From: Phycisphaerales bacterium
Lineage (GTDB): Bacteria > Planctomycetota > Phycisphaerae > Phycisphaerales > UBA1924
NCBI GenBank assembly: GCA_017640485.1
Contig: JAEPQP010000014.1
Location: forward strand, 1 to 36,059
Direction: 5' to 3'
Length of the DNA stretch: 36,059 bases
Under the pieces are notes generated by a model. It was not told the origin of the DNA, ran no database searches, and was given only the letters and a program-made list of their open reading frames with translations. Position numbers and translations under genes: made by a program. Each line of letters begins with the position of its first letter. The stretch's first letter is position 1. Shown in pieces: positions 1-36,059 of this stretch.

Positions 1-1101
1 GATCCCCTTCGTCGGCCCGAGCCCCGTCACCACCATCAGGTTCATCACCGCTTGAATCGAGATCGTTGAGATCACCCCCAAAACCATGAGTTTCAGAATC
101 CCCGATGTCTCCCGCTTCGCGATGTCCAGACCCACCCACACGATCGCCGCGTACGCGCTGATGATCGCCAGCGCCCCGACAAACCCGACCTCCTCGCATA
201 CCACCGCAAACAAAAAGTCCGTCGTGTCCTCCGGGAGGTATCCAAACTTCTGCAAGCCGTTCCCGAGCCCGCGCCCGAAGAACCCGCCGCCAGCAATCGT
301 TGTCAGCGACTGGATCATCTGGTACCCCTCACCCTGCGCATCGTTGTAGGGATCCAAGAATGCCGTAATCCGTTTCACGCGATAAGGAGAGGTCCAGATC
401 GCCGCCACCACCCCAACGATCCCGATCGGGACAAACGCCGCGAAGTGCGCCACCCGCGCCCCCGCCGCGAGCAAAACGATCGAGCACGCGAGCACCATCA
501 GCACCCCCGTCCCCAGATCCTCCATCACCACCGCAAACGCCACCACCCCGACACACACCACCGCAGGCAGCAACCCCTTCCAAAAAATTCTCAACCGATT
601 CTCGCTGTACGACGCCAGCCGCGCCGCGTACCACGCGACCAGAATCACCAACCCCCACTTCACCAGCTCGCTCGGCTGCATCGACTCCAGACCCGGCACC
701 CGCAGATCCACCCACCGGTGCGCCCCGTTCCTCGGCCTTGCAATCCCAGGCACATACACCAGCGACACCAACCCCACCAAAAACACCGACCCCAGAATCA
801 ACACCCCAAGATCCCCGCCCGGCTTAAACCACACCACCCGATCCAACCGACCCGCGATCTTCCGCAAAGGCACCCGCGACGCGACCACCATCGCGCACAC
901 CGCCATCACCAGATACAACGCCTCACGCGAAGTCAGCAGCGACCCCGCCGTCACCCCACCAACCACCTCGTCCGCATCCGCACCAAGACCCGCGACCTGC
1001 ATCCCCGCGCTCTGCACCATGACCACCCCGATCATCAGCAGCGCCAGAGCGCACAACAACAAAGCCTGTCCAGAACGAACCATGCCGAGAACATCGACCA
1101 T
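1..1101 (-). CDS. ftsW: FtsW/RodA/SpoVE-family peptidoglycan polymerase, 3' part cut by window edge
   Basis: SEDS-family integral membrane glycosyltransferase that polymerises lipid II, in the division (FtsW) or elongation (RodA) machinery. Translating the minus strand from the ATG at 1101 gives an uninterrupted frame of 367 codons to base 1. It contains successive hydrophobic helices, the family motif QPSELVKW after a long soluble loop (about residues 135-142), and late motifs resembling FtsW/RodA 'LPE-DTTDFLFAVVCEEVGFVG' (about residues 290-312). The C-terminus lies outside the window. An ATG at 1083 is an alternative start (MVRSGQALLL). It follows rimO by 48 bp on the same strand, so the two are probably co-transcribed. 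FtsW rather than RodA is the better guess from the long loop, but the two are hard to separate without the neighbouring genes. Confidence 0.88.
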   Translation of the reverse strand, partial: MVDVLGMVRSGQALLLCALALLMIGVVMVQSAGMQVAGLGADADEVVGGVTAGSLLTSREALYLVMAVCAMVVASRVPLRKIAGRLDRVVWFKPGGDLGVLILGSVFLVGLVSLVYVPGIARPRNGAHRWVDLRVPGLESMQPSELVKWGLVILVAWYAARLASYSENRLRIFWKGLLPAVVCVGVVAFAVVMEDLGTGVLMVLACSIVLLAAGARVAHFAAFVPIGIVGVVAAIWTSPYRVKRITAFLDPYNDAQGEGYQMIQSLTTIAGGGFFGRGLGNGLQKFGYLPEDTTDFLFAVVCEEVGFVGALAIISAYAAIVWVGLDIAKRETSGILKLMVLGVISTISIQAVMNLMVVTGLGPTKGI

Positions 1102-1149
1102 CCGCCCCGAATCACCCCAAATTCAACCAAAATCTCTCAGAATGAAAGA

Positions 1150-2859
1150 TCAGAGCAGGTTCAGCGAAACCTTCTTCTCAAGCTCATCAATCGGACGCGC
1201 GATCAGGTCATACCCATCGCTCCCCACGATCGTGCACCGCACCAACTCCCCCGGCGCGATCTTGTTTTTCGCAACCACCAGCGTCGTCGCATCGATCTGC
1301 GGCGCCTGAAAATAAGTCCGCCCCTTGTACAGTGACCCGCCTTCTGTGACCCCAGGCGTCGGCTCGACCTCCGAACCCGTTGCCGAGTCGATCAACACAT
1401 CAAACCGCGCCCCCGTCTCCGTAGGCTTCTCAAAGTCATACTGATCCGCGATAAACGCCGCCTGATCGCACGCGATCTCCTGCTGCAGCGCCATGATCTC
1501 ATCGTGCCTCCGCTGCTTGACCTCCGCCGGGACCATCAGCGCCGGATCCTCCTCCATCCGTCCCGCGACCGTCCCAGGCTCCTTCGAATACTGGAAGCAC
1601 CCCACCGCATCAAACTGCACCTCATCAATGAACTCCAGCAGTTCCTGATGATCCTCCTCCGTCTCGCCGGGGAATCCCGTAATGAACGTCGTCCGGATCG
1701 CCATCCCAGGAATCCGCTCCCTCAACTTATGGCACAACTCGGTCTGATGCGCGCTCGTCACATTCCGGCGCATCAACTCCAGCACCCGATCCGACCCATG
1801 CTGCAACGGGATATCCAGATAAGGCAGCAGATGCCCGCGATCCGCAACCTCCGCCATCGCATCAATGATCTCATCACTGAAATACGTCGGGTACGCGTAC
1901 ATCAAACGCAGCCACCCGTTCCCCGCTTCCTCCGCGACCGCATCCGAAAGCGATTTGAGCAGCTTGGGAAGCCCCGCGCGATACTTGTCATCCCCCGCGA
2001 CCTGCGACAACCCCACCCCGATGTCATCGCCGTAACTCGTCGTATCCTGACCGATCATCAACAGCTCAAACGCCCCGTCCCGGATGAGCTCCCGCGCCTC
2101 TTCAACAATCCGGTCCATCGGCTTCGAACGCATCTTCCCACGGATCGACGGAATCGTGCAGAACGCACAGTTCTGATTGCACCCCTCGCTGATCCGCAGA
2201 TACGCGTAGTGCCTCGGAGTCAGTCGCAACCGTGCATTGTCCGATTCAAAGTACCCGATCCCCTTGCCGTCTTTCCCCGCGACCGTCAACCCGACCGTCT
2301 GCATCCCCTGATCCTGCGCGCTCGTCATCGCGTTCGCATGGATCCAGTACTTCGGCGCCTTCTCCGCGACCTCCGCGTCCGACTCCCGCTTCGCTGATTC
2401 GCCGCGCACCGCCGTGATGATGTGCTCACGATCAAACACCCCCACCATCGAATCAATCCCAGGCTCCCACTCCAGCATCTTCGCGCGATGCCGCTGCACC
2501 AGACACCCCGCGACCACCACCCGCTTGACCTTCCCCTGCTCCTTGAGCGCGACCGCTTCCTTGATCACCCCGAGCGATTCATCCTTCGACGCCTCGAGAA
2601 ACCCGCAGGTGTTCACCACCACCGCATCCGCCGGAGTCACGCGCCCAGATACCGCACTCGCGTCCTGCTCCGATCCCGACACCGACAGATCATCATGCTC
2701 CCCATCCTCAACCGCCTCTGCCGAAACAGGCAGCAACCCATCGGCCGCGAGCAACCCCAGCATCTTCTCCGAATCCACCAGGTTCTTGGGACACCCAAGA
2801 GACACAAATGAAATAGTCTCAATACTTTGCGGCTCAGCTTGTTCAACGGCGGTAGTCAT
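1150..2859 (-). CDS. rimO: Ribosomal protein S12 (uS12) methylthiotransferase RimO
   Basis: Radical-SAM methylthiotransferase that adds a methylthio group to the conserved Asp of ribosomal protein S12. The N-terminal UPF0004 domain opens with SLGCPKNLVDSE and has cluster cysteines near residues 23, 85 and 119. The radical-SAM cluster motif CNQNCAFC is at 227-234, followed by IPSIRGK. The C-terminal 70 residues look like a TRAM RNA-binding domain. At 569 residues it is about 100 longer than usual RimO, because of acidic or polar insertions near residues 42-77 and 155-205. A frame continues upstream to 2937, but that stretch only reads through an intergenic repeat. The ATG at 2859 has TACGAT seven bases before it and no Shine-Dalgarno, and is the better start. 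ftsW follows 48 bp downstream. Confidence 0.95.
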   Translation of the reverse strand: MTTAVEQAEPQSIETISFVSLGCPKNLVDSEKMLGLLAADGLLPVSAEAVEDGEHDDLSVSGSEQDASAVSGRVTPADAVVVNTCGFLEASKDESLGVIKEAVALKEQGKVKRVVVAGCLVQRHRAKMLEWEPGIDSMVGVFDREHIITAVRGESAKRESDAEVAEKAPKYWIHANAMTSAQDQGMQTVGLTVAGKDGKGIGYFESDNARLRLTPRHYAYLRISEGCNQNCAFCTIPSIRGKMRSKPMDRIVEEARELIRDGAFELLMIGQDTTSYGDDIGVGLSQVAGDDKYRAGLPKLLKSLSDAVAEEAGNGWLRLMYAYPTYFSDEIIDAMAEVADRGHLLPYLDIPLQHGSDRVLELMRRNVTSAHQTELCHKLRERIPGMAIRTTFITGFPGETEEDHQELLEFIDEVQFDAVGCFQYSKEPGTVAGRMEEDPALMVPAEVKQRRHDEIMALQQEIACDQAAFIADQYDFEKPTETGARFDVLIDSATGSEVEPTPGVTEGGSLYKGRTYFQAPQIDATTLVVAKNKIAPGELVRCTIVGSDGYDLIARPIDELEKKVSLNLL

Positions 2860-2866
2860 AGGACCA

Positions 2867-2872
2867 ATCGTA
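2867..2872 (-). promoter_or_regulatory. -10-like TACGAT directly before rimO (leaderless start)
   Basis: On the minus strand TACGAT ends seven bases before the rimO ATG, and no Shine-Dalgarno is visible. This spacing would put the first transcribed base at or next to the start codon. It is one of sixteen such sites in the window. Confidence 0.55.
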
Positions 2873-2883
2873 GGCCCTTCCTC

Positions 2884-2907
2884 CCTCTCCCATTCTGATG
2901 GGAGAGG
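2884..2907. repeat. Perfect palindromic intergenic repeat (10-bp stem)
   Basis: CCTCTCCCAT, the loop TCTG, then ATGGGAGAGG form a perfect 10-bp inverted repeat. It is followed by ACCGGGGTGAGGG, the DNA counterpart of the 'HPGPLPS' string often seen in spurious translations of intergenic repeats in planctomycete and other genomes. It lies between the rimO promoter and the small gene ending at 3017. It could fold as a hairpin in RNA of either strand and may act as a REP-like element. Confidence 0.75.
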
Positions 2908-2949
2908 ACCGGGGTGAGGGCTCCCCACCTCCCCCAACTCATCACCTCT

Positions 2950-2973
2950 CCTCCCCCGGGCCTCCGGGGGAGG
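2950..2973. repeat. Second perfect palindromic intergenic repeat (10-bp stem)
   Basis: CCTCCCCCGG, the loop GCCT, then CCGGGGGAGG form a perfect 10-bp inverted repeat. A smaller hairpin GTCGC-GAA-GCGAC follows immediately at about 2975-2987. With the palindrome at 2884-2907 it makes a compact, non-coding, structured block of about 110 bp. Confidence 0.75.
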
Positions 2974-3016
2974 TGTCGCGAAGCGACGGAGGGGGTCTTC
3001 CTCTCACAAAAGATGA

Positions 3017-3352
3017 TCACTCTTTCGGATCTGGACACCAAGTGAGATGGGCCTTGCCATCATGACCAAATTTGGCTGCCATAAGCAGTTCACGCAAATC
3101 CCATTCTCCAAGCTCAATTGCTTCCCTTAAATCATCGAGAGAACCATTTGAACATTTGAGTGCAGCCAACTCACAACGCAACTGCTCCCAACACCAGTAT
3201 GCTTTGTATTCTCGAATTAACCTGTACGCTTCTTCACGATCATTCTCATCAAAGAGTAGAACTATATTTCTGCGAACTCGATGATCCAAAAGTATGCATC
3301 GTTTAACAAGATACGGGCTTCGAAATAGGTTCCATAAACGGATTGTGGGCAT
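3017..3352 (-). CDS. Hypothetical protein, 111 aa
   Basis: I do not recognise a family. The protein looks genuinely coding, with amphipathic charged stretches such as REEAYRLIREYKAYWCWEQL (about 40-59), acidic helices, and Trp/Cys pairs. It has no signal peptide or membrane helix. The ATG at 3352 is chosen because TAAACT ends five bases upstream, the window's leaderless signature. A TTG six bases further up is the alternative. The gene and its flanks (about 3000-3420) are clearly AT-richer than the surrounding genes, which suggests a recently acquired or orphan gene. It lies between the palindromic repeats and the transporter gene. Confidence 0.6.
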   Translation of the reverse strand: MPTIRLWNLFRSPYLVKRCILLDHRVRRNIVLLFDENDREEAYRLIREYKAYWCWEQLRCELAALKCSNGSLDDLREAIELGEWDLRELLMAAKFGHDGKAHLTWCPDPKE

Positions 3353-3357
3353 ATTCA

Positions 3358-3363
3358 AGTTTA
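3358..3363 (-). promoter_or_regulatory. -10-like TAAACT before the 111-aa gene (leaderless start)
   Basis: TAAACT on the minus strand ends five bases before the ATG at 3352, with no Shine-Dalgarno. The spacing fits transcription beginning at or near the start codon. Confidence 0.45.
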
Positions 3364-3418
3364 GATCTGATTTGATAACTTATAGTGATACGTGTCTCAC
3401 TTCTTTCTAATCGAAACT

Positions 3419-4843
3419 TCAAAAAACCAACAACCCAACCGCCATCCACCCCCCCGCGACCACCATCACCACCGCCGTATACCCCACAATCTCCCGCGCC
3501 TTCACCCGCGTAATCGCAAGCAAAGGCAGCGCCCAGAACGGCTGCAACATATTCGTCAGCTGATCCCCGTACGCGACCGCCATGATCATCTTCCCAGCTG
3601 GCACCCCCACCTCGCCCCCCATGCTCAGCGCGATCGGGCCCTGAATCCCCCACTGCCCCCCGCCGCTGGGAACAAACAGATTCACCACCCCCGCGCTCAC
3701 AAAGGTCAGCAAAGGACCGGTCGTCTCGTTCGCAAACGACCCGATCCATTGCGAGAAATCCTCAACGAGCCCGCTGCTCACCCCCATCCCCATGATCCCG
3801 GCATACAACGGGAACTGCAGAATAATCCCCGCGCACCCCGCCGCCCCGTCCTCGGCCGCGCTCACATACGAACGCACCGACCCATGCAGAATCAACCCCA
3901 GCGCGAGCATCACCATGTTGATCTCGTTGGGACCCATCCGCAGCACCCCAGACTGATCCGCGAAACGCCAGTACGCCGCGAGCAGCATCGCCGCGAGCAC
4001 CCACACCACGATCGGGGACCGCTCGATCCAATCCGGGAATCCTTTCAAGCGACCATCGTCAATATCCGCCATCACCGGATCGCTGCTCATCGGCATCTCA
4101 ACAATCTCATCATCCCCCGCCGGATCCGCCTTGGGAGTCAACAACCACAACACCAAAGGCACGATCACCAGCAACCCACCGCTCACAAACAGATTCATCG
4201 GAGAGAACACCGTCTGCGACAACGACACGCCTTCGAATATTCCGTCGACCGTGAGCGACTCCACCACACTCGACGGGAGCACGCTCTCCGCTTCTGCCTT
4301 TGAAGTCATCTTCAATGGCGCGCTCCCCGACAACCCGCCGTGCCAGATCAGCAATCCCATGTACCCCGCCGACGCCAGCAGCGGGCCGTGCGCTCGGATC
4401 CCCCGCGCCCGCATCGACCGCGCGACCTCCCGCGCCAGCAGCGCGCCGACAATCAGCCCAACCCCCCAGTTCACGAACCCGAACACCATCGCAAAGAACC
4501 CGACCATCGCCGCTCCGCTCGCCGCGTTCTTGGGGACCCGCGCCAGCGCATCGATCAGCCCGCGCATCGGCTTGCTCGCCGCCAGCGCGTGACCCGTCAC
4601 CAGAATCAAACACATCTGCATCCCAAACGCCAAAAACTTCCACAGCCCATCACCCCCGCGCCACGAATCGATCATCAGCTTCGACCGATCCGCGATCGTC
4701 AGTTCCGCCCCTCCCTGATCCGAGTACCCGACAGTCACCGCGAGCACCGCCGTTAAGACCGTCAGTCCAACCGCGATCACAAACGGATCCGGAGCCGTCT
4801 TCGAGAACACTTTGGACAATGCACTTCCGATCTTCGCGATCAT
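3419..4843 (-). CDS. atoE: Short-chain fatty acid transporter (AtoE family)
   Basis: A 474-residue polytopic inner-membrane protein of the AtoE/short-chain fatty acid transporter family (usually about 440-470 aa). These are thought to import short-chain acids such as acetoacetate or butyrate. Family features are the N-terminal KTAPDPFVIAVGLT, GFVNWGVGLIVGALLAREV in the middle, a glycine-rich VPSGGGQWGIQGP segment and the C-terminal AVAYGDQLTNMLQPFWALP. About a dozen hydrophobic helices are visible. A polar cytoplasmic-type loop (about residues 240-275) splits them. An AAGGGG-like Shine-Dalgarno lies before the ATG, so this gene appears leadered. No ato enzyme genes are nearby, so the substrate is inferred from the family only. 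Confidence 0.9.
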   Translation of the reverse strand: MIAKIGSALSKVFSKTAPDPFVIAVGLTVLTAVLAVTVGYSDQGGAELTIADRSKLMIDSWRGGDGLWKFLAFGMQMCLILVTGHALAASKPMRGLIDALARVPKNAASGAAMVGFFAMVFGFVNWGVGLIVGALLAREVARSMRARGIRAHGPLLASAGYMGLLIWHGGLSGSAPLKMTSKAEAESVLPSSVVESLTVDGIFEGVSLSQTVFSPMNLFVSGGLLVIVPLVLWLLTPKADPAGDDEIVEMPMSSDPVMADIDDGRLKGFPDWIERSPIVVWVLAAMLLAAYWRFADQSGVLRMGPNEINMVMLALGLILHGSVRSYVSAAEDGAAGCAGIILQFPLYAGIMGMGVSSGLVEDFSQWIGSFANETTGPLLTFVSAGVVNLFVPSGGGQWGIQGPIALSMGGEVGVPAGKMIMAVAYGDQLTNMLQPFWALPLLAITRVKAREIVGYTAVVMVVAGGWMAVGLLVF

Positions 4844-4918
4844 TCTCGGCCCCTTTCAGCACGAACCATGACCGCAGTATGACAGATTGCACCGAGGCAT
4901 GCAGTCCCCTCTGCACCC

Positions 4919-6520
4919 TCAATCCCCAGAATAATCCGGTTCAGGAAAGAGCACCCAATCCCCATCAATCTGCGACTGATCTTCAATCCCCTCCGCATGC
5001 TCACTGGATATCCAATGAGGTTTCATACTGATCCCACCATCTGAATTTCCTCGGATATAAGGATATCTCGATTGAGCGTAGTTGGGATCCAGATAACGAT
5101 CACGCATGAGCGTCATCAGATCATCATCACGATCAGCACCTGTCGAGTACACCACCGGCCCATCATCGCTCAACGCATATAACAACGGATCACCAGTAAA
5201 GGGATCCGTGATGTCGAAGTTAATCAGATCGACCTCAACATCCTCCAATCGATCCGGATACGCCCCGTTCCGCCTCTGATGGCGTTCCAATGCAATCGCA
5301 AACCGAAGCGCCCTGACCTTCGTCTGGAGTTCGAGATTCCGCTCCCAGTAACTGATCACAAACTCGCTCTCCGAAACCTTGTCGCGCATCCGTTTTGGTA
5401 CAGATTCGAAGCCTTCGCGGAAGTCATCAAATGCAATCCCTTCGCCATCCCACGGCAAAGATGACTTGCGAGCAACCATATTGAACTGGCGGGATTGATA
5501 CAGCAGAATCCGGTGAATTCTGGGATCGAGCGCCTCGATGGGTTTGTGAGATGGAGCCGTAAAATCTGGAATCCACCAATCGTCATTGCTCGCACGCTTG
5601 ATATCCAGCTTCCCACGAGTGTTCACCAACCGCCGAAAGTGATCGTGCAACACAAGGATCTCATCCGTCACTTCAAGCGGCCTTGGACCATACTCCTGAA
5701 GCACCCGATCAAGTTCCGCCAGATTATCCTCACCAAACAACTCCGCATGATTGACAAGTCCCCAATCAAGCACCCCGATTGCGTTCTGATACATCGCAAC
5801 ATACACCAAGTGATCAATCAAACGCGTGCGAGTCAGTGCGAGATCAGCACCATCGAACATCGCGGAAAGAATTTGCATATACCGTTCAGAATCGAGATCC
5901 GATTCAAGTGCTGCATACGCGGCAGTTGCGAGCACACTCGAAACTGTTCTGAGATCAGCGAAGTAACTTGTGATGTTGACCCAAGGATCAGGATTTAAGT
6001 CCGGCTCTTCAACCCATTCTATATCTTCAAGTCCACGATCCAACATCAACTGATGCATGACGGGATCGGTGCCCTCACGATCGACAATGCCAAGCCAAGG
6101 TCGACGCATTGCTTGAACAAGTTCATCCACAGCGTGTTGGCTCGCCGAGGTCATCAACAGCCGAGAAGTGGTTTCCCAATCCTCGTTCTCATCTGGTTTC
6201 GCGCTCAACCATTCGTGAGTGTGCAGTTCTTCATGGTCAAGAGAAACTCGCGCGATGATCGGCCATGCTCTTTCTTGTTCTGGGATCGTCTCGATCCATG
6301 CATTGAAGCCCGCCGTCGGATTCCATTCTTTCGAACCATCCGCAGTTGTTTGCCAAGGAGACCAGTTCCCGTTGGTTGCCAGATCCCAATCTGGATTCAA
6401 GAGTTCAACCTCAGAAGCACTGAGCGGCTGGGCCTTGAACAGACCACGACCCTGCAGTATCCAGATCCCCACCACAAAAACACCGAGGACGATCACAGTT
6501 GACACAATATGTTTTTTCAT
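4919..6520 (-). CDS. Membrane-anchored hypothetical protein with C-terminal pseudopilin-like module, 533 aa
   Basis: The N-terminus is MKKHIVSTVIVLGVFVVGIW, one membrane-spanning anchor, followed by a large extracytoplasmic domain rich in Trp and acidic residues. The last 110 residues contain ALERHQRRNGAYPDRLEDV, then ITDPFTGDPLLYALSDDG and VVYSTGADRDDD. This pattern recurs in planctomycete proteins and resembles the C-terminal part of type II secretion/type IV pilin-like proteins. The open frame continues upstream across rarD, but that part is antisense to rarD and has no protein character. The ATG at 6520 has TAGTAT seven bases upstream. It is divergent from rarD with 66 bp between them. 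The molecular function is unknown. Confidence 0.85.
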   Translation of the reverse strand: MKKHIVSTVIVLGVFVVGIWILQGRGLFKAQPLSASEVELLNPDWDLATNGNWSPWQTTADGSKEWNPTAGFNAWIETIPEQERAWPIIARVSLDHEELHTHEWLSAKPDENEDWETTSRLLMTSASQHAVDELVQAMRRPWLGIVDREGTDPVMHQLMLDRGLEDIEWVEEPDLNPDPWVNITSYFADLRTVSSVLATAAYAALESDLDSERYMQILSAMFDGADLALTRTRLIDHLVYVAMYQNAIGVLDWGLVNHAELFGEDNLAELDRVLQEYGPRPLEVTDEILVLHDHFRRLVNTRGKLDIKRASNDDWWIPDFTAPSHKPIEALDPRIHRILLYQSRQFNMVARKSSLPWDGEGIAFDDFREGFESVPKRMRDKVSESEFVISYWERNLELQTKVRALRFAIALERHQRRNGAYPDRLEDVEVDLINFDITDPFTGDPLLYALSDDGPVVYSTGADRDDDLMTLMRDRYLDPNYAQSRYPYIRGNSDGGISMKPHWISSEHAEGIEDQSQIDGDWVLFPEPDYSGD

Positions 6521-6527
6521 CGCAAGA

Positions 6528-6533
6528 ATACTA
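6528..6533 (-). promoter_or_regulatory. -10-like TAGTAT before the 533-aa gene (leaderless start)
   Basis: TAGTAT on the minus strand ends seven bases before the ATG at 6520, without a Shine-Dalgarno. It lies back to back with the rarD hexamer at 6574-6579 in a 66-bp divergent spacer. Confidence 0.55.
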
Positions 6534-6573
6534 GCGGCAACCCACTGAGCCATCACAGCTCCCAGCGCCTCCC

Positions 6574-6579
6574 TACCAT
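6574..6579 (+). promoter_or_regulatory. -10-like TACCAT before rarD (leaderless start)
   Basis: TACCAT ends seven bases before the rarD ATG at 6587. No Shine-Dalgarno is present. This fixes 6587 as the start rather than any codon further upstream. Confidence 0.5.
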
Positions 6580-6586
6580 CGCCCTC

Positions 6587-7588
6587 ATGACCAATCGCAC
6601 CCCAGAACAACACGACCGTCGGCAGGGGTACCTCTACGCCGCCGGCGCGTTCGGGTGGTGGGCGTTTATTGTGCCGTCCTACTTCCGACTGCTCTCTCAC
6701 CACGGCGCGCTCCCGCTGGAAGTGCTCGCGCAGCGGGTGGTCTTCGGGATCCCCCTGCTGATCGTCATCCTGATGATCTCCAAACGAATCCCGGATCTCA
6801 TCCGCGCGTGCTCGAGCTGGTCGTCGCTCAAGATCCTGATCCCCTCGACCGGACTCATCGCGATCAACTGGTTCTTCTTTATCTACGCCGTGAGCACCGA
6901 TCGGCTCAACCACGCGTCGCTGGGGTACTACATCAACCCGCTCTTCTCGATTTTCCTCGGCTACCTCTTCCTCGGCGAGAAACTCAGCAAGCTCCAGGGT
7001 CTTGCGATCCTCATCGCCGCGGGTGCGGTCGCGATGATGACCGTCGCGGAGTTCGACTCCGGGGGGGGGGTTCCCTGGATCGCAATCCTGCTCCCAGCGA
7101 GCTTCGGTCTCTATGGCTTGCTCCGCAAGCAAGCGAATGTTACAGGAACCGTCGGGATCAGCTTCGAGATGCTCGTCCTGCTCCCATTCTGCATCGGACT
7201 CATGATCTGGCTCGAGCAATCCGACAAAGGGATTTTCTTCGCGACCTCGACCCCGATCTGGGTGTCGTGGATCATGTTCTTGGGGGGTGTGATCACGATT
7301 GTGCCGCTGATCTGCTTTACGAACGCCGTGCGTTTGCTGCCGTTGTCCACTGTCGGGCTGCTGCAGTTCAGCGCACCGACAGGTCAGTTGTTGCTCTCGG
7401 CGGTGTTCTTTGACGAGCCGTTCCCGCCGCTTAAGTTCGCGGCGTTTGTGCTCATCTGGATCGCGATCGGCGTGTTCATCCGCGATCTGCTCAACACCAA
7501 CAAAGCACGCCGCGATTCAGAACGCGCGATCGCTGAGCAGGAAGAGAAAGCCGAACACGCGTGTGTGGATACTGAGATGCTCGAGTAG
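6587..7588 (+). CDS. rarD: RarD-type EamA-family transporter
   Basis: A ten-helix inner-membrane permease of the drug/metabolite transporter superfamily, closest to RarD. The opening GYLYAAGAFGWWAFIVPSYF and the FFIYAVSTDRLNHASLGYYINPL segment are typical, as is LSTVGLLQFSAPTGQLLLS near the C-terminus. At 333 residues it is about 35 longer than usual RarD because of a charged C-terminal tail. A run of ten G residues at 7061-7070 lies inside the gene and encodes Gly-Gly-Gly-Val at about residues 159-162, so slippage there would truncate the protein. The stop codon directly abuts the stop of the convergent lipoprotein gene. The natural substrate of RarD proteins is not firmly known. Confidence 0.92.
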   Translation: MTNRTPEQHDRRQGYLYAAGAFGWWAFIVPSYFRLLSHHGALPLEVLAQRVVFGIPLLIVILMISKRIPDLIRACSSWSSLKILIPSTGLIAINWFFFIYAVSTDRLNHASLGYYINPLFSIFLGYLFLGEKLSKLQGLAILIAAGAVAMMTVAEFDSGGGVPWIAILLPASFGLYGLLRKQANVTGTVGISFEMLVLLPFCIGLMIWLEQSDKGIFFATSTPIWVSWIMFLGGVITIVPLICFTNAVRLLPLSTVGLLQFSAPTGQLLLSAVFFDEPFPPLKFAAFVLIWIAIGVFIRDLLNTNKARRDSERAIAEQEEKAEHACVDTEMLE

Positions 7589-8035
7589 TTATTCCATGTA
7601 CCCGGCACGCGTCGTCGGCCAATCGATCATGTCGTACACACGCAGCGCACTGAGTCGCGGCTTCCATTTGTTGACAAAGTCGATGTGCTTCGGGTGCGCG
7701 ACATAGATCGACAGATCCTGTTCGGACTCGAATCCGAGGTAGATCGCGAGGTCGTAATCGGATCGGACGGTTGATCTCCCGGTGTCCAGGTGCTTCCCGG
7801 CCGCGAAGGTGCTGACGGTCGGGATGGTCCCCAGCATCCAGTCGGCGTCTTTGAGCAGCGCGTGGAAATCGCGCTGGTCTTTGAGCTCGATGAACACAAT
7901 GTGACCGATCCGCGCGGGGGGCGGGGCGACTGTGCCGTAGTCGGCTGGGGCTGCTCGGCGGGACCCTGAGCACGCGGCGAGGGTGAAGATCAGCGTAAGG
8001 AGGACGGCGGAAGTGACGAGTTTGTGTGGAATCAT
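7589..8035 (-). CDS. Dabb-domain (stress-responsive alpha/beta-barrel) lipoprotein
   Basis: The N-terminus has a lipoprotein signal ending in the lipobox LAAC at about residue 22, so the mature protein should be lipid-anchored outside the inner membrane. The rest (about residues 43-140) reads as a Dabb domain: GHIVFIELKD, then a helix, WMLGTIPTVSTFAAGKHL, SDYDLAIYLGFESEQDLSIY and HPKHIDFV. Dabb proteins form dimeric ferredoxin-like barrels, often of unknown function. TACCAT ends six bases before the ATG with no Shine-Dalgarno. The gene ends convergently against rarD with no intervening base. It is divergent from the small membrane protein at 8152, across a parS-like palindrome. Confidence 0.88.
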   Translation of the reverse strand: MIPHKLVTSAVLLTLIFTLAACSGSRRAAPADYGTVAPPPARIGHIVFIELKDQRDFHALLKDADWMLGTIPTVSTFAAGKHLDTGRSTVRSDYDLAIYLGFESEQDLSIYVAHPKHIDFVNKWKPRLSALRVYDMIDWPTTRAGYME

Positions 8036-8041
8036 GCGTGG

Positions 8042-8047
8042 ATGGTA
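8042..8047 (-). promoter_or_regulatory. -10-like TACCAT before the Dabb lipoprotein (leaderless start)
   Basis: TACCAT on the minus strand ends six bases before the ATG at 8035, with no Shine-Dalgarno, so transcription would begin at or beside the start codon. Confidence 0.5.
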
Positions 8048-8098
8048 TGCGATTGTGTCAGCGGATTGGGCGGGATCGGGTATGGTGGTGGTGTTGGC

Positions 8099-8120
8099 AA
8101 TTGTTCCACGGGGAACAATT
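8099..8120. promoter_or_regulatory. parS-like palindrome or operator (9-bp arms)
   Basis: AATTGTTCC, the spacer ACGG, then GGAACAATT form a perfect 9-bp inverted repeat in the divergent spacer between the Dabb lipoprotein and the small membrane protein. Its central 16 bases, TGTTCCACGGGGAACA, differ at one position from the chromosomal parS sequence TGTTCCACGTGGAACA, the site bound by ParB. It could be a ParB site, or an unrelated dimeric repressor's operator. Confidence 0.6.
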
Positions 8121-8151
8121 CGAAAAATGGTTATTCGATCGGAGATGCATC

Positions 8152-8493
8152 ATGAACGATTCAGGTACGGCGGGAACGGGTCCTCTGCGGCAGGACGGGA
8201 GTTCAGATTTGAGCGCGCGGATGGCGCGGTTGGAGAAGTCGAACGCTCGATTGAAGCTGGCGGTTGTTGGCGCGGTCATGCTCGGTGCGGGGATGGCGTT
8301 GGGTGGGCTCACGCTTAAGGATGATCCGGTTATTGCGTACACGGCGACGGACGACACGATGTATCGGGTGTTCAAGTCTGGGAAGATGCAGTACCTTCGG
8401 CTTCAAGACAATCCAGCGCGGACGGTGCACGGCGTGATGAACTGGGGTGATTTCCGGATTGATAAGAACATGACGCTGCCGGATAAGCCTTGA
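8152..8493 (+). CDS. Small membrane-anchored hypothetical protein, 113 aa
   Basis: I do not recognise a family. Residues 1-35 are hydrophilic with a short coiled-coil-like heptad stretch (LSARMARLEKSNARLK). One membrane helix follows at about 37-54 (AVVGAVMLGAGMALGGLTL), then a C-terminal domain of about 55 residues with TMYRVFKSGKMQYLRLQD. This suggests a single-pass protein with an exported C-terminus. A GGAG site seven bases before the ATG at 8152 supports this start. The parS-like palindrome lies 31 bp upstream. Its TGA abuts the TAA of the convergent pentapeptide-repeat gene with no spacer. Confidence 0.75.
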   Translation: MNDSGTAGTGPLRQDGSSDLSARMARLEKSNARLKLAVVGAVMLGAGMALGGLTLKDDPVIAYTATDDTMYRVFKSGKMQYLRLQDNPARTVHGVMNWGDFRIDKNMTLPDKP

Positions 8494-9159
8494 TTATTCG
8501 TTCGGTTCACTCTGCTCGATACGGACTCCCAACGCTTGCGTGAATGCGGGGGCTTGGGTTGGGTCGATGGTGATCGACTGGAGTGATTTGGGGTGCATGG
8601 CGGCTGGGTCGATGATGAGGCCTTCGATGAGGGATCCTCTGAGGTCGAGGTGGGTGATGCGCGTGTTGAGGAGGCGGAGGTTGCGCGCGTCGGAGTTGTG
8701 GATCGTGAGCGATTCGATGGTCGCGCCGGTGAGGTCGAGGTTCTGGAGTTGGGATTGATCGAACCTGACGCGCGTGAGGGTGGTGTCGCGCCAGTGCATG
8801 TCGGGGCCTTTGCAGTTGTTGAGGTGGAGGTCTTGGAGGGTGGAGCTTTGGGCGTCGAAGCCGAGGAGTTTGCAGTGCTTGAACTGGGCGCGGATGATGC
8901 GGGTGTCGGTCCAGGTAGCGTTTGAGAGGTCGGCGCGGGTGAAGGTGCAGTCGGTGAAGCGGCTGTTGTGGAGGGTAGAGGCGAAGAGAGCGGTCGATTC
9001 GATGTAGGATTGGTAGAGGGAAACGGACTCGGCGTTCACGATCGAACCATCGCTGCGCAATTGGATTGAATCGATATCATCGTATGAAGTCATCGCGCGG
9101 GTGTATTCAACCAATGAGGTTTCTGATTGCTCGGGTGGGTTGGGCGACGCGCCGGGCAT
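8494..9159 (-). CDS. Pentapeptide-repeat protein, 221 aa
   Basis: From about residue 45 the protein is a run of five-residue units of the A(N/D)LxX type: FTRADLSNATW, LQDLHLNNCK, LTRVRFDQSQL, LQNLDLTGATI and ITHLDLRGSLI. Such repeats fold as a right-handed quadrilateral beta-helix. There is no signal peptide. Its ATG overlaps the glyA stop codon in the arrangement TGATG, which argues for translational coupling and for this start. An internal ATG at 9093 is less likely. The partner and function are unknown. Some pentapeptide proteins mimic DNA, but nothing here shows that. Confidence 0.85.
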   Translation of the reverse strand: MPGASPNPPEQSETSLVEYTRAMTSYDDIDSIQLRSDGSIVNAESVSLYQSYIESTALFASTLHNSRFTDCTFTRADLSNATWTDTRIIRAQFKHCKLLGFDAQSSTLQDLHLNNCKGPDMHWRDTTLTRVRFDQSQLQNLDLTGATIESLTIHNSDARNLRLLNTRITHLDLRGSLIEGLIIDPAAMHPKSLQSITIDPTQAPAFTQALGVRIEQSEPNE

Positions 9160-10454
9160 CAGTGCGCGAGGGGGTACTGGCGGCAGAGGGTGATGACTTG
9201 CTGGCGGACGGAGGCGATGGTGGATTCGTCGCCTTTGGATTCGATGATTTGGTTGATCCAGTCGGCGATGCGTTTCATCTCGGGTTGTTTGAATCCGCGC
9301 GTGGTGGTTGCGGGGGTTCCGAGGCGGATTCCGGAGGTGATCATTGGGGAGCGTGGGTCGTCGGGGATGCCGTTTTTGTTGGTGATGAGTCCGGCGTCTT
9401 CGAGCCATTTCTCGGCGTCTTTGCCTGTCAGGTCAGGATCTTTTTCGACGAGTGAGACGAGCATGAGGTGGTTGTCAGTGCCTCCGCTGGTGATGCGGAA
9501 GCCGTGGGATGTGAGTGCGTCTGCGAGGGTTTGTGCGTTGGTGATGACTTGTTGTTGGTAGGACTTGAACTCGGGTTTGAGTGCTTCACCGAACGCGATG
9601 GCTTTGGCGGTGATGATGTGCATGAGGGGTCCGCCTTGGACTCCTGGGAAGACATTGCGGTTGATGAGTTTGTTGAGTTCTTCGTCGTTGGTCATGATGA
9701 GGCCGCCTCTTGGGCCTCGGAGTGATTTGTGTGTTGTGGTGGTGACGATGTGTGCGTGCGGGAAGGGGCTTGGGTGTTCTCCGGCAGCGACCAATCCGGC
9801 GATGTGTGAGATGTCAGCCATGAGGGTGGCGCCGACTTCGTCTGCGATTTCTCGGAAGCGTTTGAAGTCGATTTGTCTTGGGTAGGCGGAGTAGCCGCAG
9901 AGGATCATTTTGGGTTTGTGTTCTTTGGCGGCTTCGAGGACGGAGTCGTAGTCGATGTGTTCGTGGTGTGGGTGGTCGGTGTCGTAGTGGAGTGCGTAGT
10001 GGACTGGTTTGTAGAAGATACCTGAGAAGTTGAGGTGCATGCCGTGGGAGAGGTGTCCGCCGTCTTTGAGGACGAGGGAGAGGAAGGTGTCTCCGGGTTC
10101 CATCATGGCCATGAACGCTGCGGTGTTTGCTTGGGCGCCGGAGTGTGGTTGGACATTGGCGAACTTGCAGTTGAAGAGTTCTTTGGCGCGGTCGCGTGCG
10201 AGTTGTTCGACGGAGTCGTGGTGGGCGCATCCGCCGTAGTAGCGGCGTCCGGGGTAGCCCTCGGCGTATTTGTTGGTCATGCAGGTTCCGGCGGCGACGG
10301 TGACTGAGGGTGAGGCGTGGTTTTCGCTCGCGATGAGCTCGATCGTGTGTTCCTGACGGTCGCGCTCGGCGGCGATGATGTCGGCGACTTGGGGGTCGGC
10401 GGCGCGGATGGTGTCGAGGATGGATTGGTCGATTGATTGAGCGGTGGTGGTCAT
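9159..10454 (-). CDS. glyA: Serine hydroxymethyltransferase
   Basis: PLP enzyme that interconverts serine and glycine while loading tetrahydrofolate with a one-carbon unit. Clear family motifs include ELIASENHASPSV, TNKYAEGYPGRRYYGGC, NVQPHSGAQANTAAF, DISHIAGLVAAG and the PLP-lysine segment TTTTHKSLRGPRGG. The C-terminal GLITNKNGIPDDPRSP and SGIRLGTPATTTRGF follow. At 431 residues it is slightly longer than the usual 415-420. The ATG at 10454 is preceded by TATCAT with six bases between and no Shine-Dalgarno. The downstream pentapeptide gene overlaps its stop by one base. Confidence 0.97.
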   Translation of the reverse strand: MTTTAQSIDQSILDTIRAADPQVADIIAAERDRQEHTIELIASENHASPSVTVAAGTCMTNKYAEGYPGRRYYGGCAHHDSVEQLARDRAKELFNCKFANVQPHSGAQANTAAFMAMMEPGDTFLSLVLKDGGHLSHGMHLNFSGIFYKPVHYALHYDTDHPHHEHIDYDSVLEAAKEHKPKMILCGYSAYPRQIDFKRFREIADEVGATLMADISHIAGLVAAGEHPSPFPHAHIVTTTTHKSLRGPRGGLIMTNDEELNKLINRNVFPGVQGGPLMHIITAKAIAFGEALKPEFKSYQQQVITNAQTLADALTSHGFRITSGGTDNHLMLVSLVEKDPDLTGKDAEKWLEDAGLITNKNGIPDDPRSPMITSGIRLGTPATTTRGFKQPEMKRIADWINQIIESKGDESTIASVRQQVITLCRQYPLAH

Positions 10455-10460
10455 GCTCAG

Positions 10461-10466
10461 ATGATA
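10461..10466 (-). promoter_or_regulatory. -10-like TATCAT before glyA (leaderless start)
   Basis: TATCAT on the minus strand ends six bases before the glyA ATG. No Shine-Dalgarno is present. Confidence 0.55.
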
Positions 10467-10531
10467 GGAGCTTGAGTCAATGGCATCACTGTCGGTTGAT
10501 GTGCAGAGATTGATGGGGATTGATTCTTCTA

Positions 10532-11476
10532 CTAGGTGGCATACAGGAATGCGTAGATGCTGAGGGCTGTACCGCCGAGGAGGGCGGCGGCTGTGCCGAG
10601 TAGGACGAGTGACTTCCATTGTTTCACTTTCCATCCGATGGACACAGCGCAGGACCAGAAGAGTACTTGCCAGAGACCTGAGACTGGGACAATCCAGCCA
10701 TCAAAGAACCAGTACAGGTTGTGTATGGGGTCGGTGAGAGCGTGCATGATCCGGAGCGCTCTTGAGAGTTCATAGCTGAGGAAGATCCAGAGCGCACTCA
10801 AGCATGCGGCTCTGATCACATGTCCTGTTCGGATCTTGGCGATTGATCTTGTTGTTGGGATCACGGCAAGGATGAGTAGCCAGAGCACTAGGAATCCGAG
10901 TTGGAAGTTGATGACTTTGAAGAATGACTGGTACCAGGCTTCTGGCCAACCCGTTTCGATGAAGAGGGTCCAGCGGAAAGAACTGGCTCGGGGCAGCGCG
11001 TTGAAATATGGAAATGCGATCGCGACGAAGAGGATTTCTGCGATTCCGTATCCGCCGTACATTTGGTAGTGTTGGCCGATCGTGGTTCCGTTCCAGTTGT
11101 ACGCGCTCCGAGCCAAGATGCCGTTGGGGATTGAGACAATCAGATGTGACAGAATCATCACAAAGATCACCCATGCGATTAAGCACATTGGACGGAGATC
11201 TTTGGTTGTATCGACGGTTCTCCAGAATCTGTGCGGGAGAATGATTCGGATTAGGGTCTTTGGTGTCGCGCTCAGGAAGTTGGTCAAGGAGCGGGCGTGC
11301 TCGGCGTACCAGTGCAATCGGGTACGGGACGGGTCGAAGATGTCTGCCCATTGGAAGGGGATTCCGCACTCGTTGCAGCGGCCGTTGATTGGGCACTGGG
11401 ATTTCCAGGTCGCGATTTCGCCGGATTGGTCGTATCCGCACTTGGGGCAGATGGGCTTGAACGGTTTGCGCGGCAT
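10532..11476 (-). CDS. Zinc-ribbon polytopic membrane protein, 314 aa
   Basis: The N-terminus carries a zinc-ribbon-like cysteine set, CPKCGYD at about 10-16 and CPINGRCNECG at about 28-38. Five or six membrane helices then fill residues 95-314, the first near CLIAWVIFVMILSHLIV. This layout of a small cytoplasmic zinc ribbon fused to several helices recurs in Phycisphaerae-like genomes, and no function is assigned to it. TAAACT ends six bases before the ATG with no Shine-Dalgarno. It lies 77 bp upstream of glyA on the same strand and only 9 bp downstream of the metallophosphoesterase stop. It may be partly co-transcribed while also having its own promoter. Confidence 0.82.
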   Translation of the reverse strand: MPRKPFKPICPKCGYDQSGEIATWKSQCPINGRCNECGIPFQWADIFDPSRTRLHWYAEHARSLTNFLSATPKTLIRIILPHRFWRTVDTTKDLRPMCLIAWVIFVMILSHLIVSIPNGILARSAYNWNGTTIGQHYQMYGGYGIAEILFVAIAFPYFNALPRASSFRWTLFIETGWPEAWYQSFFKVINFQLGFLVLWLLILAVIPTTRSIAKIRTGHVIRAACLSALWIFLSYELSRALRIMHALTDPIHNLYWFFDGWIVPVSGLWQVLFWSCAVSIGWKVKQWKSLVLLGTAAALLGGTALSIYAFLYAT

Positions 11477-11482
11477 GGGTCC

Positions 11483-11488
11483 AGTTTA
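11483..11488 (-). promoter_or_regulatory. -10-like TAAACT before the zinc-ribbon membrane protein
   Basis: TAAACT on the minus strand ends six bases before the ATG at 11476. It overlaps the stop codon of the upstream phosphoesterase gene, so this gene may have its own start inside the cluster. Confidence 0.45.
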
Positions 11489-12388
11489 CTGGATATGGAC
11501 GAGGTTGTTGGCGGCTTGGGTGAGGGTGGGTTCGTGGTCGAGGTCGATGGGGAGGTAGACGCCTTTGTCGTGGTCGGTGTTGAGGACGATGGCGTTGGGT
11601 TCGACGATGGCGTATCCGTTGTCGGCGTGTTCGTGTCCAAGGATGAAGAGGTTGACTCCCCAGCGTTCGGTGAGGTCTTCGAGCTGCTCGGCGTCGTAGC
11701 CTCGGCCCCAGGTCATGAGGTGGGCGGATCCGACTCTTGGTTCGTAGTCTTGCTCGGTGAGGTCACGGCTGAGGATGGTGGTGTCGAAGCGGTCCATCAT
11801 CGCGGGGCCTGGGAGGGAGTGGGCGCAGAGGATGTCTCCTTGCGGGCACTGGGCGCGTAGGGCGATGGGCATGGAGAAGACGAACTCTTTGACGGCTTCG
11901 CGGACTTCCTCGGCGTCGGATGGGTTTGGGAACTCTTGGTCGATCCCGGCGTTGAAGGCTTCGACGCAGCGGACGCCGTTCTTGACGATGAGTGAATCGA
12001 TGGCTTGGGCGAGCTCGTGGTTGGCGAGGAGGAAGTGGACAAACTCGGGGTACTGGGCTTTGAGGGAGGCGACTCGGGTGAGTCCTTGGTAGGAGGTGTC
12101 CACGACGGGGGGCTCGCCGGGGAGGGGCTGCTTCATGTCAGGGTGGATAATTTCGTGGAGGGTGAGGTGTTTGGGTTCGGACCCGAACTCTCCATCGAGT
12201 CCTGCGGCTTCGACGATGGCGCGGAAGTTCTTGGGGTGGTCGTGGGTGTCACCTGACGCGATGAGGTGTCCGGGTGCTTTGATGAGGTCGATGGAGCCTT
12301 GTCTGCAGCTGGCGGTGCGGTTGGCCTCGGCGCCCTCTCGGAGGGTTTGGGCGACTTCATCGGGGCTGGACATATCGATGGTGTACAT
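11486..12388 (-). CDS. Calcineurin-like metallophosphoesterase
   Basis: Predicted cytoplasmic metal-dependent phosphoesterase. Metal-ligand motifs are visible in order: IASGDTHDHPKNF, LLANHELAQAI (the GN-H motif as AN-H), LCAHSLPGPAM and FILGHEHADNGYAIV. There is no signal peptide or membrane helix. The start is uncertain: ATG codons at 12388 and 12409 and a TTG at 12445 are all in frame, and none has a clear Shine-Dalgarno. The conserved core begins well after all of them. It lies just downstream of the Ser/Thr kinase on the same strand, so a kinase-phosphatase pair acting on common targets is possible, but this is only a neighbourhood inference. Confidence 0.85.
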   Translation of the reverse strand: MYTIDMSSPDEVAQTLREGAEANRTASCRQGSIDLIKAPGHLIASGDTHDHPKNFRAIVEAAGLDGEFGSEPKHLTLHEIIHPDMKQPLPGEPPVVDTSYQGLTRVASLKAQYPEFVHFLLANHELAQAIDSLIVKNGVRCVEAFNAGIDQEFPNPSDAEEVREAVKEFVFSMPIALRAQCPQGDILCAHSLPGPAMMDRFDTTILSRDLTEQDYEPRVGSAHLMTWGRGYDAEQLEDLTERWGVNLFILGHEHADNGYAIVEPNAIVLNTDHDKGVYLPIDLDHEPTLTQAANNLVHIQ

Positions 12389-12487
12389 CTGGGGCTCACT
12401 GTGTCTCATTGGGGCATGATGCGAATCCGTAGGATAGCAGATCAATGGCGGCCGCGGATGTTTTGGAATTGGATTTGGCTTCGGGCT

Positions 12488-13378
12488 TTAGGCTTCGTCG
12501 ACGGCGATTTGTTCGGAGCGGAGGATGCCGAGGATGAGGTCGAGCTTGTTGGCGACATAGTCCATGGTTGGTGGACGCTTGTCGGGGTCGACTTCGAAGC
12601 ACTGCATGGTGAGCTCGGCGAGGCGATCTGGGAGATCGTCGCGGAGTTCGGTGATCGGGGTGGCTTTCTCGATGAGCGCGTCGTCGAGGGATCCCATCAG
12701 CGAATCGGAGTTGGTTCCCATCGCGGTCGGGATGTTCTTACCGGTCAGGACCCAGTACATCATGGCGCCGAAGTTGTAGATGTCGGTCTTGGGGGTGATC
12801 TCGCGGCGGTGGACTTGTTCGGGGGCGATGTAGTCGGGGGTGCCTTGGATTCGTTTTTTGATGGTGCCGATCTTGCAGGATTGTCCGAGGTCGATGACTT
12901 TGGCGGTGAGGTTCCCGTCGATGTCGGAGCCGAGGATGACATTGTGTGGTTTCATGTCGGCGTGGACATATCCGAGCTTGTGCATCTCGGCGAGACCTGA
13001 GGCGGTTTGTTGGAAGAGATCAACGATGACTGCGAGGTCGGTCGGGGTGTCTTCGAACATGGAGATGCCGTCGACGAGTTCCATGACGAGGAAGAGTCCG
13101 GTGCATTTGAGGAGTGATCCTTGCTTGATCATTTTCTCGATGCGGCGGATGGCGGGGTGCTTGATCTGGTTGGCGATTTTGTATTCGATCTCGGCTTGGT
13201 CGAGGAATCGCTGTGCTTTGGCGTTTGTTTTTTCGACGTGCTTGAGCGCCCAGATCTGCTTTGTTTTGGGGTCTTGGACGAGATAGATGATCGACGCGGC
13301 ACCCCGTCCGATTTCGGACATGATGCGGTATCCTTCGACCATGTCGCCTGCTTTGTATGCCGTGAGTTCGTCCGTCAT
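12488..13378 (-). CDS. Soluble Hanks-type serine/threonine protein kinase
   Basis: Complete kinase domain over nearly all 296 residues: glycine loop GRGAAS (24-29), ATP-site lysine K46 in WALKHV, catalytic loop HADMKPHN (138-145), DLG in place of DFG (162-164), and GTPDYIAPEQ (178-187). The arginine of HRD is alanine, so this is a non-RD kinase. The catalytic Asp, Lys and Asn are present, so it should be active. It has no transmembrane helix or sensor domain, unlike most PknB-type kinases. The C-terminal DPDKRPP motif is present. TATGAT occurs only three bases before the ATG, too close for the leaderless spacing seen elsewhere. The phosphoesterase gene follows on the same strand. Confidence 0.92.
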   Translation of the reverse strand: MTDELTAYKAGDMVEGYRIMSEIGRGAASIIYLVQDPKTKQIWALKHVEKTNAKAQRFLDQAEIEYKIANQIKHPAIRRIEKMIKQGSLLKCTGLFLVMELVDGISMFEDTPTDLAVIVDLFQQTASGLAEMHKLGYVHADMKPHNVILGSDIDGNLTAKVIDLGQSCKIGTIKKRIQGTPDYIAPEQVHRREITPKTDIYNFGAMMYWVLTGKNIPTAMGTNSDSLMGSLDDALIEKATPITELRDDLPDRLAELTMQCFEVDPDKRPPTMDYVANKLDLILGILRSEQIAVDEA

Positions 13379-13445
13379 GAAATCATATTCCGATGCATAA
13401 ATCCGTCGTCAGCGTTGGCGTTGTCCGAAGAACTCGGGAGCGTGA

Positions 13446-13724
13446 ATGGCTGCTCATAAGTGTTCGGCGATGTGCCTTGCGTATTTCACCGTAGATCGGG
13501 ACTCGCCGATTTATCGGGCAGGTCATGGTAGACCTGAAGGGGCTCTGAGGGTGTGTCTTGCTTGGGCAAAGCATGAGCAAAGCATGGACACGGAGAGCGG
13601 TCTGCGTGAGGCTGGTGACCTATCGGTGGCTGGGATCTGGATGTCGTTCGGGAGGCCTGTGGTAACTGTTTCACCCTGCGAGACGGGCGACGGGCTGGCG
13701 ATGAGAAACATGCGCCGGCACTGA
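13446..13724 (+). CDS. Possible small ORF, 92 aa (doubtful)
   Basis: This is the only plausible reading frame in the otherwise gene-free stretch 13379-13774. It starts with ATG behind GGGAG at a spacing of five bases. The predicted product (MAAHKCSAMCLAYFTVDRDS...) has no recognised domain and mixed codon use, including AGA and AGG. An 11-base direct repeat, GCAAAGCATGA/GCAAAGCATGG, occurs near 13565-13587. It may be non-coding. Confidence 0.25.
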   Translation: MAAHKCSAMCLAYFTVDRDSPIYRAGHGRPEGALRVCLAWAKHEQSMDTESGLREAGDLSVAGIWMSFGRPVVTVSPCETGDGLAMRNMRRH

Positions 13725-13774
13725 GTATATGGAGAATGTGGTCGAGCGGTTCCATCGGTGGGGTTTGGTGGATG

Positions 13775-13796
13775 AAAAAACCTCCCTGATGGGAGG
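13775..13796 (-). terminator. Intrinsic terminator of the amidase-like gene
   Basis: On the minus strand CCTCCC-ATCA-GGGAGG is followed by TTTTTT. The hairpin begins 28 bp after the stop of the gene ending at 13824. Confidence 0.85.
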
Positions 13797-13823
13797 CTCG
13801 AGGAGTTCGGGGATGGGTGTGGG

Positions 13824-14471
13824 TTAGAGCGAGCCGAGGAGCTCGTTGAAGCTTGCTCTTGGGAAGAATCGTCCTGGGCTTGTGGTTGGGGCGATGTCTT
13901 CGTGGAGGTAGATCCGCTCGCGTGGGATGTCGAGACGGTCTGCGAGGGAGCTGACGACCTGAGCGAGGTACTGGATCTGCTCGTCGGTGAAGGGTTTGCG
14001 GTCTCCGTTGCCGATGAGGCAGATCTCGATGGGGTTGTTGGACTGGAGACCTGCGAGCTGAGCGCCGTCGGTCTGGGTGAGCCAGCGGTTTCCGAGGTGG
14101 ATTTCTCCGTTGCCCATTCCGGTGCCGTTGCCGATGAGGAAGTGGTAGCTGAGCCCGTCGTATCCGACGGCTTTGTGCTGTTCTGCGATGGACTCTGCTG
14201 ATCCGGCGGGTGATCCGGAGTGGACGATGACGATCGAATCCCAGTCGGTGGTGTTGAGTTCGGTCTTGGTGTTGAAGATGGCGTCGACGCCTCGTCCGGT
14301 GTCGATGCTGGTGAGTGGTGAGAGGGAGACTCCGGTTGCGGAGAGGGTATCGCTTCCTGAATCGAGGATGGAAAGGAGTCCGACGAGGCCGGTCATGGAC
14401 GCGGCTAACGCTCCCCACACGATCTTGGTGCGGAGACTGGCGTTTGTTCGGACTGTGACTTTCGCGGCCAT
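13824..14471 (-). CDS. Amidase_2/PGRP-like protein lacking key zinc-site residues
   Basis: A 215-residue protein with an N-terminal membrane anchor (about 15-37) and an N-acetylmuramoyl-L-alanine amidase fold: IVIVHSG (H84), the YHFLIGNG motif (Y109) and YLHEDIAPTTSPGRFFP (H190). By the spacing of T7 lysozyme (His122, Lys128, Cys130), residue 196 should be Lys but is Thr, and residue 198 should be the Cys or Asp ligand but is Ser. Two of four active-site positions are therefore changed. It may bind peptidoglycan without cutting it, as the non-catalytic animal PGRPs do. AGGAG lies 11 bases before the ATG, in a leader with two inverted repeats. A strong terminator follows. Confidence 0.88.
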   Translation of the reverse strand: MAAKVTVRTNASLRTKIVWGALAASMTGLVGLLSILDSGSDTLSATGVSLSPLTSIDTGRGVDAIFNTKTELNTTDWDSIVIVHSGSPAGSAESIAEQHKAVGYDGLSYHFLIGNGTGMGNGEIHLGNRWLTQTDGAQLAGLQSNNPIEICLIGNGDRKPFTDEQIQYLAQVVSSLADRLDIPRERIYLHEDIAPTTSPGRFFPRASFNELLGSL

Positions 14472-14529
14472 TGTGTTGGCGACTCCTGCGTTGCGATTAG
14501 ATTATCATATTCATTCGGATATAGGGTGC

Positions 14530-14579
14530 TCAATCCTTGCGGATTGAAGGGTAAATTGTGAGTGTTTGAGCGCACAATT
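14530..14579 (-). promoter_or_regulatory. Two inverted repeats upstream of the amidase-like gene
   Basis: Reading the minus strand, AATTGTG and CACAATT flank a 12-base loop (14554-14579). Next comes TCAATCC-GCAA-GGATTGA with a GNRA-type tetraloop (14530-14547). They lie 60-110 bp upstream of the ATG at 14471. They could be a leader hairpin or an operator. The remaining 14580-14656 shows nothing clear. Confidence 0.45.
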
Positions 14580-14656
14580 CGTCTTGGTGGGTTTGATATA
14601 CTTACCGGTCCCGAACAAAGTGTTGAATCTTGGGTACGACCGGCTTGGTGTTGAGT

Positions 14657-14911
14657 TTATTCTTCTGATTTGACTAGGCGGTCGCGCAGGTTTGGGGTGC
14701 GTCGGCCGTATTCGTCTTCGAGGTAGGGTGGTGCGTGCTGGGCGCGTGTTTGGTTGTAGCGATCGAAGGGTGAGCGTGGGTCGTCTTTTTTGAGCAGGGT
14801 CTTTTGGCAGCCGGTCAGCATGATCACGGAGGCGATTGCCACGAGGACGGCTGTGTTTTTCAGCACGGCGGTCGTCTTGAAGGATGATGCGGTGGATCGT
14901 TGAATGCTCAT
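14657..14911 (-). CDS. Small lipoprotein, 84 aa
   Basis: N-terminal signal MSIQRSTASSFKTTAVLKNT, a hydrophobic stretch and the lipobox MLTGC at about residues 31-35, then a short charged mature part ending YGRRTPNLRDRLVKSEE. It is probably a lipid-anchored envelope protein of about 50 mature residues, and I recognise no family. TACCAT ends eight bases before the ATG at 14911. In-frame codons further upstream run into the structured intergenic segment and are rejected. Confidence 0.75.
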   Translation of the reverse strand: MSIQRSTASSFKTTAVLKNTAVLVAIASVIMLTGCQKTLLKKDDPRSPFDRYNQTRAQHAPPYLEDEYGRRTPNLRDRLVKSEE

Positions 14912-14919
14912 GATGGTTG

Positions 14920-14925
14920 ATGGTA
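14920..14925 (-). promoter_or_regulatory. -10-like TACCAT before the small lipoprotein
   Basis: TACCAT on the minus strand ends eight bases before the ATG at 14911, with no Shine-Dalgarno. It lies downstream of the terminator at 14968-15007, so the lipoprotein can be transcribed on its own. Confidence 0.5.
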
Positions 14926-14967
14926 GTCGGTGTTGTGTGTGTATTGATGAGGAGCGGAGAGGGATGA

Positions 14968-15007
14968 AACAAAAACAGTGTACCGCGTTTGACCACGGCA
15001 CACTGTT
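14968..15007 (-). terminator. Strong rho-independent terminator in the trmL-lipoprotein spacer
   Basis: On the minus strand AACAGTGT-G-CCG pairs with CGG-T-ACACTGTT (12 bp including one G-U pair, 10-base loop) and is followed by TTTGTTT. It lies 170 bp beyond the trmL stop, at the end of a chain of hairpins. Confidence 0.75.
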
Positions 15008-15079
15008 CTGGAGAGAGGAGAGAACTGTTTGTCTCTGAGATCTTTCGATCTCGGATGTTTGGGTTCACTAGTTCCAAAC
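14968..15079 (-). ncRNA. Candidate structured small RNA or attenuator
   Basis: Read on the minus strand, four stems follow each other. They are GTTTGG/CCAAAC (15057-15079), GAGATC-GAAA-GATCTC with a GNRA loop (15037-15052), GTTCT/AGAAC (15005-15025) and the terminator (14974-15007). The third stem shares bases 15005-15007 with the terminator, and a second copy of ACTGTT (15024-15029) could pair with AACAGT (14974-14979). Terminator and anti-terminator forms are therefore mutually exclusive. No protein frame spans it, and no known RNA family is recognised. The remaining spacer to 15178 is AT-rich without clear motifs. Confidence 0.4.
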
Positions 15080-15178
15080 ACATGACTGCAACATACACCA
15101 TACGCAGGACTTGAATGGTGGTTCGTGGTCTTGTTGAGAATCGTTCAAATTATGTTATGTTTGTTTTTTGTTTGGTTT

Positions 15179-15715
15179 TCAAGAATCAGCTGCGATCAAG
15201 CGGCCTGATTCGGTGGTTTGGAGGTGGCCTGCACGGATGAAGCGTTCGATGCAGGCGTAGATGACGATGGCGCAGGCGGTGGAGAGGTTCAGCGAGCGTT
15301 CATCGGGGGCGATGGGGATGGAGAGGCATCGGTCGGGGTTGGCGTCGAGGAGGTCTTTGGGGAGTCCGACGGATTCTTTGCCGAAGACGAAGTGGTCGCC
15401 TGGGGTTGGGGTGATGTCGTAGATGGATTTGGTTGCTCGCGCCGAGAGGTACCAGGTGTTCGCGGGTTTGGGGGTTGCGGCTTGGTAATCGGTGAGGGAG
15501 TCGTGGTTGGTGAGGTTGAGTCGGGGCCAGTAGTCGAGGCCTGCGCGTCGGCAGGCTTTCTCGTCGATGTCGAAGGCGAGGGGGTGGATGAGATGGAGTG
15601 CGGCGCCGGTCGCGACGCAGGTGCGCCCGATGGATCCGGTGTTGTTGGGGATCTCGGGGTTGAGGAGGACGATGTTGATGATCGGGTTAGCGATCGGTTT
15701 TGGGTTCTGGACCAT
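15179..15715 (-). CDS. trmL: tRNA (cytidine/uridine-34 2'-O)-methyltransferase TrmL
   Basis: SPOUT-class enzyme that methylates the ribose of the wobble base in certain leucine tRNAs, using SAM bound in a trefoil knot. Motifs are NIVLLNPEIPNNTGSIGRTC at the N-terminus, DYWPRLNL in the middle, HFVFGKESVGLPKDLL, and the knot segment IPIAPDERSLNLSTACAIVIY. At 178 residues it is close to the 155-160 typical of this single-domain family. The frame continues upstream into the TlpA-like gene, but the ATG at 15715 has TACCAT five bases before it. The TlpA-like gene ends 17 bp upstream on the same strand. Confidence 0.93.
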   Translation of the reverse strand: MVQNPKPIANPIINIVLLNPEIPNNTGSIGRTCVATGAALHLIHPLAFDIDEKACRRAGLDYWPRLNLTNHDSLTDYQAATPKPANTWYLSARATKSIYDITPTPGDHFVFGKESVGLPKDLLDANPDRCLSIPIAPDERSLNLSTACAIVIYACIERFIRAGHLQTTESGRLIAADS

Positions 15716-15720
15716 GCGAG

Positions 15721-15726
15721 ATGGTA
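15721..15726 (-). promoter_or_regulatory. -10-like TACCAT before trmL (leaderless start)
   Basis: TACCAT on the minus strand ends five bases before the ATG at 15715. It sits in the 17-bp gap after the stop of the upstream TlpA-like gene, so trmL may be transcribed independently. Confidence 0.5.
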
Positions 15727-15732
15727 GAGGTG

Positions 15733-16917
15733 TTAGAGTCCGGGATCGGCCGCGATGATTTGTTCGACAGCTTCTTCGTATCCTCGGACGAGTGGGAACC
15801 CTTGCCAACGGATGATGCCGTCGGTGGAGATCACGACTGCTGAGGGGACGGTGCTGAATCCGAGTGCTTTGAAGAGTGTTTCATTGGCGTCGTAGAGGTG
15901 GGTGTATGGTCGCTTCCCGTCGTTGTAGCGTTTGAGGATTTTTTCTTTGTCTTCGGATCCGGAGATGGCGACGACTTCGAGTTGTTCGGGGTATTTCTCT
16001 GCGAGCGCTTTGTGGATCTTGGCGACTTTGCGTCCTGGGCTTGAGTGGGAGGCCCAGAACTCGACGACGAGAACCTTGCCTTCGAAAACATGTTCTTCGG
16101 TGAGCCATTCTTCGTTGAGCCCGAGTCTTTGGGGGAGTTTTTGGCCTTGGAAATCTTGGCTTGAGATTCGGTCTCTGCCTTGGGCTTGGGGTGGCCATTG
16201 GGCTGAGGATCCGGCTGATGACGGGTTGTTTGTGGCGTTTCTGGTTGGTTCGCTGCTCGGGGTATTGTTGCTTGGGGCGGCAGCTGGGGTTGTTGTTGGC
16301 GCTGGGCTGCTCTTGGGCTCGGCTGGTGTTGGCTCGAGGCCTTGGGCTTGGAGGGCGGCGTTTGCTGCAGCGGTCTCTGGGGTTTCGCTGATCAGGTTGG
16401 TGATCGCGGCTTTGAGTGCGTTTTTATCGATGTCTGCGTAGCGGAGGTTTCCGGCGCGGTCGATGATGTACATGTCGGGGTAGTCATCGGTGTGCATGGA
16501 TTTGACGAAGGTGTTGTTAGTGTCTTTGGCGACGGGGAGGGTGACGCGCCCGGACTCGACTTTGGACTGCATGTCTTCGAAACCGAACTCGGGGTGGATG
16601 ACGGCGATGGTGAGTCCTTGGTCGGCGTAGTCGCGGTGCATGCGGGCGAGTTTGGTGAGGGCCATGATTGAGTTGGAATCAGATGAGGAGAGGATCGCGA
16701 GGACGACGACTCGGCCTTTGGTGTTGGATTCGTCGAGGACTCCAGCGTGGGTCCAGTCGGTGAGGTCGGCGATCGCGGCGCGGTCGAATGGTTTGGTTTC
16801 CATTCCCGTAAGCTTGTCGCGGTGTTCGGAGGCTTCGCGTTTGACGGGCGCGGCGATCGCGGCGGCTGAGAGCGTGATCGCGGTGAGTGCGGCGAAGTGT
16901 TGCTTGAATGTGTGCAT
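15733..16917 (-). CDS. TlpA-like double-thioredoxin-fold protein without cysteines (paralogue A)
   Basis: The exported protein starts with a signal peptide (residues 1-23). A first thioredoxin-like domain (about 65-180) lacks a CxxC. A Pro/Ser/Thr/Ala-rich linker (about 196-245) leads to a second TlpA/ResA-like domain (about 255-394). In that domain the active site WATWCGPC of its neighbour is replaced by WASHSSPG (288-295), so both redox cysteines are gone. The fold is otherwise kept, including a cis-Pro region near STVPSAVVISTDG. GGAGG before the ATG marks a leadered start, and TACAAT at 16959-16964 is a possible -10. It is the first-located of three tandem homologues. A structural or chaperone role is more likely than thiol exchange. 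Confidence 0.88.
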   Translation of the reverse strand: MHTFKQHFAALTAITLSAAAIAAPVKREASEHRDKLTGMETKPFDRAAIADLTDWTHAGVLDESNTKGRVVVLAILSSSDSNSIMALTKLARMHRDYADQGLTIAVIHPEFGFEDMQSKVESGRVTLPVAKDTNNTFVKSMHTDDYPDMYIIDRAGNLRYADIDKNALKAAITNLISETPETAAANAALQAQGLEPTPAEPKSSPAPTTTPAAAPSNNTPSSEPTRNATNNPSSAGSSAQWPPQAQGRDRISSQDFQGQKLPQRLGLNEEWLTEEHVFEGKVLVVEFWASHSSPGRKVAKIHKALAEKYPEQLEVVAISGSEDKEKILKRYNDGKRPYTHLYDANETLFKALGFSTVPSAVVISTDGIIRWQGFPLVRGYEEAVEQIIAADPGL

Positions 16918-17001
16918 TGAAGGCCTCCAGTGAATGATTACAAATATGTGGTTGTTGTATTGTACTGATGCAGTGCTTGGAAGGTGCGGGGTTGAATGAC
17001 C

Positions 17002-17029
17002 AAAAAACCCGCCTATCTCGGCGGGTTTT
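17002..17029 (-). terminator. Intrinsic terminator of TlpA paralogue B
   Basis: AAAACCCGCC, loop, GGCGGGTTTT make a perfect 10-bp stem with T-runs on both strands. It sits 21 bp after the stop of the gene ending at 17051 and before the start region of the next minus-strand gene. Confidence 0.9.
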
Positions 17030-17050
17030 GGGTTTGGTTGTGATTGAGGA

Positions 17051-18169
17051 TTAGTTGTTGGCGGCGATCACTGGGTCGACTGCGAGGACACGATCGACTG
17101 CGGAGGTGAACGCGGGATCGTGTGGGTTTCCCATCCAGCGGATGACGCCGTCGGTGGACATGACGACGACCAGCGGGATGCCTCGCGATTCGAATGGGCG
17201 GTAGACGCTCTGGTTCTCGTCATAGAGGTTGGAGTATTTGACTTTGTGCTGCGCGACATAGCGGCGGACATTGGCTTCAGGGTCGTTCTGTCCACCGATC
17301 GCGAGGATCGCGAGTGTGTCTGGGTTTTTGATCTGGAGTTTCTGGAGGATCGGTGAGGCGGCGCGGCATGGGCCGCACCAGGTTGCCCAGAAGTCGAGGA
17401 CGACGACTTTGTTGTCGAGGGAGACTTCTTCGGAGATCCACTCTTCGGAGCCGAGGGGGACTGGGAGGGTTTGGCCTTGGAGGTCGTTGGCGTAGAGGTC
17501 TTTATTGAAGGCGGGCCAGTTGGCGGCTTTGTAGTCTCCGGTGGAGAAGTCGGCGGTGGTGACGGCTTCCACTTTGGGGGCGAGGCCCTTGGATTGGAGC
17601 TCGGCGTTGGCGATCGCGGACTCGGTGGTTTCGCGCGTCAGCATCTTGATCGCGTCTTTGAGTGAGCCCTTATCGATGTCGGCGAAGCGGAGGTTCCCGG
17701 CGCGGTCGATGAGATACAGGTCGGGGTTGTCGTCGTTGTGCATCGCTTTGGCGAAGGCGCCATTGGCGTCGCGTGCGATGGGGATGGTGATCTTTCCGGA
17801 GGCGACGCGTTCTTGGAGTTGGTCGAACCCGGCGTCTTGGGAGATGGCAGCGACGATGATGCCTTGGTCTTCGAAGTCGCGCTGCATGCGGTTGAGCGAG
17901 GAGATCGTCATGATCGATTGGGGATCACCCGCGGCGATGGTCGCGAGGACGACGACTTTGCCTTGCATGCGTTTGGCGTCGAGGGTTCCTGGGTGGGACC
18001 AGTCGGTCAGGCTGCTGAGGATGGATTGATCGATCGGAGCGGCTTCGAGTTCGGTCAGCGCGTTGCGGTTCGGGTTGAACTCGCGTTTGACCTGTGGCGC
18101 CATCGCGATCATGGGGGCGATGGTCGCGAGGGCTGCGAGCGATGAGAGGGATGCTGGGATTAATGGCAT
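17051..18169 (-). CDS. TlpA-like thiol-disulfide protein with two thioredoxin folds (paralogue B)
   Basis: A 372-residue exported protein with a signal peptide (1-25), a cysteine-free N-terminal thioredoxin-like domain (about 70-175) and a C-terminal TlpA/ResA-like domain with an intact WATWCGPCR site (C265, C268) and the cis-Pro segment RGIPLVVVMSTDG. It should act as a periplasmic thiol oxidoreductase. AGGAG before the ATG at 18169 sets the start, and an upstream frame from 18208 is not needed. The two-domain plan and much of the sequence match paralogue A. The C-terminal 60 codons are nearly identical in DNA to paralogue C, which suggests tandem duplication or gene conversion. Confidence 0.9.
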   Translation of the reverse strand: MPLIPASLSSLAALATIAPMIAMAPQVKREFNPNRNALTELEAAPIDQSILSSLTDWSHPGTLDAKRMQGKVVVLATIAAGDPQSIMTISSLNRMQRDFEDQGIIVAAISQDAGFDQLQERVASGKITIPIARDANGAFAKAMHNDDNPDLYLIDRAGNLRFADIDKGSLKDAIKMLTRETTESAIANAELQSKGLAPKVEAVTTADFSTGDYKAANWPAFNKDLYANDLQGQTLPVPLGSEEWISEEVSLDNKVVVLDFWATWCGPCRAASPILQKLQIKNPDTLAILAIGGQNDPEANVRRYVAQHKVKYSNLYDENQSVYRPFESRGIPLVVVMSTDGVIRWMGNPHDPAFTSAVDRVLAVDPVIAANN

Positions 18170-18254
18170 GGTGTTCTCCTGACGGGTTTGTATACAGCAA
18201 GTGTACACGATCGTGCGAGTACATCGGTACAGAGAACTTGGAAATCAGGGGAAA

Positions 18255-18286
18255 AGACAAACACCCGTCATCGTTGACGGGTGTTT
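18255..18286 (-). terminator. Intrinsic terminator of TlpA paralogue C
   Basis: AAACACCCGTCA, TCGT, TGACGGGTGTTT form a perfect 12-bp stem (18259-18286), and on the minus strand it is followed by TGTCTTTTC. It lies about 37 bp beyond the stop at 18323. Confidence 0.88.
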
Positions 18287-18322
18287 GGAAGGGTCGTGGT
18301 TGGATTGCTGAGCTTGGACTGG

Positions 18323-19036
18323 TTAGTCGGAGATGCTCGCTTGCGCTTCCATCATCTGGAGTGCTGGATCCGCTTCGAGTGTTTGGTTGACTGCGGCGAT
18401 GAATGCCTTGTCGTGTGGGTTTCCGGTCCAGCGGACGATGCCGTCGGTGGACATGACGACGACCAGCGGGATGCCTCGAGATTCGAACGGTGCGTACACG
18501 GTTTGGTCGGCGTCGAACAGGTGGGTGAACGCGACTTCGTTCTTCTCGACATATTCACGGACGGTTGATTCGTCTTCACGCTGTCCTGCGATCGCGAGGA
18601 CGGCGAGGGTGTCTGGGTTTTCTTTCTGGAGTTCGTCGAGGATTGGTGACGCGGCGCGGCACGGCGGGCACCAGGTTGCCCAGAAATCGAGGACGACGAC
18701 TTTGCCTGCGGTATTGACTTGCTTGTTTTCATCGACCTGTCCGGCGAGGACGATCTCGGTTCCGAGTGTTGCTGGGAGTGGTTGGCCTTGGAAGTCTTTG
18801 GAGTAGAGGTCTTCGTTGTGGGCTGGCCAGTTGGCGTTGGCGTAGGCCTCGGACGGGATCTCGGCTACGGTGTCGCACATCTTGCTGTCATCATCGCAGT
18901 CTTTTTCGCTCGCGGCAGCCGCGGTCATTGGGCAGCATGCTTTGCTCTTTTCTGAGTCGCAGCTGGCTTTGTCTGGGCCTGCGGCGGTGAGCGCGATTCC
19001 TGATGAGGCGATGATCATTGCAAGGACATGTGACAT
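18323..19036 (-). CDS. TlpA-like thiol-disulfide protein, single thioredoxin fold (paralogue C)
   Basis: A 237-residue exported protein. A signal peptide is followed by a short cysteine-rich segment (cysteines near 26, 34, 35, 47 and 54), then one TlpA/ResA-like domain with WATWCPPCR (C123, C126) and RGIPLVVVMSTDGIVRW. It lacks the extra N-terminal thioredoxin domain of paralogues A and B. The five added cysteines could bind metal or serve as substrate thiols, but nothing in the sequence decides this. GGAG seven bases before the ATG at 19036 supports the start. It has its own terminator, so each of the three homologues can be expressed separately. Confidence 0.9.
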   Translation of the reverse strand: MSHVLAMIIASSGIALTAAGPDKASCDSEKSKACCPMTAAAASEKDCDDDSKMCDTVAEIPSEAYANANWPAHNEDLYSKDFQGQPLPATLGTEIVLAGQVDENKQVNTAGKVVVLDFWATWCPPCRAASPILDELQKENPDTLAVLAIAGQREDESTVREYVEKNEVAFTHLFDADQTVYAPFESRGIPLVVVMSTDGIVRWTGNPHDKAFIAAVNQTLEADPALQMMEAQASISD

Positions 19037-19123
19037 GAGTGTTCTCCGGTCAAGGGGTTGAGTGGGTGTGCAGAGTGGCACGGTACTGTTTGCCCCTCTT
19101 GATAGTTCCTGTGTGCGATTGGT

Positions 19124-20011
19124 CTAGATGATGGGTGAATCCATCGGCTGGACCAGCCTGTGGAGAGCAACGGCTGCCGCGACGGAAATATTCAGGGAAT
19201 CTGCAGAACTTACGAGTGGAATTCGAATTTGTTCGTCGGCGGCGTTCATGGCTTGGGGGGTGAGGCCTGGGCCTTCGGCACCGAGCAGAATCGCTATTTT
19301 TTGATCACTGGGGCTGTTTTTGAGGTACTCGTTGATGTCGCGGGCGGCGTTTGATGGGGTCATCGCGAGGATGCGGAAGCCTGCGGCTTGGATTTTTTTG
19401 AGCGATGGGAGCCAATCCGATTGGTCCGAGAGGTGATGGAACGGGATGGTGAGGGCGTGTCCCATCGAGACGCGGAGGGACTTTCTGTAGAGGGGATCGC
19501 AGCAGCGCGGGGAGAGGACGAGGGGGACATCTGAGCCACAGAGAGCGGCCGTGGAGCGGAAGACGGATCCGAGGTTGTCGTGATTGGAAAGGTCCTCGAG
19601 AAGGACGAGGGCGCGGGCGGATTGGAGGAGATCATCGAGCGGGGGGTGTTCGATGCGGCGTCCGGCGGCGAGGAGTCCTCGGTGGATGGGGTAGCCTGTG
19701 ATTCGATCGAGGATCGGGCGGGGGGCGGTGTAGATCGGGGCTGATGATGGGATCCGGGCGAGGAGGTCGGCGTGGGTCTCGGCTTTGGATTCATCGATCA
19801 GGATGGAGTGGAGGGGGTATGGGGAGTTGATGTGGTGCTCGAGGACGAGGGAGCCTTCGGTGATGAAGAGGGGGTCTTTCGATGTATGCTCGGTTGGTTG
19901 ATCGGGCGCGTTTGGATTGTGGGCGGCTTTGAGCCAAGCGTCTTTTTGATTGCGATATGGCTCGATGCGCGTGTCATTCGGGTCATGGATTGGGGTGAAA
20001 CGGTCGATCAT
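19124..20011 (-). CDS. SpoU/TrmH-family rRNA or tRNA 2'-O-methyltransferase
   Basis: A 295-residue SPOUT methyltransferase. The N-terminal half is a substrate-recognition region (FITEGSLVLEHHINSPYPLH). The catalytic knot domain has motif 1 LEDLSNHDNLGSVFRSTAAL, motif 2 KIAILLGAEGPGLT and motif 3 IRIPLVSSADSLNISVAAAV. It probably 2'-O-methylates a ribosomal or transfer RNA, but the exact target cannot be read from the sequence. The ATG at 20011 is preceded by TAGGGT with nine bases between. It is divergent from uppP across a 98-bp spacer. No terminator is obvious after the stop. Confidence 0.92.
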   Translation of the reverse strand: MIDRFTPIHDPNDTRIEPYRNQKDAWLKAAHNPNAPDQPTEHTSKDPLFITEGSLVLEHHINSPYPLHSILIDESKAETHADLLARIPSSAPIYTAPRPILDRITGYPIHRGLLAAGRRIEHPPLDDLLQSARALVLLEDLSNHDNLGSVFRSTAALCGSDVPLVLSPRCCDPLYRKSLRVSMGHALTIPFHHLSDQSDWLPSLKKIQAAGFRILAMTPSNAARDINEYLKNSPSDQKIAILLGAEGPGLTPQAMNAADEQIRIPLVSSADSLNISVAAAVALHRLVQPMDSPII

Positions 20012-20109
20012 TGTTCCAGAACCCTAGACTCGGGTTTGGGATCAGAATTGGCGCACAGCTTGAATGGTGGATCGCGGTGATAACAAACACAGAGACAGTG
20101 ACAACAGCG

Positions 20110-21030
20110 ATGACCATGCTTCAGGCGGCGGTGCTGGGGTTGGTTGAGGGGATCACGGAGTATCTGCCGATCTCGTCGACGGGACATCTGATTTTGGCGA
20201 GTGAGCTGATGGGATTGGGGGAGACGGCGGATCAGCGGGCGGCGGTGGATACCTTCAATATTGTGATCCAGGGGGGCGCGATCCTTGCGGTGCTGGGGTT
20301 GTACTTCCCACGCGTGGTACAGATGTGCAGGGGGCTCGTTGGAAAGGACGCGGCGGGACTCAAACTGGCGGTGCGGATCATCGTGGCGTTTTTGCCTGCG
20401 GCGGTGCTGGGGGTGCTGCTGAATGATTGGATCGAGAGCAAGTTGTTTAATACGCCCATGGTGCTGACTGCGCTGGCGCTGGGTGGGGTGTTCATGATTG
20501 TGATTGATAAGTGGAAGTTCAGTCAGCACAAGGAAGGGGAAACATTTGAGGAGGGGATGGATCTGCATGAAATGTCGATCATGCAGGCGTTGATGATCGG
20601 GGTATTGCAGTGCGTTGCGATGTGGCCTGGGACATCTCGGTCGATGATGACGATCGCTGGGGGGGTGCTTGTTGGGCTCAAGCCCAAGCGGGCGGCGGAG
20701 TTTAGTTTCTTGCTGGGGCTCCCGACGCTCGGGGGCGCGACAGTGTATTCGCTCTACAAGTCGATGACGGGTGATGGGCCTGACATGTTTGAGGTGATTG
20801 GGTGGGGGCCGATTGTTGTGGGGATGGTGGTGGCGACGATCAGCGCGATGCTTGCGGTCAAGTGGCTGGTTGCGTTCTTGACCAAGCACGGCTTGGCGGT
20901 GTTTGGCTATTACCGGTTGATCCTGACGGCGGTGCTTGGGGGGGCGATCGCGATGGGGATGGTGTCGCTGCATTCAGGGGATGATGGGCAGTTGGAGATT
21001 CTGGATCAGGCGGGGGAGGTGATGCCTTGA
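20110..21030 (+). CDS. uppP: Undecaprenyl-diphosphatase UppP (BacA)
   Basis: Integral membrane phosphatase that recycles undecaprenyl pyrophosphate to the lipid carrier used for peptidoglycan and envelope glycans. Hallmarks are GLVEGITEYLPISSTGHLIL (about residues 10-29), with the catalytic Glu and Ser, and the second motif WPGTSRSMMTIAGG (about 176-189). Seven or eight helices are visible in 306 residues, slightly above the usual 265-285. The start is not certain: ATG 20110 or 20116, with a GTG at 20077 as alternative, and no Shine-Dalgarno is clear. It is the first gene of a tightly packed plus-strand series, and serA overlaps its stop codon. Confidence 0.93.
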   Translation: MTMLQAAVLGLVEGITEYLPISSTGHLILASELMGLGETADQRAAVDTFNIVIQGGAILAVLGLYFPRVVQMCRGLVGKDAAGLKLAVRIIVAFLPAAVLGVLLNDWIESKLFNTPMVLTALALGGVFMIVIDKWKFSQHKEGETFEEGMDLHEMSIMQALMIGVLQCVAMWPGTSRSMMTIAGGVLVGLKPKRAAEFSFLLGLPTLGGATVYSLYKSMTGDGPDMFEVIGWGPIVVGMVVATISAMLAVKWLVAFLTKHGLAVFGYYRLILTAVLGGAIAMGMVSLHSGDDGQLEILDQAGEVMP

Positions 21031-22274
21031 GTGGTGAACAACGAACATCATTCCCGAAGGGGAAGATCGAGGTGGTGCTGCTGGAGGGGACGCATCCATC
21101 GGGGACGGCGTTGATCGAGCGCGAGGGGTTCAGTGTGCGCACGATGAGCGGGGCGCTGGAGGGCGGGGAGCTTCTTGAAGCGGTTGGGCGGGCGCATGTG
21201 GTGGGCGTTCGGTCCAAGACGCAGCTGACTGGGGAGGTCTTGAGACAATGCGAGCGGCTGCTCGCGGTGGGGTGTTTTTGTGCGGGGACGAATCAGGTTG
21301 ATCTGGAGGTTGCGGGATCGATGGGGGTTCCGGTGTTCAACTCGCCGTTCAGTAATACGAGGTCGGTCGCGGAGCTGACGATCAGCGAGATCATCGCGCT
21401 GCATCGTCGGGTGTCGCATCGTTCGGCGCTTTTGCACAAGGGGGAGTGGGACAAGAGCGCGGAGCGGTCGCACGAGGTGCGTGGGCGTGTGCTGGGGATT
21501 GTGGGGTACGGGCATATCGGTTCGCAGGTGAGTGTTCTCGCGGAGTCGATGGGGATGCGGGTGGTGTTCTTTGATTGCGAGAGCAAGCTGCCGCTGGGGA
21601 ACGCGGACGCGGCGGGATCGCTGGAGGAGTTGCTTTCGGTGAGTGATGTGGTATCGCTGCATGTTCCTGAGACGGAGGCGACGCGGGGGCTGATGGATCG
21701 GGCGCGGATCGGGATGATGAAGGAGGGGGCGTATCTGATTAATAACGCGCGTGGGTCGGCGGTGGATCTGGAAGCGCTGCGCGAGGCGGTGGATTCTGGA
21801 CGGATCGCGGGTGCGGCGGTGGATGTGTTTCCTGAGGAGCCTGCGAAGCGGGGTGAGGGGTTTGTGAATGTGATGCAGGGGGCGGAGAATGTGATCCTGA
21901 CTCCGCATGTTGGGGGATCGACGATGGAGGCGCAGGAGGCGATCAGTGTGGATGCGGCTCAGAAGTTGATCCGGTTTATGAATCGGGGGACGACGACAGG
22001 AGCGGTGAATGTTCCCAATGTGGATCTGCCATCTCAGGAGGTGGAGGGGGTGCGCTCGCATCGAATTCTGAACTTTCACCAGAATGTGCCTGGGGTGCTT
22101 GGGAAGTTTCATGAGGCGGCGAGCGGGCTGGGGGTGAACATCAATGGGCAGTATTTGAGGACGGCGGGGGATATCGGGTATGTGGTGCTGGATGCGGACC
22201 CGAGCGGAGCGGAGGGGCTGAAGGACGCGATGGAGGGGATCGGAGAGTCGATCCGGACTCGGATGCTGTGGTAA
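21027..22274 (+). CDS. serA: D-3-phosphoglycerate dehydrogenase with C-terminal ACT domain
   Basis: First enzyme of serine synthesis, oxidising 3-phosphoglycerate to phosphohydroxypyruvate with NAD. The NAD-binding motif is LGIVGYGHIGSQ with an Asp at the end of the following strand (FFDCESK). Catalytic residues are in NNARGSAVDLEAL (Arg), DVFPEEP (Glu) and ILTPHVGGSTMEAQ (His). The last 75 residues form an ACT domain (VPGVLGKFHEAASGLGVNIN), so feedback inhibition by serine is likely. At 415 residues it is of the short, E. coli-like type. It begins with TTG overlapping the uppP TGA (TTGA), with GGGAGG upstream. glyA, which uses serine, is about 12 kb away in the window. Confidence 0.94.
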   Translation: MSGEQRTSFPKGKIEVVLLEGTHPSGTALIEREGFSVRTMSGALEGGELLEAVGRAHVVGVRSKTQLTGEVLRQCERLLAVGCFCAGTNQVDLEVAGSMGVPVFNSPFSNTRSVAELTISEIIALHRRVSHRSALLHKGEWDKSAERSHEVRGRVLGIVGYGHIGSQVSVLAESMGMRVVFFDCESKLPLGNADAAGSLEELLSVSDVVSLHVPETEATRGLMDRARIGMMKEGAYLINNARGSAVDLEALREAVDSGRIAGAAVDVFPEEPAKRGEGFVNVMQGAENVILTPHVGGSTMEAQEAISVDAAQKLIRFMNRGTTTGAVNVPNVDLPSQEVEGVRSHRILNFHQNVPGVLGKFHEAASGLGVNINGQYLRTAGDIGYVVLDADPSGAEGLKDAMEGIGESIRTRMLW

Positions 22275-22303
22275 AAGAGGGGTGGGTTGCGAACAATCCT
22301 TGC

Positions 22304-22948
22304 ATGCCTACTTTCCAGCGCTCGTCTGAGTCTCTTGAACATACTGAAGTGATTGCAAAGGACTTTGCGGCGGTGCTGCGCAGCGGGGATCTTGTGCGAT
22401 TGGTCGGGGAGATGGGGGCGGGGAAGACCACCTTTGTGCGACTGGTCGCTCATGAGCTCGGGGTGGACGCGTCGCTCGTCAGCTCCCCCACTTTCGTATT
22501 GATGAACAACTATCCGTGCGTGGTCAATGGCGAGGAGGGGTCGATCGCCCACCTGGATTGTTACCGGTTCGGGGACGAGGACGAGCTTGATGCGCTGGGG
22601 TGGGATCGGGTGATGGGTGATGGGTCGATCGTTTTGGTGGAATGGCCTGAGCGGATTGATTCGGTGCTTGGGGAAGATGTTAAAGCGTGCACGGTGACGA
22701 TCTCGCATGTGGACGAGGGGTCGCGGGGGTTTGTGTTCGAGGTTCCTGAGTCGTGGATGGATCGGGCTTCGGCGCTGGCGCTGACGGCGAAGGACTGGGC
22801 GAAGTGTCCGGTGACGGGGGAGCGGGTGCATCCGGAGAGTGCGAGCTGGCCGTTTAGTAGCGAGCGGGCGCGGATGAGTGATCTGCACGGGTGGATGAAC
22901 GAGAAGTACACGGTGAGTCGTCCGGTGGACGAGTCGGACTTTGAGTGA
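22304..22948 (+). CDS. tsaE: TsaE (t6A37 tRNA modification ATPase) with C-terminal YacG-like tail
   Basis: The N-terminal 150 residues are TsaE, the P-loop ATPase that works with TsaB and TsaD in making threonylcarbamoyl-adenosine at position 37 of tRNAs. The Walker A motif is GEMGAGKT (35-42), followed by SPTFVLMNNY, HLDCYR (83-88) and LVEWPER (111-117). The last 47 residues resemble the small zinc protein YacG: CPVTGERV at 168-175, then PFSSERARMSDLHGW. In YacG the cysteines read CPxC and FCSxRC; here three of four are replaced (T171, S185, A189). The ATG at 22304 is chosen. A GTG at 22268 overlapping the serA stop is an alternative. Confidence 0.88.
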   Translation: MPTFQRSSESLEHTEVIAKDFAAVLRSGDLVRLVGEMGAGKTTFVRLVAHELGVDASLVSSPTFVLMNNYPCVVNGEEGSIAHLDCYRFGDEDELDALGWDRVMGDGSIVLVEWPERIDSVLGEDVKACTVTISHVDEGSRGFVFEVPESWMDRASALALTAKDWAKCPVTGERVHPESASWPFSSERARMSDLHGWMNEKYTVSRPVDESDFE

Positions 22949-23005
22949 GTTCGGCAGGACTCTCTATCGGTCTCCCTGACCTGTGCGTGATCTTCGTTGG
23001 GGTGG

Positions 23006-23011
23006 TATTGT
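23006..23011 (+). promoter_or_regulatory. -10-like TATTGT before exbB (leaderless start)
   Basis: TATTGT ends six bases before the ATG at 23018, in the 69-bp gap after tsaE. No Shine-Dalgarno is present, so the exb genes may have their own promoter. Confidence 0.4.
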
Positions 23012-23017
23012 GTGGGT

Positions 23018-23680
23018 ATGAATGAAGATGTGAATGGTGTTGTTGAGACGAGCGTGTGGTCGTTGTTTACTGAGAGCTTTGATGTGTTCTCGGTGGTGCT
23101 GCTGATCGGGTCGATGATCGCGGTGTCGTTGATTGTCAAACTGGTGATGGATGCAAGGCGGTCGGTGATTGCGCCGGAGGGGATCGTGGATTCGCTTTCA
23201 TCGAAGCTGGATTCTGGATCGGTGGAGTCGTTTGCTTCGGTCGCATCGGATGATGATGGGATTGTGGGATCGGCGTGCAGCGCGGCGTATCGGGCTCGCT
23301 CGAGTGGAGCGGCGGCGATGCGCGAGGCGGCGGAGGTCGCGGCGAGTAACGCGTGCGCTCGCTGGACACGGACATTGGATTTGCTGAGGGTGATCGGGGA
23401 GCTTGGGCCTTTGGTGGGACTGGCGGGGACGGTATGGGGGATGATTCTGGCGTTTGTGAAGCTGGGTCAGGCGGGGGGGAGTGCTGGGCCGACGGATCTT
23501 TCGATGGGGATCTCGAAGGCGTTGTTCCATACTTTGCTTGGGTTGATGTTGGCGGTGCCTTGCTTGCTGGTGTATGGGTGGTACCGGAGTGTGGTGGAGA
23601 AGCACTGCAACACGGCGTTTGAGCAGGCGGGCGGATTGGTGGATCGGTTGGCGGGGATAGATACGGACGAATCTGAATGA
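23018..23680 (+). CDS. exbB: ExbB/TolQ/MotA-family proton channel protein
   Basis: Inner-membrane protein of the TonB/Tol energising complexes, which uses the proton gradient together with ExbD. A first helix lies at about 20-42. A cytoplasmic part contains helical, Ala-rich repeats. The conserved double-helix region LRVIGELGPLVGLAGTVWGM ... LSMGISKALFHTLLGLMLAVP spans about 122-190. At 220 residues it is of typical length. The next gene, an ExbD, overlaps its stop codon (ATGA), and a second ExbD overlaps that one. No TonB or outer-membrane receptor is in the window, so the transported substrate is unknown. Confidence 0.9.
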   Translation: MNEDVNGVVETSVWSLFTESFDVFSVVLLIGSMIAVSLIVKLVMDARRSVIAPEGIVDSLSSKLDSGSVESFASVASDDDGIVGSACSAAYRARSSGAAAMREAAEVAASNACARWTRTLDLLRVIGELGPLVGLAGTVWGMILAFVKLGQAGGSAGPTDLSMGISKALFHTLLGLMLAVPCLLVYGWYRSVVEKHCNTAFEQAGGLVDRLAGIDTDESE

Positions 23681-24108
23681 GATTGCGATCGGTGATTGGA
23701 CAGTCTGGTCGGGGGGGCGGCGTGAATGTGACGCCGATGATTGATGTGGTGATGTGTCTGATTGTGTTTTATCTGATGGTGGGACAGCTGGCGCTGGATC
23801 GGAAGTCGTCGATTGTGGTTTCGGAATCGGTGACGGGTGTGGAGCGCCAGGATGAGTCGGACGCGATCGAGATCGGGGTGTTGATGGATGGGGGTCTGAC
23901 ACTCAACGGGGAGACGATCGAGGTGGATCGGATCGGGGGCGAGGTTGCGGGGATGATGGTTCGTCAGGGGGTTTCGACGGTTCGGGTTCGTGCGGACGAG
24001 GCGTCGGGTTTCGGAGCGGTGCGTCCGGTGCTTGGGCAGCTCCGGGAGGCGGGGGTGACGGGGGTGGAGTTCGTGACGCTGCGCGCGGGTCAGGGGGGTG
24101 GTGGATGA
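23677..24108 (+). CDS. exbD: ExbD/TolR-family protein, first copy
   Basis: A 143-residue single-pass protein with a short cytoplasmic N-terminus, the motif VNVTPMIDVVMCLIVFYLMV with the functional transmembrane Asp, and a periplasmic domain. It partners with the ExbB encoded just upstream. The ATG overlaps the exbB stop (ATGA), so the genes are translationally coupled. The C-terminal VRPVLGQLREAGVTGVEFVT resembles the ExbD terminal beta-alpha unit. Confidence 0.9.
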   Translation: MRLRSVIGQSGRGGGVNVTPMIDVVMCLIVFYLMVGQLALDRKSSIVVSESVTGVERQDESDAIEIGVLMDGGLTLNGETIEVDRIGGEVAGMMVRQGVSTVRVRADEASGFGAVRPVLGQLREAGVTGVEFVTLRAGQGGGG

Positions 24109-24566
24109 GTATGAAGCTGAGAAGACGGAGTGTGTTTGACAAAGGCAATCAGCGTTCGGGTCCGATGATGACGCCGATGGTGGATGTGGTGCTGGTGATT
24201 CTGATTTTCTTCATGGCGAGCACGACGATCGCGGGGTACGAGTGGTTTCTGGAGGCGGGGGTTGAAGCTGAATCAGCGGGTGAGGAGCGTGCGATCGAGG
24301 CGCGGTTTGATCTGCCTGCGGCGGTGATCGAGGTGGATCTGGTTCGGATCGATGATGGGGCGACGATGGTGTACGGATTATCGGGGGAGTCGGGGATCAC
24401 GCTGGACTCGGCGATCGGGTTGATCGGGGGGATGGACATCGCGGAGGGTGGTTCGCTGCGCGTGGCGCTGGGTGCGGGGGATTCGGTCTCGATGCGGGAT
24501 GTGGTGGCGGTCCATGACGCGTGGAACATGCGCGGGGTGCGGGTGGTGATGCGGGCTGATCGGTAA
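24105..24566 (+). CDS. exbD: ExbD/TolR-family protein, second copy
   Basis: A second, diverged ExbD of 153 residues, with MMTPMVDVVLVILIFFMAST carrying the transmembrane Asp. The periplasmic part differs strongly from the first copy (YEWFLEAGVEAESAGEERAI). The start overlaps the first exbD stop (ATGA). A pair of unlike ExbD proteins with one ExbB suggests a heteromeric proton-driven complex, an arrangement common in planctomycete-type genomes. The role of the second copy is not known. Confidence 0.88.
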   Translation: MSMKLRRRSVFDKGNQRSGPMMTPMVDVVLVILIFFMASTTIAGYEWFLEAGVEAESAGEERAIEARFDLPAAVIEVDLVRIDDGATMVYGLSGESGITLDSAIGLIGGMDIAEGGSLRVALGAGDSVSMRDVVAVHDAWNMRGVRVVMRADR

Positions 24567-24605
24567 AAGGGGTGGAATTTATGCTTGGGATCGGGTGATC
24601 TGTGG

Positions 24606-24611
24606 TAGAGT
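24606..24611 (+). promoter_or_regulatory. -10-like TAGAGT before the PEP-CTERM gene
   Basis: TAGAGT ends six bases before the ATG at 24618, without a Shine-Dalgarno, in the 51-bp gap after the second exbD. Confidence 0.45.
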
Positions 24612-24617
24612 GCTGGC

Positions 24618-25331
24618 ATGACCTCTCCACTTCTTCGTCGTTCGTGTGCGCTTTCTGTCGGTCTCTCTGTGCTTGCTGCTGCGAATGCGGCGGGCGAGTT
24701 GGTCGTTTTTGAAAATACCAACCCGGATCTAGAGACCCTGACCTATTACCAGGGGGGGAATGGGCTTGAGGTGCTGGGGCAGTCGCTTGATGTGACGCGG
24801 AGTGCGCACGATCAGCCCGCGCTTGGTGAACTCCCGGTGGGTTCGTTTATGATCGCTTGGTTCCAGGGGAATGATCGTCGGTTCGGTGATTGGATCTGGA
24901 TGGGGACGGGTCGGAGCACGCTGGTGGCGCAGGCGGACGAGTTCGTGGATGTGATCGATCCGAAGACGAACTTCCCTGTCGGGTATCGCGCGCCGGGGGA
25001 CTTTGATGATGGAAGCGAGATCGGTGAGGATTCCAACTGGGCGTTCGGCTGGGTGGCGATGCACACGAGTATCCCGACAGCACCGACGGACGAGGGGGTG
25101 TACTTCACGGACGAGACCTTTACGATCGGGCTTCAGTTTTTGATGGACGACGGGTTCCATTACGGGTTCGCGGAGTTGTCGCGCACGGCGTTTGATCCGA
25201 ACGATCCGCTCAGCATTGAGTTTCGTGCGGTGCGATGGGGGTATGAGACCACGGCGGGGGTTGGGGTTCCATCCGTTGGGAGTGCTGCAGCTTTGTTGAT
25301 GGGGCTTGGCGGGGTGCGTCGTCGGCGGTGA
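24618..25331 (+). CDS. Secreted PEP-CTERM-like protein, 237 aa
   Basis: A signal peptide (1-24, ending ANAAG) is followed by a beta-rich domain with many Trp and Asp residues. The C-terminal sorting tail is VGVPSVGSAAALLMGLGGVR plus three more arginines: a short VPS motif, a hydrophobic helix and a basic end. This is the planctomycete-type relative of PEP-CTERM, recognised by an exosortase-like enzyme that is not in this window. The internal sequence (FGDWIWMGTGRS, VYFTDETFTIGLQF) matches no family I know. It is divergent in function from the exb genes upstream and convergent with the Fur homologue. Confidence 0.85.
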   Translation: MTSPLLRRSCALSVGLSVLAAANAAGELVVFENTNPDLETLTYYQGGNGLEVLGQSLDVTRSAHDQPALGELPVGSFMIAWFQGNDRRFGDWIWMGTGRSTLVAQADEFVDVIDPKTNFPVGYRAPGDFDDGSEIGEDSNWAFGWVAMHTSIPTAPTDEGVYFTDETFTIGLQFLMDDGFHYGFAELSRTAFDPNDPLSIEFRAVRWGYETTAGVGVPSVGSAAALLMGLGGVRRRR

Positions 25332-25364
25332 GCTGGGCTGGGCTGGGCAAGTTCCCGGTTGATG

Positions 25365-25838
25365 TTAATTTGATGACACGAAGATTTGGAGTTTGTGTGC
25401 TTGGGCGGTCAGGCCGTGGGCGGCGCAGATTTTGTCGCGGAGTTCGATGAGCTCGGGGACTTCTGTGGAGATGATGTGTCCGGTCTCGGTGTCGATGAGG
25501 AGGGTGTTTCCGGTTTGTCCGATCGCGAGTTGGTAGTGGGATTGCTCGCGGTCGACGAGGACTTGCTGGATGATCCCGGCGGATTCGAGGAGTTTGAGGG
25601 TGCGGTAGACGGTGGCTTTGGAGACGGAGTGGCCTTGGGCTTTGAGGGTGTCGAGGAGTTGGTCGGCTTCGAAGAGGGTGTCGAAGGCGATGATGGTGTC
25701 GAGGATCTGGGCACGCTCGGGGGTGTACTTGAGGTTCTCGGATTTGAGGGCGCGGCGGAAGATGGCGCAGAGGGGTTCGATCAGTTCGTTGGGAGCTGAG
25801 GAATCGGTCGAGTTGGGCTTGATCGGTTCGAGCGGCAT
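25365..25838 (-). CDS. Fur-family transcriptional regulator lacking metal ligands
   Basis: A 157-residue protein with the Fur winged-helix domain (about 20-100): LKYTPERAQILDTIIAFDTLFEADQLL, SVSKATVYRTLKLLESAGII and HYQL. The dimerisation half has lost the usual metal sites. Where Fur has HHHHLICxxCGxI, this protein has GQTGNTLLIDTETGHII (107-123), with no CxxC and only one His in the segment. It may be a metal-independent regulator or sense something else. The ATG at 25838 is preceded by TACAAT with five bases between. The frame's upstream extension runs through the divergent gene and is rejected. Confidence 0.9.
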   Translation of the reverse strand: MPLEPIKPNSTDSSAPNELIEPLCAIFRRALKSENLKYTPERAQILDTIIAFDTLFEADQLLDTLKAQGHSVSKATVYRTLKLLESAGIIQQVLVDREQSHYQLAIGQTGNTLLIDTETGHIISTEVPELIELRDKICAAHGLTAQAHKLQIFVSSN

Positions 25839-25843
25839 GGGGG

Positions 25844-25868
25844 ATTGTATGCGTGGTTCGTGTACAAT
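25844..25868. promoter_or_regulatory. Divergent back-to-back -10 boxes (inverted ATTGTA...TACAAT)
   Basis: ATTGTA at 25844-25849 and TACAAT at 25863-25868 form an inverted repeat in the 38-bp spacer between the fur homologue and the glycosyltransferase gene. Each reads TACAAT towards its own gene and ends five or eight bases before that gene's ATG, so both could be leaderless. The dyad could also be an operator for the Fur homologue itself. Confidence 0.6.
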
Positions 25869-25876
25869 CCGAGCAG

Positions 25877-28033
25877 ATGCAGGCGAGCACAGAATCACAG
25901 AGCGGGGCTGACGGGCGAGGCGTGGTCGGGCCGATGCGCGTGGGCGCGATCTGGGGCGGGGTGCTGGTCGCGGCGGTGGTCGCATCCGCGGCGATCGGTG
26001 AGGGGGGGAGCGTGCTGGTGCGGGTCGCAACGGTTGTTGAGATCTTGACGGGGAGCGGGTGGATGGTGCTGGTGTATCTGCTGGGCGCTTGGGGGTATGG
26101 GCGGGTGATGTGGTTTGGACGCCGTCATGGGGGCGATGATCGCGGGGTGGTGTGGGTTGCTCGTTTGGGGATCGGGGTTTCGGTGATGTTGTCGGCGACG
26201 CATCTGATGGGGGTGATGGGGATTTTGAACTCGATCTCGGCGTGGGTGGTGAGCGGGATCGGGATCGGGCTGGGGTTGGTCGGGGTGGTGCGGGATCAGG
26301 CGACGGCGCAGCGCCTGGGTGGGCTCGATCGTTCGCTGGTGATGGTCGGGAGCGTGGGCGTCGCGGCGGTTGGGTTGATGGTGGTGATGGCGAGCAATCC
26401 GGCGGGGGTGTTGTGGGATTCGGAGTTCAGGGGGTTTGATTCGTTGAGTTATCACTTGGAGCTTCCGAGGGCGTGGATGGAGGCGGGTCGGGTGTGGCCT
26501 GTGGATTGGAATGTGTATTCGTACCTGCCTTCGTATATCGAGGCGGCGTACATGCACATGGGCTTGTACGCGAGTGATGGGCAGAGCGGGCTCGGGCTTG
26601 CGGGGGACGGGGGACGCGGGATCTACGCGGCGCAGTATCTGAGTGTCGCGATGAGTGTGCTGTCGGCGGTGGTGTGCGGGGTGGTCGGGCGTCGGGCGTG
26701 CGAGCGGTTTGGGGTTGAGACGCGGGTGGCTCGGGTTGCGGGCTGGGTTGGCGGGGTGTTGGTGCTGTTGACGCCTTGGGTGGTGGTGGTTGGAACGCTG
26801 TCGTACAACGAGTCGGCGGTGGTGCTGCTGACGATGTGCGCGTTCGGGATCGCGATGAGCAGCGAGTGGGGTGTGGTGCGCCGAGTGGTTGGGGTTGCGG
26901 TGGTCATGGGTGTTGCGTGCGGGTGCAAGCCGACGGCGTTGTTTTTGGCGGCGCCGATGGTCGGGGTGGTGCTGCTTGCGAACGCGGAAAGGAAACAGTG
27001 GGCGAGGATGGTTGTGGTGGGATCGGTGGTTGGGGTGGTGGTGTTGCTGCCTTGGTTGATCAGGAATGAGATCGCGTCGGGGAATCCGGTGTTTCCGCAG
27101 TTGAGTGGTTTCTTTGGTGAGGGGCACTGGAGCGGTCGGCAGCACGATGTGTATGCGTCGGCGCACTCGTTCGATGGGGGTGTGGTGGATCGGGTGAAGC
27201 TGTTGGTGATTCCAGATGCGAGCGGCGCGACGCATGTGTCGCGGTTTCGGGGGTTGACCAATGCGCAGTGGGGATTGACGGCGGGGTTTGGGTTGATCGG
27301 TCTCTTGGTGCTGCTTGGTCAGCGGCGGACGCATCGGGCCGGGTTTGTGGTCGCAGTTGGCATTGGGATGGTGCTGGTGGCGTGGTTGGGGTTGACGCAT
27401 GTGCAGTCGAGATTTCTTGTGCCGATGGTTGGTGTGCTTGGGGTGCTTGGTGGGATCGGGCTTGCGATGACGGGGATGCGGCGGGTCCTGGTGCCTGTGG
27501 GGTTGCTGGGTTCGGTGGTGTGGTTGGGGGTGTGGGTGACTGGGCAAGCGGGCGGGCACCCGAATCGGATGCTGGTCGCGGGGATCGGGGCGTACACGGG
27601 GGAACTCAATGCGGTGGGGTTTGATGAGGTGTTGTGGTGGAACGGGGTGAACTCGGTCGCGGATGATGGTCGGGCGGTGTATTTGGTTGGGGATGCGACG
27701 CCGAGCTATGTGCGATCTGAAGTGGTGTACAACACGGTGTACGACGATTGGTTGATCGGGGGGTTGATGCGCGCGTTTCCGGATGATCCATTGGCGTGGA
27801 ACCAGGAACTGGCCCAGCGGGGGATCGGCTGGGCGGTGGTGAGTCTGGGAGAGATCGAGCGGTATGAGCGTTCGGGATGGGGTGATCCTGAGGTGAGCGC
27901 TGAGGCGGTGGTTGCGTGGACGCGATCACTTGGGGATCCTGTGATGGTGTGGGGGGAGAGCGGGCGGGCGTTGTTCCGGTTGGATGGGACTACGATCATC
28001 GGGCGACAGACCATGAGGGGCGACGATGAGTGA
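25877..28033 (+). CDS. GT-C (PMT/ArnT-like) membrane glycosyltransferase, 718 aa
   Basis: A large polytopic protein with about twelve helices. The first exported loop holds the acidic GT-C motif EFRGFDSLSYHLELPRAW, and WPVDWNVYSYLPSYIEAAY follows, as in planctomycete relatives of protein mannosyl- and lipid A aminoarabinose transferases. These enzymes use polyprenyl-phosphate sugars at the outer face of the inner membrane. A C-terminal soluble domain (about 570-718) follows the helices. The ATG at 25877 is chosen because TACAAT ends eight bases upstream; a GTG/ATG further up lies in the divergent spacer. The flippase-like gene overlaps its stop, and uppP lies 5 kb upstream. Confidence 0.85.
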   Translation: MQASTESQSGADGRGVVGPMRVGAIWGGVLVAAVVASAAIGEGGSVLVRVATVVEILTGSGWMVLVYLLGAWGYGRVMWFGRRHGGDDRGVVWVARLGIGVSVMLSATHLMGVMGILNSISAWVVSGIGIGLGLVGVVRDQATAQRLGGLDRSLVMVGSVGVAAVGLMVVMASNPAGVLWDSEFRGFDSLSYHLELPRAWMEAGRVWPVDWNVYSYLPSYIEAAYMHMGLYASDGQSGLGLAGDGGRGIYAAQYLSVAMSVLSAVVCGVVGRRACERFGVETRVARVAGWVGGVLVLLTPWVVVVGTLSYNESAVVLLTMCAFGIAMSSEWGVVRRVVGVAVVMGVACGCKPTALFLAAPMVGVVLLANAERKQWARMVVVGSVVGVVVLLPWLIRNEIASGNPVFPQLSGFFGEGHWSGRQHDVYASAHSFDGGVVDRVKLLVIPDASGATHVSRFRGLTNAQWGLTAGFGLIGLLVLLGQRRTHRAGFVVAVGIGMVLVAWLGLTHVQSRFLVPMVGVLGVLGGIGLAMTGMRRVLVPVGLLGSVVWLGVWVTGQAGGHPNRMLVAGIGAYTGELNAVGFDEVLWWNGVNSVADDGRAVYLVGDATPSYVRSEVVYNTVYDDWLIGGLMRAFPDDPLAWNQELAQRGIGWAVVSLGEIERYERSGWGDPEVSAEAVVAWTRSLGDPVMVWGESGRALFRLDGTTIIGRQTMRGDDE

Positions 28034-29087
28034 AGAGCTGAATCCAACTGAAGCGCGTCGATCGTGGGTGAAGACGGTTGTGCAGCTCGTTGGGTTTGCG
28101 CTCTCGATCGGGGCGCTGGGGTGGGCGGTTTCGACGGCGCTGAAGGAAGAGAACCGGGCGCAGCTTGAGAACCTGCAGAACGCGTCGGTCGGTCAGGTGA
28201 TGGGGTTGGTGGGTTTGTCGTTCGCGTCGGTGGCGGTCAACGGGATGATCTTCTGGGTGGTGATCCGTCCGGTGCATCGGATCCGGCTCACGGATGTGAT
28301 CTCGACGAACGCGATCGCGACTTTTTTGGCGTACCTGCCTTTCAAGATGTCGGTGGTGGCGCGGGTTGCGATTCACAACAAGCGTGATGGTGTTCCGGTG
28401 TTGACGATCGGCGCGTGGTTCGCGGCGGTGGGTGTTCTGATGCTTGCGGTGCTTGGGCCTATGGCGTTGATGTCGTTTGTGCTCAAGGAAGTGAATGTGT
28501 TGTGGTGGGTTGGGGTGGTTGGATCGGTCGGGGTGAGTGTCGGGGTGCTGATCCTGTGTGCGCGGTTTTTCTATGGCGATCGCGGGGTGGCGCGGATCGC
28601 GTCGGTCGGGATGCTGGAACGGGTGACGAGGCTCGATGCGTTCGGGAAGGTGCACGCAGGGTTCGACATGATCGCGGCGCCCTCCGCTTCCTTGTGGGCG
28701 GGGGTGTTTCGGGTGCTGGATGTGCTCGCGTTTGCGGGTCGTTTTGTGGTCGCGGCGGCGGTGCTGGGGCTGCCGATCTCGGGCGGGGATGCGTTGCTAC
28801 TGGGAGTTGTGTACTTTTTGATCGGGGTGTTGTCTCCGTTTGGGATGCTGGGGACGCGCGAGGCGGGGACGATCGGTGCGGCGGCACTGTTCGGGGTGAG
28901 CAGCGCGGCGATCGGGGATGGTGGTGGTGAAGGACCGATCGCGGCGGCGGTGGTGTTTATCACGGCGGTCGAGGCGGTGGTGAATCTCGGGTGCGCGGGG
29001 TTCGGGGTCGCGTGGCTGAGGATCAAGAAGGGGATCGGGGTGGAGGGTGCGCGGGCGGGATCGGATGGGGCGTCCGATTCTGCTTGA
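28026..29087 (+). CDS. LPG_synthase_TM (UPF0104)-family membrane protein
   Basis: A 353-residue protein with eight or nine helices of the AglD/MprF-flippase-like fold: WVKTVVQLVGFALSIGALGW at the start, IATFLAYLPFKMSVVARVAI (about 97-116) and SPFGMLGTREAGTIGAAALF near the end. Members are thought to move or modify lipids, often beside envelope glycosyltransferases. Its ATG lies inside the end of the glycosyltransferase gene (eight-base overlap), so the two are co-translated. The actual lipid substrate is unknown. Confidence 0.85.
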   Translation: MSEELNPTEARRSWVKTVVQLVGFALSIGALGWAVSTALKEENRAQLENLQNASVGQVMGLVGLSFASVAVNGMIFWVVIRPVHRIRLTDVISTNAIATFLAYLPFKMSVVARVAIHNKRDGVPVLTIGAWFAAVGVLMLAVLGPMALMSFVLKEVNVLWWVGVVGSVGVSVGVLILCARFFYGDRGVARIASVGMLERVTRLDAFGKVHAGFDMIAAPSASLWAGVFRVLDVLAFAGRFVVAAAVLGLPISGGDALLLGVVYFLIGVLSPFGMLGTREAGTIGAAALFGVSSAAIGDGGGEGPIAAAVVFITAVEAVVNLGCAGFGVAWLRIKKGIGVEGARAGSDGASDSA

Positions 29088-29114
29088 ATCGGGGTGATTG
29101 AAAGCAGGAACGGC

Positions 29115-29120
29115 TACGAT
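29115..29120 (+). promoter_or_regulatory. -10-like TACGAT before nadE (leaderless start)
   Basis: TACGAT ends five bases before the ATG at 29126, in the 38-bp gap after the flippase-like gene. No Shine-Dalgarno is present. Confidence 0.5.
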
Positions 29121-29125
29121 CCGGG

Positions 29126-30805
29126 ATGAAGATTGCGCTTGCACAGTTGAACCCGATCGTTGGTGATCTCCACGGGAACACGGAGAAGATTGTTGACACG
29201 ATCCGTGAGGCGAAGTCTCGGGGTGCGGGGTTGGTGGTGTTTCCGGAGTTGATGGTGTGCGGATATCCGCCGAGGGATTTGCTGCTGGTGGAGGGGTTTG
29301 TTGAGCGGTGCGCGTCGGCGGTGAAAGAGATCGGGGAGTCGGAGACGGAGGGGATCGGGGTGGTGATCGGGACGCCTTTGGTCGTTGATGGGGGTATTGC
29401 GAACTCTGTGGTGGTCTACGAGGACAATGCTCTAGTTGGGTATCACGACAAGCGTTTGCTTCCGACCTATGACGTGTTTGATGAGGACCGGTACTTTGAG
29501 CCTGGGGATCGGGCGGTGGTTGTCGAGGTCTGCGGCAAACGGGTCGGGCTCGCGATTTGTGAGGATCTGTGGCGCGGGGATGACTCGGGGTTTAGCAGTC
29601 GGTACGACGATGAGGCGGATCATGTCGCGGAGTTGGTCGGGGCGGGTGCGGAGGTGGTGGTTGTGCCGAGTGCGTCGCCGTTTGTGGTGGGGAAGGCGGA
29701 CAAGCATCGCGGGATTCTGAGGGCGCACGCGGAGCGGCACGGGGTGGCGATTGTCTCGGTGAATCAGGTCGGGGGGAATGATGATCTGATCTTTGCGGGA
29801 CAATCGTGCGTGATCGGGGGGGACGCGCGGACGATCCATGAGTGCGGGGCGTTCGAATCGGCGCTTGATGTGGTCGATCTCGAATCGGATGCAACGCATG
29901 AGCATCGCGTGCTGGATGATGAGCGCGCGATCGTGGAGGCGCTGACGGTCGGGGTCCATGACTATGTGACCAAGTGCGGGTTTTCGAAGGTCTGTCTGGG
30001 ATTGAGCGGGGGGATTGATTCGGCGCTTGTTGCGGCACTCGGGGTTCGGGCGCTGGGGGCCGAGCGTGTTGTTGGGGTATCGATGCCTGGGGAGTTCAGC
30101 AGCGAAGGAAGCAAGACGGACGCGTTTGCACTCGCGGACAACATGGGGATGCGGTGCATCTCGATGCCGATCGGGACTGGATTTCAAGGGGTTCGCGAGT
30201 CGTTGGACCCGGCGTTCGCGGAGATCGGTGAGCGGGCGCTGGGGGAGTCCCTCCCTGATCTGACGCAGGAGAATCTGCAGTCGCGGATCCGTGGGACAAT
30301 GATGATGGCGCTGTCCAACAGAACGGGCGCGCTGGTGCTCACGACTGGGAACAAGAGCGAGATCGCGGTCGGATACTGCACGCTCTACGGCGATATGAAC
30401 GGCGGACTCGCGGTGATCGCGGATGTTCCCAAAACGATGGTGTTCAGGGTTTGCCGGTATATGAACGAGCATTACGGTGATCTTGGGTTTGATCGGGCGC
30501 CGATCCCGGTGAGCACGATCGAGAAGCCTCCGAGCGCGGAGCTGGCGCCGGATCAGTTGGATTCGGATTCGCTCCCGGATTATGAGGTGCTCGATGCGAT
30601 TGTGCAGCGGCACATCGAGGGGCAGCAGAGTGCGCGCAAGATCATCGACGAGACGGGGTTTGATGCTGCTGAAGTTGAGCGGATCTGCAAGTTGATTGAT
30701 CGGAATGAGTACAAGCGTCAGCAGATGGCAGTTGGGCTCAAGCTCACGACGACGGCGTTTGGTCCGGGTCGTCGGATGCCGATTGCGCAGCGGTGGACGC
30801 GTTGA
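29126..30805 (+). CDS. nadE: Glutamine-dependent NAD+ synthetase
   Basis: Makes NAD from nicotinic acid adenine dinucleotide, with ammonia released from glutamine by its N-terminal nitrilase domain. The triad is E41 (VFPELM), K109 (YHDKRLLPTYDVFDE) and C145 (AICEDLW). The synthetase domain begins near residue 290 with LGLSGGIDSALVAALGVRAL (SGGxDS P-loop) and continues with LTTGNKSEIAVGYCTLYGD. At 559 residues it is the typical two-domain bacterial type. The last 62 bases overlap the 3' end of the convergent zinc-ribbon gene. Confidence 0.97.
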   Translation: MKIALAQLNPIVGDLHGNTEKIVDTIREAKSRGAGLVVFPELMVCGYPPRDLLLVEGFVERCASAVKEIGESETEGIGVVIGTPLVVDGGIANSVVVYEDNALVGYHDKRLLPTYDVFDEDRYFEPGDRAVVVEVCGKRVGLAICEDLWRGDDSGFSSRYDDEADHVAELVGAGAEVVVVPSASPFVVGKADKHRGILRAHAERHGVAIVSVNQVGGNDDLIFAGQSCVIGGDARTIHECGAFESALDVVDLESDATHEHRVLDDERAIVEALTVGVHDYVTKCGFSKVCLGLSGGIDSALVAALGVRALGAERVVGVSMPGEFSSEGSKTDAFALADNMGMRCISMPIGTGFQGVRESLDPAFAEIGERALGESLPDLTQENLQSRIRGTMMMALSNRTGALVLTTGNKSEIAVGYCTLYGDMNGGLAVIADVPKTMVFRVCRYMNEHYGDLGFDRAPIPVSTIEKPPSAELAPDQLDSDSLPDYEVLDAIVQRHIEGQQSARKIIDETGFDAAEVERICKLIDRNEYKRQQMAVGLKLTTTAFGPGRRMPIAQRWTR

Positions 30806-31637
30806 GTTCACCCCCCCACTGTTCGGATTCGGGGATGGGTTTTCCACATTCGGGGCAGAGGTCGGTTTCGAGTTTGTAGAGCAGGTAGCCGCATTCGCAT
30901 CGGGGTTCTTTGATCTCGATGCGGACTTGGAGTCGGCAGGTCGGGCAGCGCGACTCCTTGTTGGAGCGGGCGGTGATGTGTGATTGACAGCGCGGGCAGT
31001 CGATCTCGATGGGGATTGATGAGGCGAATGTTCCTTCCTCGTCTTCTCCTGGTTTGGGTGCGAAGAAGGCGAGGGCGCCTGCGGCGATGGTTGTTCCTGC
31101 TGTGAGGATCCCTGAGATCGCGAGGATGCGGACCATGAGCTCGTCGTATTGTCCGAAACCGTCGTTGATGAATGCAAAGACTATGATTGTGGCGGTCAGT
31201 GCTCCGGTGATGAGTGCGACGCGTTTGGCGACACGGAAGCTGAGCAGGGCGCACGAGAGCGGGCGGACGATGAGTCGATGGACGAATGCGATCCCGATGG
31301 TCAGGCAGACCGCGCCGGACTTCCAGAAGAACTGCTCCCATCCCCAGCTGAGGATTGATTCGATCCAGATGATGGTGATGAAGAGCGTCATCGAGAGCGC
31401 GATTGTGGCGGTGGCGATGTGGAGTGTCCAGCGTTGCTTTCGTCCGTCGGTTCCCTTGTTGCCACCGAGAACGACGACGATGAGGCCTCCGAGTGAATAT
31501 GCGCCGACGATGAAGATGGTGATCATGACTTCGTCGTCGACCCATCCGCGTGGGAGGACGACGGCGGCGATGCCTGTGAGCATTGCGAGGACGACGAGGG
31601 AGAGGAAAGTCCAGAGGATATATTTCTTGGCGACCAT
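30744..31637 (-). CDS. Polytopic membrane protein with C-terminal tandem zinc ribbons, 297 aa
   Basis: Six hydrophobic helices (about residues 5-200) are followed by a cytoplasmic-type segment with repeated cysteine pairs: CPRCQSHI, CPTCRLQVRIEIK, CECGYLLYK and CPECGKPI. This suggests two zinc ribbons after the membrane domain, the mirror of the N-terminal ribbon in the gene at 10532. I recognise no functional family. TACGCT ends eight bases before the ATG. The C-terminal tail (about 20 residues, rich in Ser/Ala/Asp) is encoded antisense to the end of nadE, so the two mRNAs overlap by 62 bases. Confidence 0.82.
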   Translation of the reverse strand: MVAKKYILWTFLSLVVLAMLTGIAAVVLPRGWVDDEVMITIFIVGAYSLGGLIVVVLGGNKGTDGRKQRWTLHIATATIALSMTLFITIIWIESILSWGWEQFFWKSGAVCLTIGIAFVHRLIVRPLSCALLSFRVAKRVALITGALTATIIVFAFINDGFGQYDELMVRILAISGILTAGTTIAAGALAFFAPKPGEDEEGTFASSIPIEIDCPRCQSHITARSNKESRCPTCRLQVRIEIKEPRCECGYLLYKLETDLCPECGKPIPESEQWGGELNASTAAQSASDDPDQTPSS

Positions 31638-31645
31638 GAGCTCTC

Positions 31646-31651
31646 AGCGTA
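31646..31651 (-). promoter_or_regulatory. -10-like TACGCT before the zinc-ribbon gene
   Basis: TACGCT on the minus strand ends eight bases before the ATG at 31637, in the 20-bp gap after the DinB-like gene. It is a weaker match than most of the others. Confidence 0.35.
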
Positions 31652-31657
31652 ACAGAA

Positions 31658-32200
31658 TTACCAATCCCCGGCGTACTGGGTCGTGGACTTGGGTCCTGCG
31701 TCGCGTGAGGCAAGCTGGTGGAGGCGCTTGACGATTTGGCGAGCGTGGAGCGCGTCGTGGGCGGACCACGCGGCGAGGAGATCGATCGCGATCATTGGAC
31801 CGAACTTTGGGTGTTGGTGGGCGCTTGACCAATCCGGGGATTCGAGGGTGCGGAGGAGTGAGATGCTCTGGGTTCGGTCGTTGATCCAGCGGTTGAGTTC
31901 AGTTGCGCGGTCGAGTGATGGGTAGTCTCGGGTGATCGCGATCCCGACCGGGTCGATCGGAGGCCAGGGCTTGGATGGATCGGTGAGCGTTGAGAGGACG
32001 CGGGTTCTGAAATCGAGGACTTCCTCGTCGGCCATGTGGCAGATGATTTCGTGGACGGACCACGACATTGCGTCTGGTTTCCAGGTGAGATCTTCGGGCG
32101 CGAACGCTTCGATGAGCGCCGGGAAGGTGGTGAGGAATCGCTCGAGGCGCTCGATGAGTGCTTCTGGATTCTGCTCTGTGCTGTGCGCCTGTGTTGGCAT
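31658..32200 (-). CDS. DinB-superfamily protein, 180 aa
   Basis: Four-helix bundle of the DinB/YfiT-like superfamily, which binds a metal through three histidines and often transfers or removes small thiol groups. The helices show LIERLERFLTTFPALIEAF, WSVHEIICHMADEEVLDF (first His) and LLAAWSAHDALHARQIVKRL (later His). The ATG at 32200 follows the upstream stop by two bases (TAA-AC-ATG), so the two genes are coupled. A longer frame to 32779 is only antisense or overlapping sequence. The substrate is unknown. Confidence 0.85.
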   Translation of the reverse strand: MPTQAHSTEQNPEALIERLERFLTTFPALIEAFAPEDLTWKPDAMSWSVHEIICHMADEEVLDFRTRVLSTLTDPSKPWPPIDPVGIAITRDYPSLDRATELNRWINDRTQSISLLRTLESPDWSSAHQHPKFGPMIAIDLLAAWSAHDALHARQIVKRLHQLASRDAGPKSTTQYAGDW

Positions 32201-32202
32201 GT

Positions 32203-32913
32203 TTAGCTGGATCCGGCGCGCATGCGGTCGAGTCCTGCTGGGAATGGGTAGCTTGGGAAGACGCCGACATCGGCGCGGGACCACATCTGGGGAGAAGGGT
32301 AGATGTCGCCTCGGAATCCAGCGGAGTACATGGCACGGAGTGCGAGTTCGAAGCTTGGTTCTTCTTGGTTGTTGTGGTCCGAGACGAGGCGGTTGGATTT
32401 GGCGCCGAGGAATGAGACGGAGCAGACCGGGCCTCGGTCGGGTCGGCCTTGGAGCATTTTGTTGACGGTGGAGAAGCCTCGGGCGAGGTCGGGGAGGGTG
32501 AAGTAGTCCTGGTCTTTGGGGCGCAGGAGCGCGAGGACGAGGACGGAGTCGAGATCGAACTTGAGGATGTAGGGCTCGCGGTCCTTGGCGGCGTGGATGC
32601 TCACCGCGTCGTGGAACATTTTGGCGTAGCTTGTAACAGATTGGGGCGCCCACTGGGAGGCGGTGACGAGGGACACGAGCTGTGCGATGACACCGGACTC
32701 GTTGTCTTCGGAGTTGACGCCGCAGATGACGGTGCGGTAGCAGCCTTGGAGGACATCGGAGAGCATGTCTTGTCCCCACATGATGCGGAGTCGGCCGCGT
32801 TGGCTTGATGGGGAGGCTTCAGAGGGGAGGAGGGAAACGCGGTCGGGGAAGGAGGATGGGGAGAGGAGTGCGGCGGCGTCGCCTTCGTAGATTTTGACTT
32901 GGTCGGTGGACAT
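32203..32913 (-). CDS. Hypothetical protein, 236 aa, coupled to DinB
   Basis: I recognise no family. It is soluble and lacks a signal peptide. It is mixed alpha/beta with GRLRIMWGQDMLSDVLQGCY, ESGVIAQLVSLVTASQW and KFDLDSVLVLALLRPKDQDY. Cysteines are few, and no catalytic motif stands out. GGAG seven bases before the ATG and a possible -10 TATACT about 40 bp upstream mark a leadered promoter. The DinB-like gene follows after two bases, so the two proteins probably act together. Confidence 0.7.
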   Translation of the reverse strand: MSTDQVKIYEGDAAALLSPSSFPDRVSLLPSEASPSSQRGRLRIMWGQDMLSDVLQGCYRTVICGVNSEDNESGVIAQLVSLVTASQWAPQSVTSYAKMFHDAVSIHAAKDREPYILKFDLDSVLVLALLRPKDQDYFTLPDLARGFSTVNKMLQGRPDRGPVCSVSFLGAKSNRLVSDHNNQEEPSFELALRAMYSAGFRGDIYPSPQMWSRADVGVFPSYPFPAGLDRMRAGSS

Positions 32914-32965
32914 GACATATCTCCAGTGTTGTGTTACTGGATAGTATATCTTTGGTCATCGAATA

Positions 32966-34249
32966 TCAGCGGCGTCGGCGGGTGATTGCGAGAAATCCAA
33001 ACGGGCATAGCAGTGTAACAGTTGCCGGGGATGGTATGAGAGTGACTGTAAGATGCGTGTTTCCTGCGATGCTGTCTTCCCCAACACCTCCGTTTTCTTT
33101 CAGCAAGAGATCAAAGTATGTGCCGTCTGACAAGATGGCTTCAAGCAGAGCGCTGTCCCTCTCTTCGATCTCTACCGTGTCGAACAGTTGAAGATCGAGT
33201 TCTACACCGTTGAGGGAGGCTGAGGTAACAAAGAGATTTATTGTCAGCCCATATGAACTGGCTCTTATAGTGCCGAATTCTCCACCATAGACGTCGAGGG
33301 TTGCTCTGTGTGCAAGTGTAAGATAGTCTCCGACTGACCCGCCCCTTACTGTTAGCACACCGGCGTTTCCGAATCCGAATGAATCTATGACATACGCATG
33401 GTCACCGATGCGGCCGCTGACAAGTTCAACATTGGTATCGTAATCCATCATGAATCGATCACCGAAGGTTGAATCAATAATTGTCAAGTTCCCTCCCCTC
33501 ATTTCCGCCTCTCCCACAACATCAACACCATTGAGAACAGTTTGAGCGCCCTGCAGGAACAGGCTGTCACCAATTGAACCGGATGTCATATTGAGTGTAC
33601 TGTTTTGGATCCAGGCATCGGGCCCGATGGTCGAGTTCACAATGTTTGCTGTGCTGCCTGAAAAGACACCAAAGCTATTCAGTATCTCTGTATTCGATGC
33701 GTTGATAGTTGATTTTTCGTAGATTCCAAGAAACTGAATCAGTCCACCTGTCGTGTTGATTGTGCTTCCTCTGTAGGCTTTTGTGCCTGCGATTAATGCT
33801 CCCGAATCCATATTTAGGGTTGCGCCGTCATACAGCGATCCAACATAAAAGCCACCATGCAGATTCACTTGTGCCGCCAAGCCAACAAGGCTCGCGTCCC
33901 AAATTGTTGAGTTTTCATACGCATTCAGTGTGATGTCGGAAAGGTAGCTTTTCGTAATGTCAAAGATCGGAGTGAAGTTTGACCCTGCCTCTAGATTCAC
34001 AGATGATCCACCAAAGCTAAATGGGGACACTTCTGATGAGGAACCAATTGGTCCAATCAAACCCCCGTTTTGAATCTGAAAGATGGTGTCAGGGGCTAGA
34101 TCAAAGTCTTGACCCATAAAGGTCCCATTGATGAGATCTTGTTCCGATAGTGATTCACCCGATTGGACCACTACTGTGTTTTGGGCGTTCGCAGTTGTGA
34201 TGTTCCATGCGAGCGCACACAACGCGGCTGATACTGTTTGCTTCATCAT
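32966..34249 (-). CDS. Secreted beta-helix PEP-CTERM-like protein, 427 aa
   Basis: A signal peptide (1-23, ending TANAQ) leads into about 330 residues of short, degenerate repeats such as GGSSVNLEAG, GATLNMDSGAL, GSTINTTGGLI and NSTLNMTSGSIG, typical of a parallel beta-helix (pectin-lyase-like) surface protein. The C-terminal tail IPSPATVTLLCPFGFLAITR plus three more arginines is a PEP-CTERM-type sorting signal. The gene is clearly AT-richer than its neighbours, with more AAT, AAA and ATA-type codons. GAAGAGAG lies before a double ATG (34249/34246). It may be a recent acquisition, and the surface ligand is unknown. Confidence 0.82.
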   Translation of the reverse strand: MMKQTVSAALCALAWNITTANAQNTVVVQSGESLSEQDLINGTFMGQDFDLAPDTIFQIQNGGLIGPIGSSSEVSPFSFGGSSVNLEAGSNFTPIFDITKSYLSDITLNAYENSTIWDASLVGLAAQVNLHGGFYVGSLYDGATLNMDSGALIAGTKAYRGSTINTTGGLIQFLGIYEKSTINASNTEILNSFGVFSGSTANIVNSTIGPDAWIQNSTLNMTSGSIGDSLFLQGAQTVLNGVDVVGEAEMRGGNLTIIDSTFGDRFMMDYDTNVELVSGRIGDHAYVIDSFGFGNAGVLTVRGGSVGDYLTLAHRATLDVYGGEFGTIRASSYGLTINLFVTSASLNGVELDLQLFDTVEIEERDSALLEAILSDGTYFDLLLKENGGVGEDSIAGNTHLTVTLIPSPATVTLLCPFGFLAITRRRR

Positions 34250-34554
34250 TCTCTCTTCTTTCTGAATCAATTCTGTCTATCTGCCGTCGCAGAGATTCAA
34301 GACTATCAGAATTCGTTATGAATTCAACAGTAAAGTATCATCTGATTGGAAGAGCGTTTTCATTGAGTTCACTGTTCCAATATTCTCCATCAAACTTGTG
34401 AGTCCGTCATGTTCACCTTTGCAGTAAGGCTGTACAGGTATGGTTGTTGGAATAATCGGGAGTGACTCATAGTGCAAACAGCTGAGCGTCAGTAGCAATC
34501 ACTACTGCTCGATATTCATATTCTTTCTGATGAACTCGGTTCTATTCGAGACTC
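34250..34554. other. AT-rich gene-free spacer
   Basis: 305 bases upstream of the beta-helix gene. A palindrome GAATTC-GTTAT-GAATTC lies at 34309-34325 and a short hairpin TCTGCCGTCGCAGA nearby. No convincing gene or RNA is seen. A 60-codon minus-strand frame at 34316-34498 has no supporting features. Confidence 0.5.
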
Positions 34555-34908
34555 TCAAAGGCTGGTATCTGGGTATTTGATGTCAAACTCATGATGCCCT
34601 GAAAGGATTGGGAGGATGAGGGCGTGGTGGAAAGCGTCGGAGATCGCGAGCATGAGTGCGATGATGATGGCGAGGGATTCCATATTCTGAGAAAGCGGGA
34701 ACAGCGGTATGAGCAGCAGGAGCGCGAGTCCTGGGTAGCCGTGGTGGATGCGGTACCCGTTGGTGAATCGCGAAAGCGGTTTCGTGACTTTCGGGGCGGA
34801 GAGGTTGAATCCGAATCGGAGGAATATGGTCGCGAGCTCGAAGAGGAGGGCGGCGGCGAGTCCGGTTAGGATGGGATGGTCGAGGAACCACTGCAGGTGG
34901 GGGAACAT
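34555..34908 (-). CDS. Small polytopic membrane protein with His-rich motifs, 117 aa
   Basis: Three hydrophobic helices are visible: HPILTGLAAALLFELATIFL, then LALLLLIPLFPLS, and LAIIIALMLAISDAF. Conserved-looking histidine motifs occur in loops: NGYRIHHGYPG (about 50-60), SDAFHHALIL and SGHHEFD near the end. I recognise no family name. The paired histidines suggest a metal site in the membrane. The ATG at 34908 is preferred, because an upstream frame from 34989 overlaps the rRNA terminator. It lies just downstream of the rRNA operon on the same strand. Confidence 0.65.
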   Translation of the reverse strand: MFPHLQWFLDHPILTGLAAALLFELATIFLRFGFNLSAPKVTKPLSRFTNGYRIHHGYPGLALLLLIPLFPLSQNMESLAIIIALMLAISDAFHHALILPILSGHHEFDIKYPDTSL

Positions 34909-34968
34909 AGGAGGGTATTGGAGATTTGCATGAGCTGATTGCGATGAGGAGGTGAGGAGGATGGGTGT

Positions 34969-35011
34969 AAAAAAGAGAACAGCCCTCAAAGCTTTAGGCT
35001 CTGAGGGCTGT
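34969..35011 (-). terminator. rRNA operon terminator
   Basis: On the minus strand ACAGCCCTCA and TGAGGGCTGT form a perfect 10-bp stem with a 13-base loop (34979-35011), followed by TCTCTTTTTT. It ends the 23S-5S transcript a few bases after 5S. Confidence 0.92.
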
Positions 35012-35014
35012 CAA

Positions 35015-35120
35015 GTCGGCGATAACCTACTTTCCCGCTGAACAGTATCATCGGCGAGTTTGGCTTAACTGCTGTGTTCGGGATGGGAACAGGTGTGACA
35101 CAAACTCTATGGTCACCGAC
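35015..35120 (-). rRNA. rrf: 5S ribosomal RNA
   Basis: The minus strand reads GUCGGUGACCAUAGAG..., then the conserved CACACCUGUUCCCAUCCCGA segment and UUAAGCCAAACUCGCCGAUG. It ends GGUUAUCGCCGAC, which pairs with the 5' end. The length is about 106 nt, slightly short of the usual 115-120. The ends are set by the terminal helix and may be off by a base or two. The 23S end lies about 225 nt upstream on the same strand. Confidence 0.92.
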
Positions 35121-35345
35121 AAACATCGGAGATCTGGTTTCCCGGATCAGGATGTTGACGAAGAACGACAACGAGCAGAGGCCCAGCACATTTTGAAGTG
35201 ATGCTGAGCTTGAGAAATGTATGGTGAACGAGTTGCTTTATAAGTTGATCTTATGAAGCTGGTATTGACATTTATGTGTTTGAACGGTGTAGACAAATCG
35301 TGATGGCTGGTTTGAACCAGTAGATCCATCGGCGATTGGTCGGGA
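35121..35345 (-). other. 23S-5S internal transcribed spacer
   Basis: About 225 nt with no tRNA gene recognised. One hairpin CTGGTT-TG-AACCAG lies at 35307-35320. The spacer is longer than the usual short 23S-5S spacer of about 50-100 nt. Confidence 0.7.

Positions 35346-36059
<714 letters not shown>

Follow-up and report, generated by a model that had tools for sequence, protein, structure and literature searches.

A conserved Fur subfamily of Phycisphaerales with dismantled metal sites

The Phycisphaerales contain a conserved Fur subfamily in which the metal sites have been dismantled. The member described here is a winged-helix regulator of 157 residues without canonical metal sites, encoded on the reverse strand at coordinates 25365–25838 of the window (the whole 36,059-nucleotide stretch of Phycisphaerales DNA that was analysed). 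It is fairly likely to be a metal-independent Fur-fold regulator descended from a canonical metal-sensing Fur.

Family membership, metal ligands and their history

An earlier note on this DNA had called the protein a Fur homologue, and it is a genuine full-length member of the family. It matches Pfam FUR (PF01475) over residues 34–152 with 78 bits (cut-off 23.1), above the gathering score and across the whole domain, both winged helix and dimerization domain; the ATG start (25836–25838, reverse strand) is kept in relatives. Sequence comparison with proteins of known structure ranks C. jejuni Fur, R. leguminosarum Mur and the Fur proteins of other species closest. Structure prediction, which the earlier note had proposed as a check, gives the Fur two-domain layout in an AlphaFold2 model of medium confidence (mean pLDDT 72.7) built from 15 orthologues, and among the matches listed in a fold search with this model all are Fur, PerR, Zur or Mur proteins, with Fur structures the best and TM-scores to PDB entries of ~0.5. 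The NCBIfam equivalogs for Fur, Zur, PerR and Irr are not reached (best 43 bits, cut-off 200), and "ferric uptake regulator" as an annotation of these proteins would mislead.

The region that canonically reads HHHHLICxxCG is HYQLAIGQTGNTLLIDTETGHIISTE in the regulator, with neither HHDH nor CxxC. Ligands were mapped by alignment to P. aeruginosa Fur (1MZB, its sequence confirmed by a full-length match to that chain), and with this protein and more than 100 relatives aligned, codons 110–113 (GNTL; 25500–25511, reverse strand, counted from the start at 25838) take the HHDH position of canonical Fur. The two metal sites of 1MZB, H32-E80-H89-E100 (the regulatory or hinge site) and H86-D88-E107-H124, correspond to L55, Q103, L113 and S124 and to G110, T112, I131 and H148 respectively, H148 being the sole ligand kept at the second site. 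The positions of the first CxxC are D116 and T119, and the C-terminal CxxC is absent from a protein that ends in QIFVSSN. In all, seven of the eight site residues and every CxxC cysteine have been lost, and the ligand loss is fixed in all 19 congeneric sequences, far beyond chance. The make-up of both P. aeruginosa sites as described in PMC6613475 agrees with the residues used here.

The earlier note had reported lost metal-binding residues and a missing CxxC; it was right on both counts and understated the extent. Its further view, that Fe, Zn or Mn is probably not sensed in the usual way, is supported at the level of sequence, and the regulator probably cannot sense these metals through the usual Fur sites. 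Absence of CxxC is by itself insufficient as evidence for loss of sensing: P. aeruginosa Fur, M. gryphiswaldense Fur and R. leguminosarum Mur are without it too, yet keep the other metal sites; what matters for metal sensing is the loss of the HEHE site. These three proteins (1mzb, 4raz and 5fd5) are high-ranking sequence and fold matches of the regulator and, like it, have no CxxC structural site, but they keep all eight ligands (HEHE, HDEH) and sense Mn or Fe. Canonical planctomycete Fur proteins (e.g. L119 of class family f8 and L099 of phylum family f66) are homologous over the whole length and have the same DNA-contact residues, but retain the HEHE site together with both CxxC motifs. Among described cases the PgFur subfamily of P. 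gingivalis comes closest; it also has a Fur fold without the His-rich regulatory motif and is proposed to act without regulatory metal, yet it keeps two CXXC motifs, one structural zinc per monomer and a Lys-rich tail, whereas the regulator has no CxxC at all (PMC6613475). A search of the open-access literature for such Fur proteins in Planctomycetes or Phycisphaerae found nothing.

Orthologues are present in 56 of 61 relatives, nearly always as one strong match per genome, and in 48 of the 50 relatives of good quality; they also occur at 14 loci whose titles name Phycisphaerales, Phycisphaerae or related MAGs, and the outgroups were added by extending the searches to the class and phylum. Three near-complete genomes of the order (G042, G054 and G196) yielded no match to the gene. 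Among 28 canonical planctomycete Fur proteins, every one has His at position 55, Glu at position 124 and the two cysteines of the first CxxC, and 27 each have Glu at position 103 and His at position 113. In class family f9 the CxxC is gone and the H32 position is Pro; in class family f11 the regulatory site reads LEYE, with Leu at the H32 position, and one CxxC cysteine is left. Most of the order has Gln at the E80 position. At the regulatory site, its families other than the window's typically show a hydrophobic residue, then Gln, a mixed position and Glu; they keep Glu at 124 and sometimes His at 113, and a residual metal site may work in them. The window's family has L/I/V, Gln, mostly Leu and a mixed position, all four ligands being replaced in nearly all members, and its genus has L, Q, L and S/T/R (19/19). 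In a FastTree phylogeny f9, f11 and the order branch off one after another (support 0.984 for f9, f11 and the order together, 0.65 for f11 with the order, and 0.92 for the order), which allows the losses to be interpreted as stepwise, in a sequence whose middle branchings are moderately supported.

Elsewhere in the phylum, a relative of family f70 (L098; G250:C1:731357-732283) carries a tandem pair of canonical Fur domains within a single open frame, and genome G358 also has two adjacent Fur matches.

DNA binding and candidate signals

In the proposed history the ligands of a canonical metal-sensing Fur ancestor would have been replaced stepwise and metal sensing lost, leaving a protein predicted to fold still as a winged-helix domain plus a dimerization domain, which should bind DNA as a dimer. 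It is predicted to read DNA through K37, Y78 and R79, the first present in 55 of 56 orthologues and the other two in all 56. These residues align with K15, Y56 and R57 of M. gryphiswaldense Fur, in which Lys15, Tyr56 and Arg57 read DNA and mutation of the H33/H90 site abolished regulation (PMC4506495); by alignment, both positions of the latter site are Leu in the regulator. The hinge site normally bridged by metal now has Leu55, Gln103, Leu113 and Ser/Thr124, so DNA binding is probably metal-independent, and there is precedent for Fur acting without regulatory metal in PgFur and in the apo-Fur of H. pylori and C. jejuni (PMC6613475). Binding could be constitutive, set by the amount of protein, or it could respond to some other signal; Cys24, invariant and derived, is the sole clade-wide candidate for receiving it.

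Two further Fur homologues in the same genome keep more ligands, so that metal control can be exercised by other proteins. One (G000:C213) is closest to PerR/Irr models and shares with the regulator the lack of CxxC, but retains four plausible regulatory-site ligands (HEHD); the other (C91) retains HHHH and CxxC. The genome also has a strong FeoB match. A more specific mechanism, possible but rather doubtful, is that a hydrophobic L55–L113 contact replaces the inter-domain metal bridge and yields a permanently "holo-like", metal-free regulator with Cys24 as a new input; neither L55 nor L113 varies within the genus.

The search for alternative ligands covered every His, Cys, Asp, Glu and Met column of the alignment. 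Across them no conserved clade-wide replacement set of His and Cys was found, and an alternative metal site built from residues constant across the clade was rejected; only C24 is constant, in 74 of 74 sequences of f11, the order and the window's family, and it is absent from canonical relatives and f9. The earlier note had named ligands from other residues as what would refute its view; the clade as a whole has no constant set of them, and within the genus a weak site of C24, H101, C138 and H148 is possible. An unusual metal site of this kind, perhaps formed across the dimer, is unlikely: all four residues are invariant in the genus (19/19) and C24 is a novelty of f11 and the order, but H101 is His in only 33 of 46 sequences across the family, H148 is Thr in three family members, and C138 looks like a core residue (already Cys in 16 of 28 canonical Fur proteins, and Ala in 5 of 18 other members of the order), which leaves one soft ligand constant clade-wide.

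Also improbable is a thiol or other non-metal sensor, in which C24 in the first helix would report oxidation or bind a cofactor and thereby alter DNA binding. The appearance of this cysteine, within a PLCAVFRR motif, in the clade without canonical sites and its invariance there are consistent with such a role, and redox-active cysteines are known in Fur-family proteins, as PMC8229018 describes for FurA; against it, each monomer has a single Cys without a constant partner, and its conservation could be structural.

The divergent spacer and gene neighbours

The regulator is separated from the divergently transcribed gene by 38 bp (25839–25876), and the inverted ATTGTA/TACAAT pair that the earlier note described in this spacer is present. 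It is an exact 8-bp inverted pair, GGATTGTA-N13-TACAATCC (25842–25870), with arms at 25842–25849 and 25863–25870 that lie 13 bp apart and six-base cores at 25844–25849 (ATTGTA) and 25863–25868 (TACAAT). Of the two functions suggested for it, operator and paired -10 boxes, the second is plausible and is the better reading. On the reverse strand, TACAAT at 25844–25849 is a probable -10 box for the regulator, and its end lies 5 nt from that gene's ATG; on the forward strand, TACAAT at 25863–25868 is a probable -10 box of the glycosyltransferase ending 8 nt before the ATG at 25877. Such boxes recur near both starts in 18 of the 19 congeneric loci examined, as TAGAAT or TACAAT ending 5–8 nt before the regulator ATG and as TACAAT or TAGGAT on the divergent side, mostly ~8–12 nt before the start of the neighbour; at the other locus (L042) the scan found neither box, and by eye both read TATGAT. 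Two promoters set back to back, leaderless or nearly so, are the most likely content of the spacer, rather than a dedicated operator.

The earlier note's model, in which the regulator binds the dyad and represses both itself and the glycosyltransferase, is accordingly very improbable, even though the pair is exact in the window and autoregulation is frequent among Fur-family proteins. Its arms are seldom identical in relatives (mostly TAGAAT against TACAAT or TAGGAT), with the exact palindrome confined to the window; the distance between boxes varies from ~7 to 40 nt, and the offset of the divergent box from the regulator ATG from 19 to 52. The 13-bp gap also departs from the short gaps of known Fur-family boxes, and the glycosyltransferase is not beside the gene in three of the closest relatives nor outside the family.

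In a mechanically chosen set of 36 ORF starts from the window, 8 are preceded at 4–9 nt by TAnnnT, compared with 2.8% for ATGs overall; the starts were uncurated, so the binomial P of ~5e-6 is a rough figure. Genes of the window with such boxes include those at 24618, 25365, 25877, 29126, 10532 and 7589, and leaderless transcripts may be common in this genome.

The divergent neighbour (25877–28033, or from 25853, forward strand) is a probable GT-C/PMT-like membrane glycosyltransferase, weakly fitted to known families: its match to PMT_2 scores 17.4 bits, below the cut-off of 26.1, and a match to the LIC_10190 family is also below cut-off. The back-to-back arrangement given in the earlier note stands; the GT-C identity it assigned depends on these sub-cut-off matches. 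Most of the window's family has the gene beside the regulator, but it is missing there in L005–L007, which are among the closest relatives; in other families the neighbours, judged by eye, include GT2-like, homoserine-dehydrogenase-like and CYTH-like genes. Control of the glycosyltransferase as a conserved role is not supported, given these differences. A more widely shared neighbour is tsaE.

A motif upstream of the f5 orthologues, AACATAAYnnnnATTATnGGAC, was considered as an operator of the regulator and rejected, since a genome has only about one copy and the TTTAACATAA half corresponds to the XerD arm of E. coli dif. It is most likely a chromosome-dimer resolution site. In five f5 genomes (L142–L146) the probable dif site, of the form TTTAACATAA-N6-TTATCGG, immediately precedes the Fur-like gene, and in G056 it is 10 kb away (G056:C1:5419342-5419364); a variant is present on contig C199 of the window's own genome (G000:C199:1074-1096).

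Selection and cysteine loss in the lineage

That the regulator is a decaying, non-functional remnant is extremely unlikely, for although nearly all ligands are lost and the gene was not found in the three near-complete genomes named above, its orthologues are under purifying selection (pairwise dN/dS 0.08–0.35, calculated with a small Nei-Gojobori script), with intact full-length frames, 65–85% identity within the genus, invariant DNA-contact residues and conserved synteny. A pseudogene is largely ruled out by dN/dS well below 1 together with clade-wide conservation, and the metal-site-free Fur is a conserved state, not decay.

Other proteins of the lineage have also lost cysteines. At 22268–22948 of the window (forward strand) lies a fusion of TsaE with a YacG domain, each scoring above its Pfam cut-off, and the YacG zinc finger keeps one of four cysteines (CPVT...PFSSERA). 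L028, L034, L036–L039 and L041–L045 share this loss; the cysteines are kept in L057–L059, L061, L063, L065 and L066 and in the f1 members L023, L027 and L031. In ribosomal protein L31 (L153–L160; L157 in the window's own genome) the zinc cysteines are kept in f5 and f8 (CSACHPF), and the segment reads WSGSHPF in the window's genus, f2 and f4. Together the Fur, YacG and L31 losses hint at a lineage-wide loss of zinc-holding cysteines; this may be coincidence, L31 proteins without the cysteines being common elsewhere. If a hydrophobic contact does replace the metal bridge in the regulator, that change would be part of this wider loss of metal-holding cysteines, with TsaE-YacG and L31.

For the favored reading of a metal-independent regulator derived from a metal-sensing one, the living intermediates at each step of ligand loss form a natural series in which to ask which ligands matter for DNA binding, and, Fur being the textbook metal sensor, how a metalloregulator can be rewired.
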